A stretch of 64,000 nt of DNA. Source: Halococcus salsus. Its GTDB lineage: Archaea > Halobacteriota > Halobacteria > Halobacteriales > Halococcaceae. Position 1 is the first letter of the stretch; each line of letters starts with the position of its first letter. The translations under genes and the position numbers were made by a program. The stretch spans positions 609,216-673,215 of the forward strand of contig NZ_JAAAJC010000001.1 in NCBI RefSeq assembly GCF_009900715.1, in the 5' to 3' direction. The notes under the pieces were generated by a model that ran no database searches, was not told the origin of the DNA, and worked only from the letters and a program-made list of their open reading frames with translations. This document shows, in pieces, positions 1 through 64,000 of this stretch.

Positions 1-231
1 TTCGTCGACGAGCGAGACCAGGACGCGGGCCAGCGGGTACGAGAGGAGTTCGGTGCGGACGTCGCGATGGGGCTCGCCGATGTCGCCCTCGGTGAGCGCG
101 CGCTCGACGCGCTCGGTCGCGCGCGCGACCACCCGCTCCTCGTCGGCGAGCGCACGGAGGTCGGGGTCGAGCTCCGCGACGGCCTCGCGTGCTCCGTCGA
201 GGAACGGGTAGGTGGCGTGGCGGCGCTCCAT
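1..231 (-). CDS. priL: DNA primase large subunit PriL, N-terminal part (runs off left edge)
   Basis: The 77 codons visible begin MERRHATYPFLDGARE and run to LSYPLARVLVSLVDE, which matches the start of haloarchaeal PriL, the regulatory subunit of the archaeal/eukaryotic-type primase that partners PriS to make RNA primers at replication forks. The C-terminal Fe-S cluster domain lies outside the window, so its four cysteines cannot be checked. An AT-rich TTATTC element sits about 30 bases upstream of the ATG on the minus strand, which suits a near-leaderless transcript. It diverges from asd. Confidence 0.85.
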   Translation of the reverse strand, partial: MERRHATYPFLDGAREAVAELDPDLRALADEERVVARATERVERALTEGDIGEPHRDVRTELLSYPLARVLVSLVDE

Positions 232-261
232 TCGCGGGTCGTACTCCAGCGAGGCGAATAA

Positions 262-270
262 GTGCGATGG
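262..270 (-). promoter_or_regulatory. Probable TATA box for priL
   Basis: On the minus strand the sequence reads CACTTATTC here, centred about 33 bases before the priL ATG. This is the spacing expected for an archaeal TATA element serving a leaderless or nearly leaderless mRNA. It is a sequence match only. Confidence 0.35.
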
Positions 271-320
271 TCGGACGAGACCGGAAGACACAGGTAGCGA
301 ATGGGAATACCCGCTATCGA

Positions 321-923
321 ATGCGGATCGCATCCCACGCGTGGCGCTACGCCACGCCGGCGCTCGTCCTCGCGCCGGTCGCGTGGCCCCTCTCGCCCCT
401 CGCGGCGCTGGCGGCACTGGCGGCCGGCGCGCTCGCGCTCGTCTTCCACCGCGACCCCGAGCGCGTGGTCCCTGACTCCGGGGTCGTCGCCCCTGCCGAC
501 GGCCGCGTCTCGGTGGTTCGACGCGAGGGCGACCGCCTGCGCGTCGGGGTCTACATGAACGTGCTGGACGTCCACGTCAACCGCGCGCCGCTCGCGGGTC
601 GCGTCGAGTCGGTGACCCACTCGCCGGGCGCGAACCGGCCGGCGTTCTCGAAGGACTCGGACCGAAACGAGAAGGTGCGGATCGACTGCGGGGCGTTCAC
701 GGTGGTGCAGATCGCGGGCGCGTTCGCCCGCCGGATCCACCCCGACGTGGCGGCGGGCGACGAGATCGCTCGGGGCCAGCGGATCGGGCACATCAGTTTC
801 GGGAGCCGCGTCGACGTGATCCTGCCTCCACACGTCGAGGTCGAGGACCTCGCGGTCGAGAAGGGCGAGACGGTGCGTGCCGGTGAAACGGTGTTCGTCG
901 AAGACGGAGCTCTCGACCCCTGA
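321..923 (+). CDS. asd: Archaetidylserine/phosphatidylserine decarboxylase family protein
   Basis: The 200-residue product has two hydrophobic stretches near residues 11-42, then FHRDPER, APADGR (Asp60), MNVLDVHVNRAP (His85) and FGSRVD. The Gly161-Ser162 pair is the expected self-cleavage site that makes the pyruvoyl cofactor, and Asp60/His85/Ser162 form the usual triad. In archaea this family decarboxylates archaetidylserine to archaetidylethanolamine at the membrane. The ATG at 321 was chosen because upstream codons in the same frame are not conserved in character and this start leads directly into the first membrane segment. Archaetidylserine as substrate is inferred from the archaeal context. 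Confidence 0.9.
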   Translation: MRIASHAWRYATPALVLAPVAWPLSPLAALAALAAGALALVFHRDPERVVPDSGVVAPADGRVSVVRREGDRLRVGVYMNVLDVHVNRAPLAGRVESVTHSPGANRPAFSKDSDRNEKVRIDCGAFTVVQIAGAFARRIHPDVAAGDEIARGQRIGHISFGSRVDVILPPHVEVEDLAVEKGETVRAGETVFVEDGALDP

Positions 924-945
924 CGGCTGACTATTCGCTTCCGAC

Positions 946-2355
946 TCAGGGGGTCGGTTCGACGGTCGGGCCACTCCCGAGGAGGTTCTCGGGGTCGTAC
1001 TCCGCCGCCATCGACGCGAGGCGGTCGTAGTTGTCGCCGTAGATCATCCGGGCGCGTTCGCCCTCCGCGACGAAGCCGGGGAAGCCGGCGTAGAAGCCCT
1101 CGATGGTTGCCGAACTCGCCCAGAGGTGGTCCCAGATCTCGCGGGCCCACGACTCGCACGCCTCGTCGTTCTCGGGGTCGTCCCAGCCCCCTTCGACGCT
1201 CAGGAGGAACTCGGCGTTCCGGTGGGGGTAGGCGGTCGCGTCGGGGGCGACCTCGCTGACCGCCCCGCCGAGGTGCCAGATCCCGAGTTCGCACTCGTTC
1301 GTGGGTGCCGCGAGCAGCGCGTCGACCATGGCGTCGAGGTCGTCGTCGGCGAGTTCCGTGGCGTACGCCGAGTGCCACGAGTAGCGTCGCGCGTCCGGGA
1401 ACAGCAGGCGTGCGACCTCGTGGACGCCCGCGAGCGGCTGTGGGCCGCTCATGTCCATCAGCGGCTCGCCGAAGTCCTGGAAGGACGCCATGACCTGCTC
1501 GCCCTCCTCGACCGGGCCGGCGTAGACGCCATAGACCATCACCACGGGCGCGCCGATGGCCTCCGGCGGCACCATCGGGATCGGCGGGATCCGCATCAGC
1601 ACGACCAGCGTGGTCAGTTCGGCGGGTGCCTCGGCGGCGTGGGTCCGGTAGGCCCGGAGGACGTCGCCCGCGCGCTCGATCGGGAAGATGAGCTGAGCGA
1701 TCGCCACTTCGGGACCGACCTCGTGGAGCTCGAGTTCGAAGCTCGTGACAACGCCCACGGTCGCGCCGCCACCGCGGACCGCCCAGAACAGGTCGGGGTT
1801 CTCGTCCGCGCTCGCGGTCAGTACCGCTCCATCGGTGGTCACGAGTTCGACCGACCGGAGGTTGTCGATCCCGAGGCCGAACTTCCGGCGAAGCCAGCCG
1901 ATACCGCCCGCGAGCGTCGAACCCGCGATACCGGTCTGCGCCGCCGACCCGACGACCGGCGAGAGGCCGTGCTCCTGGGCGGGGCCGAGTACGTCGGCGA
2001 CGCGCGCGCCGGGACCGACCCGCGCGGTACGGCGCTCCGGGTCGATCGTGACGTCGGTCATCCCGCTCATGTCGACCACGAGCCCGTCGTCGACGAGCGC
2101 CGACCCGGTGACGTGGTGGCCGCCGCCGAGCACCGACAGCGGGAGGTCGTGGTCACGGGCGGCCGCTATCGCCGTCGCCACATCGTCGGTCGAGGTGACA
2201 CGAACGAAGACAGCGGGATGGCGGTCGACCGCCCCGTTCCAGAGTTGACGGGCCTTCTCGTAGCCCGCGTCGTCGGCCGTGATGACGTCGCCCGAGACGG
2301 CCGCTCGGAGGTCGGTTACGATCGATTCGTCGAGGATAGTCGCTGTCGTGCTCAT
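946..2355 (-). CDS. FAD-linked oxidase (berberine-bridge-like, PCMH + BBE domains)
   Basis: 469 residues, normal for BBE-like flavoproteins. The FAD-binding PCMH domain covers about residues 45-220 and includes LSVLGGGHHVTG; His80 or His81 is the likely covalent FAD attachment point. The second cysteine used by bicovalent plant-type enzymes is not evident in the following GGIGWLRRKFG loop. The C-terminal BBE motif is YDPENLLG. Such enzymes oxidise alcohols, sugars or amines with O2. No signal peptide is visible, so it is probably cytoplasmic. It stands alone, and the physiological substrate cannot be read from the sequence. Confidence 0.85.
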   Translation of the reverse strand: MSTTATILDESIVTDLRAAVSGDVITADDAGYEKARQLWNGAVDRHPAVFVRVTSTDDVATAIAAARDHDLPLSVLGGGHHVTGSALVDDGLVVDMSGMTDVTIDPERRTARVGPGARVADVLGPAQEHGLSPVVGSAAQTGIAGSTLAGGIGWLRRKFGLGIDNLRSVELVTTDGAVLTASADENPDLFWAVRGGGATVGVVTSFELELHEVGPEVAIAQLIFPIERAGDVLRAYRTHAAEAPAELTTLVVLMRIPPIPMVPPEAIGAPVVMVYGVYAGPVEEGEQVMASFQDFGEPLMDMSGPQPLAGVHEVARLLFPDARRYSWHSAYATELADDDLDAMVDALLAAPTNECELGIWHLGGAVSEVAPDATAYPHRNAEFLLSVEGGWDDPENDEACESWAREIWDHLWASSATIEGFYAGFPGFVAEGERARMIYGDNYDRLASMAAEYDPENLLGSGPTVEPTP

Positions 2356-2465
2356 TGTCGTTCACCCCATTCGAGGTCACAACCCTAGTGGTCACGAACG
2401 AGCATAAAGATGTAGCTCAGAAGATACTTCTTCTACGACTAATCGGTTCGTAGCGAAAACGGGCG

Positions 2466-3134
2466 TTACTCGGGGCTCCGGCCGAACGTGTCGAGCCGGG
2501 CGGCGAGCGCCTGGGCGACCCCGGAGAGCCGCGCGCCGCCCCAGACCGCGACCACCGCCGCGCCGACGGTGTCGAAGACGAGGTCGAGCATGGTGTCCTC
2601 GAGGCCGTACTGGGTGAGGATGCTCCCCGAGCCGAACGCTCCCGAGAGCCCACTGACGGCGAACTCGATCACCTCCCAGAGCACGCCGAAGGCGAGCACG
2701 AACAGGAAGATGAAGACCACCATGAATCCCTGCGGGAAGTGAACGTCGTCGCTGTGGACGTCGAGCGCCCGCACGGTGGCGTAGCCCGCCGCGGCGACCA
2801 CCGACGCCGAGAGCGCGTGGGTGAGGTGGTCGTACCACCAGAAGGACTGATAGGGCGAGAGCGCGGTCCCCGGCAACCCCACCGAGCCGAAGGCGTGGAG
2901 GAACACCGCGCTCGTTATCCAGAGCGTGAGCCCCGCGTCCATCGGCAGCCCGAGGTCCCGCTGGAGGAGGCTGGGAAGCCGCGTCACCCCGATCGCGAGG
3001 AGGGTGTTGACGATCACCTTCGTGTTGCCTTCGAGGAGCCCCACCAGAAACATCCCGGCCAGACCGACCTCCATCGCGCGGGTGACCTGGCGCTGACGGC
3101 GTGTCGAGACCCCGAAGCGGTCACGAAGCCTCAT
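2466..3134 (-). CDS. Multi-pass membrane protein, DUF2238/YjdF-like
   Basis: 222 residues with about six hydrophobic segments. Polar landmarks inside the membrane region, WWYDHLTHALSA and GVLWEVIEFAV, match the DUF2238 (YjdF) pattern of conserved Asp/His and Glu residues. The function of that family is unknown. The start at MRLRDRF overlaps the stop of the upstream membrane-protein gene by 4 bases, so the two are probably translated as a coupled pair. The charged conserved residues hint at a catalytic or ion-handling role, but that is inference. Confidence 0.65.
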   Translation of the reverse strand: MRLRDRFGVSTRRQRQVTRAMEVGLAGMFLVGLLEGNTKVIVNTLLAIGVTRLPSLLQRDLGLPMDAGLTLWITSAVFLHAFGSVGLPGTALSPYQSFWWYDHLTHALSASVVAAAGYATVRALDVHSDDVHFPQGFMVVFIFLFVLAFGVLWEVIEFAVSGLSGAFGSGSILTQYGLEDTMLDLVFDTVGAAVVAVWGGARLSGVAQALAARLDTFGRSPE

Positions 3135-3718
3135 CGTTTCGCCCCCGGAAACCGACTCGTGTGGACCCGCCGGCGGACGTACCCCTCGAAGACTATCCCG
3201 GCCCCGACGCCCGCGATGGTCGAGGCCACGAACTCCCACATCAACGCGGTTTCGGTCGTGAGAAAGCCCGTGCCCAAGTAGAGGTCGGCGAGCCAGCGAG
3301 TGAGCGCCCACACGCCCGCGGTCGCCATCGTGGTGAGGACGACGAACACCACCGCGAAGCGGTAGCTCATCTCGATCGCGGTGAACAGGTGGAGTTCGAC
3401 CGCGATGATCAGCGCGAGCGCCGCGACCGAGACGTAGGTCGCGACGTTGCCGACGATCCCGGGGACGACCGCCCACGCGAGCGTCGGGAAGGCGGCGACG
3501 GCCAGGATCTCCCACGGTACCATCGCCCGACGGTTCCGAAAGGAGATGGGCGGGAGCACCGCGACCGCGACGATGCCCGCCGCGAACACCGCGCCGAGCA
3601 CCTTCCCGCGGACCGTCGCTCCCGCTGCAACCGCGACGACGGCGACCACCACCGCCCACGCGAGCCACGCGTTCGCTCGTTCGCTCTCGATGACCCGACC
3701 GAGGTCCGCCCGCGACAT
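3131..3718 (-). CDS. Conserved membrane protein, partner of the DUF2238-like gene
   Basis: 195 residues, about five hydrophobic helices (near residues 17-35, 38-55, 63-85, 87-105 and 120-140) and a final helix near 160-180. I do not recognise a named family. It precedes the DUF2238-like gene with a 4-base ATGA overlap, which implies joint expression and possibly a complex. Little else can be said from the sequence. Confidence 0.6.
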   Translation of the reverse strand: MSRADLGRVIESERANAWLAWAVVVAVVAVAAGATVRGKVLGAVFAAGIVAVAVLPPISFRNRRAMVPWEILAVAAFPTLAWAVVPGIVGNVATYVSVAALALIIAVELHLFTAIEMSYRFAVVFVVLTTMATAGVWALTRWLADLYLGTGFLTTETALMWEFVASTIAGVGAGIVFEGYVRRRVHTSRFPGAKR

Positions 3719-3759
3719 GGTCGGGGTTCATCGCCCGGGGATAAAGCGTCTCCCATCGG

Positions 3760-4743
3760 TCACGTCACGAGGTAGCCGACGGCGTAGGCGATCGAGGCCA
3801 GCGTCACCGCCGCCAGCCCGGTCACGACGGCGGCGAGCCGCCCGTCGTCGTTCCGACCGAGCCTCGTCGGCTCCCGGTTCGAGATCGCGGGCAGGCGGCT
3901 CGCGAGCGGTGCGGGGCCGACGACGCCGACTGCGAGCACGCTGAACACGAACGTGTGAGCGGAGTCGATCGTCGGGGCGGGAACGGCGAGCACCGCGGCG
4001 GCGTACGCGAAGCCGAGCGCCGCCCGGCCGTGGACGGCCCGCCGCACCGAGCGCCGCGTGAGCCAGCAGTAGACCGAGACCGCGAGCCAGAGCGTTGCGA
4101 CTTCGACCCAGAACGCGCCCAGCAGATTCAGGGTCGGGTCGGCGGTGAACCCGACCCGGTGGGCCACGAGCGTGACGTCGAACGGGTAGAGCATCGCCGG
4201 CGGCTCGCCGGTGAGGAGGTCACCGAAGGGGTGGCTGAGGAGCCCGACGAGCGCGGCGACGGTCAGCGCCCGCGGCGCGAGCCCGCCGTAGCGCATCGTG
4301 GCCTCGGTGACCACGAGCCCTGCGAGCGCGAACACACCCATCACGAACCCGCCGAGCGCCCCGCTCACCAGGGTCGCCACCGCGACCAGCCCGGCGAGAA
4401 CGGTCACGGAGACGGCGTGCTCGCTGCGTGCTCGGTCGGCCGACAACCCGCCCGCGCGGCTCCAGCACCAGACCGCGAACGCCGCCACGCATCCCACGAC
4501 CAGCGAGTGGGTGACGGCGCGGTGGACGAGCGTGCTCGCCGACCAGAAGCCCTCGGCCGCTCCCATCAGCCCGCCCGAACTCCCGAGGATCCCTACCGGT
4601 GCGTAGAGGATGTCGACGTCGGGTACCGTGGCGAACACACCGGCCGCCGCACCGAGGGCGAGCGCCCGGTCTCGTGAACAGCCGAACAGCCGCGCGCCGC
4701 CCGCGACGAGGGCGAACGCGAGGGCCGCGTGACCGACGAACAT
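3760..4743 (-). CDS. YdjM-type (DUF457) membrane-bound metal-dependent hydrolase
   Basis: 327 residues. The N-terminus MFVGHAALAF and the motifs VPDVDILY, HRAVTHSLVV and LSHPFGDLLTGE are the His/Asp signature of the YdjM/LexA-regulated inner-membrane hydrolase family. About seven hydrophobic segments span the rest. In bacteria the family is membrane-bound and metal-dependent with an unclear substrate; lipid phosphate esters are one suggestion. It is transcribed in the same direction as the membrane-protein pair, 41 bases upstream of it, so a three-gene transcript is possible. Confidence 0.8.
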   Translation of the reverse strand: MFVGHAALAFALVAGGARLFGCSRDRALALGAAAGVFATVPDVDILYAPVGILGSSGGLMGAAEGFWSASTLVHRAVTHSLVVGCVAAFAVWCWSRAGGLSADRARSEHAVSVTVLAGLVAVATLVSGALGGFVMGVFALAGLVVTEATMRYGGLAPRALTVAALVGLLSHPFGDLLTGEPPAMLYPFDVTLVAHRVGFTADPTLNLLGAFWVEVATLWLAVSVYCWLTRRSVRRAVHGRAALGFAYAAAVLAVPAPTIDSAHTFVFSVLAVGVVGPAPLASRLPAISNREPTRLGRNDDGRLAAVVTGLAAVTLASIAYAVGYLVT

Positions 4744-4852
4744 AGTTCTCCGGACGGGGTTCGGGGAGATAAATCACGCGTGCGATACGTTCGACCGGCT
4801 CACGCGTGAGCCGAGGCTCTCGACGAACCGGATCGTGGGCGGGCGACCCTCG

Positions 4853-5173
4853 TCAGGCGGCGAGGCTCGGGCCGAACGAGGGGTGGAGTACCTCGTAGTC
4901 CCCACCGTTGTCGACCCCGATCACCGCCCAGTCGTAGTCGGGGGTCGCATCGAGGAGGCGTTCACGGAGGGCGGCGGCGCTCTCCTTCCACGCGACGAAA
5001 CACCGGAGGTTGCCGGAGTCCGGTAGCGCCGTCGAGTCGTCGGCGGCGGTCACGTGGACGACGCGCCACTTGCGTTCGGCCCGTAGGCCGTCGTCGTCCT
5101 CCGAGACGGTGTAGCCGAGGTCGGCGAAGATCGATCTGGCCTCCTCGGACGGGGTCGTGGTAACAGTCCCCAT
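4853..5173 (-). CDS. Conserved small haloarchaeal protein, function unknown
   Basis: 106 residues with alternating hydrophobic and charged residues and no membrane segment. It opens with a helix (SEEARSIFADLGY), followed by beta-type segments (WRVVHVTA, LRCFVAWKES, YDWAVIGV) and a C-terminal VLHPSFGPSL. I recognise this as a protein type widespread in haloarchaea (possibly the DUF7116 group), without known function. It is a single gene. Confidence 0.65.
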   Translation of the reverse strand: MGTVTTTPSEEARSIFADLGYTVSEDDDGLRAERKWRVVHVTAADDSTALPDSGNLRCFVAWKESAAALRERLLDATPDYDWAVIGVDNGGDYEVLHPSFGPSLAA

Positions 5174-5231
5174 GAGCCAGCACTACGATAGCGGTCGTGA
5201 TAAGTGTTCGCGTGGGGTGGGATTTGGGCGG

Positions 5232-5471
5232 TCACTCGTGGGCGGCGTCCCACTCGTCGGGTTTCTTGATGTTGGCACAGCCGTTGCACTTGATCCGCCC
5301 CATCGCGTCCATCGCGTTGTCGAAACTGGCGCAGTTGCTACAGAAGTAGCCCCACCGGCTCTCGCCGGCTTCGTCGGCGTACGCGGCGAAGAACGGTCCC
5401 TTCGACCCCCGCTCGGCCTCCGTGCGGTCGACGTAGAGGGTCCGCCCGCCGGCGGTCGTCGTCGCGTCCAT
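5232..5471 (-). CDS. DUF5816-like small zinc-ribbon protein
   Basis: 79 residues. Two CxxC pairs, WGYFCSNCASF and IKCNGCANI, flank a conserved DNAMDAMGR stretch and form a likely zinc ribbon. The C-terminus KKPDEWDAAHE is typical of the haloarchaeal DUF5816 group. The ATG at 5471 was chosen because the sequence downstream (MDATTTAGGRTLYVDR) matches the usual start of this group. Role unknown. Confidence 0.75.
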   Translation of the reverse strand: MDATTTAGGRTLYVDRTEAERGSKGPFFAAYADEAGESRWGYFCSNCASFDNAMDAMGRIKCNGCANIKKPDEWDAAHE

Positions 5472-5565
5472 GTCCCGATCCGGGCCCCGACGTTCAAGTG
5501 ACTGCTGGGTTCGCTCGTTCGCGGGATAGAAAGATTGAGGCCACCAGCCCCACTGGGTTCGGGGA

Positions 5566-5973
5566 ATGAGTCTGGTCGTCGTGCCGGTTCGGTATCCGTT
5601 GAGCGAACACTCCCGCCGAACGCTCCGGACCGCGATCGACGTCGCCGAGGAGCGCGACGCCAACCTCAGCGTGCTCCACATCGACCTCTATCAGGCGAGC
5701 CAACGGGTCACCCAGGCCGAGCTGAAGCGCGCGGTCGAACGCGAGTTCGGTCGGCTCCCGAACGCACGCTACGCGGTTCGGACGGGGTTCCTCGTCGAGG
5801 AGACCATCCTCGACGAAGTCGCCACCGAAGGGGCCGACGTCGTGGTGATCGGCCGAAAGCAGACCAGCCGGTGGCGGCGGATGATACGGCGGGTCACCGA
5901 CGAACCCGACGTCGCTCGATTCCTCCGGAACCAGCTCGACTGCGACGTCGTCACCGCCCCGCGAAAGGAGTGA
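5566..5973 (+). CDS. UspA-family universal stress protein
   Basis: 135 residues: one Usp domain with the usual opening LVVVPVRYPLSEHSRR, the helix TAIDVAEERDANLSVLHID and the motif GADVVVIGRKQTSR before the C-terminal strand CDVVTAPRKE. The classic ATP-binding G2xG9xGS/T motif is altered (GRKQTSRWRR, no G-S/T pair), so nucleotide binding is uncertain. It is a free-standing cytoplasmic protein. Confidence 0.85.
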   Translation: MSLVVVPVRYPLSEHSRRTLRTAIDVAEERDANLSVLHIDLYQASQRVTQAELKRAVEREFGRLPNARYAVRTGFLVEETILDEVATEGADVVVIGRKQTSRWRRMIRRVTDEPDVARFLRNQLDCDVVTAPRKE

Positions 5974-6003
5974 TCGGTCGTGGACGCATCGGCCGTGGAC
6001 GAG

Positions 6004-7056
6004 CTACTGTAGCCCGCCGGGACCACCGGGGTCGCCAGGGCTACGTCCCCCATCGCGGAACCGCGGCTCGTCGTCCTCGTCGAACACCACGTGGGTGTGC
6101 GGGTAGGGGAACTCCACGCCCGCCCCGCCGAACGCCTCCCAGACGTTCTCCTGCACCCCCGAGCGCACTGTCAGGAGTTTGTACGGCTCCTTCACCCAGT
6201 AGCGGAGGGTCAACAACACGCCGTTGTCGGCGAACTCGTTGATGTAGCACGTCGGCGCGGCGGGATAGCGTGCGCTCCCGATCCGGATGTCCGGGCCGCC
6301 GCGGATCACGCTGTCGACGTCGCGGGCCGAGCGCTCGATCAGGTCGCGCGCCACGTCGAGGTCGCCCTCGTAGGTCACGAGGATGTCGAGCGAGAGCCTG
6401 GTCCGTGGGTCCTCGGCCGAGTAGTTGATCACGTCGCGCTCGCGGATCGTGCCGTTCGGGATCACGAGGAAGGTGTTGTCGAGCGTGAAGATCTTGGTGT
6501 ACTGGAAGGTGATGTCCTCGACGAACCCCCTCGTCCCCCCGTCGGTGTCGACGATCTCGATCATGTCGCCGATCTCGTAGGACTGGTCGGTGAGGACGAA
6601 CAGCCCGCTGACGAACCCACCGAGGATCGGCGAGATCACGACCGCGACCGCGGCCGTGAGCACCGTCACCGAGAGGAAGATGTTGTCGAGCCCCACGCCG
6701 AGGAAGCCCGCCGCGATCAGGAGCGCGAAGAACATCACGACGGCGCGTATCGTCCGTAGGACCGCTCGACTCACGCTCGGTCGACGGAACCGACGGGCGA
6801 CACGGCGACCGAGGAGTTCGACGAGCCGCTTCGAGCCGTACCACGCGAGGACGAGCACGACGACCGCGAGCACCAACTGGATAGTCCACGGGGGAACCCA
6901 GCCCGGCAGCAACTCCTGGACGAAGTCGACGGTCTGCTCGGAACCCTGCTGGAGGCTGCTCGAGTTGTTCTCCTCGGTGGCGTTCGTGACCGCCGTCGGG
7001 AGGCCCGTCTGCAGCACCGCTGACAGTACCCAGCTCATCACGACTCCCGCCTCCAT
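6004..7056 (-). CDS. MscS-type small-conductance mechanosensitive channel
   Basis: About 350 residues from MEAGVVMSWVL; the frame is open further upstream, but that part is low-complexity repeat sequence. After a Ser/Asn/Glu-rich extracellular stretch come three membrane helices. The pore-like helix near VLTAAVAVVISPILGGFVSGLFV is followed by the beta domain: YEIGDMIEI, GFVEDITFQYTKI, LDNTFLVIPNGTI, all MscS hallmarks. The C-terminal alpha/beta domain ends with a Gly-Pro-rich tail. It would release solutes on hypo-osmotic shock, an obvious need for a halophile. Confidence 0.92.
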   Translation of the reverse strand: MEAGVVMSWVLSAVLQTGLPTAVTNATEENNSSSLQQGSEQTVDFVQELLPGWVPPWTIQLVLAVVVLVLAWYGSKRLVELLGRRVARRFRRPSVSRAVLRTIRAVVMFFALLIAAGFLGVGLDNIFLSVTVLTAAVAVVISPILGGFVSGLFVLTDQSYEIGDMIEIVDTDGGTRGFVEDITFQYTKIFTLDNTFLVIPNGTIRERDVINYSAEDPRTRLSLDILVTYEGDLDVARDLIERSARDVDSVIRGGPDIRIGSARYPAAPTCYINEFADNGVLLTLRYWVKEPYKLLTVRSGVQENVWEAFGGAGVEFPYPHTHVVFDEDDEPRFRDGGRSPGDPGGPGGLQ

Positions 7057-7097
7057 ACCCTCGGCAACCTGTCGTAGCGAAAAAAGGTTGCGAACCC

Positions 7098-7400
7098 ACC
7101 TTTCGGGCCCCACCTTTTGCTGCGCTCGCCTTCGGCTCGCTGGCAAAATGTGGATCAAAAGCGCTGCGCGCTCCCGTTGGTCGCCCTCGCGCCCGCTCAC
7201 TCACTTCGTTCGTTCGCGGTAGGACCACTGACACCTCCGCAACCGCACGGCACCGCAGAAGCCCTCGCACTCCCTTCGGTCGTGCTCGCCCTTCATCCTC
7301 CAGGCCCGCACCGCTCCCGCAACGGCACCGTGCCATCGCACCGCGGCCCGTTCGCTTCGCGCCAAGAACCATCTATCACTGCCCACCGTGACGAGTGCTG
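7098..7400 (+). repeat. Composite dispersed intergenic element (copy A)
   Basis: This gap between mscS and an MFS gene (7057-7470) has no credible gene. It contains, in order, an inverted repeat CCACcTTTTGC...GCAAAAtGTGG (7110-7153), GATCAAAAG, GGTCGCCCTCGC, CCGCTCACTC, CGTTCGCGGTAGGACCACT, CCGCAACCGCA, GCACCGCAGAAGCCCTCGC and GCTCGCCCTTCATCC. The same blocks in the same order, inverted, fill the gap at about 32.33-32.70 kb, and the first half recurs at 21.47-21.59 kb. Confidence 0.7.
7110..7153 (+). repeat. Inverted repeat (hairpin) at the head of intergenic element A
   Basis: CCAC-N-TTTTGC is matched by GCAAAA-N-GTGG, 23 bases further on, around a GC-rich loop. It could act as a transcription terminator for minus-strand readthrough or as a structured RNA. 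It lies in the 5' region of mscS rather than downstream of it. Confidence 0.5.
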
Positions 7401-7470
7401 ACGTGCTACGCTCCGGCAAAACGGTCGCGGAAAGTCGGGTTTTTGCGTCTCCAACGGCGACCGAGAGCCA

Positions 7471-8763
7471 GTGACAGAAACGGGAGGAGGATCCCTGAAA
7501 CTCTTCAAAAACAGGGAATTCGTTGCATTGGCAAGCACCGCGTTCGCGCGGAGCCAGGCCTACTCCACCATCCTGATCGCGCTCGCGCTCTATGCGGACC
7601 TCTTCCAGACCTCGGGCACCGTCGAGGGGCTGTTCGGGACGGCGTTCGCGCTGATCCAGCTCATCGTCGTCCTCCCGCTCGGGCGGCTGGTCGACACCCA
7701 CAACGCCAAACACTTCCTGCTGGCCGGGCTCGGGGTCAACGTCCTCGCGTTCGTCGGGTTCGCGCTCGTCGGCAACGCGACCGACGTGATCCTCGTCCGG
7801 ATCCTCCAGGGAGCGGGTGCGAGCCTCCTCTGGATCACCGGCTCGGCGGTGGTCGGCGAACTCAGCCCCGACGCCGAGCGCGGCCGGTGGCTCGGGACCT
7901 ACAACCAGGTCGCGGCGTTCTCGAGCCTCGCGGGCGACGTCGTCGGTGGCTTGCTCCTGTTCACCTACGGCTTCACGCTCACCTACGCGGTGCTCTCGGT
8001 GGTCACGATCCTCGCGACCCTCACCGTCTTCGCCTACCTCCGGGACAATCCCGGTGGGAAAACCGACCCCGAGGAAGCCACCGGGACCGAAACCCTCCGG
8101 ACCCTCCTCGACCGGACCGCGGTCCGCGCGCTCGTGGTCTTTCGCCTGGGATTCGGCTTCGGGAAGATGGCCGTCATCACTTTTCTGCCGATCTACGCCC
8201 ACACCGAGTTCGGGATGAACCCGCTGTTCGTCGCGGCGATCCTCGCCGGCGGCAAACTCACCAAGACCCTCTTTCAGGGTGTCGTCGGCGGCTACACCGA
8301 CCGCGTCGGGCACAAACACCACTTCGTCGTGGCGGGCGCGCTGGTCTACGCGGTCGGCACCGCGATGATCCCCTTCGCGGGGAGCGCGGCCAGCGTCCTC
8401 CCCGGCCTCTCGTTCGCGGTGTTCGGTGAATCGGTCCGGCTCGCGCCGGCCTTCTTCGTGCTGTTCGCCGCCTACGCCGTGATCGGCGTGGCCGACAGCC
8501 TCCGGCTCCCGGCGAGCATGGCGCTGTTCGTCGAGGAGGGCGAGCACTTCGGTGCGGTCGCCGCAAGCCTCTCGCTCCGCTCGGTCGCCTGGAAGGTCGG
8601 CGAGGTGATCGGCCCGTTCACCGTCGGCGTGCTCTGGGACGCCACCTCGGTGTTCGTCGCCTTCTTCGTCGCCGCCGGCCTCATCGTCGTCGCCACCGGC
8701 GTCTTCGTCGCGCTCTACAGCGTCGACCCGACACCCGCGCGGAGTCCAGTGCCCAGCGACTGA
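7471..8763 (+). CDS. Major facilitator superfamily transporter
   Basis: 430 residues, GTG start (no ATG offers a full first helix). Twelve hydrophobic segments are apparent. The MFS loop 2-3 motif appears as GRLVDTHNAKHFLL and a matching loop 8-9 signature as GGYTDRVGHKHHFV. SLRSVAWKVGEVIGPFTVGVLWD resembles motif C of drug:H+ antiporters. The substrate is not deducible. Its promoter must lie within or next to the repeat element upstream. Confidence 0.88.
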   Translation: MTETGGGSLKLFKNREFVALASTAFARSQAYSTILIALALYADLFQTSGTVEGLFGTAFALIQLIVVLPLGRLVDTHNAKHFLLAGLGVNVLAFVGFALVGNATDVILVRILQGAGASLLWITGSAVVGELSPDAERGRWLGTYNQVAAFSSLAGDVVGGLLLFTYGFTLTYAVLSVVTILATLTVFAYLRDNPGGKTDPEEATGTETLRTLLDRTAVRALVVFRLGFGFGKMAVITFLPIYAHTEFGMNPLFVAAILAGGKLTKTLFQGVVGGYTDRVGHKHHFVVAGALVYAVGTAMIPFAGSAASVLPGLSFAVFGESVRLAPAFFVLFAAYAVIGVADSLRLPASMALFVEEGEHFGAVAASLSLRSVAWKVGEVIGPFTVGVLWDATSVFVAFFVAAGLIVVATGVFVALYSVDPTPARSPVPSD

Positions 8764-8843
8764 GACGGTCCCCACCCGGGGCACGGCTGGTCGACGACTT
8801 ACCTACCGGCTCCCGTCGACACCGCCGTTCACGTCGATACCCG

Positions 8844-8876
8844 TACGTTTAAAACGGCTGACTGACCAAATAGTCA
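8844..8876 (+). promoter_or_regulatory. TATA box with overlapping-downstream operator-like inverted repeat
   Basis: TACGTTTAAAA (8844-8854) is a good archaeal TATA element. Immediately after it, TGACTG-ACCAAA-TAGTCA (8859-8876) is an imperfect inverted repeat with half-sites matching at 5 of 6 bases. A repressor bound here would cover the initiation region of the following transporter gene. The half-site resembles operators of TetR-type regulators of efflux pumps, but no regulator gene is adjacent. Confidence 0.5.
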
Positions 8877-8878
8877 AC

Positions 8879-8947
8879 GTGACTCCCGAACTCATGAAAC
8901 CGTTCCTTGAGACCGACCGGCCGCCCGAACGTGGGGTGGTCGGATGA
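8879..8947 (+). CDS. Possible 22-codon leader ORF overlapping the MFS gene
   Basis: GTG at 8879 opens a 22-codon frame (MTPELMKPFLETD...) that ends in a TGA sharing the ATGA of the next gene, a classic coupling overlap. The start lies at the expected transcription start, so a leaderless mRNA would read it first. It may be a translational-coupling leader or the remains of a longer gene. No homology is recognised, so confidence is low. Confidence 0.3.
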   Translation: MTPELMKPFLETDRPPERGVVG

Positions 8948-10224
8948 GATTGTTCGATACCGACCGACGAGTGCTCACCCTCGCGTTCGCGCGGATGGCG
9001 GACTCGATCGGGAACTCGTTTCTGATCATCGTTCTGCCGCTCTACATCGGGAGCGGCGTCGTCACCGGTCAGACGTTCGGCCTGGGCGTCGCGCTGGTCA
9101 CGGGGATCATCCTCTCGGCGTTCGGCTTCTTCAGCACCGCCCTCCAGCCGATCGCGGGCTACCTCTCCGACCGCACCGGCAGCCGCCGGATCTTCATCGT
9201 CATCGGGCTGTTGATCCTCACGGTCGCGAACTTCGTCTACTCGCTCGCCGACAGCTACGCGCTGATGCTCGTGATCCGCGGGCTCCAGGGTATCGGTGTC
9301 GCGATCACGATCCCGTCGACGGTCGCGCTGGTCAACGAGGTCACCACGGACGACTCGCGCGGCGGCGACATGGGCATTTTCAACACCTTCCGGTTCGTGG
9401 GCTTCGCCGCCGGACCGATCCTCGCCGGAAGCGTCGTCAACGGCGGCCCCTACCGGGTCGTCGGCCTCGCGATGACGGGCTTCGAGGCCGCCTTCTACAT
9501 CGCGGCCCTCGGCTCGCTGATCGGCGCGGTGCTCATCATGCTGTTCGTCGAGGACCCACATCCCGACGAACAGGACGCGGAGGCGGGCAGTGACCTCGGA
9601 TTCGCGGTCTTCGACCACGACCACGACACCCTGATCGACCCCGTCTTCGCGCTCGGGCTCGCGCTCCTCACCGTGGCGATCGGCATCGCGCTGATCGAAC
9701 CGCTCCAGACGGACATCAACAACCACCTCGACCAGGGCGCACAGCTGTTCAGCATCGAGTTCTCCGCGTTCATCGTAGCGCAGGTGTTCCTCCAGACGCC
9801 GATCGGCACCGCGAGCGACCGCTACGGCCGCCGACCGTTCATCCTCGGCGGACTGATCGTGCTCGTGCCGGCGATGCTCGCCCAGGGCCTCGTGACGACC
9901 CCGATCGGGATGATCGCCACGCGACTCGTCCAGGGCGCGGCGGCCGCGACCGCCTTCGCGCCCGGCTTCGCGCTCGCCGGTGACATCGCCCAGGGCGGGA
10001 ACTCCGGGACGACCTTCTCGGTGCTGACGATGGCCTTCACGCTCGGGACCGCCATCGGCCCGCTGCTCGCGGGCTACCTCATCAGCTTCGGCTACGTCGT
10101 CCCGTTCGCCTTCGGAGCCGTCCTCTCGGCGCTCGGCGCGCTCCTCGTCTACTCACAGGTCGAGGAGACCCACGCGACCACCGCCGGAACCCCGGGCGGC
10201 GGGCAACCGACGAGCCAGGACTGA
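8944..10224 (+). CDS. Major facilitator superfamily efflux-type transporter
   Basis: 426 residues with twelve likely membrane helices. Motif A is present in both halves: GYLSDRTGSRRIF near residue 80 and TASDRYGRRPFILGG near residue 290. The helix-5 motif C region GFAAGPILAGSVV supports drug/H+ antiport-like behaviour. A long charged loop (FVEDPHPDEQDAEAGSDLG) separates the two halves. It is preceded by a TATA box and inverted repeat that suggest ligand-responsive control. Confidence 0.9.
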   Translation: MRLFDTDRRVLTLAFARMADSIGNSFLIIVLPLYIGSGVVTGQTFGLGVALVTGIILSAFGFFSTALQPIAGYLSDRTGSRRIFIVIGLLILTVANFVYSLADSYALMLVIRGLQGIGVAITIPSTVALVNEVTTDDSRGGDMGIFNTFRFVGFAAGPILAGSVVNGGPYRVVGLAMTGFEAAFYIAALGSLIGAVLIMLFVEDPHPDEQDAEAGSDLGFAVFDHDHDTLIDPVFALGLALLTVAIGIALIEPLQTDINNHLDQGAQLFSIEFSAFIVAQVFLQTPIGTASDRYGRRPFILGGLIVLVPAMLAQGLVTTPIGMIATRLVQGAAAATAFAPGFALAGDIAQGGNSGTTFSVLTMAFTLGTAIGPLLAGYLISFGYVVPFAFGAVLSALGALLVYSQVEETHATTAGTPGGGQPTSQD

Positions 10225-10230
10225 GCCCGG

Positions 10231-11379
10231 TCAGAACAGGTCTTCTGCGACGAGCCGGTCGACCGCTTCCCGAAGCCGTTCCTCGCTGTTCGCGTACGAG
10301 AACCGCGCGTAGCCCGGCGTCCCGAACGCGCTGCCGGGCACCGTGGCGACGTGGGCGTCGTCGATCGCGGCCTCGCACCACGCGGAGTCGTCTTCGTCTA
10401 CTGGCACCATCATGTAGAACGCCCCTTCGGGGGCCGACACCTCGACCCCGTGGTCGGCGAGCAGATCCACGAGGAGGTCGCGGCGCTCCTCGAAGGCCTC
10501 GGCCATCTCCACAACTGCATCGTCGGTGTTCGTGATGGCCTCGACCCCGGCGCGCTGGGTGAAGTTCGCGGCCGAGGAGACCGAGTGCGACTGGACCTTG
10601 CTCGCCTGGGAGATCAGGTTCTCGGGCGCGGCGAGGTAGCCGAGCCGCCAGCCGGTCATCGAGTAGGCCTTCGAGAAACCGTTGATCGTCACTGTACGGC
10701 TCGCCATCCCATCGAGGCTTCCGAGGCTCACCGGGTCGACACCGTAGGTGATCTCCTTGTAGATCTCGTCGGAGATCACGGTGATGTCGTGTTCGACCGC
10801 GAGGTCGCGGACGCCGCGGAGCGCCTCGTCCGAGAACACTGCGCCCGAGGGGTTCGACGGCGAGTTCACGACGAGCAGCTCCGTTTCGTCCGAGACCGTC
10901 TCGGCGAGTTCGGGGAGCGCGGGTTCGAGCTGGAAGTCGTGGGCCGCGAGGTCGACCCGCGAGAGCGACCCGCCGGCGAGCTTCACCATCGCCTCGTAGG
11001 AGACCCACGCGGGGTCGAGCAGGCAGACCTCGTCCTCGTCGTCGATGAGGCTCTGGAAGGTCTCGAAGAGCGCCTGCTTGCCACCCGGCGTGACGATGAC
11101 GTCGTCGGCCGTGTAGTCGAGCCCATCACCCTGGAGCTTCTCGGCGATCGCCTCGCGGAGTTCGGGCACGCCGTTCGTGGGTGCGTAGCCCGTGTAGCCC
11201 GCGTCCATCGCGTCCTTTCCGGCCTCGACGACGTTTTCGGGGGTGGGGAAGTCGGGCTCGCCGACGCTGAGGTCGACCACGTCGACCCCGTCGGCTTCGA
11301 GTTCGCTCGCGGCGTCGCTGATCGCGAGGGTGGCGCTCGGCTCGACGCGCTCGACCCGGTCGGCGAAGTTCATGCTCAT
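10231..11379 (-). CDS. Class I/II PLP-dependent aminotransferase (aspartate aminotransferase type)
   Basis: 382 residues. The motifs are in order: DLSVGEPDF near 36-44, YAPTNGVPELREA, the cofactor Asn in NSPSNPSG (about 172), SDEIY (Asp204, Tyr207) and the Schiff-base lysine Lys237 in NGFSKAYSMTGWR. This is the AspC/ArAT fold type I family, which moves amino groups between aspartate or aromatic amino acids and 2-oxoglutarate. Its start overlaps the ribH stop by 4 bases, so it is co-translated with ribH. Substrate range cannot be fixed from sequence. Confidence 0.9.
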   Translation of the reverse strand: MSMNFADRVERVEPSATLAISDAASELEADGVDVVDLSVGEPDFPTPENVVEAGKDAMDAGYTGYAPTNGVPELREAIAEKLQGDGLDYTADDVIVTPGGKQALFETFQSLIDDEDEVCLLDPAWVSYEAMVKLAGGSLSRVDLAAHDFQLEPALPELAETVSDETELLVVNSPSNPSGAVFSDEALRGVRDLAVEHDITVISDEIYKEITYGVDPVSLGSLDGMASRTVTINGFSKAYSMTGWRLGYLAAPENLISQASKVQSHSVSSAANFTQRAGVEAITNTDDAVVEMAEAFEERRDLLVDLLADHGVEVSAPEGAFYMMVPVDEDDSAWCEAAIDDAHVATVPGSAFGTPGYARFSYANSEERLREAVDRLVAEDLF

Positions 11380-11780
11380 GCCAGGGCCTCCAGTTGGTCG
11401 AGCGCGCTGTCGACGGCTTCGGCACCCTTGCCGGTCCGCTCGCGCGCCTCCGCCATGCTCATGTCGGGCCCCAGGATCCCGAGCGAGACGGGGGTGTCGC
11501 GGTCGAGACTCACGTCCATCAGTGCTTGCGCGGCCGTTCGGACGATCACGTCGTCGTGGTCGGTGTCGCCCGAGACCACCGGTCCGAGCACACAGACGGC
11601 CTCGATGGCGTCCTTCCGGGCGAGGCGGTCGGCGGCGAGCGGGGTATCGTACGCACCCGGTACCGGTATCGTCTCTTCGATCTCGGCCCCGCGGTCGTCG
11701 GCGGCCCCGCGTGCGCTCCGTTCCATCTCCGCGGCGAGTTCGTCGTAGAACTGCGCGATAACCAATCCCAAACTGGGCAT
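11376..11780 (-). CDS. ribH: 6,7-dimethyl-8-ribityllumazine synthase
   Basis: 134 residues. It condenses 5-amino-6-ribitylaminouracil with dihydroxybutanone phosphate in riboflavin synthesis. It shows the aromatic pair FY at 11-12 that stacks on the pyrimidine, the substrate loop VPGAYDTP, and LGPVVSGDTDHDDVI with the catalytic His75. The start at MPSLGLVIAQFYDE was chosen because it places the first beta strand at the usual distance; a longer in-frame start at 11858 adds unrelated residues. It forms a two-gene operon with the aminotransferase. Confidence 0.93.
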   Translation of the reverse strand: MPSLGLVIAQFYDELAAEMERSARGAADDRGAEIEETIPVPGAYDTPLAADRLARKDAIEAVCVLGPVVSGDTDHDDVIVRTAAQALMDVSLDRDTPVSLGILGPDMSMAEARERTGKGAEAVDSALDQLEALA

Positions 11781-11864
11781 ACTCGCCGGGTCGCGAGCGC
11801 CCCTCAAAGACCTACCGCTCCAGTCCCACGCGGCGTGAAGTTGCTGAGACCGGGACACGAGATC

Positions 11865-11879
11865 GTTTCAAACCGAAAC
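11865..11879 (+). promoter_or_regulatory. Inverted repeat upstream of the alpha/beta hydrolase gene
   Basis: GTTTC-AAACC-GAAAC is a perfect 5-bp inverted repeat 31 bases before the ATG at 11910, with AT-rich TGTTATTTACTTG directly before the start. It could be an operator or part of the core promoter. No experimental precedent is claimed. Confidence 0.3.
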
Positions 11880-11909
11880 AAGCAGAACGATTGCCTGTTA
11901 TTTACTTGT

Positions 11910-12743
11910 ATGCCAACCGTTCGGACGAACGGGATTCGGACGTACTACGAGGACTCTGGTGACGGCCCGCCGGTCGTGTTTCTCCACGGTGCGATGAGCG
12001 ACCATCGAATCTGGGCTGAACGGATGCAACCGCTCGCTACCGACTATCGGATCGTTGTCTACGACCTCAGAGGCCACGGCCGCACCGGCGGCTCCGAACG
12101 TAACTCTTACTCGATCGATCTGTATGCCGAGGACCTTCACGCGCTCGTCGAAGCTCTGAATCTCGATCGACCGGCGGTCTGTGGTCTCTCGCTGGGCGGG
12201 ATGATCGCACAGGCGTATGCGGCCAACTATCCGAACGAGATCAGTGCGTTGTGTACGTTCGGGACACGCACGCCGACCATTCTGTCGCGCGGGGAGTGGG
12301 TCGAGCGCCGAGGGATCCCGAAACTCGCGGATGCGCTCTCCCCTTTCCTCGACCCGGATCGCCTCTGGAACGTACTGGATATGTACTACGAACGGCGATA
12401 CGGAGAGGAGGCGATCGGCGACCTCGAAGCGGCGGAACGACTCCAGCGAAGCCACGCTGCGGAATTCCCCGAAGTACATGAAGAGGAGTTGGCGAAGATC
12501 GACGACGTGCTCGCGTCGTATCCGTCGGTCTCCCTCGACCACTCGTCGATCACCGTTCCGTCGTTGCTCATGTACGGGGAACGAGAGACGGAGAGCGCTA
12601 TCCGTCACGCCGGATACATGGCAACCGAGATTCCCGACGCCGAGACCCGTGGGATACCGAACGCCGGCCACAACTCACACGTCGACAATCCAGAGTTCAT
12701 CATCGAGTCACTTCGTGAGTTCTTCGCGACGGCTGTCGAGTGA
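11910..12743 (+). CDS. Alpha/beta-fold hydrolase
   Basis: 277 residues. The oxyanion-side motif is VVFLHGAMSD. The nucleophile elbow is GLSLGG with Ser94, and the catalytic histidine lies in NAGHNSHVDNP near residue 255. The length and layout match the AB-hydrolase-1 family (esterases, lactonases, haloperoxidase-like). Base composition is somewhat less GC-rich than the neighbours, with more varied third positions, which may indicate a more recent arrival. The substrate is unknown. Confidence 0.88.
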   Translation: MPTVRTNGIRTYYEDSGDGPPVVFLHGAMSDHRIWAERMQPLATDYRIVVYDLRGHGRTGGSERNSYSIDLYAEDLHALVEALNLDRPAVCGLSLGGMIAQAYAANYPNEISALCTFGTRTPTILSRGEWVERRGIPKLADALSPFLDPDRLWNVLDMYYERRYGEEAIGDLEAAERLQRSHAAEFPEVHEEELAKIDDVLASYPSVSLDHSSITVPSLLMYGERETESAIRHAGYMATEIPDAETRGIPNAGHNSHVDNPEFIIESLREFFATAVE

Positions 12744-12797
12744 CGGCCGGCGACCCCAAACGAAACACTCCTATTCCATCCCCGAGGTCCAACGGGC

Positions 12798-14516
12798 ATG
12801 GCATCGACCGACGGCACCGCCTCCCGTCAGCGTGCCGGCCGCGGCCGTCGGGTCGTCTTCGCCGTCGTCGCCATCGCCCTCCTCGGGCTCCTCGCCCGAC
12901 TCGCCTTCCTCGGCGACCGCACCGCCCACTGGGACGAGGCTCGCGTCGCCTACTGGACGCTCCACTACCTCGATACTGGGTTGTTCGAGTACCAGCCTAT
13001 CATCCACGGGCCGTTCCTCCAGCAGGTCAATCGAGCCGTGTTCGCGGTGCTCGGCCCGAACGACTTCACGATGCGGCTGGTCGTCGCGCTCCTCGGCGCT
13101 GGCCTCCCGCTCGTCGCGCTCTGCTTTCGCGAGCGCCTCTCGGGTGTCGAAACCGTCGCGCTCGCCGGCTTCCTCGCGTTCGACCCGCTCGTGCTCTACT
13201 ACTCGCGGTTCATGCGGAGCGACCTCCCGCTCGCGGCCTTCGCGCTCCTCGCGCTCGGCTGCTTCGTCCGCGCGCTCGACACCCGAAAACCGCGCTCCCT
13301 CCACGCCGGCGTGCTCGCGTTCGCGCTCGCAGTCACCACGAAGGAATACGTCCTCGTCTACGTCGTGACGTGGCTCGGCGCGCTCGTACTCCTCGCCGAC
13401 CATCGACTGTTCGGTTGCGGTCTCCCGACCGACTGGCGGGGGCGGCTCCGCGTGCGCATCCGATCGGCCCGACCGGCGCTCCGACGCTGGCTCCCCCACC
13501 TCCTCGCGAGCTTCGTGGCGTTCCTCGTCGTCGTGGTCTACTTCTACGCCCCGCGGACCGGCCCGAACGGCGGTCCGGGGTTCGACGACCTCTTCGCCGA
13601 TCCGACGGTGCTGCCGGCGGTGGTCGGCGAGGCGACCATCGGGTCGTGGCAGGCCTTCGTCTCGCTCTGGGTCGGCGGCGGCCACCAAGACCACGCCTAC
13701 CTCCCGTTCCTCGGGAGCGCCGCCGAGACCCTCTTCGTCGGTTCGGGCGCGCTGGCGGTGCTCTCGGTGGTCGGCTTCCTCGTCGACCGCTACGCGGACG
13801 ACGGCCCGCGCGACCTCGTCGCCTTCTGTTTCTACTGGGGGTTTGTCAGCGTGCTCGGCTATCCCATCATCGCCGACATCGCCGCGCCCTGGACGGTCCT
13901 CCACGCCGTGGTCCCGCTCGCGGTGCCGGCGGCGGTCGGGGTGGGCGCGCTCTACCGCCGGGGTTACACGGCGCTCGCCAGCGAGAACCGCCCCGCCGTC
14001 GCCGCGGTCGCAGTCATGGGATTGCTCGTCGTGGGTCAGGTCGGGTTCGTCGCCACCACGGACGTCTACCTCGACGACCAGTCCGACGCCAACCCCCTCG
14101 TGCAGTACGCCCAGCCCGCGAGCGACCTCCATCCCGCACTCCACGAGATGGAGTCGGTGAGCGCCGCGAATTCGGGGACCGACCTCCTGCTCTACGGCGA
14201 CTTCCTCGTGGCCAACACCACTGGCACCCGCGAGCCCGGCTGTTCGGAGTGGTTCGACGTCCTCCCGCTGCCGTGGTACTTCGAGGCCGAGGACGTACGC
14301 GTCGCGTGCGCCCGGAACGACTCGGCGTTCGAGTCGGCGATGAACCGGAGCCATCCGCCGGTCGTGGTGAGCCTCAGTTCGGATGCCGACTCGCTCGAAC
14401 CCCGGCTCGCCGGCTACGAGGCCTATCCCGAGGTCATCCGGACGCAGGACACCAGCCGGACCAACATCACGGTCTTCGTCGAGGGGGCCGCAGCGAACGC
14501 GAGCGATACGCCTTAA
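12798..14516 (+). CDS. Agl23-like (TIGR03663) multi-pass membrane protein
   Basis: 572 residues with around ten hydrophobic helices. It has the GT39/PMT-like start LARLAFLGDRTAHWDEARVAYWTL, which carries an acidic motif on the first outer loop, then YSRFMRSDLPL. It matches the family named flippase-activity-associated Agl23, linked in haloarchaea to dolichol-phosphate sugar flipping for protein glycosylation. The C-terminal 160 residues form an outer domain. No other glycosylation genes lie nearby, so the role rests on family knowledge alone. Confidence 0.8.
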   Translation: MASTDGTASRQRAGRGRRVVFAVVAIALLGLLARLAFLGDRTAHWDEARVAYWTLHYLDTGLFEYQPIIHGPFLQQVNRAVFAVLGPNDFTMRLVVALLGAGLPLVALCFRERLSGVETVALAGFLAFDPLVLYYSRFMRSDLPLAAFALLALGCFVRALDTRKPRSLHAGVLAFALAVTTKEYVLVYVVTWLGALVLLADHRLFGCGLPTDWRGRLRVRIRSARPALRRWLPHLLASFVAFLVVVVYFYAPRTGPNGGPGFDDLFADPTVLPAVVGEATIGSWQAFVSLWVGGGHQDHAYLPFLGSAAETLFVGSGALAVLSVVGFLVDRYADDGPRDLVAFCFYWGFVSVLGYPIIADIAAPWTVLHAVVPLAVPAAVGVGALYRRGYTALASENRPAVAAVAVMGLLVVGQVGFVATTDVYLDDQSDANPLVQYAQPASDLHPALHEMESVSAANSGTDLLLYGDFLVANTTGTREPGCSEWFDVLPLPWYFEAEDVRVACARNDSAFESAMNRSHPPVVVSLSSDADSLEPRLAGYEAYPEVIRTQDTSRTNITVFVEGAAANASDTP

Positions 14517-14540
14517 TCCCGTGCGTCGAAACCCGGAGCC

Positions 14541-15689
14541 ATGAAACTCAGCACCCCCGGTCCGGTGGTCGGCGTCGTCGGCGGCGGGCAGCTCGGTCGG
14601 ATGCTCGGCGAGGCCGCCGGCCCGCTCGGCGTCGAACTGGTCGCGAGCGACCCGACGCCCGACCCGCCCGCGAGCCCCGTGGTGAGCGAGACCGTCGAGG
14701 GGGACTTCGACGACGCCGAGACCATCGACGAACTCGCCGAACGCGCCGACGTCCTGACCTACGAGATCGAACTCGCCGACCCCGACAAACTCGAACGTGC
14801 GAGCGAGAAACACGGCGTTCCCGTCCATCCCGCCCCCGAAACCCTCCGGACGATCCAGGACAAACTCGTCCAGAAGCGTCGCCTCGGTGAGGCTGGGATC
14901 CCGGTCCCCGAGTTCCGCGCGGTCGAGAGCGCCGACGACCTCCGCGAGGCCCTCGACGACCTCGGCTACCCGGGGATGCTCAAGGCCCGCGAGGGAGGCT
15001 ACGACGGCCGTGGGAACGTCCCCGTCGACTCGCCCGACGACGTCGACGAGGCGTTCGAAGCGATCGACGGCCCGGCGATGATAGAGGAACACGTTCCGTT
15101 CGACCGGGAACTCTCGGTGATCGGGGTTCGGGGTGCCGACGAGCACCGGGTGTTCACCCCGGGTGAGAACGTTCACGAAGAAGAGATCCTGCGTGAGACG
15201 GTGATCCCGGCACGGGTCTCCGACGAGGTTCGTGAACGCGCGAAAGCCGTCGCACGCGACGTCCTCGACTTTTTGGATGGACGTGGCGTGTTCGGCATCG
15301 AACTCTTCGAGACAAACGGGGAGATCTCGGTCAACGAGATCGCGCCCCGGCCCCACAACTCCGGGCACTGGACCATCGAGGGCGCGCGGACCTCCCAGTT
15401 CGAACAGCACATTCGGGCCGTGCTCGGCTGGCCGCTCGGCGCGACCGACACCCGCGAGACGACGGTCATGAAGAACTTCTTGGGGGACGTCGACGAGCCG
15501 AAACCCGCCGAACTCGACGGGATCGAGGCCATCCTCGAAGACGCCGCCGCGAACGTCCACTGGTACGGCAAACGCGAGGCGCGCCCGCTCCGGAAGATGG
15601 GCCACGTCACGCTGACCGACGGCGAGCGCTCGCCCGACGACCTGCTCGCGCACGCTCGCGACCTCGTGGACGCGACGACGTTTCACTGA
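14541..15689 (+). CDS. purK: 5-(carboxyamino)imidazole ribonucleotide synthase
   Basis: 382 residues, ATP-grasp fold: N-terminal GVVGGGQLGRMLGEAA, the central grasp region with MLKAREGGYDGRGN, and FGIELFETNGEISVNEIAPRPHNSGHWTIEG holding the metal-binding acidic residues. PurK makes N5-carboxy-AIR from AIR, ATP and bicarbonate in purine synthesis, and passes it to PurE encoded about 0.7 kb downstream. The intervening Nudix gene shares the direction, so all three may form one transcript. Confidence 0.95.
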   Translation: MKLSTPGPVVGVVGGGQLGRMLGEAAGPLGVELVASDPTPDPPASPVVSETVEGDFDDAETIDELAERADVLTYEIELADPDKLERASEKHGVPVHPAPETLRTIQDKLVQKRRLGEAGIPVPEFRAVESADDLREALDDLGYPGMLKAREGGYDGRGNVPVDSPDDVDEAFEAIDGPAMIEEHVPFDRELSVIGVRGADEHRVFTPGENVHEEEILRETVIPARVSDEVRERAKAVARDVLDFLDGRGVFGIELFETNGEISVNEIAPRPHNSGHWTIEGARTSQFEQHIRAVLGWPLGATDTRETTVMKNFLGDVDEPKPAELDGIEAILEDAAANVHWYGKREARPLRKMGHVTLTDGERSPDDLLAHARDLVDATTFH

Positions 15690-15730
15690 GTCGGGCGAGG
15701 GTTAATCCCGCACCGCGGCGAGTGGGCCGT

Positions 15731-16321
15731 ATGACCTCACGGGACGTGAACCTCGACGAGATCGAACGTCGGCGCGACCGCCTCGTCGAGCGGTTCGGCG
15801 ACGCACCCGTGGTCGAGCGTCACGACACGCCGGCACCCGACGTCTTCGAGGAGTGGATCGAGCTCTCCGAGACCGGGTATCTTGGCAGTGCGTACGCCCT
15901 CGTCAGGCGACCGCCCGAGAAGCTTCCCTCGCTCACGGAGTCGATGGCGGTGGATGGGGAGGAGCGCGAGCGCGTGCTGTTGATACTCGGTCGTGGCGGC
16001 TCGAAATGGGGCGTTCCGGGTGGCGGCCAGGAGGACGAGGAGACGATGGCGGAGACCGTACTGCGGGAAGTCGAAGAAGAGGTCGGTATCGACATCGCCC
16101 TCACCGGGATCGGCCATATGCGTCACGAGATCGCCACCTGTGAGGGCTACGACGAGCGCCTCCACGTCCTCCGGGTGTTCTTTCGGGCCGACTACGTTGA
16201 CGGGTCGATCACGATCCAGCCCGGCGAGCTGAACGGGGCGGTGTGGTTCGCCGACCCGCCGGAACCGGAACGGCTGTCGTCCTCGACGCAACGACTGCTC
16301 GACGGCTGGCGAACGGCGTAG
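15731..16321 (+). CDS. Nudix hydrolase
   Basis: 196 residues from the ATG at 15731; a GTG nine bases upstream is possible. The Nudix box is intact: GGGQEDEETMAETVL followed by REVEEEVGI, around residues 100-123, so it should cleave nucleoside diphosphate-linked compounds with Mg2+. About 80 residues precede the domain. It sits between purK and purE, which hints at a nucleotide-sanitising role, though that is inference. Confidence 0.88.
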   Translation: MTSRDVNLDEIERRRDRLVERFGDAPVVERHDTPAPDVFEEWIELSETGYLGSAYALVRRPPEKLPSLTESMAVDGEERERVLLILGRGGSKWGVPGGGQEDEETMAETVLREVEEEVGIDIALTGIGHMRHEIATCEGYDERLHVLRVFFRADYVDGSITIQPGELNGAVWFADPPEPERLSSSTQRLLDGWRTA

Positions 16322-16380
16322 CGCACCGCCGACCGTCGCGCGACCGCAACGGCGAAGACCCGCCGACCGCATCCCCTCGC

Positions 16381-16995
16381 ATGGCCGACGACATCGACGC
16401 GCTGATCGAGGAGCTGTACGAGGAAGCCGACGAGAACCGACCCGAGGCAGAGACGCCCGACGTGGGGATAATCATGGGCTCCGATTCCGACCTCGACACG
16501 ATGGCCGGGGCGTACGAAGCGCTCTTCGACCTCGGATTCTCCGAGGTGACTGTGGACGGAACTCCCGAAAACCGATTCACCTTCGAGAGTTACGTCGTCT
16601 CCGCCCATCGAACTCCTGAACTGATGTACGCCTACGCCGAGACCGCCGCCGACCGTGGGCTCTCGGTCATCATCGCGGGCGCGGGCGGGAAGTCCGCCGA
16701 TCTCCCGAACATGACCGCCTCGATCGCGTTCCCGGTGTCCGTGATCGGGGTGCCAGTGCAAGAGAAGTCCGTGGATTCGGTGATCGGGATGCCGACCGGC
16801 GCGCCCATCGTCGCGGTCGACGCCGGAAAGTCCTACAACGCGGGTCTCTCGGCGGTCCAGGTCCTCGCGAGCGAACACGACGAGCTCGCGGAGCGGCTCG
16901 TCGAGTACCACGACGACCTCGTGAGCGGGGTCGCGGACGTCTCGCGGGCGCTCCACGACCGGGGGATCGAGGGCTTCCGCGAGCGCGACGGATAG
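16381..16995 (+). CDS. purE: N5-carboxyaminoimidazole ribonucleotide mutase
   Basis: 204 residues. The start is MADDIDALIEEL; the 25-residue acidic N-terminal extension is followed by the class I PurE core GIIMGSDSDLDTM (residues 29-41) and SAHRTPELM with the key His76, then AGAGGKSADLPNM. The enzyme rearranges the PurK product to 4-carboxy-AIR. The presence of PurK shows the class I (PurK-dependent) route. Confidence 0.95.
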   Translation: MADDIDALIEELYEEADENRPEAETPDVGIIMGSDSDLDTMAGAYEALFDLGFSEVTVDGTPENRFTFESYVVSAHRTPELMYAYAETAADRGLSVIIAGAGGKSADLPNMTASIAFPVSVIGVPVQEKSVDSVIGMPTGAPIVAVDAGKSYNAGLSAVQVLASEHDELAERLVEYHDDLVSGVADVSRALHDRGIEGFRERDG

Positions 16996-17053
16996 CCGGT
17001 CGAACGTGGGATGCGACCGGGTTTCGGGCCGACGTCGGTGGGAAAGAATCAAT

Positions 17054-17063
17054 CCTTATATGA
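17054..17063 (+). promoter_or_regulatory. Probable TATA box of the nuo operon
   Basis: CCTTATATGA lies 35-44 bases before the nuoA ATG, in an AT-rich patch within GC-rich surroundings. It would give a transcription start about 10-15 bases ahead of the start codon. Confidence 0.55.
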
Positions 17064-17097
17064 GTGGGTTCCCAAGCCCGAACACGAGACAGACCAC

Positions 17098-17502
17098 ATG
17101 AATCAATGGATAGCCGTCGGGGCGCTGGCGCTGGTCGCGATCGTCATCCCGCTGTCGTTCATCGTGATATCGAGCCTGTTGCGACCCAGCGTTCCCGAAC
17201 AAGGAAAGACCGCGGTCTACGAGTCGGGCGAGGTCCCGACCGGCGACACCCGGATCCGGTTCAACATCCAGTACTACATGGTCGCGTTGCTGTTCCTCGT
17301 CTTCGACATCGAGACGGTCCTGATCTTCCCCTGGACCGTCATCTACCGCGACGCGGTCGCGGAGTTCGGGCTGGCCTCGACGCTCGGCCCGATGCTGGTG
17401 TTCATCGCGGTGCTCGTGCTCGGGCTCGCGTGGGCGTGGCGCAACGGCGCGGTCGAGTGGGTCCGTAACGAGCAGCCGAACACCCAACGGACACGACAAT
17501 GA
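17098..17502 (+). CDS. nuoA: NADH-quinone oxidoreductase-like complex I subunit A
   Basis: 134 residues with three membrane helices. The loop motif YESGEVPTGDTRIRFNIQYYMVALLFLVFDIETVLIFPW is the diagnostic NuoA signature. NuoA helps form the junction between the peripheral arm and the membrane arm. Its TGA overlaps the nuoB ATG by 4 bases. The more upstream start in this frame is rejected because it lacks a helix-compatible leader. Confidence 0.93.
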   Translation: MNQWIAVGALALVAIVIPLSFIVISSLLRPSVPEQGKTAVYESGEVPTGDTRIRFNIQYYMVALLFLVFDIETVLIFPWTVIYRDAVAEFGLASTLGPMLVFIAVLVLGLAWAWRNGAVEWVRNEQPNTQRTRQ

Positions 17503-18191
17503 GTAGCGACAACCAGACCACGACGCCGGACGTACAGACGACCCAGGAGGCGCGGATGGGTGGCGGCACCGACAACCGATTCAACTCCAAACTCCGCGAG
17601 ACGTTCGGTGCCTCGCCGTTCATCCTCACGAAGTTCGACTCGTTCATGAACTGGGTGCGTGGCTCCTCGATGTTCATGCTCCAGTTCGGTATCGCCTGCT
17701 GTTCGATCGAGATGATGCACACCTACGCGGTGAAACACGACCTCGACCGGTTCGGCTCGGGGGTCCCGCGGGCCTCGCCGCGCCAGGCCGACGTCATCAT
17801 CGTTCCGGGGACCATCGTCTCGAAGTTCGCCCCGCGGATGAAGCGGGTCTACGACCAGATGCCCGAACCCAAGTTCGTGGTTTCGATGGGCTCGTGTACG
17901 ATCTCGGGTGGCCCGTTCCAGCAGGGCTACAACGTCGTCAAGGGCGCAGAACAGGTCGTTCCCGTCGACATCCACGTCCCCGGCTGCCCGCCGCGCCCGG
18001 AGGCGCTGGTCTACGGTGTCGCCAAGCTCCAGGAACGCATCACGAACGGCGAGTCCGCGCCGGTGACGGTGAAGCCCTACGAGCTCGAACGGTTCGGCGA
18101 CCTCGAACGCGACGAGCTCATCCAGAAGCTCGCCGACGACATCGACGAGGACACCCTCGTCATGCGGTACAACTGGACTGATTCGCCATGA
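17499..18191 (+). CDS. nuoB: Complex I subunit B
   Basis: 230 residues. The N2 iron-sulfur cluster ligands are present: tandem Cys67-Cys68 in FGIACCSIEMM, Cys133 in GSCTISGGPF and Cys163 in PGCPPRPEAL. A 40-residue acidic and polar N-terminal extension is typical of halophiles. The protein carries electrons to quinone. It is coupled by ATGA overlaps to nuoA and nuoCD. Confidence 0.95.
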   Translation: MSSDNQTTTPDVQTTQEARMGGGTDNRFNSKLRETFGASPFILTKFDSFMNWVRGSSMFMLQFGIACCSIEMMHTYAVKHDLDRFGSGVPRASPRQADVIIVPGTIVSKFAPRMKRVYDQMPEPKFVVSMGSCTISGGPFQQGYNVVKGAEQVVPVDIHVPGCPPRPEALVYGVAKLQERITNGESAPVTVKPYELERFGDLERDELIQKLADDIDEDTLVMRYNWTDSP

Positions 18192-19861
18192 GTTTGGAAC
18201 GACCCGAACGGTCGAGCCACGTCGGCGCGACCGAGGACGGCCTCGACTACGACGCGCTCGCGGAGCTCCTCGGCGACACGGTCGTGAGTCGCGAGAGCCA
18301 CCTGAACGCGGAGGCGTTCGTGATCCGGCCCGACGAGGTCCAGAACGCGCTGTTCGCGCTTCGCGACGAGGCGGGCTTCGATCACCTCTCGAACGTCACG
18401 GCTCAGGAGTACGCCGACCGCTACGAGAGCATCTACCACCTGAAGAAGTTCGCCGACCCCACCCAGGAGGTCTCGGTGGTGGTACCCGCGGCGAAGGACG
18501 ACCCCGTGAGTCAGACCGCAGTGCCGGTCTACGCGGGCGCGGACTGGCACGAGCGCGAGGCCTACGACCTCGTCGGGATCCGCTACGAGGGCCACCCCGA
18601 CCTCCGACGGATCCTGCTGCCCGAGACCTGGCAGGGGCACCCATTGGGGCTCGACTACGACCAGGACGAACCCCAGGTCGTCACCCTCGAATCCCACGCC
18701 AACCCGCTCGAAGAGGACCACCGCGAGGACGGTGCGGACACGATGTTCCTCAACATCGGGCCCCACCACCCCGCGACCCACGGCGTACTCCACGTCGAGA
18801 CGGTGCTCTCGGGCGAGCAGGTCGCCCACATCGAGCCGGACATCGGCTACCTCCACCGCTGTGAGGAGCAGATGTGCCAGACGAAAACCTACCGCCACCA
18901 GATCATGCCCTACCCCGACCGGTGGGACTACGTCTCCGCCGGGCTCCTCAACGAGTGGGCCTACGCGCGAACCGCCGAGGACCTCGCCGGACTGGAGGTC
19001 CCGGAGTACGCCCAGGTCATCCGGACGATGGGTGCGGAGCTCTGTCGGACCGCGGCCCACCTCCTCGCGCTCGCGACGTTCGCGCTCGACGTCTACGGCG
19101 AGTTCACCGCGACGTTCATGTACGCCTTCCGCGACCGCGAGATCGTCGAGGGGATCCTCGAAGACCTCACGGGGCAGCGCCTGATGTTCAACTACTTCCG
19201 GCTCGGCGGGGTCGCGTGGGACCTCCCGGAGCCCCGCGAGGAGTTCTTCGAGAAGATCCGGGACTTCCTCGACGGGATGCCCGCGAAGCTCGACGAGTAC
19301 CACGACCTCATCACCTCGAACGAGCTGTTCCAGCTCCGGTGTGTCGACACCGGGGTGCTCGACACCGAGACCGCGAAACAGTACGGCGCGACGGGGCCGG
19401 TGGGCCGCGCCTCGGGTGTTGACTACGACGTCCGGCGCGACGATCCATACGGGTACTACCCCGAACTCGACTGGGACGTCATCACCGCGACCGAGGGCGA
19501 CAACTACGCCCGCGTGCTCTGCCGGATGCAGGAGGTCGAACAGTCGGCGCGGATCATCGGACAGTGTGTCAACCTCCTCGAGGACTGGCCCGAGGACGAC
19601 CGCGAGGTTCAGTCGAACGTGCCGCGAACCCTCCGGCCCGACGAGGACACCGAGATCTACCGTGCGGTCGAGGGCGCGAAGGGCGAACTCGGGATCTACA
19701 TTCGGGCCGACGGTACCGACAAACCCGCCCGGTTCAAGATCCGAAGCCCGTGCTTTTCGAACCTCCAGACCCTGCCCGCGATGGCCGAGGGCGGGTACGT
19801 CCCCGACCTGATCGCGGCGCTGGCGAGCATCGACATCGTGCTCGGCGAGGTCGATAGATGA
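18188..19861 (+). CDS. nuoCD: Complex I fused subunit C/D
   Basis: 557 residues. The NuoC-like part covers residues 1 to about 170 (DWHEREAYDLVGIRYEGHPDLRRILLP). The NuoD-like part, with the quinone pocket, covers about 180-557: NIGPHHPATHGVL, GYLHRCEEQMCQTKTYRHQIMPYPDRWDYVS and GATGPVGRASGVDYDVRRDDPY, ending ALASIDIVLGEVDR. The C-D fusion is usual in haloarchaea. The start and stop both overlap neighbours by 4 bases. Confidence 0.95.
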   Translation: MSLERPERSSHVGATEDGLDYDALAELLGDTVVSRESHLNAEAFVIRPDEVQNALFALRDEAGFDHLSNVTAQEYADRYESIYHLKKFADPTQEVSVVVPAAKDDPVSQTAVPVYAGADWHEREAYDLVGIRYEGHPDLRRILLPETWQGHPLGLDYDQDEPQVVTLESHANPLEEDHREDGADTMFLNIGPHHPATHGVLHVETVLSGEQVAHIEPDIGYLHRCEEQMCQTKTYRHQIMPYPDRWDYVSAGLLNEWAYARTAEDLAGLEVPEYAQVIRTMGAELCRTAAHLLALATFALDVYGEFTATFMYAFRDREIVEGILEDLTGQRLMFNYFRLGGVAWDLPEPREEFFEKIRDFLDGMPAKLDEYHDLITSNELFQLRCVDTGVLDTETAKQYGATGPVGRASGVDYDVRRDDPYGYYPELDWDVITATEGDNYARVLCRMQEVEQSARIIGQCVNLLEDWPEDDREVQSNVPRTLRPDEDTEIYRAVEGAKGELGIYIRADGTDKPARFKIRSPCFSNLQTLPAMAEGGYVPDLIAALASIDIVLGEVDR

Positions 19862-20988
19862 GGTCCGGCGTCCTCCTCCAGCAGAGCAACGCGACCAACG
19901 CCACGAACGCGACGAACGCCTCCGCGGGCGCGAGCGGCGGCACGACGTTTCCCGAGCTCCTGAGTCAGACTCTGGGATTCGGTCCCAACCCCGACCCGGG
20001 TCTCCAGTTCCTCTTCGGGCTGGTGGGCGCGGCGCTGATCTCGGTGCTCTTCCTCTCGGTCGTCGCGGTCGCGGGGATCTGGGGCAAACGAAAGATCACG
20101 GCGGCGTTCACCGACCGTATCGCGGTCAACCGGATCGGGCCGTTCGGCCTCCTGATCGTGGTCGCCGACGCGGTCCGACTCCTCTCGAAGGAGGTCATCA
20201 TCCCCGACGGTGCCGACCGGCCGGGCTTCGACATCGGGCCGATGCTCGTGCCGTTCTCGGCGATCCTCGGCTTCGCGGTGATCCCGCTCGGCACCAACCT
20301 CCAACTCGCCGACCCCGAGACGGGCTTCGTCTTCGTCTTCGCGGCCTCGTCGCTCGCCTCGCTCGGTCTCCTGCTCTCGGGCTACTCCTCGAACAACAAG
20401 TACTCGCTTCTCGGCGGGCTCCGCGCGCTCGCCCAGAACCTCGCCTACGAGATCCCGCTCGTGGTGACGGCGGCCTCGGTGGTGCTGTTCGCCGGCACCC
20501 TCCAGATGAGCGAGGTCGTCGCCGTCCAGGCCGAACCGCTGTTCACGGTCGCCGGGGTCTCGATCCCGTCGTGGTTCGCGTTCGTGAACCCGTTCGCGTT
20601 CGTGCTGTTCATGATCTCGAACCTCGCCGAAGTCGGCCGGAACCCCTTCGACACGCCCGAAGCGCCGGGCGAGCTCGTCGCGGGGTTCATGACGGAGTAC
20701 TCGGGCGCGTACTTCGTCCTGCTCTATCTCGGGGAGTTCCTCCACATCTTCCTCGGCGGGGCCATCGTGGCCACGCTGTTCCTCGGTGGACCCGCCGGGC
20801 CGGTGCTGCCGGGGATCGTCTGGATGCTCATCAAGATCCTCGCGGTCTACCTGTTCACCCAGTGGATGCGCTCGGCCATCCCCCGGATCCGGATCGACCA
20901 GCTGATCCAGATCGGCTGGAAGGGCCTGCTCGTGATGAGTTTCGCCAACCTCGTGCTCACGGCCGTTATCGTGGGACTGATCGCGTAA
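19858..20988 (+). CDS. nuoH: Complex I subunit H (membrane)
   Basis: 376 residues with about eight helices. The conserved quinone-channel loops are [26 protein letters not shown] and [30 protein letters not shown]-like, with [11 protein letters not shown] following. The N-terminus carries a low-complexity outer segment with three NAT repeats (near residues 10-20), which are potential N-glycosylation sequons (Asn-Ala-Thr). The haloarchaeal complex lacks NuoE/F/G, so the electron donor is probably not NADH. Confidence 0.94.
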   Translation: [376 protein letters not shown]

Positions 20989-20997
20989 CTACAACCA

Positions 20998-21459
20998 ATG
21001 ATAGGAATCCTCAAATCGATGGCGACGACGATGAAACACGCGCTCGACGGCGAGACCTTCACCGTCGAATACCCGGACGTCCCGCCCGAGGTCAGCCCAC
21101 GATTCCGCGGGATCCACAAGTTCAGCCAGGAGCGCTGTATCTGGTGTCGCCAGTGCGAGAAGGTCTGTCCGAACGACACGATCCAGATCGTCCAGGACGA
21201 CCAGCGAAACGGCGAGCAGTACAACCTCCACATCGGTCAGTGCATCTACTGCCGCCTCTGTGAGGAGGTCTGCCCCGTCGACGCGATCATCCTGACCCAG
21301 AACTTCGAGTTCACCGGGGACACCAAGGACGACCTCGCGCTCAACAAGGAACAGTTGAAGAACGTACCGTGGTACAAGGATATCGACCCGCTCGAATCAC
21401 GCGAACCCGATCGTGGCGTCTGGATCGGTGACGGCGAAGGCGAAGTCGATTACCAGTAA
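20998..21459 (+). CDS. nuoI: Complex I subunit I, 2[4Fe-4S] ferredoxin-like
   Basis: 153 residues. Two complete cluster motifs are CIWCRQCEKVCP (Cys47, 50, 53, 57) and CIYCRLCEEVCP (Cys82, 85, 88, 92). The tail DIDPLESREPDRGVW ends IGDGEGEVDYQ. Normally nuoJ1-J2-K-L-M-N follow directly; here they do not. Instead the last 25 codons plus stop are repeated 212 bases downstream. The gene itself looks intact and of normal length. Confidence 0.95.
   Translation: MIGILKSMATTMKHALDGETFTVEYPDVPPEVSPRFRGIHKFSQERCIWCRQCEKVCPNDTIQIVQDDQRNGEQYNLHIGQCIYCRLCEEVCPVDAIILTQNFEFTGDTKDDLALNKEQLKNVPWYKDIDPLESREPDRGVWIGDGEGEVDYQ
21382..21459 (+). repeat. nuoI 3' tail, parent copy of a duplication
   Basis: These 78 bases (last 25 codons plus stop of nuoI) match 21594-21671 at 77 of 78 positions. 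The single difference is GGC versus GGT, both glycine. Confidence 0.9.
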
Positions 21460-21510
21460 TCATACGTCGCGCGGTGCGAGGTCGACCGAAGCGAGGGCGG
21501 TCTTTTTCAT

Positions 21511-21581
21511 CCACGTTTTTGCCGTGAGTGGTTTCGAAGCGAGCAAACGCGAGCGAGAAATCCCGAACGGGAAAAAGGTGG
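21511..21581 (-). repeat. Hairpin half of the dispersed intergenic element (copy C)
   Basis: On the minus strand CCACCTTTTTCCCG...GGCAAAAACGTGG forms a long-arm inverted repeat, followed by ATGAAAAAG and CTTCGGTCGACCTCGC. It matches the order in the elements at 7.1 kb and 32.6 kb. It lies exactly in the spacer between the two nuoI tails. Confidence 0.6.
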
Positions 21582-21593
21582 GGTCACGAGGAC

Positions 21594-21671
21594 ATCGACC
21601 CGCTCGAATCACGCGAACCCGATCGTGGCGTCTGGATCGGTGACGGTGAAGGCGAAGTCGATTACCAGTAA
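21594..21671 (+). pseudogene. Duplicated 3' end of nuoI, no start or promoter
   Basis: This is a second copy of the nuoI terminal coding segment including the stop codon. Upstream of it the reading frame loses nuoI identity within a few codons (WYKD of the parent becomes an altered HED), so it is not a whole gene. Its near-perfect identity implies a recent event or gene conversion. No nuoJ follows. Confidence 0.85.
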
Positions 21672-21743
21672 CTCGTTCGACGAATCCGATCCGGGACCGG
21701 CTAAATTTCCGTCCGGAGAACCTCTCAACCCAACGGAGATAGA

Positions 21744-21753
21744 GTTATATACA
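21744..21753 (+). promoter_or_regulatory. TATA box for the wHTH gene
   Basis: GTTATATACA lies about 30-38 bases ahead of the ATG at 21782, a fit for a transcript with a very short leader. It shows that transcription restarts after the broken nuo operon. Confidence 0.55.
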
Positions 21754-21781
21754 TCCCGTATGAGTCTGGACACAGATACCG

Positions 21782-22126
21782 ATGAGTGGATCCGAAACGG
21801 ACGACCCGACGGAGGACACCGAGTCGGCGACGGAGGAGGAACTCGCGGAGTTCGTCAAGCAGTCGTCGACCCGAACGGCGGTGCTCACCCAGCTCGTCAG
21901 CGGCCCGGCCACGCCCGGCGAGATCGCCGAGGACCGCTCGGTGACCATCGACGGGAACACGGCGAGCACGAGCAGCACGAGCAGCACGAGCGCCGAATCG
22001 GCGGCCGAACAGCTCCAGGAGAAGGGACTGGTCGAACTCCTCGAAACGGACGAGCTCCGGGTGTTCAGCCTCACGGCGCTCGGCGAGAGCGTGCTGTTCT
22101 CGCTCAACCAGCAGGACGAGGTCTGA
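21782..22126 (+). CDS. Winged-helix transcriptional regulator-like protein
   Basis: 114 residues. After an acidic N-terminus (about 25 residues), SSTRTAVLTQLVSGPATPGEIAE looks like the first helices of an ArsR/MarR-like winged helix. AAEQLQEKGLVELLETDELRVFSLTALGESVLF supplies the recognition helix and wing. Between them lies a Ser/Thr stretch (TASTSSTSSTSAES), encoded by about three repeats of AGCACGAGC, that interrupts the expected helix-turn-helix. This may be a repeat expansion in a surface loop. Targets are unknown. Confidence 0.7.
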   Translation: MSGSETDDPTEDTESATEEELAEFVKQSSTRTAVLTQLVSGPATPGEIAEDRSVTIDGNTASTSSTSSTSAESAAEQLQEKGLVELLETDELRVFSLTALGESVLFSLNQQDEV

Positions 22127-22132
22127 AGAGGC

Positions 22133-22687
22133 TCAGTTCTCGGGGCCGGTCTCGTAGTCGCCGCCGTACCGGATGAAGAAGTACGCGAGCCCCAGCGTCG
22201 AGAGCATGAGGCTCATCGCGGCGATCCCGAGGTTCTTCGCGCTGTTCGGGACCGTCAGCCCGGGGCCGCCACCGCCGCTCGACCCGCCACCCTCCTGGAC
22301 GATGACGGTGCCGACCATGCCGACCTCCTCGTGGGGTGCACAGTGATAGGGGAACTCGCCGGCTTCGGGGAAGGTGTGGCTGAAGGTGATGTCGTCGCCG
22401 TCCTCGGGGTCACCGGAGTCGAAGGCCCCGTCGTCGGCGACGACGTTGTGCGCGCCACCCTGACCGGTCCACTCCCAGGTCACGGTGGTTCCGGGTGCGA
22501 TGGTGAGCTCCTCGGGGTCGAACGAGAGTCCCGAACCCGAACCCACTGCCACCGTCTCCCCGCCGCCCGAGCTGTTCCCCTCCTGTGCCGCGGCCGTGCC
22601 GGTCGCGCCGGCGACGGCCGCCGTCCCTCCGGCGGCCCGGAGGAACCCGCGTCGGCTCACCGGCGCATCGGCGTCGGTCGCATCCAT
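22133..22687 (-). CDS. Halocyanin-type blue copper protein, Tat-exported and membrane-anchored
   Basis: 184 residues. A Tat signal with SRRGFLRAAGG (residues 11-21) is followed by a Ser/Gly linker and a plastocyanin fold. The type 1 copper ligands are visible: His80 (GGAHNV), Cys116 and His119 (YHCAPH) and Met124. A Gly-rich hinge and a C-terminal membrane helix near residues 153-173 anchor it to the outer face. Halocyanins carry electrons in haloarchaeal respiration. It sits tail-to-tail with the wHTH gene, close to the nuo genes. Confidence 0.92.
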   Translation of the reverse strand: MDATDADAPVSRRGFLRAAGGTAAVAGATGTAAAQEGNSSGGGETVAVGSGSGLSFDPEELTIAPGTTVTWEWTGQGGAHNVVADDGAFDSGDPEDGDDITFSHTFPEAGEFPYHCAPHEEVGMVGTVIVQEGGGSSGGGGPGLTVPNSAKNLGIAAMSLMLSTLGLAYFFIRYGGDYETGPEN

Positions 22688-22836
22688 ACCCCGGATCCGT
22701 GTCGATCCATACTGAACATTACGGTGTCATCGGCCGGTCCGTCGACCGTTCGGGTCGTCCCGCGAGCGCGTTCGATGGGGAGGGACGTATTCCATGCATT
22801 CGCAAGCCACGAAGCCACCATCCAGGAAGACAACGA

Positions 22837-22847
22837 ACCTATAACCG
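22837..22847 (+). promoter_or_regulatory. Probable TATA box for otsA-otsB
   Basis: ACCTATAACCG is the only AT-rich core element in the 200 bases before otsA, about 50 bases ahead of the ATG, so it implies a leader of about 25 bases. Confidence 0.4.
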
Positions 22848-22896
22848 ATGCGACTGAATGGGGACGTAGGGAGACGAACGGGAGTGGCCAAACTAC

Positions 22897-24402
22897 ATGG
22901 GTAACGACGACCGCGAAACCGACGGGGGTATCGTGTCGTCGGTCGGCGACCTCGTCGTGGTGTCGAACCGCCAGCCGTACACCCACAGCTACGAGGCGAC
23001 CGACGACGGACGCGAGATAACGGTGAGCCGGCCCGCCGGCGGGCTGACCGCGGGGCTCGACCCGGTGATGCAGGAGACCGACGGGACCTGGATCGCCTGG
23101 GGCGACGGGGAAGCCGACGCCGACGTCACCGACGAGAACGACGAAGTCCGAATGCCGCCGGAGAGCGAGGCCTACACGCTCAGACGCCTCTGGCTCACCG
23201 ACGAGGAGGTCGAGGGCTACTACTACGGCTACTCGAACCGCGTGCTCTGGCCGCTGTGCCACGGCGGCACGATGAAGGCCGAGTACGTCGAGCGCTACTG
23301 GCAGCGCTACCAGCAGGTCAACCGGACGTTCGCCGACGCCACCATCGAGGCCGCGAGCGAGGATTCGCTGGTCTGGTTTCAGGACTATCACTTCACGCTC
23401 GCGCCCCGACAGGTCCGCGAGGCGGTCCCCGACTCCACGTTCCTGATGCACTTCTGGCACATAACGTGGCCCGGTTGGGACACCTTCCGGTCGTGTCCGA
23501 ACCAGGAGGCGCTGCTCACCGGGCTGCTCGGCAACGACCTGCTCGGGTTCCACGTCGAGCGTTACTGCAAGAACTTCCTCGACTGCGTGGACGAGGCCCT
23601 GGAGGACGCGTTCATCGACTACGACGGCAACCGCGTCAACTACGACGGCCACACGACCACGGTTCGCGCGTTCCCGATGGGCATCGACGCCGACTCGATC
23701 CGCGAACACAGCGAGTCGGCCGACGAGGCGTTCTGGAACGAGTTCAAGACCGACCACGGTATCGAGCCCGACACCAGGGTCGTCGTGGGCGTCGACCGGC
23801 TGGACTACACCAAGGGCATCGTCGAGCGCCTCGACGCGTTCGAACGGCTGCTCGAAACCCGACCCGAGTGGCGCGGGGAGGTGTGTTACGTCCAGAAGGC
23901 CAACGAGAGCCGGTCGCTGATCCCCGACTATCAGGACCTCCAGACCGAGGTGCAGGAGTCGATCGAGCGGGTCAACGACCGGTTCGGGACCGACGACTGG
24001 CAGCCCGTGGTCTACATCAACGAGTTCATCGCCCAGGACGAGCTCTGTGGGCTCTATCGCTACGCCGACGTGATGCTCGTGAGCGCGGTGCGCGACGGCA
24101 TGAACCTCGTCTCGAAGGAGTACGTCGCCGCACAGGTCGACGACGACGGCGTGCTCGTGCTCTCGGACCAGGCGGGTGCCTACGAGGAACTCGGCGAGTG
24201 GGCGCTGACGATCAACCCCTACGACACCGACGCGTTCGCCGAGACGATCGAGACCGCGCTGACGATGGACCCCGACGACCGCGAGGACCGCATGGCGGCG
24301 CTTCGCGAGCAGGTCGAGTCCCAGGACCTCTTCGCGTGGATGGACGACATCTTCGCGACGGCGAACGAACTCAGGGAGAAGAAGATCGCCAGTGACGGGT
24401 GA
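22897..24402 (+). CDS. otsA: Alpha,alpha-trehalose-phosphate synthase (UDP/GDP-forming), GT20
   Basis: 501 residues. It joins UDP- or GDP-glucose to glucose-6-phosphate. GT20 landmarks are VVVSNRQPY near residue 25, RPAGGLTAGLDPVM, WFQDYHFTLAP, FHVERYCKNFLDC, RVVVGVDRLDYTKGIVERL and VSAVRDGMNLVSKEYVAAQ. The product feeds OtsB, whose gene overlaps by 11 bases. Trehalose is a compatible solute and stress protectant, so a salt- or heat-responsive role is likely. Confidence 0.95.
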   Translation: MGNDDRETDGGIVSSVGDLVVVSNRQPYTHSYEATDDGREITVSRPAGGLTAGLDPVMQETDGTWIAWGDGEADADVTDENDEVRMPPESEAYTLRRLWLTDEEVEGYYYGYSNRVLWPLCHGGTMKAEYVERYWQRYQQVNRTFADATIEAASEDSLVWFQDYHFTLAPRQVREAVPDSTFLMHFWHITWPGWDTFRSCPNQEALLTGLLGNDLLGFHVERYCKNFLDCVDEALEDAFIDYDGNRVNYDGHTTTVRAFPMGIDADSIREHSESADEAFWNEFKTDHGIEPDTRVVVGVDRLDYTKGIVERLDAFERLLETRPEWRGEVCYVQKANESRSLIPDYQDLQTEVQESIERVNDRFGTDDWQPVVYINEFIAQDELCGLYRYADVMLVSAVRDGMNLVSKEYVAAQVDDDGVLVLSDQAGAYEELGEWALTINPYDTDAFAETIETALTMDPDDREDRMAALREQVESQDLFAWMDDIFATANELREKKIASDG

Positions 24403-25231
24403 GCGCTCCGACGGGTCGGGTTCCGACCCGACTCCGAGCGGCGACGTCGACCCCGACCTCCGATCGGCGATGGCCACACGACTCCGCGACGCCGACGGCC
24501 TCCTCTTCTGTACCGACTTCGACGGCACGCTCGCGGGTATCGAGACCGACCCCGACGCACCGGCGATCGGTACCGCGAACCGCGAGGCGCTCGAAACCCT
24601 TCGCGACCACCCCGGGGTCCACGTCGCGGTGATCAGCGGGCGCGAACTCGCCGACCTCCGCGAGCGCGTCGGGATCGCGGGCGTCGACTACGCCGGCAAC
24701 CACGGCCTCGAACTCTACCAGGGCGAGGAGGCCTCGGTCCATCCCGAGGCCGCCGAACGCGAACGCGAGCTCGAACGCATCGTCGACATGGTCGAGGACG
24801 ACCTCGCGGGCACCGACTGCTTCGTCGAGAACAAGACCGTGAGCGCGACGATCCACTATCGGAGCGACCCCGAGCGCGAGGCCGAGGTCCACGACGCGGT
24901 CGAGAGCGCCGTCGAGCAGGTCGCGCCCGACGGGTTCGAGGTCTCGACCGGCAAGGAGATAATCGAACTCACGCCCGCCGTGGCGTGGGACAAGGGGAAG
25001 GTGGTCTCGCAGCTGATGGAGGACTACCCCGACTCGCTCGCGGTCTACATCGGCGACGACACGACCGACGAGGCCGCCTTCCGGGCGCTCTCGGACGAGG
25101 ACATCAGCGTCCACGTCGGCGACGACGAGACCGCGGCGGCCTACCGGCTCGCCGACCCCGAGGGGGTCACCGCGTTCATCGAGTGGGTGGTCGAAGAAGG
25201 CCTCGACGAACTCGACGGTCACGCCGACTGA
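24392..25231 (+). CDS. otsB: Trehalose-6-phosphate phosphatase
   Basis: 279 residues, GTG start inside the end of otsA. HAD superfamily motifs: the nucleophile Asp42 in CTDFDGTLAGI, ISGREL, and the metal-binding GDDTTDEAAFRAL near residue 214. The gene overlap with otsA makes the two-step OtsAB route to trehalose explicit. An acidic N-terminal extension of about 25 residues precedes the core. Confidence 0.95.
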   Translation: MTGERSDGSGSDPTPSGDVDPDLRSAMATRLRDADGLLFCTDFDGTLAGIETDPDAPAIGTANREALETLRDHPGVHVAVISGRELADLRERVGIAGVDYAGNHGLELYQGEEASVHPEAAERERELERIVDMVEDDLAGTDCFVENKTVSATIHYRSDPEREAEVHDAVESAVEQVAPDGFEVSTGKEIIELTPAVAWDKGKVVSQLMEDYPDSLAVYIGDDTTDEAAFRALSDEDISVHVGDDETAAAYRLADPEGVTAFIEWVVEEGLDELDGHAD

Positions 25232-25286
25232 CCGACCAGGGGTCGACCGCGCCGGGCGCAGGCTTATGCCCTCGGCGACTCAAATA

Positions 25287-25496
25287 ATGGATATGGGACT
25301 CATCAGCCACCTCACCTCGAAACGGTCCGGACAGCTCAGCGCGCTCTCGATGCTCGTCGAGGCAGCCATCGCCCTCTACCGGGGCAAGAAGGACGTCGCG
25401 GCGCTCTACCTCGGCGCGGCCGTGCTCGCGTACCGGTCAAGCGTTATCGGCGCTGTCGCCGAGATACTGATCCGTGCCTATCAGCGGCTTCGATAA
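25287..25496 (+). CDS. Small membrane-associated haloarchaeal protein, function unknown
   Basis: About 69 residues from MDMGLISHL; alternative starts are ATG at 25266 or 25293. A charged opening (SKRSGQLSA) leads to one or two amphipathic or hydrophobic helices (ALSMLVEAAIALY; VAALYLGAAVLAY). A GGCTTATGC element about 27 bases before 25287 favours that start. Co-expression with otsB is possible (55 bases apart). Confidence 0.55.
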   Translation: MDMGLISHLTSKRSGQLSALSMLVEAAIALYRGKKDVAALYLGAAVLAYRSSVIGAVAEILIRAYQRLR

Positions 25497-25529
25497 ACGG
25501 GAAAACGCGCGGCTTCGCGGTCGGTCGAC

Positions 25530-25799
25530 TTACGCGCCGGCTTCGTCGAGCGCGGACTCGATCTCCTCGCGCTGGGTCACGCCGATGAACCGTTCGACGA
25601 CACCGTCGTCGTTCTCGACGACGAGGGTGGGGATCGAGCGAACCTGGTACTCGTTGGCGGTCTCCTGGTCCTCGTCGACGTCGATCTTCTCGAACTCCAC
25701 GCTCCCGTCCCGGTCGGCCTCGATCTCCTCGAGGATCGGGTCCTGAGTCTTGCAGGGGCCGCACCAGTCGGCGTAGAAATCCTTCAGTGTGACGCTCAT
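25530..25799 (-). CDS. trxA: Thioredoxin
   Basis: 89 residues, a short thioredoxin fold. The active site YADWCGPCK (Cys13, Cys16) is followed by VEFEKIDVDED and the cis-proline in RSIPTLVV. It begins almost at the strand before the active site, so the first beta-alpha unit of longer thioredoxins is missing, a form common in haloarchaea. It reduces protein disulfides in the cytosol. Confidence 0.92.
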   Translation of the reverse strand: MSVTLKDFYADWCGPCKTQDPILEEIEADRDGSVEFEKIDVDEDQETANEYQVRSIPTLVVENDDGVVERFIGVTQREEIESALDEAGA

Positions 25800-25894
25800 T
25801 GTTCACCTCTGGTTACGTCACCACCACTGATAAGCGTTGTTCACCGGCCACCGGCCGACGAAAGGCTTAGGACTCTCCCGGCTCCAGCGGAGGT

Positions 25895-26056
25895 ATGAGC
25901 AGCGGCCAGAACTCCGGCGGGCTGATGTCGAGCGCGGGACTCGTGCGGTACTTCGACGCCGAGGACCAGAACGCGATCCGGATCAGTCCGGAGTCGGTCG
26001 TGGCCTTCGGGGTCGCGTTCGGGTTGTTCGTGATGGCGCTGACGGTCATGCTGTAA
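25895..26056 (+). CDS. secG: Preprotein translocase subunit Sec61beta
   Basis: Only 53 codons ([13 protein letters not shown]...). It has the archaeal Sec61beta layout: a Ser/Gly-rich start, the conserved [10 protein letters not shown], then the [15 protein letters not shown] segment that leads into a single C-terminal membrane helix ending VMALTVML. It is a small accessory subunit of the SecYE channel. It is compact and easily missed because of its length. Confidence 0.92.
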
Positions 26057-26092
26057 CCGGACGTTCTTTTTCGTCCATCGCCTCCGTCCGCT

Positions 26093-26680
26093 ATGAGCCT
26101 CACCGCCGGCGTGATAGCCGTTCAGGGTGATTTCCGCGAACACGCGAGCGCCATCGAGCACGCGGCCCGCGCCCACGACGAGCGCGCGGAGCCGATCGAG
26201 GTCCGCACCTCGGGGACGGTTCCCGACTGCGACCTCCTCCTCCTCCCGGGTGGGGAGTCGACGGCGATCTCGGCTCACCTCCAGCGCGAGGGTCTCGCCG
26301 CGGAGATACGCGAGCACGTCGCGGCTGGCAAACCCCTGCTCGCGACGTGTGCCGGTCTCATCGTGGCGTGTACCGACGCCGGCGACGACCGCGTGGACTG
26401 TCTGGACCTCGTCGACGCGACGGTCGCGCGGAACGCCTTCGGCCGCCAGCGCGACAGCTTCGAGACCCGACTCGACGTCGAGGGCCTCGACGAGCCGTTC
26501 CCCGCCGTGTTCATCCGTGCGCCGCAGGTCGCGAGCGTGGGCGAGTGCGAGGTGCTCGCGACGTTCGACGGCCATCCGGTCGCGGTGCGTGACGGTCCCG
26601 TCATCGGCACCGCGGTCCACCCCGAACTCACCGACGACGCGCGGATCCACGGGCTGGCGTTCTTCGAGTCCCCCGAGTGA
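26093..26680 (+). CDS. pdxT: Pyridoxal 5'-phosphate synthase glutaminase subunit
   Basis: 195 residues. Class I glutamine amidotransferase: GVIAVQGDFREH at the start, LLPGGEST (residues 51-57), nucleophile Cys86 in LATCAGL, and the His/Glu of the triad in AVHPELT near residue 177. It supplies ammonia to PdxS for vitamin B6 synthesis. pdxS is not in this window. Confidence 0.94.
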   Translation: MSLTAGVIAVQGDFREHASAIEHAARAHDERAEPIEVRTSGTVPDCDLLLLPGGESTAISAHLQREGLAAEIREHVAAGKPLLATCAGLIVACTDAGDDRVDCLDLVDATVARNAFGRQRDSFETRLDVEGLDEPFPAVFIRAPQVASVGECEVLATFDGHPVAVRDGPVIGTAVHPELTDDARIHGLAFFESPE

Positions 26681-26725
26681 CCTCGCCGGTGACAGCCTTT
26701 TGCGCATCGGCGTCGTCGGTGGGGT

Positions 26726-27184
26726 ATGAACGCCCACATCGACGCGGTGCGGGTCGCAGGGACGCCGTCCGGGCCGGTGCCGGTGGTGTTGTTGGCCCCC
26801 GACGGCGAACCCGACCTCCTGCCGATATTCATCGGGTTCGACGAGGCCGCCGCGATCGCCCGCGGGCTCGACGCGGTCGACATCGGCCGGCCGCTGACCC
26901 ACGACCTCCTGCTCGACGTGGTCGAGGAGCTCGGCGGCCGGGTCGACAAGGTGGTGGTCGATTCGCTCGAAAGTCAGGGCGAGGGCGGTACCTACACCGC
27001 GGACCTCCATCTCGACACACCGCGGGGCACCACGGTGGTCGACGCCCGGCCGAGCGACTCGCTCGCGCTCGCGGCCCGGACGGGGGCCGACATCGAGATC
27101 GACCCCGGCGTGTACGACGAGGGCCGTCGCGAGCGCGCGACGTTCGACGACCTCGACGACATCCGGGAGGTCGCGGACCTGTGA
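26726..27184 (+). CDS. Bifunctional nuclease-like (DUF151) family protein
   Basis: 152 residues. The DUF151 pattern is clear: PVVLLAPDGEPDLLPIFIGFDEAAAIARGL, LTHDLLLDVVEELGG and DARPSDSLALAART. Some plant and bacterial members have DNase/RNase activity; archaeal function is untested. Its stop overlaps the hisE GTG start by 4 bases, which couples it to histidine synthesis genes, as is often seen in haloarchaea. Confidence 0.85.
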   Translation: MNAHIDAVRVAGTPSGPVPVVLLAPDGEPDLLPIFIGFDEAAAIARGLDAVDIGRPLTHDLLLDVVEELGGRVDKVVVDSLESQGEGGTYTADLHLDTPRGTTVVDARPSDSLALAARTGADIEIDPGVYDEGRRERATFDDLDDIREVADL

Positions 27185-27489
27185 GCGACGGCTCCGCCCG
27201 GCAGACCGACCCGGTGCTCGACGACCTCGTGGCGGTCATCGAGGACCGGAAAGAGACCCTCCCCGAGGGGTCCTACACCGCCTCGCTGTTCACCCACGAG
27301 AAGGGCGAGAACAGGGTGCTCGAAAAGCTGGGCGAGGAGGCCACGGAGGTGATCCTCGCGGCGAAGGACGACGACCACGAGGAGCTGGTCGCCGAGAGCG
27401 CGGACCTGGTCTATCATCTCCTCGTGACGCTCTCGATGAACGACGTGAGCCTCGACGAACTCAGGGCCGAACTCGAAACCCGGCGGTAG
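27181..27489 (+). CDS. hisE: Phosphoribosyl-ATP pyrophosphatase
   Basis: 102 residues, GTG start overlapping the preceding stop (GTGA). All-alpha MazG-like fold: LVAVIEDRKETLPEGSYTASLF, EKLGEEATEVILAAK with the metal-binding acidic residues, and ESADLVYHLLVTL. It catalyses the second step of histidine synthesis. HisI is not fused here. Confidence 0.94.
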   Translation: MSDGSARQTDPVLDDLVAVIEDRKETLPEGSYTASLFTHEKGENRVLEKLGEEATEVILAAKDDDHEELVAESADLVYHLLVTLSMNDVSLDELRAELETRR

Positions 27490-27503
27490 GCGAAGTAGAA
27501 CTG

Positions 27504-27815
27504 TTATCGCGGGACGAAGCGGTGGCGGACGACCTCGCTGTCGTCGTCCCATTCGAACTCGTCGTGGACGGCGTCGAGGCGCTCGCGGTAGGCGTCGAGG
27601 TCCGCCGAACCCTCCGCCCGCGCGTCCTCGTCGGTGAGGTCGCCGAGTTTTCGGGCTTCGACGTCGAGCACCTCGAACATCTCGCCGCCGACCTCGAAGG
27701 TGTCGCCCTCCTCGGCGTACTGGTGGCCGCGGTGGAGCTGGGTGACGGTGCCGTCGGCGACGAGGCGTTCGAGGTGTTCGTTCGGGAGGAGGTCGCCGGG
27801 CTGTATCTGGGCCAT
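27504..27815 (-). CDS. ASCH-domain protein
   Basis: 103 residues from MAQIQPGDLLP. An ASCH/PUA-like beta barrel is suggested by IQPGDLLPNEHLERLVADGTVTQLHRGHQYAEEGDTFEV and FEVLDVEARKLGDLTDEDARAEG. ASCH domains are proposed RNA-binding modules. The C-terminal EFEWDDDSEVVRHRFV closes the barrel. It faces hisE tail-to-tail. Confidence 0.8.
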   Translation of the reverse strand: MAQIQPGDLLPNEHLERLVADGTVTQLHRGHQYAEEGDTFEVGGEMFEVLDVEARKLGDLTDEDARAEGSADLDAYRERLDAVHDEFEWDDDSEVVRHRFVPR

Positions 27816-27876
27816 TTCCCTACCTACGCGTCCGAAAAGCAAAAGAGAGCGGATTCCCGTCGGGTTCGAGACTCAT

Positions 27877-28227
27877 TCAGAGCGCCCCGCCGACCGCGCC
27901 CGCGAGCGCGCTTTCGACGCCCGAGATCACCGCGATCAGCACGCCGACGGTGACGATCCCGAGGCCGAGCACCCCACCGATCGGCCCGATGGCGAACCCG
28001 AGCGCGCCGACCGCGATCCCGAGCACGACCGCGAGGACGATGCCGCCGATCGACCCGCCGAGCAGGCCGTGCCACGCGCCGTTGAGGAAGCCACCGCCGG
28101 CGACGTAGCCCGCGACGAACCCGGAGACGAGGCCCGCGAGGAACGGCCCGATACCGATCGGTGCGCCGATAATGCCGAGGACGACGTGGAGAACGAACCC
28201 GATCCCGACCGCCCGCCAGTTGGTCAT
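27877..28227 (-). CDS. DUF5518-type Gly-rich membrane protein
   Basis: 116 residues. Four hydrophobic segments are rich in Gly and Ala, with the typical PFLAGLVSGFVAGYVAGGGFLNGAWHGLLGGSIGG repeat-like region. This matches the haloarchaeal DUF5518 family of small membrane proteins with no known role. The start is MTNWRAVGIGFVLH. Confidence 0.75.
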   Translation of the reverse strand: MTNWRAVGIGFVLHVVLGIIGAPIGIGPFLAGLVSGFVAGYVAGGGFLNGAWHGLLGGSIGGIVLAVVLGIAVGALGFAIGPIGGVLGLGIVTVGVLIAVISGVESALAGAVGGAL

Positions 28228-28338
28228 AGCCGTGAGTAGTCGGCGGGATGGTATATTCATATCGACTGCGGGTCTCCGGGGCGAGGGCTCGCGTGCACCG
28301 ACGAACGCGCTTTTACGTATCCCTGCTGTACGGGCCGC

Positions 28339-29289
28339 ATGATTTTCGAAGACCTCCCCACCACGCCGACCGCGGAGGAACTCATCGACCGGGCGTTCTC
28401 GCGGGCGGCGCGGGCCGGACGGGCGCAGTCGGGCACTGACGGCCAGCAGTCGATGCTCCAGACCGCGGCGAACGTCCTCTCGGACAACCTCGAACACGTC
28501 GTGACGAGCTGGCCGGACTTCGACACCGTCGACCCGTTCTACTACGAACTCGCCGACGCGCTCGTCGAGGTCGACGAGCTCAGAAAGAGCCTCTCGGAGG
28601 TCCGCTGGGCCAGCCAGAAGACCGCCGAACTCAAGAGCGAGTACCAGGGTCGGCTCCGCGGCGACGTCGAGACGGCGCGCAAACTCAGAAAGCAGGCGTT
28701 CGCGCGGCTCGCGGACGTGGTCGAGGAGGTCGAACCCGACCTTGAACGGCTCGGAGCAGCCCGCGACGAGCTCCGAACCCTCCCCGACATCCGCCCCGAC
28801 GAACCGACGATCGTGGTCGCGGGCTTCCCGAACGTCGGGAAGTCCACCTTCGTCAACCACGTCACGAACGCCCGCGGCGAGGTCGCCTCCTACCCGTTCA
28901 CGACAACCCGGATCGGCGTCGGCCACCTCTCGCGCGAGCGCATCCGATACCAGCTGGTCGACACCCCCGGACTGCTCGACCGCGACGACGGCACCCGCAA
29001 CGAGGTCGAACTCCAGGCCGAGAGCGCGCTGGCCCACGTCGCCGACTGCGTGCTGGTGTTCGTCGACGCGAGCGAGGCCTGTGGCTTCCCGCTTCCCCAG
29101 CAGCTCGCGCTCCGCGACCGCGTCGAGGACCGCTTCTCGGTGCCCGTGCTCACCGTCTGTACGAAGGCCGACCGCTCGGACGACCTCGACGCCGACCATT
29201 ATCTGAGCGTCGAGCAAGACGAGGGGATCGAGGAACTGGTCGACGCGGCGGTCGAGGCGGTCGGCTACGAACCCGAACTCCCCTACTGA
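28339..29289 (+). CDS. NOG1-like GTPase
   Basis: 316 residues. The N-terminal helical NOG1 domain covers residues 1-150. The G domain has G1 AGFPNVGKST (161-170), a threonine-rich G2, G3 VDTPGLLDRDD and G4 TKAD near 271. It is an archaeal relative of nucleolar GTP-binding protein 1, implicated in large ribosomal subunit assembly. The C-terminus lacks the eukaryotic extension, as expected. Confidence 0.92.
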   Translation: MIFEDLPTTPTAEELIDRAFSRAARAGRAQSGTDGQQSMLQTAANVLSDNLEHVVTSWPDFDTVDPFYYELADALVEVDELRKSLSEVRWASQKTAELKSEYQGRLRGDVETARKLRKQAFARLADVVEEVEPDLERLGAARDELRTLPDIRPDEPTIVVAGFPNVGKSTFVNHVTNARGEVASYPFTTTRIGVGHLSRERIRYQLVDTPGLLDRDDGTRNEVELQAESALAHVADCVLVFVDASEACGFPLPQQLALRDRVEDRFSVPVLTVCTKADRSDDLDADHYLSVEQDEGIEELVDAAVEAVGYEPELPY

Positions 29290-29325
29290 CCGCGGGACTT
29301 TCCTTCTCGAAGCCGAACCCGAGGT

Positions 29326-29703
29326 ATGCACTTCGACCAGCGCACCCAGCGCGCGCTCCGCGAGGCCGGGCTCTCGACCGACGAGATCCGCGAGGCCTCG
29401 AAGCGCGTCGTCGAGGCCACCGAGGACGATGCCGAGCGATTGGAAACCTTCTTCGCCGACCTCGAAACGGTCTACTCGGACATGGATCAGGCCCACAGCG
29501 CCGAGGCGTTCCCCGAACACGAGGTCGAGTACCTCGATCTCTTCACCCACGCCAACGACATCCGGGGCTACCTCCGGTTCTCGACGTGGGGCGTTCCGGT
29601 CGAGGGCGGGCGCGTGCTCTCGGAGGACCTGGTCGAGCTCTCGCTCGGCGACACGGTCAACAGTCGAATTCAGTTCGCCGCCTCGCGCGAGGCATTGCAG
29701 TGA
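29326..29703 (+). CDS. Conserved haloarchaeal protein, function unknown
   Basis: 125 residues, acidic, largely helical (ALREAGLSTDEIREASKRVVEATEDDAERLETFFADLETVY), with a C-terminal beta-like region (YLRFSTWGVPVEGGRVL). There is no membrane segment or metal motif. Its TGA overlaps the GTG of the next gene, and it follows the NOG1-like gene closely, so these three may be one transcript. Confidence 0.65.
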   Translation: MHFDQRTQRALREAGLSTDEIREASKRVVEATEDDAERLETFFADLETVYSDMDQAHSAEAFPEHEVEYLDLFTHANDIRGYLRFSTWGVPVEGGRVLSEDLVELSLGDTVNSRIQFAASREALQ

Positions 29704-30470
29704 GTCGGGCCGACGGCGGACGCGACGCGGACCGCCAGTGGGTCCGGATCGAGGAGGAAGTCCCGAGATGGGGACTGGTGAGTCGGCCGTTGACCACCGT
29801 CCGGGAACGCGAGTTGGTCGTCGATTCCGAAGGCGACGACGAGGGTTCGGGGACGGCGGACGACCCACTCGCGACGATCCAGGCGGCGTTCAACCGCCTC
29901 CCGGTCTTCGTCCAGCACGACGTCACGATCCGCGTTCGGCCGGGAACCTACACGGACGAGGCTCCGGCGATTCACACCGGGCCGCTCGTTCAGAAGGCCC
30001 AGTCCACGCTCCGTCTCGTGGGCGACCCGGACGACCCCGAACGCGTCGCGGTCGGGTCGGGGATAAACTCGACCTTCTGGGGAAAACAGTCCCACTACTC
30101 GATCCAGGGGCTCGCCTTCGACGGCCTCTCGCAGTTCGCCGGGCCGGTCGACCTCCGGGACTGCGTTTTCCACGGCAACGGCGACGCCGCGATCTCGGGG
30201 AAGAACGGCCACGTCTTCGCCAAACGGTGTCGGCTCGGCTCGCCCGACGACCGCTACGCCATTTGGAGCACGCTGATGGAAACATATGGGTTGGTGAACT
30301 GTCACCTCGCCGCGAACGAGGCCGCGATACGTGCCAACGGCCCCGGAACCCATCGGCTCTCGGGGAGCTGTTCGGTCGACGCGCCGACCGCGTTCGACGC
30401 CGACTCGGGGTCGCTCATCGTCCACGGTGAGAACCTCTACGTCGGCGGGCGACGCTACACACCGGGTTGA
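29700..30470 (+). CDS. Right-handed beta-helix (pectin lyase-like fold) protein
   Basis: 256 residues from a GTG start. A pectinesterase-like opening ELVVDSEGDDEGSGTADDPLATIQAAFNRLP and TIRVRPGTYTDEAP is followed by repeating beta-helix rungs (ATISGKNGHVFAKR-type turns, FHGNGDAAISG). There is no signal peptide, so it is probably cytosolic. A catalytic triad of true pectin methylesterases is not evident, so the function is unknown. It is coupled by the 4-base overlap to the previous gene. Confidence 0.7.
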   Translation: MSRADGGRDADRQWVRIEEEVPRWGLVSRPLTTVRERELVVDSEGDDEGSGTADDPLATIQAAFNRLPVFVQHDVTIRVRPGTYTDEAPAIHTGPLVQKAQSTLRLVGDPDDPERVAVGSGINSTFWGKQSHYSIQGLAFDGLSQFAGPVDLRDCVFHGNGDAAISGKNGHVFAKRCRLGSPDDRYAIWSTLMETYGLVNCHLAANEAAIRANGPGTHRLSGSCSVDAPTAFDADSGSLIVHGENLYVGGRRYTPG

Positions 30471-30483
30471 GGTGGGTCGGTCG

Positions 30484-31446
30484 TTACCGGCCGTAGTCCG
30501 CGTCGCCCGTGCCGCCGGTGAGCGCGCTGGCGAGCGCGCCCTCGACCACCACGTCGTCGCCGAGCGAGGTGAGTCGGATCTCGGGGACGTTGGTCATCAC
30601 GAGCTCGTCGAGGCGCTCGCGCATCGGGTCGACGACCTCGGCCTCGTTGTTGAGCGCGACCGCGCCGCCGACCGAGACCACGAGCGGCGCGTAGGCGTGG
30701 ACGATGTCCGCCATCCCCAGCGCGTTCCAGTCCGCGAGCCGGTCGATGACGTGACTCGCGAACGCGTCGTCGTCGTTCTCGAAGACGTCCACCGCGGTGA
30801 ACCCCTCGTCCTCGATCGGGAGGGCGGTCTCGGGCCGGCCCTCGTCGTCCCAGAGCAGGCGGGCGTACTCGGGGATGTTGCTGCCCGCGCAGTAGGCCTC
30901 CCAGTGGCCCTCCTTCCCGCAGCCGCAGTCCATTCGACCGGTTGGATCGACGGTCATGTGACCCGCCTCGCCGGCGTTGCCGTCCCAGCCGCCGAGGATG
31001 TTCCCGTCGACCGCGACGCCCGCACCGATCCCCGAGGAGATCGTGAGGTAGACCATGTCGTCGGGGTTGCGCTCGGCGTGGTAGCGCTCGCCGATGACGC
31101 CCGCGGCGACGTCCTTGTGGAGGTAGACCTCGTCGGTGTCGAGGAGGTTCGAGACGGGGCCGCGGAGCGGGACTTCCCCCACGGGAATGTTGGTGGGCTC
31201 GACGAGTCCCTCGGTGAGGTCTAGGCGGCCCGCGGCGGCGATACCGACCGCCTCGACGGCCGTGGGGTCGACCCCCGCCGCCGCCGTCGCTTCACGGAGG
31301 CTTTCGAGGATCGCTTCGGTGACCGCGAGCCCGTTGGGGCCGCGCGGGGCTTCGCGTCTGTCGGACCCGTCGATGTTCCCGTCCGCATCGGCGACGACCA
31401 CCCGGAGGTTCGTCCCGCCGAGGTCGACGCCGGCGTAGTTCGCCAT
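30484..31446 (-). CDS. ROK-family sugar kinase (glucokinase-like)
   Basis: 320 residues. The N-terminal phosphate loop is GVDLGGTNLRVVVAD. The sugar/ATP domain has SSGIGAGV, GNAGEAGHMTVDP and the zinc site CGCGKEGHWEAYCAG, where the third Cys of the ROK CxCGxxGC consensus is His. The C-terminal VVSVGGAVALN binds adenosine. It probably phosphorylates glucose, which could supply OtsA and the central pathways. The His replacement is seen in archaeal members, so it need not mean loss of zinc. Confidence 0.88.
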   Translation of the reverse strand: MANYAGVDLGGTNLRVVVADADGNIDGSDRREAPRGPNGLAVTEAILESLREATAAAGVDPTAVEAVGIAAAGRLDLTEGLVEPTNIPVGEVPLRGPVSNLLDTDEVYLHKDVAAGVIGERYHAERNPDDMVYLTISSGIGAGVAVDGNILGGWDGNAGEAGHMTVDPTGRMDCGCGKEGHWEAYCAGSNIPEYARLLWDDEGRPETALPIEDEGFTAVDVFENDDDAFASHVIDRLADWNALGMADIVHAYAPLVVSVGGAVALNNEAEVVDPMRERLDELVMTNVPEIRLTSLGDDVVVEGALASALTGGTGDADYGR

Positions 31447-31570
31447 AGCTCGATCGTGGCGGCCGGCGACTTAGTTCATCACGGTTCGTCGGCGGGGGTG
31501 GCATGTGTTTCGCGTTCGACGGGACGGCCGCGTTCGGGTCACGTATAGCGCTCGGGTGCCGAATGGGGAC

Positions 31571-32308
31571 ATGATCGAGCCAGACCTCTCGGGGCGGACG
31601 GCGCTGGTGACCGGCAGCGCGAAGGGCGTCGGGCGCGAACTGTTGTTGTCACTGGCCGAACGCGGCGCGTCGGTCGCGGTCCACTACAACACCAGCCCGG
31701 ACGCGGCCGAGGAGGTGGCGAGCGCGGCGCGCGAGCACGACGTCGAGGCGGTAACGGTGCAGGGCGACGTCACCGACCCCAGCGCCGTCGGCGAGCTGTT
31801 CTCGGCGGTCGAGGCCGACCTCGGGAGTGTCGAGATCCTCGTCAACAACGTGGGGGCGTTCGCGCCGACGCACTGGGAGGAGATCGACTTCGAGACCTGG
31901 AACCTCGTGCTCGAAACCAACCTCAACGGGACGTACCTCTGCTCGAAACGCGCCCTCCCTGGGATGCGCGAGAACGACTGGGGCCGGATCGTAAACGTGG
32001 GCTACGCGAGCGCCGACAGACTCCTCGTCGCGCCGAAGAACTTCCCGTACTTCGTCGCCAAGGCAGGTGTCATAATGTTCACCCGGATGCTCGCCGCCGA
32101 CACTCAGGACACCGAGATCACCGTGAACGCCATCTCGCCGTACGTGGTCGAGAACTCGGACGTGTTCCCCGAGGACCTGCCGCGGGGCCGCGCGGCATCG
32201 TTCGAGGATATGTCCCAGGCGATGTTGGTCTTCCTCGAAGAGGGCAGCGACTACCTGAGCGGGCAGAACCTCGCGGTCGACGGTGGCTGGCGACCCGAAC
32301 GGATCTGA
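31571..32308 (+). CDS. SDR-family oxidoreductase
   Basis: 245 residues. The Rossmann motif is VTGSAKGVGREL, the NNVG motif is intact and the catalytic pair is Tyr-Lys in YFVAK. The usual catalytic Ser region reads VNVGYASAD. The start at MIEPDLSG was preferred; longer starts add arginine-rich residues. The substrate is unknown (3-oxoacyl, sugar or steroid-like). The gene ends at the edge of a long repeat-rich gap. Confidence 0.85.
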   Translation: MIEPDLSGRTALVTGSAKGVGRELLLSLAERGASVAVHYNTSPDAAEEVASAAREHDVEAVTVQGDVTDPSAVGELFSAVEADLGSVEILVNNVGAFAPTHWEEIDFETWNLVLETNLNGTYLCSKRALPGMRENDWGRIVNVGYASADRLLVAPKNFPYFVAKAGVIMFTRMLAADTQDTEITVNAISPYVVENSDVFPEDLPRGRAASFEDMSQAMLVFLEEGSDYLSGQNLAVDGGWRPERI

Positions 32309-32329
32309 GCGGGGCGGCGGCCGCCGCTG

Positions 32330-32695
32330 GCGGTTGCGGCGCGGTCGCGGTGCGGTCGCCGCGGCCCGCGGTGGCGGTTGCGGTTCCTGGTGTCTCGGCG
32401 AGCGGGAGCGAGCCGAGGCTCAGGAGAGCGGTGCTCTCCTGGTGGATGAAGGGCGAGCGCCGAAGGCGCGAGGGCTTCGGCGGTGCTGTGCGGTTTGCGG
32501 TTGCGGAGGCGGAGTGTGTAGTGGTCGTACCGCGAACGAGCGCGGAGCGCGAGTGAGCGGCCCTTTTTAGTCCACCGGAAGACGCTTCGCGTCTTCCGAG
32601 CCGTTCGTTCGCCTTCGGCTCACGAAGACAGGTTTTTGCGAGGAGCGGTAGCCGACCGTAGGGAGGCTACCCGACGAGGAAAAAAGTGGAAGTCT
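32330..32695 (-). repeat. Composite dispersed intergenic element (copy B) filling the 393-bp gap
   Basis: Read on the minus strand this gap gives CCACTTTTTTCC, hairpin regions, CAAAAA, GTGGACTAAAAAG, CCGCTCACTC, CGTTCGCGGTACGACCACT, CCGCAACCGCA, GCACCGCCGAAGCCCTCGC, GCTCGCCCTTCATCC and CCAGG, the same order as at 7.1-7.4 kb. There is no credible gene in 32309-32701. Long stretches are simple GGTTGCGGT-type repeats. Confidence 0.7.
32577..32597. terminator. Perfect 9-bp stem hairpin between convergent genes
   Basis: GGAAGACGC-TTC-GCGTCTTCC, preceded by CCCTTTTTAG on its left side. Two further stems follow (GAGCCG...CGGCTC at 32598-32621; GGTAGCC...GGCTACC at 32647-32671), with T-runs on both strands. 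This is a likely bidirectional 3'-end processing or termination zone for the SDR and OsmC genes. Confidence 0.45.
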
Positions 32696-32701
32696 GGGTT
32701 T

Positions 32702-33097
32702 TTAGAACGCGTCGCCTTCGACCGAGATGTCGGCGTGGAGCTCCTCCTTGAGGGCGGAGTGGACGTGGCAGATCTCCTCGCCGGTCTCGACGAGCGTGTC
32801 CTCGTCGCCGCTGATGTCGGCCTCGACGCGCATGTCGAACCGGATCGCGGTGAGGTCGTCGTCGTCATCGAGGTCGGCCTCGGCGTCGATCTCGACCTTT
32901 CCGAGGTCGTCGTAGTCGTTCTGCTGGGCACCGACGCGGAAGGCCGGAATGTAGCACGAGGCGTAGTCGGCCACGAGCGTCTGGTTCGGCTCCGGGCCCT
33001 CCTCTTCGGTCGCGTCGATGGTGAGTTCGAACTCGCCGAGGCGGCTGGTGGTCGAGAACCCTTCTTCGGACGTACTGTTGACGGTGATGTCTGCCAT
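32702..33097 (-). CDS. OsmC-family peroxiredoxin-like protein
   Basis: 131 residues. The two redox cysteines are in place: Cys48 (ADYASCYIPAF) and Cys110 (GEEICHVHSAL). An acidic strand region DADLDDDDDL lies between. OsmC/Ohr proteins reduce organic hydroperoxides. It is a single gene, expected to be cytosolic. Confidence 0.9.
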   Translation of the reverse strand: MADITVNSTSEEGFSTTSRLGEFELTIDATEEEGPEPNQTLVADYASCYIPAFRVGAQQNDYDDLGKVEIDAEADLDDDDDLTAIRFDMRVEADISGDEDTLVETGEEICHVHSALKEELHADISVEGDAF

Positions 33098-33205
33098 TGC
33101 GCTCGCGGGTTGGACTGCCGGCGACGTAAGCCTGTCCCACTCGTCTGCGTGGCGGCCGCGGTCCCACGGTGGACCCGGTCGAGGGTCGGAACGGTCGAGC
33201 GCGGG

Positions 33206-33916
33206 TCAGTCGAGGGTGAACGAGCCGTCGTCGTCGAGGACGTGGACCTCGCTGTCGGCGGCGCGTTCGTCGACCGCGTCGGCGAACTCCTGGGGGTCGG
33301 CTTCGAGCGGCGGCATCGTGTCGTAGTGCATCGGGAAGACGTGCGGCGCGTCGAGCCAGTCGGCGGCGATCGAGGCCTGCCAGATCCCCATCGTGAAGTG
33401 GTCGCCCATCGGGAGCGCGACCGCGTCGGGCTGGAGGAACGGCGCGATGACGTCGCGCATCTCGGGCATCAAGCCCGTGTCGCCGGCGTGATAGAACGAG
33501 GTGCCGGTGCCGTCGGGACCGGGCTGCTCGTCGCTCACGAGGACGCCGGTCGGCATCCCGAGTTCGTACTCGTAGCCCATGTCGATGCCGCTGGTGTGGT
33601 CGGCGCGGTGCATCGTGACGTAGGCGTCGTCGCACTCGACGGTCCCGCCGATGTTCATCCCGATCGTCTCGGCGACCCCGAATTCCGCCTCGACGTAGGC
33701 CGCGAGCTCGGGGGTGGCGACCACGGTCGCGTCGGCGAACTCGCCGACGTCGGCGATGTGGTCGGCGTGGCCGTGGGTGAGTACGACGTAGTCGGGCTCT
33801 TCGATGTCCGCCGGCTCCTTCGAGGTGTGCGGGTTGTCGAAGAACGGGTCGATCAGGAGGCTGGTGTCGCCGACCTCAACGTACCACGTCGAGTGGCCGT
33901 GCCAGGTGAGTTCCAT
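33206..33916 (-). CDS. UPF0173-type metal-dependent hydrolase (MBL fold)
   Basis: 236 residues. Starting at [11 protein letters not shown], the metallo-beta-lactamase motif is THGHADH (His48, His50, Asp52, His53), followed by NIGGTV and the distal HRADHTSG and [10 protein letters not shown]. The UPF0173 family is often annotated as a metal-dependent hydrolase of unknown substrate. The chosen start matches the family N-terminus. Confidence 0.9.
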
Positions 33917-33997
33917 TGCAGTCCCCGATACTCGCGCGGCACACTTAGTTGTGCGGCGGGTGTGTGAACAATTCACGCGGTGGATTCCGGCGACCCG

Positions 33998-34741
33998 TCA
34001 GGGGTCGTCCCGGCGGTTCCCGTCGGGACTGGCCTTGCGGCGCTCCGCTTCGAGCCCGCGGATCTGCCGGAGGTAGTAGAGCACACCGACGAGGGCGACG
34101 ACTACGAGCACCGCCAGCCCGCCCGCGAAGATGTAGAGGTCGCGCTGGAGATAGTACCGGACGGCCACGCTATCGCTCTCGACGTTCTCCCAGTGGATAC
34201 GGACGTGGCCCGAGGCGGTGCGCTCGGTCTCGTAGTCGCCCGGGTCGACCCGCGCGAGCGGTTCGTAGTCGACCCGCATTCCCTTCGGGATCGTGACCTC
34301 GTAGCTCCCGGGGACGAACGTCTCGGTCACGAACTGCTTGCCCTGGGTCGAGGACTTGAACGCGACCCGGCCGTCGCGCGCCGGGAGGTCGATCACCGTT
34401 CGCTCCTGTTCGTTGGTCGCGTTGAGTTTCGGCGAGGCCGCCGTCACCACGCTGCCGTTGGGGTACTGAAACTTGAGCGCCGAGATGGCGAGCGGTCGGT
34501 CGCGCTGGAGGCTGTCGCGACGCTGGACCACGAATTCCGAGCGGTTATCGACGCGGTAGACCGCCTCGTAGCTCCCGCCGGTGATGTTGATCGAGGCGTT
34601 GACGTCCGTGTCCCAGTCGTAGCTCTCGTTCTGGGTGAGCGCGTCCTGATTCGCGGGGCTCGGCCCGAACGCGGACGTACAGCCGGCGAGCGCGACGAAC
34701 GCGAGGAACAGGACGAATCCGAGCGCTCGCGTTCGGTTCAT
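33998..34741 (-). CDS. DUF5803-like lipoprotein with C-terminal membrane helix
   Basis: 247 residues. An N-terminal signal ends in a lipobox (FVALAGC, Cys at about 21). An outer beta-rich domain follows, then a C-terminal membrane helix (IFAGGLAVLVVVALVGVLYYL) and a basic tail. This corresponds to a conserved haloarchaeal family (DUF5803) of unknown role. Its start overlaps the DUF2110 gene stop by 4 bases, so it belongs to the tfe operon. Confidence 0.75.
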   Translation of the reverse strand: MNRTRALGFVLFLAFVALAGCTSAFGPSPANQDALTQNESYDWDTDVNASINITGGSYEAVYRVDNRSEFVVQRRDSLQRDRPLAISALKFQYPNGSVVTAASPKLNATNEQERTVIDLPARDGRVAFKSSTQGKQFVTETFVPGSYEVTIPKGMRVDYEPLARVDPGDYETERTASGHVRIHWENVESDSVAVRYYLQRDLYIFAGGLAVLVVVALVGVLYYLRQIRGLEAERRKASPDGNRRDDP

Positions 34742-35403
34742 TCGACGACACAGAGGAGTTCGGCGGGGAGATAGCCCCCGATGCTCGCGAGCAATCCCGG
34801 TGGGTCGGTGCCCTCGGCACAGATGATGCTCTGTTCGAGCAGCCCGAGCCGCTCGACGGTGATGATGTCCTGGGCGTGGCCCGCCCGGTTCACCGTCGCG
34901 CGGGTTTCCCCACGTGTCGCGCTGTTGACGTTGACCCGACCGGCCCCCCGCGACCACTCGTAGAGCCGGTCGCGCTCGGCGTCGGCCAATCGGTTGGGGT
35001 CGCCGTAGACGAACTGCATCGGGAGATGCTGGACCAGCCCGTAGCGCGTCCGGACCTGGTCGGGCGTCCCGGGGCCCAGGCCGAGTTGGTCGCTCGGAAT
35101 TCGAATCTCCTCGCCCGCGTCGAGCACCAGTCCCTCGTCGTCCCAGCGTTCGAGGGTGCCGGTGTAGACCTCGCCCGCCTCGAACTCGGGGGTGATCGCG
35201 CCCCACTCCTCGCGGAGGACGTTCCGGGCGATGGTCTCGTCCTCGCCCGACACCGTGACGCTCGGGAAGTCGTCGTGGCGGAGCCCGACCTCGTACTCGA
35301 CCGCGAGGTCGCCGACGGCGTTCTCGACCAGCGACCGGAGGCCGTCCAGCGCCCGCTCGCGGGCGTCGCCCTCGACGTAACACTTGGTGGCGAGAACGAC
35401 CAT
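34738..35403 (-). CDS. DUF2110-family archaeal protein
   Basis: 221 residues from MVVLATKCYVEGD. An OB-like region (YTGTLERWDDEGLVLDAGEEIRIPSDQLGLGPGTPDQVRTRYGLVQHLPMQF) and a C-terminal globular part (VNVNSATRGETRATVNRAGHAQDIITVERLGLLEQ). DUF2110 genes frequently neighbour tfe in archaea, so a link to transcription or RNA handling is suspected. The biochemical role is unknown. It overlaps tfe by one base. Confidence 0.82.
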   Translation of the reverse strand: MVVLATKCYVEGDARERALDGLRSLVENAVGDLAVEYEVGLRHDDFPSVTVSGEDETIARNVLREEWGAITPEFEAGEVYTGTLERWDDEGLVLDAGEEIRIPSDQLGLGPGTPDQVRTRYGLVQHLPMQFVYGDPNRLADAERDRLYEWSRGAGRVNVNSATRGETRATVNRAGHAQDIITVERLGLLEQSIICAEGTDPPGLLASIGGYLPAELLCVVE

Positions 35404-35921
35404 CAGGCGGGGACGTTGAGTTCGGACCGGAGCCGATCGATGCGGGTGTCCATCCCCTCGATGAGCTGGTCGTTGTCGAGCGATTCGAGTTCGGAGCCAC
35501 ACTGGGGGCACTCGAAGCCGAACTCCATGGCCTCCTCGAACTCGAAGCGGATCGAGTCGGTCTGACAGAGGAAGAACTCGTGGGTCCGCTCGTACTCCCG
35601 GCGCTCTTCGAGCGCGTCGAGCAGCCGCTCCATCTCGTCCCGGAGGTTCTCGGGGATCGAGTCGTACTCGAACGTCCAGAGGTAGGTCAGCCAGCCCGAG
35701 TCCTCGTCGCGGAGCCGGCGGTAGCTCGCGAGGTCGTTCTCGTAGAGGATGAACAGCGCGCGCCGGACGTCGTTGAGTTCGAGGTCGAGATCCTCGGCGA
35801 GCTCCTCGTCGGTGACTTCGCCGTCGGGCGGGGCGGCCGCGACGGGCATCCCCCGCGGACCGACGAGCTCGTGGAGATAGGTCTGCACTACCGGATCAGA
35901 AAGGAGGTCCTCGAACGCCAT
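35403..35921 (-). CDS. tfe: Transcription factor E (TFE alpha)
   Basis: 172 residues. A winged-helix domain fills residues 1-100 and a C-terminal zinc ribbon about 115-145. The second cysteine pair is Cys138/Cys141 (FECPQCGSEL); the first knuckle reads FFLCQTDSIRFEF, with only one cysteine (Cys119) and Asp122 where a second Cys would be expected. TFE stabilises the open complex of archaeal RNA polymerase. It heads an operon with DUF2110 and the lipoprotein gene. Confidence 0.92.
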   Translation of the reverse strand: MAFEDLLSDPVVQTYLHELVGPRGMPVAAAPPDGEVTDEELAEDLDLELNDVRRALFILYENDLASYRRLRDEDSGWLTYLWTFEYDSIPENLRDEMERLLDALEERREYERTHEFFLCQTDSIRFEFEEAMEFGFECPQCGSELESLDNDQLIEGMDTRIDRLRSELNVPA

Positions 35922-35960
35922 TTGGCCCTATTCGGGTACGGGGGCGGGTAAACCCATCGT

Positions 35961-36509
35961 TCACTCCCCGTCGTTACCGGGGCTCTCGACACGCTTGCCG
36001 CGGGCCTTCGGCACCACTCGGCGCTCGGCGTCCGTCCACTCGCGGTCGAGTTCGCGCCCCTCGAAGAGCCGGTCGAGGAACACCGCGAGCGAGGCCACCT
36101 CCGAGTGGGGCTGGTTGGTGACGGCGACGTTGTAGTCGGCGGCCTCGTAGACGTCGAAGGAGACCTTCTCGGCACCCACGACGACGAGCAGCGGCCGATC
36201 GCGGTGGGCGCTTCGGATCTCGGCTTCGACCTCCTCCACCGGGAGGCCGTACATCGTGAGGTGGACGACGGGACCCGGGAACTCCTGCAGTAACGGGCGG
36301 TAGGCGTCGGTGACCTCGACCTCGAACGGGCCGCCGAAGCGCTCGGTGATGTCGGCGACGGTCTCCCCTGGGCCGGCGGCCTCGCCAGCGAAGACCACCC
36401 GGTCGGCACCCAGCGCCCGGGCGGTGAGCCCCACGTGCGAACTCATCCGCTCGTCGCGACCCGGCCGGTGGCCGAGCCGGAGTACGTGGACTTCGGGTTC
36501 GCCCTGCAT
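35961..36509 (-). CDS. tRNA (cytidine(56)-2'-O)-methyltransferase
   Basis: 182 residues. It matches the archaeal aTrm56 family (SPOUT fold): VLRLGHRPGRDERMSSHVGLTARALGA at the start, HLTMYGLPVEE, and the SAM knot region LLVVVGAEKVSFDVYEAADYNVAVTNQPHSEVASLAVFLDRL. It methylates C56 in the T-loop of tRNAs, an archaeal-specific mark that stabilises tRNA. The start is two bases before the stop of the DsbA-like gene on the same strand. Confidence 0.93.
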   Translation of the reverse strand: MQGEPEVHVLRLGHRPGRDERMSSHVGLTARALGADRVVFAGEAAGPGETVADITERFGGPFEVEVTDAYRPLLQEFPGPVVHLTMYGLPVEEVEAEIRSAHRDRPLLVVVGAEKVSFDVYEAADYNVAVTNQPHSEVASLAVFLDRLFEGRELDREWTDAERRVVPKARGKRVESPGNDGE

Positions 36510-36510
36510 C

Positions 36511-37212
36511 TCACTGCGCGGCGTCGATCGCCGAACTGATCGCGTCGACGGTCGGGTCCACCGCCGTTCCGTTGACGAACACCGCCGGCGTCCCTTCGAT
36601 ACCCTTCTGCATGCCCTGCTGTTTATCGTTCGTGATGGTCCGCTCGAACCGCCGGTTCGTCGCGGCGCTCCTGATCCGGTCCGCGCCCAGTCCGGTCTCC
36701 TCGCCGAGCGACGCGTAGAACTCCGGACCCAACGAACTCTGATTCGCGAACAGCTGGTCGAGGTAGGTCCAAAAGGCTTGGTCGCCGGCGAGCGCTTGGG
36801 CGGCCCGGGCGGCGTTCGCGGCCGTGTAGGAGGCGGGGTCGTCGACCGGGATGGGGAAGTCGTGGTGCTCGTAGCGGATGTCGTTCGAGTCGATGTAGTC
36901 GCTCTGTATCTCCGGCACGACGTTCTGCACGTACTCCTGACAGTGCGGACAGGCGAAGTCCTCGTAGGCCGCCACGGTCACGCCGGCGTTCGGGTCGCCC
37001 TTGACGGGCGCGTCGAGCGGCTGGTTAACCGAGAGACCGCCGCTCGCGTTGTAGTTGGGGAGGTCCGAATCCGCGCTCGCCGAGCCGCCACCCAGGCCGA
37101 GACAGCCGGCGAGGGACGTGAGGGCGACCCCGCTCGCGCCGAGCAGCATCCGGCGGCGGGTCGACGTCGATCTGTCCCCCGTTCGGTCCGCCGGCCCGCG
37201 GTTCTGGTCCAT
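36511..37212 (-). CDS. DsbA/thioredoxin-fold lipoprotein with Tat signal
   Basis: 233 residues. A Tat-like lipoprotein signal (STRRRMLLGAS...SLAGC, Cys37) leads to a Ser/Gly linker, then a DsbA fold with the active site CPHC (Cys88, Cys91) and the cis-Pro loop GTPAVFVNG near residue 210. It should act as an extracytoplasmic thiol oxidoreductase in disulfide formation. It is transcribed with the tRNA methyltransferase. Confidence 0.9.
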   Translation of the reverse strand: MDQNRGPADRTGDRSTSTRRRMLLGASGVALTSLAGCLGLGGGSASADSDLPNYNASGGLSVNQPLDAPVKGDPNAGVTVAAYEDFACPHCQEYVQNVVPEIQSDYIDSNDIRYEHHDFPIPVDDPASYTAANAARAAQALAGDQAFWTYLDQLFANQSSLGPEFYASLGEETGLGADRIRSAATNRRFERTITNDKQQGMQKGIEGTPAVFVNGTAVDPTVDAISSAIDAAQ

Positions 37213-37314
37213 TGGTTGACCATTACGCCCCGGCGCGCATAAATCCCGCGACCCGCGGCGGATCCGGACCGCAGGGACCGCAAGAGCCATACTCCACGAC
37301 TCGGCATTCGGGAC

Positions 37315-38244
37315 ATGAACCTCACCGACAAACGCGTGCTCATCACGGGCGGGGCGGGTCTCGTCGGTTCCCACCTCGCGGGCCACCTCCTCGACGACAA
37401 CGAGGTCGTGGTGGCCGACGACTGCTCGAAGGGCGACCGCGAGCGGGTCCCCGACGGGGCCGAGTTCGTCGAGGCCGACATGACCAGCGAGGACGACGTC
37501 GCGGCGGCCGTCACCGAGGACCTCGACTGCGTCTTCCACTTCGCGGCCTACACCGACACCAACTACGCGGACCCGCGCCAGCTCTTCGAGGAGAACGGCG
37601 CGATGACCTACAACGTCCTCGAACGCATGGACGAGGTCGGCGTCTCGAACATCGCCTTCACCTCCTCTTCGACTGTGTACGGCGAAGCCCCGATGCCGAC
37701 CCCCGAGGACCACGCACCGCTCGAACCCATCTCGATCTACGGTGCGAGCAAGCTCGCCGACGAGGGCCTGCTCTCGACCTACGCTCACTCCTACGGCTTC
37801 ACCGTCTGGCTCTATCGCTTCGCGAACATCGTCGGCCCGAACCAGCGCGGCAATGTGGTCCCCGACTTCATCGAAAAGCTCGACGAGAACCCCGACGAAC
37901 TGGAGATCCTCGGTGACGGCAGACAGGAGAAGTCCTACCTCCACGTCTCGGACTGTGTCGAGGCGGTCTGTCACGTCGTCGAGAGTACCGAAGAACCGAT
38001 GAACACCTACAACCTCGGGACCGAGACCACGACCTCGGTAACCCGAATCGCGGACATCGTGGCCGACGAGATGGGGGTCGACCCCGAGTACTCCTACACC
38101 GGCGGCGACCGCGGCTGGACCGGCGACGTCCCGAAGATGCGGCTCGCGGTCGAGAAGCTCACCGACCTCGGCTACGAACCCGAGCTGTCGAGCGACGAGG
38201 CGGTTCGGCGCGGCGCGCGCGAGCTCATCGACGAGATCTGTTAA
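37315..38244 (+). CDS. NAD-dependent epimerase/dehydratase (UDP-sugar epimerase-like)
   Basis: 309 residues. Extended SDR: the cofactor motif ITGGAGLVGSH (10-20), the catalytic Ser in FTSSSTVYG (about 116-123), and YxxxK at Tyr142-Lys146. The substrate-side YRFANIVGPNQRGNVVPDFI and the GDGRQEKSYLHVSD loop are typical of GalE/WbpP-type enzymes. It likely interconverts nucleotide sugars for the S-layer glycoprotein or exopolysaccharide. The exact sugar is unknown. Confidence 0.88.
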   Translation: MNLTDKRVLITGGAGLVGSHLAGHLLDDNEVVVADDCSKGDRERVPDGAEFVEADMTSEDDVAAAVTEDLDCVFHFAAYTDTNYADPRQLFEENGAMTYNVLERMDEVGVSNIAFTSSSTVYGEAPMPTPEDHAPLEPISIYGASKLADEGLLSTYAHSYGFTVWLYRFANIVGPNQRGNVVPDFIEKLDENPDELEILGDGRQEKSYLHVSDCVEAVCHVVESTEEPMNTYNLGTETTTSVTRIADIVADEMGVDPEYSYTGGDRGWTGDVPKMRLAVEKLTDLGYEPELSSDEAVRRGARELIDEIC

Positions 38245-38573
38245 ACCGAGAATTCGGTTCGCGCTTCACACTCCCGATCGTCGGCTTCGAGGGTCGCCAC
38301 CGCGGTGTAGCTACCCGGCTCCGGTGGCGACCACTCGCCGTCGTAGGTCACCGACTCGCCGGGCGCGAGCTCTTCGGACTGGAGCATCTGGGCGAACATC
38401 TTCCCCTCCGACCACCGCCAGCGCTCCTCCTCACCGTCGAGCACGACGAAATCGGCGGTCCGAGCGCTCCGGAACGAGAGCGTCACGGGTTCGTCCCCGT
38501 CGTTCTCGACGGTGAAGGCGAACGAGACCCGGTCGGGGTTCGTCCGGAGGTCGAGGCTCCCGGTAAGTGACAT
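38241..38573 (-). CDS. BsuPI-related protein
   Basis: 110 residues, an all-beta immunoglobulin-like domain. The pattern FAFTVENDGDEPVTLSFRSARTADFVVLDGEEERWRWSEGKMFAQMLQSEELAPGESVTY is that of BsuPI (intracellular protease inhibitor) proteins. Inhibitory activity is not shown for archaeal members. The 3' end overlaps the convergent epimerase gene by 4 bases. Confidence 0.82.
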   Translation of the reverse strand: MSLTGSLDLRTNPDRVSFAFTVENDGDEPVTLSFRSARTADFVVLDGEEERWRWSEGKMFAQMLQSEELAPGESVTYDGEWSPPEPGSYTAVATLEADDRECEARTEFSV

Positions 38574-38634
38574 GCGCGGACATCGGCGCGCGCTTGCAAA
38601 AACGTCGGGGACCGTCGTGGTGGCCCCGCCGAAC

Positions 38635-38988
38635 CTATTCGGCCGTGAAGACCGGCGCGACCTCGTCGTTGGCTTCGAGCACGCCGTCGAGGACCACCCG
38701 GTCGCCGATCCCGACCTCACCGGTGAGCCGGCCGGTGACCCGCGCGCCGTCGAGCTGGACGATTCCTACTTGGTAGGGAGCGTCGAACCCCACAGGGGAG
38801 ACCTCGACCGTGGTCTCGGTGTAGACCTCGCCCGCGGTCGGGAGTTCGGTCATCTCCACGTCCCGACTCCCGCACTCGTTGCAGACCGCGAACGGCGTGC
38901 CGTAGACCGTCCCGCAGTCCGGACACCGGACCCCGAGGAGGTCGCCGTCGCGGAGCGCGTCGACCCACTCGGCGTGGCTCAGGCTCAT
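38635..38988 (-). CDS. DUF35 zinc-ribbon/OB-fold acyl-CoA-binding protein
   Basis: 117 residues. A rubredoxin-like zinc ribbon uses Cys22, Cys25, Cys36 and Cys39 (VRCPDCGTVYG, VCNECGSR). An OB fold follows (GEVYTETTVEVSP, YQVGIVQLDGARVTGRL). DUF35 proteins bridge archaeal thiolase and HMG-CoA synthase in a channelling complex. It overlaps the thiolase gene by 4 bases, so it is the partner of that thiolase. Confidence 0.9.
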   Translation of the reverse strand: MSLSHAEWVDALRDGDLLGVRCPDCGTVYGTPFAVCNECGSRDVEMTELPTAGEVYTETTVEVSPVGFDAPYQVGIVQLDGARVTGRLTGEVGIGDRVVLDGVLEANDEVAPVFTAE

Positions 38989-40151
38989 TCGCGGGCCTCC
39001 ATCACCGTGACGACGGTGGTCGCGGCGTCGCCACCCAGGTTGTGCGCGACGGCGCGTTCGGCCCCGTCGATCTGGCGCTCGCCGGCGTTGTTCCTGAGGT
39101 GCTCGGTGAGTTCGACGATCTGGCCCGTCCCGGTCGCGCCGATGGGGTGGCCTTTCGCCTTCAGCCCGCCCGATGGGTTGATCGGCCGGTCACCGTCGAT
39201 CGCTGTGCGACCCTCGGCGGCGGCGGGCCCGCCCTCGCCGTCCTCGAAGAAGCCGATGGCCTCGCTCGCCATCACCTCGGCCCCCGTGAAGCAGTCGTGG
39301 ACCTCCGCGAAGTCCATCTCGTCGGCGCTCGTCTCGGCCTGCTCGTAGGCCTGGCTCGCCGCGTCGCGGGCGGCCTGTGTGGCCTGGACGACGGGTTTGG
39401 CGCTCAGTGGGACGATGTCGGTCGCGTGGCCGACGCCACCGACGTCGACAGGGTTGTCGAACGAGTCCGCGTTCTCGTCGCTGGTGACGACGACGGCGCT
39501 CGCGCCGTCCGAGAACGGACAGCAGTCCATCAGCCGGAACGGGTCGGCGACCACGGGGGAGTCGAGGACGTCCTCCACAGTGATCTCCTTCCCGAAGTGG
39601 GCGTTCGGGTTCCGGGTGCCGTTGGCGTGGTTCTTGACCGCGACGTGGGCGAGCTGCTCCTCGGTGGTGCCGTACTCGTGCATGTGGCGCTTGGTGTGGA
39701 GCGCGAACACGCCGGGGAACGTGAGTCCTGTCGGCTGTTCGTAGTAGCGGTCCGACGCGGAGGCGAAGATCCGTGTCATCTCGCCGGTGCCGAGACCCGT
39801 CTCGGGGGTGCAGCGCTCGACGCCCCCAACCAGAACGGTGTCGTGAACCCCCGCCTCGACCGCCTCGACGGCGTTCTTGAACGCGTTCGAGGAGGTCGCA
39901 CACGCGTCCTCGAAACGCTGGCAGGGGATCCCCGCGAGCCCGATCTGGGCGGCCACCGCGGGCGCGAGGTGGGTGTCGTTCTCGGTCTGGCCGCCCATCG
40001 CGTTGCCGAAGTAGAGGGCGTCGATGTCGTCGGGGCCGACGCCGGCGTCGTCGTACGCACCGAGCGCCGCCGTCGCGAACAGTTCCGTGAGGGTGCGCTC
40101 GTGGACGCCGAACGTCGTCATGTCCGCGCCGACGACGCTTGCTCGTGTCAT
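38985..40151 (-). CDS. Thiolase-family acyl-CoA acetyltransferase
   Basis: 388 residues. The active-site Cys84 is in FEDACATSSNA, with EVHDCFTGAE, GHPIGATG and a C-terminal HNLGG where bacterial thiolases have CxG, which is the archaeal/SCP2-thiolase form. With the adjacent DUF35 gene it should catalyse acetoacetyl-CoA or longer 3-ketoacyl-CoA formation or cleavage. No HMG-CoA synthase is nearby, so mevalonate use is not certain. The two downstream SDR genes suggest a reduction step. Confidence 0.9.
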   Translation of the reverse strand: MTRASVVGADMTTFGVHERTLTELFATAALGAYDDAGVGPDDIDALYFGNAMGGQTENDTHLAPAVAAQIGLAGIPCQRFEDACATSSNAFKNAVEAVEAGVHDTVLVGGVERCTPETGLGTGEMTRIFASASDRYYEQPTGLTFPGVFALHTKRHMHEYGTTEEQLAHVAVKNHANGTRNPNAHFGKEITVEDVLDSPVVADPFRLMDCCPFSDGASAVVVTSDENADSFDNPVDVGGVGHATDIVPLSAKPVVQATQAARDAASQAYEQAETSADEMDFAEVHDCFTGAEVMASEAIGFFEDGEGGPAAAEGRTAIDGDRPINPSGGLKAKGHPIGATGTGQIVELTEHLRNNAGERQIDGAERAVAHNLGGDAATTVVTVMEARE

Positions 40152-40207
40152 CGACGTTTATCAAGGGTCGGAGACACAAAGACCTGCCGGACCGCCCGAG
40201 AACCGTG

Positions 40208-40984
40208 TCAGTGGGCCGCGTAGCCGCCGTCGACGACGTGGACTTCTCCCGTCGTGTACGAGGCCGCGTCGCCCGCGAGGTAGACCGCCGCGCCGGCGAT
40301 CTCCTCGGGGTCGGCGAAGCGATCCTGGGGAATATCGCGGAGGAGGTCCTCGTAGATCGACTCGTTTTCGCGTACACCCGCGGTGAACTCGGTCTCGACG
40401 TAGCCCGGCGCGAGCGCGTTGACCCGGATCTCGGGGGCCCACTCGACCGCGAGGGTTCGGGTCATCCCGACCATCGCGTGCTTCGAGGCGACGTAGGGTG
40501 TCTGGTAGGGCAGGCCGACGACCCCGCCGACGCTCGCGACGTTGACCACCGCCCCGCTCCCGTCGCGCTCGCCGACCCGCCGCCCGAACGCCGCCGCACA
40601 CCGGAACGCGCCGGTGAGGTTCACCGAGAGGATGTGTTCCCAGGTGTCGATGTCGAGATCCCGTGCGTCGCCGAAGAAGGGGTTGGTGCCGGCGTCGTTC
40701 ACCAACACGTCGACCGGACCGAGCGCGTCCTCGGCCGCGTCGAACGCCGCCCTCACCTCCTCCTCGACGGTGACGTCCGCCGGACAGGCTATCGCTTCTC
40801 CGCCTGCGGATTCGATCCGCTCGACAGTCGCGTCGAGGTCGTCATCCGACCGCGCCAGCGCCGCCACGCTCGCGCCCGCCGCCGCCAGCTCGACCGCTAT
40901 CGCCTCGCCGATACCGCGGCTGGCTCCCGTCACGAGCGCCACGCGGCCGTCGAGCGAGAAGCGGTCGAGCCCTGGTTCACTCAT
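40208..40984 (-). CDS. SDR-family 3-oxoacyl reductase-like (FabG type)
   Basis: 258 residues. The NADPH motif TGASRGIGEAI, NDAGTN, a catalytic Ser in NVASVGGVVG, and Tyr-Lys in YVASKHAMVG are all present. It lies 57 bases upstream of the thiolase on the same strand, so it could form an SDR-thiolase-DUF35 operon acting on 3-ketoacyl-CoA. A beta-ketoacyl-CoA reductase role is an inference. Confidence 0.87.
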   Translation of the reverse strand: MSEPGLDRFSLDGRVALVTGASRGIGEAIAVELAAAGASVAALARSDDDLDATVERIESAGGEAIACPADVTVEEEVRAAFDAAEDALGPVDVLVNDAGTNPFFGDARDLDIDTWEHILSVNLTGAFRCAAAFGRRVGERDGSGAVVNVASVGGVVGLPYQTPYVASKHAMVGMTRTLAVEWAPEIRVNALAPGYVETEFTAGVRENESIYEDLLRDIPQDRFADPEEIAGAAVYLAGDAASYTTGEVHVVDGGYAAH

Positions 40985-41069
40985 GCAGCCACCACGCGAG
41001 CCGGCGGCATAAATTCGGGCCGTCCGGCGGCCACGGTGGTATTATGTCCACACCACCCGATCACGACCC

Positions 41070-41912
41070 ATGTCGTTTCAGTTACCCGACCTCTCCGGCC
41101 GGACGGCGTTCGTGACGGGGACCACGCGCGGCATCGGCAAGCGGATCGCGCTCACGCTGGCCGAGGCGGGCTGTAACGTGGTCTCGACCGGGAAGACCGT
41201 CGACGATTCGGACAGCGATCTGGAGGGCACCATCCACGACACCGCCGCGGCGTGCGAGGAGCGCGGTGTCGAGTCACACGCCATCCAGTTGAACCTCCGC
41301 AACCCGGACGAAATCGAGGCCGCCGCCAAGGAGGCCATCGAGGTCTTCGACGAGGTCGATGTCGTGATCAACAACGCGAGCGCGATCCAGCTCGCGAACG
41401 TCGCGGACCTCCCGGCCAACCGCTTCGACCTCCTGAACGAGGTCAACGTTCGAGGAACGTATCTCACGATTCGGGCATTCTTGCCTCACCTCAAGGAGCA
41501 CGGCGGCCACGTCCTCACCAATTCGCCCCCAGTCACGATGGACCGCGCGCCGGGGAAGGCGGCCTACGCCTGGTCGAAGCTCGGCATGACCTTCGTGACG
41601 CTCTCGGTCGCGGCCGAACTCCAGGGGACTGACGTGGCCGCCAACTGCTTCTGGCCCGTGACGATAATCGACACCCGGGCCTCGCGCTACTTCGGGATGG
41701 GGACCGAGGACGACTGGCGAACGCCCGCCATCGCCGCCGACGCGGCGTGTGCACTCCTCGACCGCGATACCGACTTCTCGGGCCACGCGTGCTACGACGA
41801 GGCGGTCCTCCGCGAAGCCGGCATCGCCGACTTTTCACCCTATAACGTCACCGACGGCGACCCGCAGCCGCTCTCGGCCCAGCTGTTCGACCCGGACTAC
41901 GAACGACCCTGA
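41070..41912 (+). CDS. SDR-family oxidoreductase, HSDL2-like
   Basis: 280 residues. VTGTTRGIGKRIA, INNASAIQ, and YAWSK with the Tyr-Lys pair. The body (NLLNEVNVRGTYLTIRAFLPHLKE, ANCFWPVTIIDTRASR) resembles hydroxysteroid dehydrogenase-like 2, without its SCP2 domain. An SCP2-domain protein is encoded separately near 61.3 kb. It diverges from the FabG-like gene across 85 bases, so a shared control region is possible. Confidence 0.83.
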   Translation: MSFQLPDLSGRTAFVTGTTRGIGKRIALTLAEAGCNVVSTGKTVDDSDSDLEGTIHDTAAACEERGVESHAIQLNLRNPDEIEAAAKEAIEVFDEVDVVINNASAIQLANVADLPANRFDLLNEVNVRGTYLTIRAFLPHLKEHGGHVLTNSPPVTMDRAPGKAAYAWSKLGMTFVTLSVAAELQGTDVAANCFWPVTIIDTRASRYFGMGTEDDWRTPAIAADAACALLDRDTDFSGHACYDEAVLREAGIADFSPYNVTDGDPQPLSAQLFDPDYERP

Positions 41913-41962
41913 CGGTCGGCGTCGGGCGATAGGGATTCATCCCTGGGCCGCCTACGGGTCGC

Positions 41963-42598
41963 ATGAATCGAGCACGACTCGGGCTGGTCGGTGCGGCGGC
42001 GGTCGGCGGCGGGCTCGCGCTCTGGAGCGCCTTCGGACTCCTCCGGTCCCGGTCGGCCGAGCAGGTCGAGTACACCGTCGAGCGGACCATCGACGACCGG
42101 ACCGAGGTCCGGCGGTATCCCGAACTCGTCCGGGCCGAGACCACGGGCTCGTCGGGCCGCGAGGCGTTCCTCAGGCTCTTCGACTACATCCAGGGGGCCA
42201 ACGAGTCCGGGTCGGACGTCCCGATGACCGCACCGGTCCGCACCGACGACGCGGGCGAGACGGTGTCGATGACCGCCCCCGTCCGAATCGACGATGACGA
42301 CGAGGATGGCGTCCGGATGGCCTTCTACCTCCCCGCCGAGTACACCCCGAACACCGCGCCGCGACCGGCCCACTCGGCGGTCTCGCTCGTCGTCGAACCT
42401 CCGCGGTCGGTGGCGGCGCGGCGCTTCTCGTGGTGGGCGTTCGACTGGCGAACGCGCCGGCAGGAGTCGAAACTCCTCGATAGCCTCGCCGAGACCGACC
42501 TGACGCCCGTCGGCGAGCCGTTCAGCTTCGGATACGACGACCCGAGCGTTCCGCCGTTCCTCCGAACGAACGAGGTCGCGGTCGAAGTCGAGTGGTGA
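41963..42598 (+). CDS. SOUL-family heme-binding-like protein
   Basis: 211 residues. After an N-terminal hydrophobic anchor (GLVGAAAVGGGLALWSAF) comes the SOUL fold: YTVERTIDDRTEVRRYPELVRAET, with the paired DVPMTAPV and SMTAPVRI motifs characteristic of the family, then FYLPAEYTPNTAPRP. Heme binding is known for eukaryotic p22HBP/SOUL proteins; it is unproven here. Confidence 0.88.
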   Translation: MNRARLGLVGAAAVGGGLALWSAFGLLRSRSAEQVEYTVERTIDDRTEVRRYPELVRAETTGSSGREAFLRLFDYIQGANESGSDVPMTAPVRTDDAGETVSMTAPVRIDDDDEDGVRMAFYLPAEYTPNTAPRPAHSAVSLVVEPPRSVAARRFSWWAFDWRTRRQESKLLDSLAETDLTPVGEPFSFGYDDPSVPPFLRTNEVAVEVEW

Positions 42599-42640
42599 AC
42601 ATCGGGGCGTGAGTGGCGACTTGCTCTTGCTGGTCTGTTG

Positions 42641-44329
42641 TCACCGATATTCAAACAGCGTCAGTAGGTCTCCTACCCGTTCAAGCGACCCGCCAAACAT
42701 CCCGGCTTGAATCGGACCCCACTCTTCGCCTTCATCCTCAACAGTATCGATGATCTCGGGAGAAGTATAGCGGTAGCCTGGGATCATTCTTGCACTGCCA
42801 TACAACCTCTCGCTCTGATCTGCCCACAATAGTTCGGATAGCTCATAAAATTCATTGAACTTCTCCCTGTAACTCTGTTCATTTGGGAAAAGCTCGGGCA
42901 AGACATCAAAGAGTGTGTCTTCCATTCGGTTTCTAAGCCGGTTATTGCGTCCGCTCAATCGGTCGCTAACAGCTAGTGGGTGAACTTCAGTCATCAGCGG
43001 AACCTCAACGGATCTAACAGAATCTTCATTCACACCAGTCGTGACTTCATAGATGAGAGGCCAATTCTCAGATTCTACTGCCGCTACGCCGAGAGCGTAT
43101 ATCAACAATGTCGTGGGATACTTTGCAAGGTCTTCCCACAGGCTGTTCCAGGGGCCGCTGCGGGGAGGCATTGCGGTCGTGAGCTGCTTTGTGGATCGTT
43201 GGATAGACTGTGTAGCACTATTTTCGACTTCTGGCTGCCAGTAAGCGCAAGTACTAAAGATGGAAGCTAACGGTTTGATTGCTTCCTCATATGCTGCAAG
43301 GCGCTCTTCAACCTCGTTGATACCTTCTTTCGAGAGATTGAATCGATTGGCAGTGATGATCTCTTGAAGATTGTTCGTCTCGTCACGGATGAGATCAGAC
43401 AGATCGATTTTGTGTTCAGGTCGTGTCAAATATCGTTTGGCACGTTCACGAGCAACTTGCTTTGATAGCGGGGCTCCAGAGTCAGCGTTTTCTAGCGCGT
43501 GGACTCGTTCTTTCAGGTCGTAGAAGAATTCATCTGCGCCATCAATCGAGATCATAGAGCCGTTCCGATGTTTGACTAGTTCTTCGGCATTAGTTGACGG
43601 ACTACTATATGATGCCCAATACATCGAATAGCGACGATTTTCTGCCGACAGAATCAACTCACGCAACGCGGAATCCCAGCTGCCTGACCATCCACATACA
43701 ACCAGGCCGTACTCGTCAAGAACTTGCTTGATCAAACGCTCTATCGGAGGATCATAGCTCTCCAGTTCATCAGCAGTGTTCTTCAAAATGCTTGCTTTGT
43801 AGTCGCCATTGACCTTTAGAACCACTGCATCTTCATGAGCCAGGGGTGCTGCACCCTTTGCATCACCTGGTTTGGAAATTACAGTTGGAGTCACACCTAG
43901 GTCTTGAAGAGCAGTCTCAAGCAGCCTATCGAAGTTTGTAGTAATAACAACGTCTATATACTCATTCTTCATCAGCCAAGCGATATTTTGATGTGACTTT
44001 GATGGTGTTTTGATTCCCCTCTCGCGCTCTTCATCAGTCGGCTCGAAATAGGACTGCAAGAGTGCTTGGCGATCTTCTTTTGAGGGCGCTAGCTCTTCGA
44101 GAAGGTCATTGTACTTTGGTTCGCTGCCGTACTCTTCTCTGTACCATTCGATAGGGTCAGGTTCCGGTTCCTCACCCTCAGCTTTCGCGACTTTCCCAAC
44201 TAGATCGGAGATGACCTCCCAACCGGTTGGAACCGCCGCTTCTCTAGATATTCCAGATCCAACCAGCAAAGCGTAAACGCCGGGATTATTTCGAACTGAA
44301 AACGTCAGCCCCATCCGGTTATCCACCAT
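42641..44329 (-). CDS. SIR2-domain protein, candidate NAD-consuming defence effector
   Basis: 562 residues. The N-terminal SIR2-like fold covers about 15-270: GSGIS (24-28), TTNFD (130-134), and CGWSGSWD (212-219). At the place of the catalytic His in classic LHG motifs the sequence reads VNGD (Asn174). The rest (270-562) is helical, of unknown fold, and plausible as a sensor. Stand-alone SIR2 proteins of this build are known to deplete NAD during phage infection in bacteria. The gene is visibly poorer in G+C than all neighbours, pointing to horizontal transfer. The start at MVDNRMGLTF could alternatively be MGLTF (44314). Confidence 0.75.
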   Translation of the reverse strand: MVDNRMGLTFSVRNNPGVYALLVGSGISREAAVPTGWEVISDLVGKVAKAEGEEPEPDPIEWYREEYGSEPKYNDLLEELAPSKEDRQALLQSYFEPTDEERERGIKTPSKSHQNIAWLMKNEYIDVVITTNFDRLLETALQDLGVTPTVISKPGDAKGAAPLAHEDAVVLKVNGDYKASILKNTADELESYDPPIERLIKQVLDEYGLVVCGWSGSWDSALRELILSAENRRYSMYWASYSSPSTNAEELVKHRNGSMISIDGADEFFYDLKERVHALENADSGAPLSKQVARERAKRYLTRPEHKIDLSDLIRDETNNLQEIITANRFNLSKEGINEVEERLAAYEEAIKPLASIFSTCAYWQPEVENSATQSIQRSTKQLTTAMPPRSGPWNSLWEDLAKYPTTLLIYALGVAAVESENWPLIYEVTTGVNEDSVRSVEVPLMTEVHPLAVSDRLSGRNNRLRNRMEDTLFDVLPELFPNEQSYREKFNEFYELSELLWADQSERLYGSARMIPGYRYTSPEIIDTVEDEGEEWGPIQAGMFGGSLERVGDLLTLFEYR

Positions 44330-44336
44330 GTAATCT

Positions 44337-44349
44337 CACTGACTCAGTG
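44337..44349 (-). promoter_or_regulatory. 13-bp palindrome just upstream of the SIR2 start codon
   Basis: CACTGA-C-TCAGTG is a perfect 6-bp inverted repeat around one base, seven bases ahead of the SIR2 gene ATG on the minus strand. It could be an operator in the transcript start region or a leader hairpin masking the start codon. Confidence 0.45.
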
Positions 44350-44494
44350 TAGGTGCAATAGAGCAAAGTAAGTACTGCCAACCGTCGTAGATAGTGTCCA
44401 ACCGGGAGCCCTAGCCAAGACGACAACTATCGTCGCCCGCTGCCCGACTCCCGCCCTCTTTTGAAGGGAAGTATCCGACCCAAGGTAGCTTGAC

Positions 44495-44507
44495 TAGCAC
44501 CCGCGTG

Positions 44508-44510
<3 letters not shown>
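44495..44510 (-). terminator. Short hairpin over the stop codon of the zinc-finger gene
   Basis: TAGCAC-CCGC-GTGCTA, a perfect 6-bp stem overlapping the TAG stop of the minus-strand gene. It may mark a 3' end. There is no T-run. Confidence 0.3.
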
Positions 44511-46887
<2,377 letters not shown>

Positions 46888-46914
46888 CGGGAGTCGAACG
46901 CACGAACGGCCGTC

Positions 46915-48315
46915 TCACGACAGCCGATCTCGAACCCGGCCGACCGACCGCCCCACCCGTCGCCGGATCCGATGGCGCTGGTAGACCCCCTCGCCGAGCG
47001 CCCAGACGAGCGCGACGAGGAGCCCGACCCCGAGAACCGAGAAGGCCCAGGTCGGAAGCCAGACGGGTTTGAGCCACGGCGCGACGTGTTTCCAGCGCGT
47101 CGCGAGCTCGGTGAGTTCGGCGGACACCGGCGTCACGCCGGCCACCCCGCCGACGACGGCCGGCACGGACGGAAGGTCGTTTCCGGGGTGGCTCCCGCCG
47201 TGGAGCGTGGCGTTGCCGGTCGCGTTCTGGTCCGTCATCGTCGGCCCGCCGGCCTCGTCGCCTTGGGCCACGCGCTCGGCGTCGTAGGTCGCCCACGGCG
47301 CGTGCATCTCCCAGACGACTTGGCCCGAGGGTGTGACCTCGATCACCCGGTTGTTCATCGAGTCGACGACGAGGGTGTTCCCATTGGAAAGCCGGTCGGC
47401 GTCGCGCGGCCAGTTGAGGTCGCCCGTGAGCGTCCAGGTCCGCTCCCAGGTGCCGTTGCCCGCCGGGCCGCCGGTCCGTTCGTACTCCACGATCCGGTCG
47501 TTCTCGGAGTCGGCCACGAGGATCGTGGGTGTACCGTTCTCGCTCTCGAGGTAGGTGGGGTTGTGCTGTTCGTAGAGGACCGAGTGGTCGCCGTCCGCCC
47601 CGAGCCGCATCTCGATCTCCTTCGTCGAGCGGTTGACCGCGATCACCTGGTCCATGTTCCGGACCGAGACCAGGAACTCGCCGTCCCGGATCTCGTCGAC
47701 GTCGTTGACGTGGGTCCAGTCCTTCGCGTCGATCCCCGGGCCGGCCCCGTCCGGGTAGTGGTTCGCGAACCGCCAGCGCCAGGTCACGTTCTCGGTGGTC
47801 CGGTTGTAGACGAAGACGCTGTCGTTGCTGGTCTCGCCGGTGTCGTAGTTGATGCCCGCGACGAGGAGCTCGTCGCCGTTGATCAGGTCGATGTCGTGGA
47901 CGTCGGGGCTGTCGAACCGCTCGGTCCAGACCCGTTCTTCGGTCTTCGGGTCGAACTCGTAGACGACCGTCTCGTTCTCGACCGGGTTCACGACGAGCAG
48001 GTTGCCGTTCGGGAGCGGGTCGACGTCGTAGAACCAGTTCGTGGTGTTCTCGGTCCCGTTGTAGATCCAGCTCACCGCCCCGGATCGGTCGACCGAGACG
48101 AGTTGCGCCGGGCGGTTCGACAGCGAGATACCCTGGGTGTGCCAGCCCTGGCTCGATATCACCGTCTCGCTCTCCGGGGTGACGTTCGTGACGCCGGCCC
48201 GCAGCGTCGGCTCGTCGTACGTGAGCGTCGCCACGCCGCTGAACGCGACCAGCACGACGAGGACCGCCGACAGCAGCCCCCTGACGAGCCAACGACGTGG
48301 TGGAAGGCCGGCCAT
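46915..48315 (-). CDS. Arylsulfotransferase (ASST)-like beta-propeller membrane protein
   Basis: 466 residues from MAGLPPRRWLVRG. A signal-anchor helix is followed by a propeller: repeated blades such as NWFYDVDPLPNGNLLVVNP, VHDIDLINGDELLVAGI, THVNDVDEIRDGEFLVSVR, WPRDADRLSNGNTLVVDSMNNRVIEV. Multiple Asn-x-Thr/Ser sequons suit S-layer-side glycosylation. A C-terminal helix and a basic tail put the propeller outside the cell. Sulfotransferase activity in archaea is unproven. Confidence 0.8.
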   Translation of the reverse strand: MAGLPPRRWLVRGLLSAVLVVLVAFSGVATLTYDEPTLRAGVTNVTPESETVISSQGWHTQGISLSNRPAQLVSVDRSGAVSWIYNGTENTTNWFYDVDPLPNGNLLVVNPVENETVVYEFDPKTEERVWTERFDSPDVHDIDLINGDELLVAGINYDTGETSNDSVFVYNRTTENVTWRWRFANHYPDGAGPGIDAKDWTHVNDVDEIRDGEFLVSVRNMDQVIAVNRSTKEIEMRLGADGDHSVLYEQHNPTYLESENGTPTILVADSENDRIVEYERTGGPAGNGTWERTWTLTGDLNWPRDADRLSNGNTLVVDSMNNRVIEVTPSGQVVWEMHAPWATYDAERVAQGDEAGGPTMTDQNATGNATLHGGSHPGNDLPSVPAVVGGVAGVTPVSAELTELATRWKHVAPWLKPVWLPTWAFSVLGVGLLVALVWALGEGVYQRHRIRRRVGRSVGRVRDRLS

Positions 48316-48438
48316 GCAGACCACTGTCGGGATCGCCGCATAGCCGTTACGGATGCCGACGGGTCGTTTCACCGCCGCTCCTGCCGAAAACAGTCGTCGG
48401 ATGCGTGTGGTCGCCCGCGGCGCTCCTCCGGTGGGAGA

Positions 48439-48507
48439 TCAATCCCAGAAGGACTGGGTCCGGGCGTACTGGCGCTCTTGGGAGAGGATGTCTCGATAGA
48501 AGTCGTC
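48439..48507 (-). pseudogene. Duplicated 3' end of the Lhr-type helicase gene
   Basis: 69 bases encode DDFYRDILSQERQYARTQSFWD plus stop on the minus strand. They are identical in protein to the last 22 codons of the helicase, whose copy is 48569-48637. 64 of 69 bases match, and all five differences are synonymous third positions. There is no start codon or promoter. Similarity continues weakly past the stop, so this is part of a tandem duplication of about 130 bases (48378-48507 versus 48508-48637). Confidence 0.88.
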
Positions 48508-48539
48508 GCTCCTACTGGAAGCAGTAGTTGCTTGCGCGC

Positions 48540-48556
48540 GGTCGCCTACGGCGACC
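48540..48556. terminator. Perfect 7-bp hairpin downstream of the helicase stop
   Basis: GGTCGCC-TAC-GGCGACC lies in the spacer between the two helicase tails, 13 bases past the real stop. It could terminate helicase transcription. A weaker version lies at the equivalent place in the duplicated copy. Confidence 0.4.
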
Positions 48557-48568
48557 CCACGGTGGGGC

Positions 48569-51406
48569 TCAATCCCAGAAGGATTGGGTCCGCGCGTACT
48601 GGCGCTCTTGGGAGAGGATATCCCGGTAGAAGTCGTCCTCGTTCTCGCGGAGTTTGGCGATGATCCGCGCGGCGTTGTGGGGGCCGACCCCACGGGCGGC
48701 GAGCGCGATGACGGCCTGTTTGCCGTGACTCTGGACCAGGGTCGCGGCCTGGTAGGCTCGCTGGGTCTGCTTCTCCTGCTCGTCGTCCTTCTCGTCGGCC
48801 TTGACCGCCGCGACGACCTCCTCGGCCCACGGGTTGAGCGCCGCGATACGGGTCGAGCCACAGAACGGACACTCCGGTTGGTCGGGGATCCGCCGCACCT
48901 CCTGGGTTCGGTCCCACTCCTGACAGTGGAGACAGAACAGTAACATTCGGTCCTCCTGGATCCGCTCCCGCACGGTGTCGATAACGCTCGCGTCGGCGTT
49001 CTCGGGTGCGAGCAGTTCCCGGCCCGACGACCGACCGTCGATCCCAACGGGGGTGTGTTCGGTGTGGAGCACGACCTCGATCTCCCCGTCTCGGACCCCC
49101 GAGAGCACCGTGCCCGTCGTCTCGATCGCGAGGTCCTCGTGGAAGATCTCGCGGACGGCCTCGTCGTACACAGGTGTGTCTTCGAGCGCCGTGAGGAGGC
49201 GGTCCCGGCCGAACCGGCCATCTCCCCGCCAGGACTGGAGCGCGCCGAACGTCGCCGCGACCTGGGCGAGCTTGAACTTCAGCGCGTCCGAGTTCTTGAG
49301 GCTGAGTTCGATGATCCCCGCGACGTGTTCGGGCTCGGTCTCCCGGAGCACGCCCTCGATATCGGGGCCCGAGATCCCGCGCGGGACGTCGAGTTCGATC
49401 CGATAGGGGTCGATCTCCAACCCCACCGACGAGCCCGTCTGCTGGCCCAGCAGCGCCGAGAGCACCCGCCCGAGGGTCTGGTTGGTGGTGTGGCCGAAAC
49501 AGGCGTTCACGACGATGCTTCGGGGCTCGTACTCCACGACCACCCGCTCGTCGGTCGGCATCGGGCTCCCCGACTCGACCTGCTTTTCGAGCGGGTCGAG
49601 CGCCTCGCCCGCGGTGTACTCGTCGGTGGGATACCGGTCGGCGAGGTCGGCCGCCACTGCCGACCGGGACTCGCCCGACGCGAACGCCTCGCCGACCCAG
49701 CCGCGGATCTCGCCGACCTCGCCCGCGACGGGTTTCGGGACCGGAATCTCGCTGCCGGTCCAGGAGGGGACCTCGCCCGTCGGGTCCTCGATCGGGCTGA
49801 CCTTCACCTCGCTCTCCTCGTCGTCGACCTCCGCGATCCGCCACATCTCCCCCCGCTGGATGAACGTCTCGCCGGGCCCCGCGAAGTTGACCACGAACCG
49901 CTCGTCGAGGCTCCCGATCGCCCGACCCGAAGCCACGTCGGAGACGGTGTAGGTCTCCTCGTCGGGGATCATCGAGAGGTTGGCGTAGAAGTACTGCCAC
50001 GTGCCGCCCGACTTCTCCAACCTGTCCAGATCCTCGTCGAGCCAGAGGACCCGATTGCCCGAGAGTTCGCGTACCACGTCTCGAAAGTCGTCCTCCGTGA
50101 GGTCGCGGAACGGGTAGGCCCGCGTGACGAGGTCGTAGGCCTTCCTGGCGCTGATCTCGCCGAAGTCCATCACGAGCCCTGCGATCTGGTTCGCCACCGT
50201 GTCGAGACTGCCGTGATGAATCTCGGCGGGTTCGACCAGCCCCTCGTGGGCCCGCCGACAGATCGCGAGGGCTTCGAGCGTGTCGTCGGGCCGGGTCGTG
50301 AGGACTGTGCCCGAGGAGAGCTTGTCCGAGCGATGACCCGCCCGTCCGACCCGCTGGAGCAGGCGGGCGACCTCGCGCGGGCTCTGGTACTGGATCACGT
50401 GGTCGACCCGCCCCACGTCGATCCCGAGCTCCATCGAGGAGGTGCAGAGCAGGCCATCGAGTTCGCCGGCCTTGAACGCGTCCTCGACTTCGATCCTCGC
50501 CTCCTTCGAGAGCGAGCCGTGGTGGACTCCGATGGGGAGATCGAGCGCGTTACACCGTGAGCCGAGGGCCTCGGCGGTCTGTCGGGTGTTGACGAATATC
50601 AGGGTGGACGCGTTTTCGCTCACCAGGTCCCGGATCGCCCGGACGTGACTCGCGAGGTCGGGGTCGCTCGCGAGCTTTCCCGCGAGGGTCTCGTCCTCCG
50701 CGGTGACCCGTGGCTCGCGAACCCGGACGTCGAGTCGGCTCCCGACGTCGACTTCCATGATCGCACAACCCCGACCGCCGGTGAGGAACTTCCCGACCTC
50801 GCCGGGGTCGCCGACGGTCGCCGAGAGCCCGACCCGCTGGAACGGCCCCGAGAGCTCGCGGAGGCGTTCGAGCCCGATCGTGAGCTGCGCCCCGCGTTTC
50901 GACGCCGCGAGCTCGTGAACCTCGTCGATCACGACGTGCGAGACGTCGGAGAGCGCCTTCCGGAGCTTCTCGCCCGTCAGCATCGCCTGGAGTGTCTCGG
51001 GTGTGGTCACCAGCACGTCCGGCGGGTCGTTGGCCTGCTGCTGGCGGTGATACTGGGTGGTGTCGCCGTGTCGGACGTCGATCTCGAGTTCTAACTGGTC
51101 GCCCCACCAGTCGAGCCGGTCGCGCATGTCGCGGTTGAGCGCGCGGAGCGGGGTGATGTAGAGCGCGCCGATCCCGAAGCGCTCCTCGCCGGCGAGCGCG
51201 TCGAACACCGGCAGCATCGCGGTCTCGGTCTTTCCAGTCCCCGTAGGTGCGATCACCAGCCCGTCCTTCCCGTCGGCGAGCGGCGGGATGGCGGCGCGCT
51301 GTGGCTCCGTCGGGGTCTCGAACCCCCGTTCGGAGAGCGCCGCCCGGACCCGGGATCCGAGGTGTGTGAAGGCCGCAGAACCGCCGGCGGCCTCGCTCTC
51401 TGCCAT
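48569..51406 (-). CDS. Lhr-type ATP-dependent helicase
   Basis: 945 residues from MAESEAAGGSAAFTHLG. Superfamily 2 core: PTEPQRAAIPPL, Walker A APTGTGKTE (53-61), DEVHEL, SATVGD, helicase C region with FVNTRQTAE and QRVGRAGHRS. The Lhr winged-helix and C-terminal cysteine region is CLHCQEWDRTQEVRRIPDQPECPFCGS. Lhr helicases act in archaeal DNA repair and recombination. The gene tail is repeated just downstream. Next comes the RPA cluster, with a fitting theme of DNA maintenance. Confidence 0.93.
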   Translation of the reverse strand: MAESEAAGGSAAFTHLGSRVRAALSERGFETPTEPQRAAIPPLADGKDGLVIAPTGTGKTETAMLPVFDALAGEERFGIGALYITPLRALNRDMRDRLDWWGDQLELEIDVRHGDTTQYHRQQQANDPPDVLVTTPETLQAMLTGEKLRKALSDVSHVVIDEVHELAASKRGAQLTIGLERLRELSGPFQRVGLSATVGDPGEVGKFLTGGRGCAIMEVDVGSRLDVRVREPRVTAEDETLAGKLASDPDLASHVRAIRDLVSENASTLIFVNTRQTAEALGSRCNALDLPIGVHHGSLSKEARIEVEDAFKAGELDGLLCTSSMELGIDVGRVDHVIQYQSPREVARLLQRVGRAGHRSDKLSSGTVLTTRPDDTLEALAICRRAHEGLVEPAEIHHGSLDTVANQIAGLVMDFGEISARKAYDLVTRAYPFRDLTEDDFRDVVRELSGNRVLWLDEDLDRLEKSGGTWQYFYANLSMIPDEETYTVSDVASGRAIGSLDERFVVNFAGPGETFIQRGEMWRIAEVDDEESEVKVSPIEDPTGEVPSWTGSEIPVPKPVAGEVGEIRGWVGEAFASGESRSAVAADLADRYPTDEYTAGEALDPLEKQVESGSPMPTDERVVVEYEPRSIVVNACFGHTTNQTLGRVLSALLGQQTGSSVGLEIDPYRIELDVPRGISGPDIEGVLRETEPEHVAGIIELSLKNSDALKFKLAQVAATFGALQSWRGDGRFGRDRLLTALEDTPVYDEAVREIFHEDLAIETTGTVLSGVRDGEIEVVLHTEHTPVGIDGRSSGRELLAPENADASVIDTVRERIQEDRMLLFCLHCQEWDRTQEVRRIPDQPECPFCGSTRIAALNPWAEEVVAAVKADEKDDEQEKQTQRAYQAATLVQSHGKQAVIALAARGVGPHNAARIIAKLRENEDDFYRDILSQERQYARTQSFWD

Positions 51407-51444
51407 TGAATCCCTTACGAACGCGACCCGATTAAGAACTCCGC

Positions 51445-52224
51445 TTACACCTGCCGGTAGGCTCCGAGCCGCGTGCCGTCGAGCAGATACGCCTCGCCGT
51501 CCGCCAGCCCGTCGGGCAGGAACGGCGCGAGGAACGCCTGGTGCTCGACGTTGACCCACGTCCCGCCCGAGAGGTCGTTGAACGCCGGGAACACGACCAG
51601 TTCGCCGGTGATATCGAGCTTCTCGTCGTAATGCTCCGCGAAGGGGGCGGGGTCGAGCGGCCCGCGGAGCCACACCCGCTCGGCTCGCGTCCCGCCCACG
51701 TCGTCTTCGAGTCGTACTGCAGGATGTTCGTGGCCGACACAGACCACGTCGGCTTCGAGAACGCGCCGTGCCGGCCAGGTGTGGCCGTGCGCGAATCCCA
51801 CGTCCCCAACCCGGATTCCGCCCGTGGGCGTCACCGCGATCTCACCGTCGGTTCCGCCAGTGACCGACTCGATCTCGCCGTCGTGGTTGCCCTTCACCAC
51901 GGTGACCGCCACCCGATCCGCGAGCGCCGCGAACAGGGCTTCGAGCTCGTCGCGCTCCGGTCCTCGGGAGTCGCCGATGGCGTGGGCGAGGTCGCCGAGG
52001 AAGACCACCCGCTCCACCGCACGGGAATCGACTATCCCGAGGAGGTGTTCACGGCGCTCCCGCGCTTGGTTCGGGAGCGAGACGCCCTCCCACCGGAGCG
52101 CGGCTTCGAGCCCTGCGTGGTAATCGGCCACGCAAAGCACGCGCTCGCCGCCGGCGCGGACGACCGCCGCCGGTTCGCCGGGCACCGGCTCGATTCGGCT
52201 AGAGCGTTCGTCGGCCCGCCCCAT
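51445..52224 (-). CDS. rpe: Calcineurin-like phosphoesterase of the RPA1 operon
   Basis: 259 residues from MGRADERSSRIEP. Metallophosphoesterase motifs: VADYHAGLE, FLGDLAHAIG, KGNHDGEIES and GHEHPAV, with the His/Asp/Asn metal ligands. In Haloferax volcanii the rpa1 operon includes rpap1 and rpe, the same order as here. A nuclease role in repair is suspected from context. It overlaps the rpap1 stop by one base. Confidence 0.88.
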   Translation of the reverse strand: MGRADERSSRIEPVPGEPAAVVRAGGERVLCVADYHAGLEAALRWEGVSLPNQARERREHLLGIVDSRAVERVVFLGDLAHAIGDSRGPERDELEALFAALADRVAVTVVKGNHDGEIESVTGGTDGEIAVTPTGGIRVGDVGFAHGHTWPARRVLEADVVCVGHEHPAVRLEDDVGGTRAERVWLRGPLDPAPFAEHYDEKLDITGELVVFPAFNDLSGGTWVNVEHQAFLAPFLPDGLADGEAYLLDGTRLGAYRQV

Positions 52225-53993
52225 CAGATGGGTTTGAGGGTGTCGTCGTCGGGCTCGTAGCACTCGCCGCTCATCAGCGCGCTCTGGATCCCGTCGTCGG
52301 CCTCGGCGGCCGTGAGACCGTACTCCTCGACCACCCGGTCGACGACCGCCGCCCGGTCCGCACCGCTACCGTCGTCGAGTTCCTGCATCACCGTCACTAC
52401 GGCCTCCTCGGGGTCGGCATCCACGACGTCGGTGTCGCCCTCGGTATCGTCGCCGGTGTCCGGTGCGTCCGTCTCGTCGCTCGTTTCGTCGCGATCGTCG
52501 GACGGCTCGGCTTCGACGGGGGTCTCGGGTTCCGATTCCACCGCCGGTCCGGGCTCGGTTCCCTCGTCCTCGGCCCCAGATCCCGCCGCGGCATCGACTT
52601 CGGTCACGTCGTCGGGGTCCTCGTCGGCCGGTTCGTTCGTCTCGGGCGTCGGGGTGTCGATGTCCGCTTCCCCTGGCCCGCCGACGTCGGCGGCGGTCTC
52701 GAACTCGGTGCCGAACTCGTTCTCGACCTGCTCGCGAACCTCGTCGTCGAGTTCGAACTCCTCCGGATTGTCGAGGTCCGCCCCGACCGCGGGTTCCCCG
52801 GACGAGTCGGTCCCCGCATCGGTCTCACCGGCGTCGACGGAATCGGTCGGACCGTCTCCCCCGTCGTCCGGTGTCGACTCCTCGAACGCGGGCTCGCCCT
52901 CCGAATCGGCCGTCCCGGCAGTCGGCTCCGGTTCGTCGACTGCTTCCCCGTCGGAGTCGGCTTCGACTTCCGACGTCGAATCGTCGGTCGGTTCGGTGTC
53001 GGGTGCCGATCCGGTTTCGATGACCGGCTCGTCATCGTCGGTCGTCGTTACCTCACTGTCATCGACTTCCTCGTCCGGCTCCGTATCGACTTCGTCCCCA
53101 GTCGTCACCCCGTCCTCGACGGGTTCCACGTCCGGCTCCGCACCGTCCTCGCCGGTCGTCGTCGCCTCGGTGTCGGCTTCCGCTTCAGGTCCCGAATCGT
53201 CTCCGACGGCCGTCGACGTCGACGAATCGATGGAGGCGGTCTCGTCGGTGGAAACCGATTCGCCGGTCCCCGTCGCCGTCGCTCGGTCGGTCGACCCCTC
53301 GACACCACCCGTTCCGGGTGGCACGTTCAGCGGCGCGACCTCCTCGCGCTCGCCGGCGACGACGCCCGCCGCGTCGCGCGCCATCGTCTCGACGGCGTCG
53401 AGATACTCGGTCGTCGTCCCGTAGTGGGCGATCGCCCGCGGTATCCCAGCGGCGAGCCCGACCTCGACGTCCTCGTCTTCGAGCGCCGCCCGGAGGTCGT
53501 CGTCGCGCTCGGCGCGTGAGAGCGCCTCGCGCATCGTCGCGACGCGTTCGGCGGTTCGTTCGGCGGTGTCGACGACGAACCGGTCCCGGGTCTCGGCGTC
53601 GACCTCGCTCAGCGTCTCGGGCCGTACGGAGGTGAACACCCGGTCGGAGTCCTCGGGCTGGAAGGTTCGTGCCTTCCCCGTGACGGCGACGAACGCGGGC
53701 GGGGTCGCGCTCTCGAGGAAGGAGAGCGCCTCGGGTTGGTACTGCCCGGCGTAGACCACGAACGCACCTGTGGGGTCGACGACCCGCGCGCGGAGCTGGG
53801 TGTCGTTGACGGCCTCGATCTCGGTGAGGACGCCGACGGCGAACAGCCGGTTGACCCGCGCGCCGGTCGGCGTCACCACGTAGTTCGGCGCGCGTTCCTC
53901 GTCGCTCTCGGCGTAGGAGAGACTCGCGTCGTCGAACTCCGCCGCGAACAGCCGGTAGGCGGTCTCGCGGTCGGGACGGACCGTCGAACTCAT
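52224..53993 (-). CDS. rpap1: RPA1-associated protein with very long acidic linker
   Basis: 589 residues. The N-terminal folded domain, about 1-220, shows AYRLFAAEFDDASLSYAES, PNYVVTPTGARVNRLFAVGVLTEIEAV (OB-fold-like) and FVAVTGKARTF. Residues about 235-510 are almost only Asp, Glu, Thr, Ser, Pro, Gly and Val. A C-terminal winged-helix-like part (VVTVMQELDDGSGADRAAVVDRVVEEYG) ends the protein. It partners RPA1 in single-stranded-DNA binding. The linker is far longer than the folded parts. The start overlaps the rpa1 stop. Confidence 0.88.
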   Translation of the reverse strand: MSSTVRPDRETAYRLFAAEFDDASLSYAESDEERAPNYVVTPTGARVNRLFAVGVLTEIEAVNDTQLRARVVDPTGAFVVYAGQYQPEALSFLESATPPAFVAVTGKARTFQPEDSDRVFTSVRPETLSEVDAETRDRFVVDTAERTAERVATMREALSRAERDDDLRAALEDEDVEVGLAAGIPRAIAHYGTTTEYLDAVETMARDAAGVVAGEREEVAPLNVPPGTGGVEGSTDRATATGTGESVSTDETASIDSSTSTAVGDDSGPEAEADTEATTTGEDGAEPDVEPVEDGVTTGDEVDTEPDEEVDDSEVTTTDDDEPVIETGSAPDTEPTDDSTSEVEADSDGEAVDEPEPTAGTADSEGEPAFEESTPDDGGDGPTDSVDAGETDAGTDSSGEPAVGADLDNPEEFELDDEVREQVENEFGTEFETAADVGGPGEADIDTPTPETNEPADEDPDDVTEVDAAAGSGAEDEGTEPGPAVESEPETPVEAEPSDDRDETSDETDAPDTGDDTEGDTDVVDADPEEAVVTVMQELDDGSGADRAAVVDRVVEEYGLTAAEADDGIQSALMSGECYEPDDDTLKPI

Positions 53994-55297
53994 TCGCCCA
54001 CCTGCCCGACCGCCGCGGTGTCACTCGCTTCACCGACACCGCCGGCGAGCAGCGTCCGGGCACGGTCGACCGGGTCGTCCTCGCTCGGCCCGAACTCGGT
54101 CGCGTCGAGGTTCGCGCCGTAGTCGTCGATCGAGAGGGTTCCCCGCACCCGGAACGCCTTGCCGACCACCGACTCGCGGATCGAATCGGCCACGACCTCC
54201 TGGTCCATCGCCTCGCGTGCGGCCTCGCGGGCGTCGTCGATGTCGCCGCCGTACACAGTACTGGTGAGATCGGTCCCGAGCACCGCGGTCACCGAGGCCG
54301 TCCCGTCGTCGACGATCGCCTTTATCCTGAGGTCGTCCTCCGCATCGACGTCGCCGTGGGCGCGACACTGGCCGCGCTGGACCACTCGACCACACTCGGG
54401 ACACCGCTGGATCAGGCCGGACCCGTCGCGGACCGCGAGCAGGTTCCCCTTGATCTCGACGTCGAACATCCCGCCCGACCCGACCGCCTCGCGGATCGAG
54501 ACCGTGGTCACGTCCTCCCCGCTCTCGACCTCGTGGTCGAGCGGCGTCACCGTCGAGAACTCGGAGACGTTCACCGAGGGCACCCCGCGGAACTCCCGGA
54601 CGTAGGCGTTCTCGATCCCGACCGAACTGTCCGTCTCGATCTCGGGATGGGGGTCCCAGTCGGTAAACGGCAGTCGACCGGACTCGTCGGCGAGCACGCC
54701 GCTCAGGATCTCGGTCTCGCCGTCGCGGCCGTCGATGGTCTTGGTCTCGACCTCCACGACGCGGACGTCGAGCGAGACCCCTCGATCGCCCGGTGCGAGC
54801 TCGGCGAGCTCGGTGTCGCCGCCGACCTCGTAGGGTACGTCGACGGTGTCGACGAACGAGACGGAGGTCTCGGAGCCGAGGTTGAGTTCGGGGTTGCCCT
54901 CCCACTCGCGGACGCCGGCACCGACCGCCTCGATCGAGTCGCCCGGCGAGAGGTCGAAGTCATCCCACGCGGTGTAGGAGATCGTCCCCGACTCGTCGGC
55001 GACCTCGCCCTCGAAGATCACCAGGTCGTCGCCCTGGTACCGGATCGAGCGCTTGCCGACGGTGAGGACCCGGGCGCGAACCGTCACCGCCGAGTCGCTC
55101 GTCGCTATCTCGGCGATCTCCTTGCCGGTGGGTTCCCCGGTAGAACTGGTCTCGCCGTACTTCCGGCGGAGGCTGGCCTTCGCCTCCTCGACCGGGACGC
55201 TGTACTCTACGAGGTTCTGCAGGTCCGCTTTGACCTCCTCTTTGTCAACACCGAGGTCGGAGGCGAGATCCTCGGCATGGTCGTCGAGCGTCATCAC
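53990..55297 (-). CDS. rpa1: Replication protein A, RPA1 type
   Basis: 435 residues. Three OB folds are estimated at about 68-150, 172-255 and 275-390. The last contains a zinc knuckle, Cys299, Cys302, Cys311 and His314 (RCPECGRVVQRGQCRAHG). An N-terminal helix region lies at 1-50. The zinc-bearing multi-OB layout separates it from the short RPA3 type. It binds single-stranded DNA in replication and repair. ATG at 55297 or 55294 are both possible. Confidence 0.92.
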   Translation of the reverse strand: MMTLDDHAEDLASDLGVDKEEVKADLQNLVEYSVPVEEAKASLRRKYGETSSTGEPTGKEIAEIATSDSAVTVRARVLTVGKRSIRYQGDDLVIFEGEVADESGTISYTAWDDFDLSPGDSIEAVGAGVREWEGNPELNLGSETSVSFVDTVDVPYEVGGDTELAELAPGDRGVSLDVRVVEVETKTIDGRDGETEILSGVLADESGRLPFTDWDPHPEIETDSSVGIENAYVREFRGVPSVNVSEFSTVTPLDHEVESGEDVTTVSIREAVGSGGMFDVEIKGNLLAVRDGSGLIQRCPECGRVVQRGQCRAHGDVDAEDDLRIKAIVDDGTASVTAVLGTDLTSTVYGGDIDDAREAAREAMDQEVVADSIRESVVGKAFRVRGTLSIDDYGANLDATEFGPSEDDPVDRARTLLAGGVGEASDTAAVGQVGE

Positions 55298-55337
55298 GCC
55301 TTCTTCGACCGGCGCGAACTAAAGGGTTCTCCGCACG

Positions 55338-55544
55338 TCAGCCGTCGAGTGCGGTCTGGGCGTGCGTGTGGTGGAAGAACCGAACCAGCGGGTCGCCCGA
55401 CTCGTCGGCGAACGGCTCGAAACAGACCCGCCGGTAGCGCTCGTTGTCGAGGAGGTTCACCAGCAGTCCCGAATCGTGTGTCGAGACCGACTCGTAGACG
55501 GCCCCGCAGACCGGACACGCCGGGTCGGCGTCGTCGGCTGCCAT
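55338..55544 (-). CDS. Small conserved haloarchaeal protein with a CxxC
   Basis: 68 residues. ACPVCGAVYES supplies one CxxC; a lone Cys follows in RRVCFEPFADE, and His residues in FFHHTHAQTALDG could complete a metal site. I do not recognise the family. It lies between rpa1 and the ABC transporter genes on the same strand, without overlap. Confidence 0.6.
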   Translation of the reverse strand: MAADDADPACPVCGAVYESVSTHDSGLLVNLLDNERYRRVCFEPFADESGDPLVRFFHHTHAQTALDG

Positions 55545-55598
55545 GTGACCGCTCCGACCCGGTCGCGTATGGCTGTTCGGCTCGTCGGACCGGACCAG

Positions 55599-56645
55599 TC
55601 ACCCGGACCGTTCGCCGATGACGTGGATCGCTTCCGGAGGTAGCGAGAGCCGGACTCGGTCGCCGGTCGAACGGCCGAGCCCGTCGTAGACCGGCGGCGA
55701 CAGCCTGACCCGAACCACGTCGGTGGTCCCACCTTCGGGCGCGACGGTCAGGAGGTGTTGGTCCCCCTCGAAGACGTGGCTCGTGACGGTGCCGGCGACG
55801 ACGTTCTCCGCGCCAGCCCCGTCGGCGATCCCGACGTACTCGGGTCGGATACAGAAGTCGACGGTCGTCCCGACCGCGTGGTCCGTGCTCGGTGTCCGGA
55901 TCGCCTGGCCGGCCCAGTCGAGCACGGTCTTCGCGCCCGTGTCGACCACGTCGGCGCGAAACAGGTTGGTGCTCCCGGTGAACGAGGCCACGAACGGCGT
56001 CGCGGGCCGGGCGAACACCGCTTCGGGGCTGTCGACCTGGTGGATCCGGCCGTTCTCGACGACGGCGAGGCGGTCGCCGAGCGCCGTCGCCTCGCGCTGG
56101 TCGTGGGTGACGTAGAGCACCGGGATCGAGAGCGACGAGAGGAGGGGGCGGAGCTCGCGGCGGAGCCGGCGTTTGATCGGCGCGTCGAGGTTGGCGAGCG
56201 GTTCGTCACACAGGAGGACGTCGGGGTCGGCGGCGAGCGAGCGCGCGAGCGCGACCCGCTGTCGTTCACCGCCCGAGAGCGTGTCCGCGGGCTGGTCGAG
56301 TACGTCCTCGATCTCGAGGGTGTCGGCGAGCTCGGCCACTCGGTCGGGCGAATCCGCCGCGTACGCGACGTTCTCGCGCGCGGTCAGGTGGGGAAAGAGC
56401 GCGCCGTCCTGAAAGACCAGCACCGTGCCGCGGTCCTCGGGCGGACGGCCGGTGAGCTCCACACCGTCGAGGCTGACCCGACCGGCGTCCGGCGTGACGA
56501 CCCCCGCGACGACCGAGAGCAGCGTCGTCTTGCCACAGCCCGATGGTCCGAGCACCGCGAGCACTTCGTTCCCGACGTCGAGGTCGACCGGTCCGAGTTC
56601 GAACTCGGGGTACGACTTCGCCACGCCGTCGAGCACCAGGCTCAT
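55599..56645 (-). CDS. wtpC: ABC transporter ATP-binding protein, tungstate/molybdate type
   Basis: 348 residues. Walker A GPSGCGKTT, Q-loop VFQDGALFPH, signature LSGGERQRVALARSL, Walker B VLLCDEPLANLD and the H-loop YVTHDQ are all intact. A C-terminal regulatory region (ATPFVASFTGSTNLF, then TOBE-like strands) closes it. Its start overlaps the permease gene by 4 bases. The oxyanion (tungstate or molybdate) is inferred from the binding protein in the same operon. Confidence 0.88.
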   Translation of the reverse strand: MSLVLDGVAKSYPEFELGPVDLDVGNEVLAVLGPSGCGKTTLLSVVAGVVTPDAGRVSLDGVELTGRPPEDRGTVLVFQDGALFPHLTARENVAYAADSPDRVAELADTLEIEDVLDQPADTLSGGERQRVALARSLAADPDVLLCDEPLANLDAPIKRRLRRELRPLLSSLSIPVLYVTHDQREATALGDRLAVVENGRIHQVDSPEAVFARPATPFVASFTGSTNLFRADVVDTGAKTVLDWAGQAIRTPSTDHAVGTTVDFCIRPEYVGIADGAGAENVVAGTVTSHVFEGDQHLLTVAPEGGTTDVVRVRLSPPVYDGLGRSTGDRVRLSLPPEAIHVIGERSG

Positions 56646-57460
56646 TCCCACGGGTTGGCGGCGAGGGTGTTGAGCAGCGCGAGCGCGAGCGCGGAGAGGA
56701 CGACGAGCACGACGGCGACGGGGTACGCGCCGTCGAGGCCGAGCGCGTTGAACGAGGTCCAGATGCTCACGGGCAGCGTCGTCGGGTAGTACGAGACCAT
56801 CATGGTCGCGCCGAACTCGCCCATCGCGCGAGCGAACGTCAACGTCATCCCGGCGAGGATGCCAGGCGCGGCGAGCGGCAACGTCACCCGGAGCGCGGTG
56901 GTCCACCGACCTTTCCCGAGCGAGCGCGAGGCGTGTTCGAGTTCCCGTGGGACGGCCTCGAACGCCGCCTTCGCCGTCACCACCACGAACGGCGACGCCA
57001 CGAACGTCTGGGCGAGCACCACCCCGAGGAACGAACGGTAGGGCTGGAAGCCGGCCGCCGTCGCGGCCCCCCCGAGCGCGGTGTTCGGTCCGAAAACGCT
57101 CAAGAGCACGATCCCGCCGACGGTCGGCGGCAGAACGAGCGGGAGAACGACCACGCCGAGCACGGCGGTCGTCCAGTGCCCTTCAGCACGGGCGAGCCAG
57201 TAGGCCAGCGGGAGACCGAACGCCGTCGCGACGACCGTCGTGACCCCCGCCGAGAGCAGCGTGGTTCGCGCGGCACCGACCAGCTCCCGTTCGCCGAGAC
57301 GGGCTACGAGCCCGGTAGGCGACACCGAGAGGAACAGCGAGACGACCGGCACGAGATAGAACAGACAGAGGAGGCCGCCGAGCGCCAGCGCGACCGCGAG
57401 CCAGTCCGGTCGGCCGGCCCCGGAGCGCTCACTCCGCGAGCGTGCTGGGTGGGTCGCCAT
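56642..57460 (-). CDS. wtpB: ABC transporter permease, tungstate/molybdate type
   Basis: 272 residues with about six helices. The EAA-like loop that contacts the ATPase is AVPRELEHASRSLGKGRWTTALRVTLPLAAPGILAG, followed by ARAMGEFGATMMV, a strong ModB/WtpB signature. Its 5' end overlaps the end of the binding-protein gene by 32 bases, so the three genes are translated as one operon. Confidence 0.9.
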   Translation of the reverse strand: MATHPARSRSERSGAGRPDWLAVALALGGLLCLFYLVPVVSLFLSVSPTGLVARLGERELVGAARTTLLSAGVTTVVATAFGLPLAYWLARAEGHWTTAVLGVVVLPLVLPPTVGGIVLLSVFGPNTALGGAATAAGFQPYRSFLGVVLAQTFVASPFVVVTAKAAFEAVPRELEHASRSLGKGRWTTALRVTLPLAAPGILAGMTLTFARAMGEFGATMMVSYYPTTLPVSIWTSFNALGLDGAYPVAVVLVVLSALALALLNTLAANPWE

Positions 57461-58382
57461 GGGTCTCCGGATAGTTCGGCGGGACCTCGAAACCGTACTC
57501 CTCGAGGTAGTTCCCGGTGGTCAGCGTCTCGAACACTGCCCTCGTCGTCGGGGTCACGTTTCTGACGGTTGCACCGTACCCGATCAGCCCGCCCCGCGTC
57601 GTCTTGCCGCTCGGCGACGTGTACGACACCGTGGCGTACCAGTCGTCCTCGTACTTCGGACTCCCGAGGTCGATCCGATCGGGAAGGTCGATGTAGTCGT
57701 AGTCGCGCTCGACCGCCATGTTCCGGTAGGCGACCGCGGCGTCGATGTTCCCCGACTCGAACTGGGAGATCAATCCCGTTTCGGGGTAGATCTGGTCGCG
57801 TTTCGGGATCCGCTCCCTGAGGTTCTCCGCGTCGTCGTAGTACCGCGAGGCGAGTTCGAGGGTGAAGAGCGCCCGGTAGCCGAGCGGGTCTTGTGTGGGA
57901 TCGGTCCGCCCGAGGGTCACGTCCTCGTCGAGCAGGACGTCGTACCAGTTCTCCGCGCCCGCTTCCCCGAGGCGCTCGCCCGCCTCGGTGTTCGGGTTGT
58001 AGGCGATCACGACCGCGTTGCTCGCGAACACCGAGTACCACGAGGGGTGGAGCGGCCCGTCGAACAGCGCCGTATCGGCCAGCGCCACGATGTCGGGGTC
58101 GCGCTGGCCCTCGCTCACCAGCCGCGCGACGGTCGAGGAGCCGTGGGATTCGACCCGGAGGTCGGTCCCGACTGCCTCTGAGAGCCCCTCGCCGAAGGCG
58201 AGTTCGAGGCTCCCGGCCGAGAGCACCGACACCGGCCTGGACCCCGACCCGCCCGTCGCACTCGTCGCGTTCGAGCCGCTCCCGGAGACGCTCGAACACC
58301 CGGCGAGCGCGACGCCGACCCCGGCCGCGCCCGCGAGGAACGCACGACGCGACCGCGACGGGCGTTGTTTCGGCATGGACAT
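57429..58382 (-). CDS. wtpA: Tungstate/molybdate-binding lipoprotein of the ABC transporter
   Basis: 317 residues. A Tat-type lipoprotein signal SRSRRAFLAGAAGVGVALAGC leads to a Ser/Gly linker and a periplasmic-binding fold: VLSAGSLELAFGEGL, SHGSSTVARLV, and GRTDPTQDPLGYRALFTLELASRYY, the WtpA-style region. ATG at 58382 or 58376 is possible; the first sits 25-28 bases after a TTATC element, suited to a leaderless transcript. It captures the oxyanion outside the cell. Confidence 0.88.
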   Translation of the reverse strand: MSMPKQRPSRSRRAFLAGAAGVGVALAGCSSVSGSGSNATSATGGSGSRPVSVLSAGSLELAFGEGLSEAVGTDLRVESHGSSTVARLVSEGQRDPDIVALADTALFDGPLHPSWYSVFASNAVVIAYNPNTEAGERLGEAGAENWYDVLLDEDVTLGRTDPTQDPLGYRALFTLELASRYYDDAENLRERIPKRDQIYPETGLISQFESGNIDAAVAYRNMAVERDYDYIDLPDRIDLGSPKYEDDWYATVSYTSPSGKTTRGGLIGYGATVRNVTPTTRAVFETLTTGNYLEEYGFEVPPNYPETHGDPPSTLAE

Positions 58383-58439
58383 ATCGAACACGCGGAGATC
58401 GGTGATAAGGGTTTTGCTCGGGTCGGTCGAAGCCGGTGT
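58383..58439. promoter_or_regulatory. Divergent control region of wtpA and the TOBE regulator
   Basis: Only 57 bases separate the two start codons. On the minus strand CCCTTATCACC is a probable TATA box for wtpA. A single bound regulator would affect both genes, which fits autoregulation by the TOBE protein. Confidence 0.4.
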
Positions 58440-59147
58440 ATGACCACCCACGCCGGCTTCGACGCGCGGATCCAGCGCTCGGGCGTGGCGTTCACCGCTC
58501 GGGACGCGGCGTTGCTCGACGCCATCGACGACCACGCCTCGCTCAACGCCGCCGCGAGCGCGCTCGGGCGGTCGTACTCGCGCTCGCAGCGCCGGGTGGT
58601 CGAACTCGAGGACGCCTTCGGCTCGCTGGTCGAGCGCCAGCGCGGGGGTTCGGGTGGCGGCGGGAGCCGGCTCACCGACACCGCCCGCGATCTCCTCGCC
58701 GAGTTCGAACGGCTCGAAGTCGAGTTCACCGGTGTCGCGGAGGCCGAGGAGACGGTGCTTCCGGGAACGGTGGTCGAGCGCGACGGCGAACTCGCCACCG
58801 TCGAGACGGCGGCGGGCCCGGTGCGAGCCATCGTGCCCGTGAACGCCGTCGCGGTCCGGGTCGTGATCCGCGCGGACGCCGTCACGCTCCATCCCCCGGA
58901 GAGCCTCCCCGAGGGCGACACCAGCGCCCGCAACCGCTTCGCGGGGCGCGTCACGGAGGTCGAACCCGGCGAGACCCTCGCGCGCGTCGCGCTCGACGTC
59001 GGTGCCGGGGGCCCGCTCGCCGTGCTCGTCACGACGACCAGCGTCGACACCCTCGACCTCGGCCCGGGCACCGAGGTCGTCGCCTCCTTCAAGGCCACCG
59101 CGACGCGGGCGTTTCCCGACGGCCACGCCGACACTGAAAACCCGTAG
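58440..59147 (+). CDS. ModE-like regulator: LysR-type HTH plus TOBE
   Basis: 235 residues. The N-terminal HTH (ALLDAIDDHASLNAAASALGRSYSRSQRRVVELEDAFG) is of the ModE/LysR type. The C-terminal half has TOBE (Mop) character: RNRFAGRVTEVEPGETLARVALDVGAGGPLAVLVTTTSVDTLDLGPGTEVVASFKATATRAF. By family it should sense tungstate or molybdate and repress the adjacent divergent wtpABC operon. Confidence 0.85.
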   Translation: MTTHAGFDARIQRSGVAFTARDAALLDAIDDHASLNAAASALGRSYSRSQRRVVELEDAFGSLVERQRGGSGGGGSRLTDTARDLLAEFERLEVEFTGVAEAEETVLPGTVVERDGELATVETAAGPVRAIVPVNAVAVRVVIRADAVTLHPPESLPEGDTSARNRFAGRVTEVEPGETLARVALDVGAGGPLAVLVTTTSVDTLDLGPGTEVVASFKATATRAFPDGHADTENP

Positions 59148-59225
59148 ACTGATTCTCGTCGAACTCTCGCCGGGCAGGAGAACTCGTCAGAAGGGTAATG
59201 AGAATCGGGGCCCTACACGACGGGT

Positions 59226-61160
59226 ATGTCAGGAACGATAACCGAGAAGATCGTCGAAGCCCACCTCGTCGAGGGCGAGACCGAACCCGGCGAGGAGATC
59301 GCCATCGAGATCGACCAGACGCTGACTCAGGACGCGACGGGGACGATGGTGATGCTCGAACTCGAATCCATGGAGGTCGACGAGGTTCGGACGGAGCTCT
59401 CGGCGCAGTACGTCGACCACAACCTCATCCAGGAGGACAACAAGAACCCCGACGACCACCTCTTCCTCAAGAGTGCGTGCCAGAAGTGGGGCGTCTGGTA
59501 CTCGCCCGCGGGCAACGGGGTCTCCCATCCCGTCCACCAGGAGCGCTTCGGGATCCCGGGCAAGACACTGCTGGGGTCGGACTCACACACCCCGGCGGCG
59601 GGCGCGATGGGGATGCTCGCCATCGGCTCCGGCGGACTGGACATCGCGATGGCGATGGCGGGCGAACCCTATCACGTCGAGATGCCCGAAGTCTGGGGCG
59701 TCGAGCTGGAGGGCGAACTCCCGGACTGGTGTAGCGCGAAGGACGTCATCCTCGAATTGCTGCGCCGCCACGACGTCGACGGCGGCGTCGGACGCGTGAT
59801 CGAGTACTACGGGCCGGGGCTCGACTCGCTCACCGCGATGGATAGGCACGTGATCGCCAACATGGGGACCGAACTCGGTGCGACGTCCACCGTGTTCCCC
59901 GCCGACGAGGCCGTCCGGAGCTTCCTCGCCCAACAGGAACGCGAGGAGGACTTCTCGGAACTCCTCGCCGACGACGACGCGGAGTACCACGTCACCGAGC
60001 ACATCGACCTCTCGGCGATCGAACCCATGATCGCGAAGCCGTCGAGCCCGGGCAACGTCGTGCCCGTCACCGAGGTCGCCGGCGAGAACCTCTACCAGGG
60101 CTACATCGGGTCGAGCGCGAACCCCGGCCTCCGCGACTTCGCCGTCCCGGCGATGATCGCCGAGAACCACCGGGTGCCGCCCGAGGTGAGTTTCGACGTC
60201 AACCCGACCTCGCGCCAGATGCTCCAGAACCTCACCGCCGAGGGCTATCTCACGATGCTCTACGCGAGCGGCGCGCGGGTCCACCAGGCGGGCTGCAACG
60301 GCTGTATCGGGATGGGACAGGCCCCCGCGAGCGGACGCAACAGCCTCAGAACGGTGCCCCGGAACTTCCCGGGTCGAACGGGCACCCGCGAGGACAGCGT
60401 GTTCCTTTGTAGCCCCGAGACCGCCGTGGCGAGCGCGCTCGCCGGCGAGATCACCGACCCGCGGACGCTCGAAGACACCCACGACATGAGCTACCCCGAG
60501 TGGGAGGAGCCCGAGGCGATCATCGTCGACGATTCGGCGCTGAGTCCGCCGCCCGAGAACCCCGGTGGCGAGCTCGAAAAGGGCCCCAACGTGAAGTCGC
60601 TCCCCGAGTTCGAGACGGTTCCCGACGCCATCTCCGGCCCGGTGCTGATGAAGGTCGGCGACGACATCTCGACCGACGAGATCATGCCCGCGGGGTCGGC
60701 GGTCCTGCCCTACCGCTCGAACATCCCGAAGATCAGCGAGTGGGTCTTCGACCAGGTCGAGCAGGGTTTCTATCAGCGCGCGGAGGAGGCGGGCGCGCCG
60801 TGGCTGGTCGTGGGCGGGTCGAACTACGGCCAGGGGAGTTCGCGTGAACACGCCGCGCTCGCACCCTATCACCTCGGAATGCGCGCCGCGCTCGCGGTGA
60901 GTTACGCGCGGATCCACTGGCAGAACCTCGTGAACTTCGGGATCGTCCCGCTCGAGTTCGTCGACCGCGACGATTACGAAGCCATCGAACAGGGCGACGA
61001 ACTCGAACTCCCCGCCATCCGCGAGGAGTTGCGAAACGGGACCGAGGTCACGGTGCGAAACGGTACCCAGAACACCGAGTTCACGGCCGAGCACAGCCTG
61101 AGCCCGCGCCAGGTCGACGTCGTCCTGCAGGGTGGGCTCATCGAGGCGTACAAGAACTGA
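59226..61160 (+). CDS. acn: Aconitate hydratase
   Basis: 644 residues, typical of the short Aquifex-type aconitase. GSDSHTPAAGAMGMLAIGSGGLD, the cluster cysteine pair GCNGCIGMGQAP near residue 357, and SFLCSPETA-like text. A C-terminal swivel domain (GGSNYGQGSSREHAALAPYHLGMRA) carries the substrate Ser/Arg. It isomerises citrate to isocitrate in the TCA cycle using a [4Fe-4S] cluster. The gene stands alone. Confidence 0.95.
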   Translation: MSGTITEKIVEAHLVEGETEPGEEIAIEIDQTLTQDATGTMVMLELESMEVDEVRTELSAQYVDHNLIQEDNKNPDDHLFLKSACQKWGVWYSPAGNGVSHPVHQERFGIPGKTLLGSDSHTPAAGAMGMLAIGSGGLDIAMAMAGEPYHVEMPEVWGVELEGELPDWCSAKDVILELLRRHDVDGGVGRVIEYYGPGLDSLTAMDRHVIANMGTELGATSTVFPADEAVRSFLAQQEREEDFSELLADDDAEYHVTEHIDLSAIEPMIAKPSSPGNVVPVTEVAGENLYQGYIGSSANPGLRDFAVPAMIAENHRVPPEVSFDVNPTSRQMLQNLTAEGYLTMLYASGARVHQAGCNGCIGMGQAPASGRNSLRTVPRNFPGRTGTREDSVFLCSPETAVASALAGEITDPRTLEDTHDMSYPEWEEPEAIIVDDSALSPPPENPGGELEKGPNVKSLPEFETVPDAISGPVLMKVGDDISTDEIMPAGSAVLPYRSNIPKISEWVFDQVEQGFYQRAEEAGAPWLVVGGSNYGQGSSREHAALAPYHLGMRAALAVSYARIHWQNLVNFGIVPLEFVDRDDYEAIEQGDELELPAIREELRNGTEVTVRNGTQNTEFTAEHSLSPRQVDVVLQGGLIEAYKN

Positions 61161-61324
61161 GGGTCGACGTCGGCTCCTTCCGACCCACCCTCGCCGGCGG
61201 CCGACCACGCGAACCGTCATGGATCGCTATCCAAAGCGCCCGTCGTATCGCGACGAAGCGCCATCGTCTTGCCATCGCTCCGATGGGATACAGTCGTCCA
61301 TCGCACGGACGACCTGCACAATCC

Positions 61325-61891
61325 ATGGTAGACCAGGAACTCGTCGACCGGATCGAAGACTCGCTCGAACAGGACCAGGACGCCCTCGAAGCGGACCTCC
61401 CCGGGATCCTCTCGGAGATGGAGGGCCGGACCGACGACCTCGTTCGCGAACATCCGCAGGTGTTGGCCGACGTCCTCTCGCGGATGGCGGCGATGGACGT
61501 CGCCTCGTTCGTCCCCGAGAACCCCGAGACCGCCGACCAGTTCCAGGAACTCCTCTGGTCGGGGGTGCGGGTGATGGTCGAGCGGAACCCCGAGGTCAAA
61601 GAGCAGATCACCGAGGACATCACCACGAACTTCGCGGCCGACGACTGCCCGATGGAGGGCCACCTCCGGGTCGACGAGGACGCCAACACCGTCACCGGCG
61701 GGTCGGGCCAACTCGACGACGCCGACCTCACGATCACCGGGCCGGCGGACGTGCTCGTGGGGCTCGTCACCGGTGACGTCGACCCGATGAAGGGGCTCAT
61801 GCGCAGGCAGTTCGAACTCGACGGGTCCATGTCGACGGCGACGAAGCTCGTCCCGGTCATGGACGCGCTCTCGAACCAACTCCCCGACTGA
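61325..61891 (+). CDS. SCP2 sterol-transfer-domain protein
   Basis: 188 residues. After about 90 helical, acidic residues comes the SCP2-like fold: NPEVKEQITEDITTNFAADD, then LTITGPADVLVGLVTGDVDPMKGLMRRQFELDG, the classic lipid-binding motif with conserved MxGxxx-like region. It may carry acyl or isoprenoid lipids. The start at MVDQELVDRIEDS was chosen over an upstream one. Confidence 0.82.
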   Translation: MVDQELVDRIEDSLEQDQDALEADLPGILSEMEGRTDDLVREHPQVLADVLSRMAAMDVASFVPENPETADQFQELLWSGVRVMVERNPEVKEQITEDITTNFAADDCPMEGHLRVDEDANTVTGGSGQLDDADLTITGPADVLVGLVTGDVDPMKGLMRRQFELDGSMSTATKLVPVMDALSNQLPD

Positions 61892-61942
61892 GGCGTCCGC
61901 TCGACCCGAAGTACGGAAGTACGGCCCCGTCCGACCTCGGCC

Positions 61943-62698
61943 ATGAACGTTACCGCCGTCCCCGACGTCCCCGAGATCCGTGCGGGCGACGACCTCGCGG
62001 GGATGGTCGCCGACCGCGTCGACCTCGACCCCGACGACATCGTCTGTGTCGCGAGCACGATCGTCTCGAAGGCCGAGGGCCGGGCCTACGACCTCGACGA
62101 CTTCCCAGCCGGGCCGCGGGCGACCGAGATCGCGAACCGGCTCGGCGACCTCGCGGGCGAGGAGAAGGACCCACGGTTCGCGCAGGCCGTCCTCGAAGAG
62201 AGTACGGAGCTCCTGATGGACGCGCCCTTCCTCCTGACCGAGACCCGGTTCGGCCACGTCTGCGTCAACGCCGGGATCGACCGTTCGAACGTCCCCGACA
62301 ACGACATCCTCCTGCTCCCGAAGCATCCGAGCCGGACCGCCCGAGAACTCGCCGACGCGCTCGGCGTTCCAGTGATACTCACGGACACCTGTGGCCGGCC
62401 GTTCCGGTTCGGTCAGCGCGGCGTGGCCATCGGCTGGGCAGGGATGGACGCGAGCCTCGACTGGCGCGGTGCGCACGACCGCGACGGCCGCGAGATGGGT
62501 GTGACTGTAGAATCCGTGGTCGACGAACTCGCGGCGGCGACGAACCTCGTCGCGGGCGAGGGGGCGGGCGGGACACCCGTCTCGGTGGTTCGTGACCTCT
62601 CGCTCGACGAGGTCGGCACGAGCGACAACCTCTTTCGCGACGTCGAGGGCGACTTCGTCAGGCAGGCCCTCCGGGAGTGGTCGTATGCGGGGGATTGA
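61943..62698 (+). CDS. cofE: Coenzyme F420-0:L-glutamate ligase
   Basis: 251 residues. PEIRAGDDLAGMVADRVDLDPDDIVCVASTIVSKAEGR at the start, then ETRFGHVCVNAGIDRSNVPDNDILLLPKHPSRTAREL and TDTCGRPFRFGQRGVAIGWAGM, with the metal-binding Asp and Ser of CofE. It adds the glutamate tail of F420. It overlaps mer by 14 bases, so the F420-synthesis and F420-using enzymes are expressed together. Confidence 0.94.
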   Translation: MNVTAVPDVPEIRAGDDLAGMVADRVDLDPDDIVCVASTIVSKAEGRAYDLDDFPAGPRATEIANRLGDLAGEEKDPRFAQAVLEESTELLMDAPFLLTETRFGHVCVNAGIDRSNVPDNDILLLPKHPSRTARELADALGVPVILTDTCGRPFRFGQRGVAIGWAGMDASLDWRGAHDRDGREMGVTVESVVDELAAATNLVAGEGAGGTPVSVVRDLSLDEVGTSDNLFRDVEGDFVRQALREWSYAGD

Positions 62699-63662
62699 GC
62701 TCACGCCCGAACACCCCACGGAACGCCTCGTCGACCTCGGCGAGACCGCCGCCGAGGCGGGCTTCGATACGGTCTTCGCGAGCCACCACTACAACAACCG
62801 TGACCCGTTCGCCGCCCTGACTCTCCTAGCCGACCGCACGGACGAGATTCGGCTGGGGCCGGGGATCACGAACCCCTACGAGACCCACCCCGTGACGCTC
62901 GCCTCGCGGGTCGCGACCCTCGACGAACTCGCCGACGGGCGGGCGGTGTTCGGGGTCGGTCCGGGCGACCCCTCGACCCTCCGGAACCTGGGGCTGGGCG
63001 AGCAGCGCGGGCTCCGGTCGGTGCTCGAATCCTTCGAAGTCGCCCGCGACCTCTGGGACGGCGAGCGCGTCGACCACGAGGGAACGTTCACCGCACGCGA
63101 CGCGGGGTTGAATTACGAGGCGAACCGGATCCCGGTCTACGTCGGGGCCGAGGGCCCCGAGATGTGTCGGATGGCCGCGAAACACGCCGACGGACTCCTC
63201 TTCAACGGATCCCACCCCGACGACCTCGCGTGGGCTCGCGAGCGTGTCGAGGAGGGGTTCGAAGAACGCGTCGTCGGGGACGAGTTCGACCTCGCGGCCT
63301 ACGCCAGCGTGAGCGTCGCCGAGGACGAGGAGGCAGCGCGCGAGGCCGCCCGCCCGCCGGTAGCGTTCATCGCCGCCGGCGCGCCGCAGCCGGTTCTCGA
63401 CCGCCACGACATCGACGCCGACCGCGCGGCCGCTATCGGGGAGTCGATCTCGGCAGGGGACTTCTCGAAAGCGTTCGACCGGGTGAGCGAGACGATGATC
63501 GAGGCGTTCTGTATCGCCGGAGAGCCGGCGACGGTGGAATCACGGGTTCGAGCGGTCATGAACCACGCCGATAGCCTCGTGGTGAGCGCGCCGCTGGGGC
63601 CGGATCTCGAAACGGCGATCCGGCTTACTGGCGACCTGTGCGACCGGTGTTCGGTGACGTGA
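62685..63662 (+). CDS. mer: F420-dependent 5,10-methylene-tetrahydromethanopterin reductase
   Basis: 325 residues of the bacterial luciferase-like fold. IELTPEHPTERLVDLGETAAEAGFDTVFASHHYNNRDPFAAL, RLGPGITNPYETHPVTLASRVATLDELADGRAVFGVGPGD and PVYVGAEGPEMCRMAAKHADGLLFN are Mer landmarks. It uses reduced F420 to reduce the methylene carrier in one-carbon metabolism; haloarchaea probably use a folate-type carrier. It lies inside the cofE end. Confidence 0.93.
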   Translation: MRGIELTPEHPTERLVDLGETAAEAGFDTVFASHHYNNRDPFAALTLLADRTDEIRLGPGITNPYETHPVTLASRVATLDELADGRAVFGVGPGDPSTLRNLGLGEQRGLRSVLESFEVARDLWDGERVDHEGTFTARDAGLNYEANRIPVYVGAEGPEMCRMAAKHADGLLFNGSHPDDLAWARERVEEGFEERVVGDEFDLAAYASVSVAEDEEAAREAARPPVAFIAAGAPQPVLDRHDIDADRAAAIGESISAGDFSKAFDRVSETMIEAFCIAGEPATVESRVRAVMNHADSLVVSAPLGPDLETAIRLTGDLCDRCSVT

Positions 63663-63837
63663 GGCCGGCGGTGAGCCCGCCAAGCGCGAGGTAGCCGAAC
63701 AGCCCGAAGGCGACCGCGAACAGCACGACCCCGGTGAGGATGGGGATGATCGAGAGCGGGCTGGCGAGGGCGGCCTCGACCATGAGTCGAACGAGGTCGA
63801 CGACGTTGCCGAGGAGGACGACGACGATGTTTGCCAT
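63625..63837 (-). CDS. Small double-spanning membrane protein, function unknown
   Basis: 70 residues. IVVVLLGNVVDLVRLMV and IPILTGVVLFAVAFGLFGYLALGGLTAGL form two helices; a basic tail follows. Its 3' end overlaps mer by 38 bases in the opposite direction. I do not recognise the family. The coding character and start context are good enough to keep it, with caution. Confidence 0.5.
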   Translation of the reverse strand: MANIVVVLLGNVVDLVRLMVEAALASPLSIIPILTGVVLFAVAFGLFGYLALGGLTAGLTSPNTGRTGRQ

Positions 63838-63882
63838 ACCACGGCTACGAAAGCGGGCTATTTGTGTTTGTTCGTCCGGGGC

Positions 63883-64000
63883 TCACTCCGTCCAGATGAG
63901 GCCCTCGAACGACGCCCGCATCACGACGTCGCGCCCTCGATGACAGACCACCGAACACGAGACGTCGTGGCGGTCGTCGTGTCCCTCCACGGCGTCGACG
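63883..64000 (-). CDS. C-terminal part of a protein cut by the right edge
   Basis: The last 38 codons before a TGA read ...HDVSCSVVCHRGRDVVMRASFEGLIWTE. They contain two nearby cysteines and no membrane segment. Composition and GC3 are typical of a real gene. The family cannot be named from the piece visible. Confidence 0.45.
   Translation of the reverse strand, partial: VDAVEGHDDRHDVSCSVVCHRGRDVVMRASFEGLIWTE

Follow-up and report, generated by a model that had tools for sequence, protein, structure and literature searches.

The repeated tail of nuoI in Halococcus salsus belongs to a haloarchaeal class of gene tails duplicated around a terminator-like element

Elements that integrate at the 3' end of a gene and leave that end restored are well known, as exemplified by prophage e14 in icd and by the many elements found at tRNA genes. 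Integron gene cassettes represent another arrangement, characterised by attC, attI and the integron integrase. In haloarchaea, inteins are known homing elements (PMC4071816), and the short elements described in Haloquadratum comprise SMRs and PATEs, which cause no target duplication, and MITEs of the conventional kind only (PMC3119063). The T5C motif has been tested as a terminator in a Haloferax volcanii reporter and proved strong, at 95% termination (PMC7237163). Haloarchaea are described as recombining frequently, both within species and between them (PMC4500145, PMC3990103). We found no description in the open-access papers searched of the class reported here, in which a short element lies between two copies of the tail of a gene. 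As we found no published name for it either, the naming is introduced here.

The window analysed is a stretch of 64,000 nucleotides of the Halococcus salsus genome (hereafter G000, a draft of 30 contigs), corresponding to positions 609216-673215 of contig 1. According to the list of open reading frames, it harbours nuoA-B-CD-H-I (17011-21459, forward strand), of which nuoI is the last gene (20998-21459, forward strand, 153 aa, with 4Fe-4S dicluster domains identified by Pfam). The initial annotation had reported that the end of nuoI recurs downstream, and this holds: positions 21382-21459 and 21594-21671, at an offset of 212 bp, are identical at 77 of 78 bases, and the sole change is a synonymous C/T difference in the third base of a Gly codon. 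The match can be extended to 83 bases with two mismatches (81/83). We denote as T1 the functional 3' tail of nuoI including its TAA stop codon (21377-21459, forward strand) and as T2 the orphan copy with its own stop codon (21589-21671, forward strand). Between them lie 122 bp of non-coding DNA and a short junction, all described here on the forward strand. The left part, L, is a hairpin-forming segment of 43 nt immediately 3' of the stop codon (21460-21502), and such TCRTACGRCGRGC left ends are similar in several genomes. It is followed by the 79-nt core of the element E (21503-21581), which conforms to the family pattern TTTTTC-ATCCACG-TTTTT-hairpin-AAAAAGGTGG, reads TTTTTCATCCACGTTTTTG...hairpin...GGGAAAAAGGTGG and is terminator-like in both directions; the forward TTTTTC, at 21503-21508, is located behind the nuoI stop codon as in T5C terminators. 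The 7-nt junction GGT+C+ACG (21582-21588) consists of three gene-matching bases and one inserted pyrimidine, after which the tail copy begins. The open reading frames downstream of nuoI code for a winged-helix-like protein (21782-22126, forward strand, with a weak, below-cut-off Pfam match to HVO_A0261_N) and a copper-binding protein. No third copy of the nuoI tail is present in the whole G000 genome, where the next match is a chance-like 34 bp, and an unfiltered repeat scan of 0.86 Mb of this genome recognised a single tail-element-tail locus, that of nuoI. The repeat does not result from chance, with no other repeat of the same anatomy combined with E in approximately 600 kb of related loci.

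The same arrangement is found at nuoI in the sister species G002 and G006, whose genomes were assembled separately, and in other families (G059, G064, G073, G080, Halorientalis salina L141 and Halovenus L147). The version seen in G041 and G066 measures 30 bp, and G001 has a relic. The DNA between the nuoI tails is homologous across the carrier genomes. A GGTC junction is common to G000, G006, G064, L141 and L147, and the module of this type, present in several genera, precedes four different downstream contexts, namely an HTH gene (G000 and G002), a ferritin-like gene (G006), nuoJ (G064 and L141) and another region (L147). The winged-helix-like gene also directly follows nuoI in the relatives G004, G007 and G009, which are devoid of E. 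As a separate observation, the interval separating nuoI from nuoJ in relatives (for example L058, L061, L063, L065, L075, L076 and L087) is a hotspot of insertion, where ferritin-like, PIN-domain-like, ParA-like and other genes are found in different genomes.

The repeat had initially been placed exactly where the nuo operon is broken. The position is correct, and in G000 nuoJ is located on another contig (C2), but the coincidence is fortuitous: nuoJ and nuoI are likewise apart in three relatives with no tail copy (G004, G007 and G009), and the break of the operon is therefore a separate matter. Conversely, nuoJ is kept downstream of nuoI despite the tail copy in G006, G059, G064, G073 and G080. 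Transport of nuoJ-N as the cause of the repeat is thus rejected, and the proposal that a rearrangement carried nuoJ-N away and left a scar is not supported; the suggested search for a third tail copy adjoining nuoJ was negative in G000. The other initial proposal was a mobile element that integrated at the 3' end of nuoI, restored the gene with its own tail and then left. Relatives do show the element and the tail copy inserted exactly behind the stop codon with the gene intact; however, the element is still there, in the form of the 122 bp of hairpin DNA. An integrating element was close in spirit, but integrase is absent and many other genes show the same arrangement, each with its own tail, which rules out an integration scar specific to nuoI. 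Dozens of cases make up this class of haloarchaeal modules, and the nuoI repeat is one of them.

E is a structured non-coding element, 90-165 bp long across the family, that carries T5C-type terminator signals and ends with AAAAAGGTGG. We searched for it with the pattern TTTTTNNNCCANNTTTTTN{25,54}RAAAANGGTGG, which gave 0-9 matches per genome, and its reversed version, used as a control, gave 0. Among 295 genomes of the phylum, all the matches listed fall in the genus or the order of G000, with 0 outside the order in the searched genomes of the phylum, and the family was met here only in Halobacteria. Folding of the right part of E is strongly favoured over that of shuffled sequences in the 171 members (mean z of -5.5, 97% below -2), and CCAC-TTTTT and AAAAA-GTGG pair up to enclose a variable hairpin. 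The left 45 nt have a family-wide mean z of -1.6, against -0.2 in a control stretch. Members of the family carry TTTTTC in the forward direction and usually CCACCTTTTTC in reverse, their right end thus bearing a reverse-strand T5C. Since T5C is a strong terminator in Haloferax volcanii, E is probably a two-way terminator, as judged from its sequence. Three other identities were considered for E or its parts and rejected: CCACCTTTTT as a general gene-end signal, as this sequence is infrequent and in most instances belongs to E; a known Rfam family, with a best match of 24.7 bits for a gathering threshold of 46.5; and a viral origin, with 0 matches to the exact pattern in the viral contigs of IMG/VR.

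Approximately half of the first 30 E loci had a copy of the tail of the upstream gene directly after AAAAAGGTGG, and the genes differed from one locus to the next. Among 171 distinct E from many haloarchaeal genomes, 76-80 have the 3' tail of the upstream gene on both sides as a direct repeat, depending on the cut-off score (>=25 or >=20), compared with 2-7 of 342 in mismatched controls that paired the upstream flank of one E with the downstream flank of another. Most of these repeats span the stop codon of an open reading frame on the same strand, with T1 beginning 24-135 nt before the stop codon and ending near it or up to 58 nt past it, and their lengths range from about 28 to more than 130 nt (about 10-45 codons). 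T2 starts 0-14 nt after GGTGG, most frequently 4 nt, and the junction is thus nearly fixed. The host genes are housekeeping genes, including nuoI, ileS, argF, etfA, hisH, gyrA and the citrate synthase gene. NCBIfam confirmed EtfA, PheT, ornithine carbamoyltransferase, malic enzyme/phosphotransacetylase, HisH, GyrA, citrate synthase, GatB and HisF as hosts; for the IleS-like synthetase, its support is weak and comes from related exception models only, and the remaining host clusters were named from their C-termini only. Roughly half of the E copies have no detectable T2. In 37 of 91 such copies the stop codon of a convergent gene is found 0-10 nt from the right end, a situation that occurs in 0 of 80 copies followed by T2.

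Some loci are arrays of the type T-E-T-E-T, and in others a truncated second E follows T2. When 0.8 Mb of G071 were scanned with no filter, we recognised about six tail-element-tail loci (at 41555, 121976, 397534, 919839, 995898 and 1149181). The repeat scan of the same genome also picked up a CRISPR-like array with a repeat of approximately 32 bp, CTTCAACCGCCCAAGGGTCCGTCTGAAAC (G071:C1:1018788-1022046). As for the gene named from its C-terminus 'RRHIAKPLVRGGFDAPTHPER*', its 3' end carries two units in G059 (L105) and one in G087 (L360); in three congeners (G022, G049 and G094; L363-L365) it has a plain end, with other DNA before the same downstream neighbour.

The junction has a signature. 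In 44 of 75 cases, T2 starts with three bases identical to the gene, followed by one (36 cases) or two (8 cases) extra bases, mostly C or T. The probability that a 3-base match at +1 would occur by chance in 36 of 75 cases is negligible, bearing in mind that copies belonging to one gene cannot be counted as independent and that 3-base identities are short. The +1/+2 signature recurs across many genes, three of which (etfA, argF and nuoI) show it at two positions. We considered whether GGTGG shares microhomology with the part of the gene immediately preceding T, and rejected this since most cases show none. The T1-T2 period modulo 3 is random (29/27/24), which leaves no translated role for T2; readthrough or in-frame use of T2 was rejected on the same basis.

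How T1 and T2 differ is informative about their history. Over 66 pairs, all but one of which align without gaps, the differences are distributed among codon positions 1, 2 and 3 as 26:19:129. If T1 were coding and T2 neutral, about half would be expected at third positions (binomial P of approximately 7e-11, relatedness being ignored), and this synonymous bias rules out that T2 is an old neutral duplicate. Within the nuoI set, stop codons have switched among TAA, TAG and TGA yet remained stop codons, and T1 and T2 of one genome show 0-9 differences over 75 sites, against 4-21 between the T1 of different genomes. Such coding-like differences would result from recombination, with one tail coming from a donor gene and the other being that of the resident, or from conversion homogenising both.

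The best view of gain and loss is provided by argF and ileS in a genus of 29 species, where 17 species have the tail-E-tail arrangement at argF and 18 have it at ileS; for either gene, this distribution corresponds to 6 Fitch changes on a tree built from two genes. Modules are readily missing in close relatives. We made five comparisons with empty sites in this genus, aligning the DNA after the T2 stop codon with that after the stop codon of the plain gene; they gave scores of 115 (G371 versus G353, shuffle maximum of 16) and 134 (G369 versus G372) for ileS and of 180, 170 and 174 (G370, G360 and G358, all versus G373) for argF, with shuffle maxima of at most 18. In all five pairs the alignment runs base for base and begins at base 0 on both sides, immediately past T2 in the carrier and past the plain stop codon in the non-carrier. 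Carriers and non-carriers thus differ by exactly [L-E-T2], from stop codon to stop codon. The ileS locus of G371 is particularly telling. Its E is identical to that of the distant congener G039 over a short stretch (67/67) and its T2 has one mismatch, with coding sequences 91% identical; its T1 is its own allele, the DNA after T2 is unrelated to that of G039, and the sister species G353 has an empty site. The match to G039 combined with the empty sister indicates a gain by transfer, and sequence comparison thus shows that at least one module has moved between species of a genus, with one clear donor-recipient case (G039-like to G371). In G373, the argF module is missing inside a clade of carriers, which suggests precise loss. 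When the two genes are compared, E at ileS and E at argF are 66.8% identical in the same genome and 70.7% identical across genomes; E copies of one genome are no more alike than those of different genomes, and spread is therefore bound to the gene. In G362, the T2 of argF has lost its stop codon. At ileS of G357 (L430), a diverged tail copy directly follows the stop codon and E is absent, perhaps representing a module remnant devoid of E.

On the basis of sequence comparisons, we propose that [L-E-T] is a gene-addressed module spread between species by homologous recombination via the tails, a reading to which we assign a probability of about 0.6. T1 and T2 would represent homology arms. The module would enter the same gene in another cell by homologous recombination at the tail, either as a circle by one crossover or as linear DNA by two, and entry would yield T-L-E-T behind an intact gene with no need for homology downstream. 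Recombination between T1 and T2 might then either remove the module without a scar or generate (T-E)n arrays. In G000, nuoI would thereby remain intact and have a terminator-like, bidirectional hairpin behind it. Several observations count against this model. About half of the E have no T2, and the 37 of 91 that abut a convergent stop codon fall outside it; the +1 signature of the junction is not accounted for; the truncated second E after T2 at some loci is what an in-situ tandem duplication would yield; and a second example in the window has another type of spacer with no T5C.

This second example is the tail of a gene named from its C-terminus 'FYRDILSQERQYARTQSFWD*' (48569-48637, reverse strand), which is copied at 48439-48507, the whole spanning 48439-48637. 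The 69-bp copy, 130 bp downstream, is identical at 64 of 69 positions, and the five differences are all at synonymous third positions. The spacer is a different hairpin of 61 nt devoid of T5C, and a degraded second spacer follows the second copy. The duplication is also found in G003, and for the same gene in G002 no second tail copy was reported. In G024 (L459, G024:C8:86500-95500), three further copies of the tail come after the homologous gene, approximately 1.5-2.1 kb apart. The low-GC units that they delimit each contain three related genes, coding for a lipoprotein-like protein, a small protein and a 254-aa protein; two of the cargo proteins, including the 254-aa protein, have no Pfam match. 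The G024 arrays suggest that gene tails may also ferry cargo genes. It is tempting to speculate that these modules represent a new type of mobile DNA, namely integrase-free modules addressed by the tail of one housekeeping gene and recombined by the host, with gene-bound spread, arrays, scarless exit and maybe cargo as in G024; we regard this broader proposal as possible, with slightly less than even odds.

The main rival is in-situ tandem duplication at the hairpin. In that scenario, E is an immobile terminator whose hairpin makes replication or repair slip back into the tail; this produces T-E-T-E, the second E subsequently decays, and ordinary allele exchange accounts for the rest. Arrays of two or more units, the truncated second E, a breakpoint fixed at the right base of the hairpin and the half of E copies with no T2 speak in its favour. 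However, native DNA with no second E comes right after the T2 stop codon in the empty-site pairs, the G371 module arrived as an [E-T2] unit matching a distant species while the sister is empty, and the tail differences look allelic rather than neutral. We therefore consider this scenario rather unlikely. The precise, stop-to-stop insertion could alternatively be the work of a recombinase acting in trans, for which the gene tail would serve as an att site, with E and the cargo units being non-autonomous cassettes; the approximately 2-kb, low-GC, three-gene units of G024 between four tail copies would fit this idea. Nevertheless, neither E nor the nuoI locus contains an integrase-like gene, and none turned up among those cargo genes of G024 that were tested. 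Tails are specific to each gene, have no core in common and vary in length from about 28 to more than 130 nt; we consider integrase-driven cassettes improbable.

The long-maintained near-identity of T2 to T1 at nuoI, and the reverse-strand T5C of E that adjoins T2, might also suggest that the tail copy is functional, for instance as an antisense RNA against the 3' end of the gene that terminates at CCACCTTTTTC, and that selection or conversion preserves the identity of T2 to T1. The random period modulo 3 argues against a translated role, and the absence of modules from close relatives, the argF T2 of G362 with no stop codon and the ileS T2 of G357 with no E fit poorly with a conserved function, such that we hold this explanation to be very improbable. 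Finally, the draft status of G000 raised the question of an assembly artefact. The same structure is found in independent assemblies with genome-specific sequences, including records titled complete chromosomes such as that of Salinibaculum litoreum (L176), and an artefact is refuted for the class; for the copy in G000, whose arrangement recurs in the separately assembled G002 and G006, it is extremely improbable.

If the gene-addressed module is confirmed, it would reveal a form of mobility for DNA with no recombinase gene, in which a conserved gene end serves as the address, host recombination does the work and the gene is unharmed. It would bear on the slotting of new genes and terminators into archaeal operons and on gene flow between haloarchaeal species. 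As for annotation, orphan gene tails would be neither pseudogenes nor assembly errors, and thousands of haloarchaeal gene ends could be examined together. The modules share features with several known systems. As with integrative elements at gene 3' ends, E is located between two tail copies, the tail is duplicated with a restored gene, and precise excision would follow. Unlike them, the module has no integrase or other recombinase gene, usually no genes at all, is about 120-165 bp long, and occurs at many target genes, each with its own tail and no common att core. E is short, transposase-free, palindromic and dispersed like the haloarchaeal SMRs, PATEs and MITEs (PMC3119063), but tens to more than 100 bp of gene tail are duplicated around it (28 to more than 130 nt in 76-80 of the 171 cases), it is found at stop codons, and its spread is bound to a gene rather than occurring across genes, as reflected by the identities of 66.8% within and 70.7% between genomes for two genes. 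It resembles T5C terminators (PMC7237163) in its hairpins and its TTTTTC behind stop codons, with the differences that known terminators have no copy of the gene tail behind them and that E is a putative terminator. Like integron cassettes, E is an imperfect palindrome directly after a stop codon and forms arrays; in contrast, neither integron integrase nor attI was seen at the nuoI locus, and all units carry the tail of the same gene. The parallel with inteins (PMC4071816) concerns the fixed site in a conserved gene and the horizontal movement between homologous alleles. Unlike an intein, the E module codes for no endonuclease or other protein, sits behind the gene and would bring its own right homology arm.

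Follow-up and report, generated by a model that had tools for sequence, protein, structure and literature searches.

A duplicated lhr tail and spacer in Halococcus salsus, with a spare tail that was probably overwritten from the working gene

In Halococcus salsus, the end of the lhr gene and the spacer behind it form two tandem units of about 130 nt (48377-48637), each composed of a 69-nt tail and a spacer of about 61 nt. Judging from the sequences of related species, we consider it on balance probable that this is an old tandem duplication whose spare tail has been repeatedly overwritten from the working gene by gene conversion. A second case with the same features, at a nuoI-like gene, lies in the same window, by which we mean the whole stretch of 64,000 nt that was analyzed.

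The duplicated tail and spacer of lhr

The lhr gene encodes an Lhr-family DEAD/DEAH helicase with Pfam DEAD, Helicase_C, WH_Lhr, and DEAD_assoc matches, and its open frame, taken from the longest start, spans 48569-51673 on the reverse strand. Its working tail, T1, consists of 22 codons and a TGA (48569-48637) and is followed on the same strand by a 61-nt spacer, S1, that carries the hairpin GGTCGCC-GTA-GGCGACC (48508-48568), by the spare tail, T2 (48439-48507), and by a diverged second copy of the spacer, S2 (48377-48438). T2 begins 130 nt after the start of T1, downstream of the gene end and in frame +1 relative to lhr, and the two tails are identical at 64 of 69 positions, all five differences being silent (TAC/TAT, CGG/CGA, GAT/GAC, GCG/GCC, and CAA/CAG). 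A first-pass annotation of this DNA had correctly described the copy of the last 22 codons and the stop; it had also taken the duplication to be confined to the tail, ending at the stop, which proved mistaken. The spacer too is doubled, since 43 of 59 aligned bases agree between S1 and S2, and their 42 matches compare with at most 31 in 20,000 shuffles. Such a tail copy greatly exceeds what chance would give: when 689 gene tails were scanned, five copies turned up downstream, lhr accounting for three, and another 400 kb of the H. salsus chromosome contained none among 343 predicted genes, where gene calls were simple open-frame picks and the baseline rate comes from 400-kb samples of three genomes plus 80 loci chosen for lhr.

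We compared this region with eight other Halococcus lhr genes that have intact 3' ends, using one genome per species. The only spare tail among them is that of H. morrhuae, located 157 nt downstream, with 88 nt between its two tails. Its spacer agrees with S1 at 84% over the last 55 nt or so, and spacer meets spare tail at an identical junction in the two species (GGAGC followed by GACGACTTC). The sister species of H. salsus (G002) has a single tail, followed by the first half of the spacer and then by sequence that lies beyond S2, an arrangement that a deletion of T2 would leave. Because H. morrhuae has the same tail-spacer-tail order and junction, and the sister species retains part of the spacer, the duplication would predate their divergence, provided that the junction was neither formed twice nor transferred between species.

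Both tails appear to be native. T1 differs from the tail of the sister species by two changes in 69 and T2 by three other changes, so that the sister sequence lies exactly between them; the next nearest tails of other species are 9 changes from T1 (G004) and 7 from T2 (G007), and no other lineage was found to be nearer to either tail than the sister is. These comparisons with related species speak against the outside lhr allele that the first-pass annotation had proposed. The spare tails resemble the gene of their own clade: those of H. salsus and H. morrhuae differ from each other at 15 of 69 positions, compared with five differences between T1 and T2 in H. salsus. In H. morrhuae, homogenization would not be recent, because T2 is 12 changes in 69 from its own T1 and only 6 from the related G004. 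The H. morrhuae spare tail has also acquired three amino acid changes (D>G, E>G, and F>C), at sites that are invariant in nine Halococcus Lhr proteins. As a separate observation in this species, a gene tail at another locus (L038, 10608-11309, reverse strand) is repeated exactly over 60 nt, 85 nt further on, in a region with ambiguous residues where an assembly duplication is possible.

Silent changes, the nuoI tail and concerted evolution

The annotation had argued from five of five silent changes that the extra tail, or the present one, came from another functional lhr allele. Two of the five changes fall on the working gene, in which changes should be silent anyway, and the three on the T2 branch give P = 0.008-0.023 under mutation models with a transition bias of 1-8. 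A stronger argument comes from the spacers, which have diverged by 27%, the tails by 7% (Fisher P 0.0035). Free decay of T2 over the age of the spacers, with spacer divergence split equally between both branches, would be expected to yield about 10 changes, about 8 of them altering amino acids; 3 and 0 are seen. Plain decay is rejected because an absence of amino acid changes would then have a probability of about 5e-4. Thus, the part of the claim that survives is that T2 appears to have been copied from a functional tail recently, or to have been functional until not long ago; what lacks support is that this Halococcus locus received a foreign allele or underwent an integration. Two routes lead to such a T2, namely, overwriting from T1 by gene conversion or the joining of two alleles. 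A dead copy synchronized by conversion looks much like a foreign allele, and the fact that all differences are silent is no proof of the latter by itself.

The annotation had also advised looking at other tail duplications in the genome, of which one lies in the same window. On the forward strand, the tail of a NuoI-like gene (gene 20998-21459; tail 21377-21459) is followed by a 132-nt spacer with an oligo-T, terminator-like stretch (21460-21591) and by a spare tail with two silent differences in 80 nt (21592-21671). This arrangement and its junction (CGAGG followed by ACATCGACC) are common to H. salsus, its sister species, and G006; in G001, part of the spacer is retained but the spare tail is missing. 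The nuoI spacer is about 93-94% identical in the sister species and G006; between H. salsus and G006 it is about 93% identical, and their lhr ends only 82%. Working and spare tails differ at 2 of 80 positions in H. salsus and at 1 of 80 in G006, compared with 15 of 80 between the two spare tails (P 0.0003-0.001), so that nuoI appears to display the pattern of overwriting more clearly than lhr does. In the sister species, the spare nuoI tail has accumulated 9 differences, including two amino acid changes. As the spare tails of nuoI in this species and of lhr in H. morrhuae have decayed, the sequences indicate that the spare tail is not itself maintained. We also observed that both spacers (48508-48568 and 21492-21591) are more conserved across Halococcus than coding divergence predicts.

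Because breakpoints are common to several species and tails match locally, these data point to concerted evolution. Copies are closer within than between species at nuoI and at lhr in H. salsus, and more weakly so in H. morrhuae; the common breakpoints place the duplications before the species split, with interspecies transfer being possible. According to the explanation that we prefer, about 130 nt, comprising the end of lhr and the intergenic spacer, would have been tandemly duplicated in an ancestral Halococcus. The spare tail, having no job of its own, would then have been overwritten by the working tail again and again through conversion between nearby copies, a process that haloarchaeal polyploidy and very active conversion would aid, and the spacers, lying beyond the matching stretch, would have diverged. 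The latest overwriting in H. salsus would have left T1 and T2 five silent changes apart, and some of these differences may be allelic, with T2 recording a former state of the lhr tail. Four findings count against conversion: it would not favor silent differences, so that three of three silent changes on T2 are mildly unlikely (P 0.01-0.02); its tracts would here be confined to about 70-80 nt, compared with the long tracts published for haloarchaea; the H. morrhuae T2 lies farther from its own T1 than from G004; and the nuoI and lhr spacers surpass silent sites in their conservation between species.

Competing explanations

A less probable but serious possibility is the joining of two functional lhr alleles, in which a donor tail and spacer, on linear DNA or a small circle, would have recombined at the 3' end of lhr and left the resident tail downstream. 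The divergence of T1 and T2 at third positions (5/23) equals that of S1 and S2 (16/59; P 0.78), as for haplotypes separated at the sister-species level (silent divergence between H. salsus and its sister, 0.17-0.19); this equality is a direct prediction of allele joining and is tolerated by conversion. The sister sequence is matched by T1 in the 5' half and by T2 in the 3' half, which is the order that a crossover would give, with changes peculiar to T1 confined to the 3' half and those peculiar to T2 to the 5' half. A similar tendency is seen in H. morrhuae (permutation P 0.10 and 0.06, combined 0.04), and the last 15 codons of its working tail hold 7 silent changes relative to G004, compared with 41 changed codons among the preceding 285 (P 0.004), both tests being post hoc and based on few sites; its present tail end may be a replacement by another functional allele. 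Insertions that regenerate the tail are, in addition, known at lhr elsewhere. Against all this, no outside lhr is nearer to either tail than the sister, the junction found in H. morrhuae would require the joining to be repeated exactly, and no integrase lies between the copies.

We regard as doubtful a more general reading, in which tail-spacer-tail structures would be small haloarchaeal cassettes, with or without cargo, that leave and re-enter gene 3' ends by tail recombination, the gene being regenerated each time and lhr being a favored address. Simple tandem slippage followed by chance silent changes, which the annotation had named as its alternative, is improbable: the tandem 130-nt arrangement and the mere three changes on the spare copy would agree with recent replication slippage in the H. 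salsus lineage only, but H. morrhuae has the same structure and junction, the spacers are 27% diverged, and the absence of amino acid changes again conflicts with free decay. Most improbable of all is selection on the spare tail, which might, for example, provide a second Lhr terminus through frameshifting or form part of a small RNA together with the conserved spacer. Although its frame is open back into lhr in H. salsus and H. morrhuae, with the same +1 phase in both, and S1 varies less between species than silent sites do (P 0.006), the H. morrhuae spare tail is altered at invariant positions, most species have no T2, and neither the lhr nor the nuoI spacer has a match in Rfam.

Cargo at other lhr genes and comparison with known systems

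The first-pass annotation had named integration targeted to the 3' end, or allelic replacement, as a possible cause. Neither phage records nor viral contigs contained a free or integrated element with an lhr tail, and no integrase or remains of one were found between the repeats, where the 61 nt in H. salsus (88 nt in H. morrhuae) are too short for an integrase. The window contains no tRNA target, and our literature search returned nothing direct on lhr as an integration site. Matches to a free lhr tail on plasmids had to be discarded because they fall under annotated DEAD/DEAH helicase genes of Natrialbaceae; such lhr-like sequence is carried by plasmids of 160-400 kb in Haloterrigena, Natronorubrum, and relatives. 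The lhr spacer is not a dispersed repeat or MITE, given that its 3' part is found in the genus only at lhr (ten genomes, up to 3 mismatches). The same idea was dropped for the nuoI spacer, whose terminator-like stretch has few weak relatives, none of the checked ones being flanked by duplicated tails.

A survey of 392 haloarchaeal genomes from the order revealed a second, local lhr tail in H. salsus, H. morrhuae, G024, G044, and a Halohasta genome (G172), to which Halohasta litorea (L089/G392) adds one, and neighboring tails are at most about 2.1 kb apart. Two further matches were put aside, one in G259 that belongs to a redundant contig with the whole lhr neighborhood and no element, and a distant one in G380 with three mismatches, which we treated as chance. 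In G024, G044, G172, and H. litorea, the second tails flank cargo. The cargo of G044 (L160, 2883-3750, forward strand) is a gene for an AbrB/MazE-type antitoxin and a companion frame that has no match in Pfam, enclosed by the lhr tail on one side and a degenerate second copy of it on the other. About 1.8 kb separate the working tail from a decaying native tail in H. litorea (L089, 6930-8816) and in G172 (L161), and the genes, annotated in L089, encode a DUF7475 protein and a winged-helix regulator. In G172, the stretch between the tails is identified as an insertion because what follows the second tail is the native neighbor seen in its relative G274, which has one tail (76% identity over 1185 nt). 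Downstream of lhr in G024 (L159, 6200-12000, reverse strand), tandem cassettes of about 1.5-2.1 kb with three unknown genes each, the middle one truncated, all end in an lhr tail fragment, giving four tails in all. A fixed att site at these loci is not indicated, because no recombinase family was found among the tested cargo proteins and tail lengths vary. The survey of the order suggests that the lhr 3' end is a recurrent place of cargo gain in haloarchaea, with the gene tail regenerated. The mechanism of the first-pass annotation, which is our second choice for Halococcus lhr, may fit Halohasta and the other cargo loci better.

Integration by archaeal tyrosine recombinases occurs in the 3' ends of genes and creates attL and attR (reviewed in PMC8371274), and the Halococcus locus resembles it in that a gene tail stands on both sides of a spacer and the gene is intact. 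The locus differs from such integration in its 61-nt spacer, the lack of an integrase, tail lengths that vary between lineages, and the fact that no free element was found. One-sided homology insertion is homology-facilitated illegitimate recombination. Such an event could account for the regenerated tail, the cargo, and the remnant of the native tail that Halohasta shows; alone, it would explain neither a junction common to two species nor the likeness of spare tails to the local gene. The closest likeness to our preferred explanation is concerted evolution by gene conversion, as in tuf, nifH, and rRNA operons and in haloarchaea (PMC8223754), where copies within a genome are closer than their history predicts. 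Conversion is very efficient in the polyploid Haloferax volcanii, acting there on equal sites of different chromosome copies and in long tracts (PMC8223754), and published haloarchaeal tracts range from hundreds of bp to kb. In Halococcus, only a gene tail of 70-80 nt would be converted, the spare copy is no gene, and conversion is what we infer from the pattern; lhr and nuoI offer short, natural, marker-rich loci for testing ectopic gene conversion in polyploid archaea.
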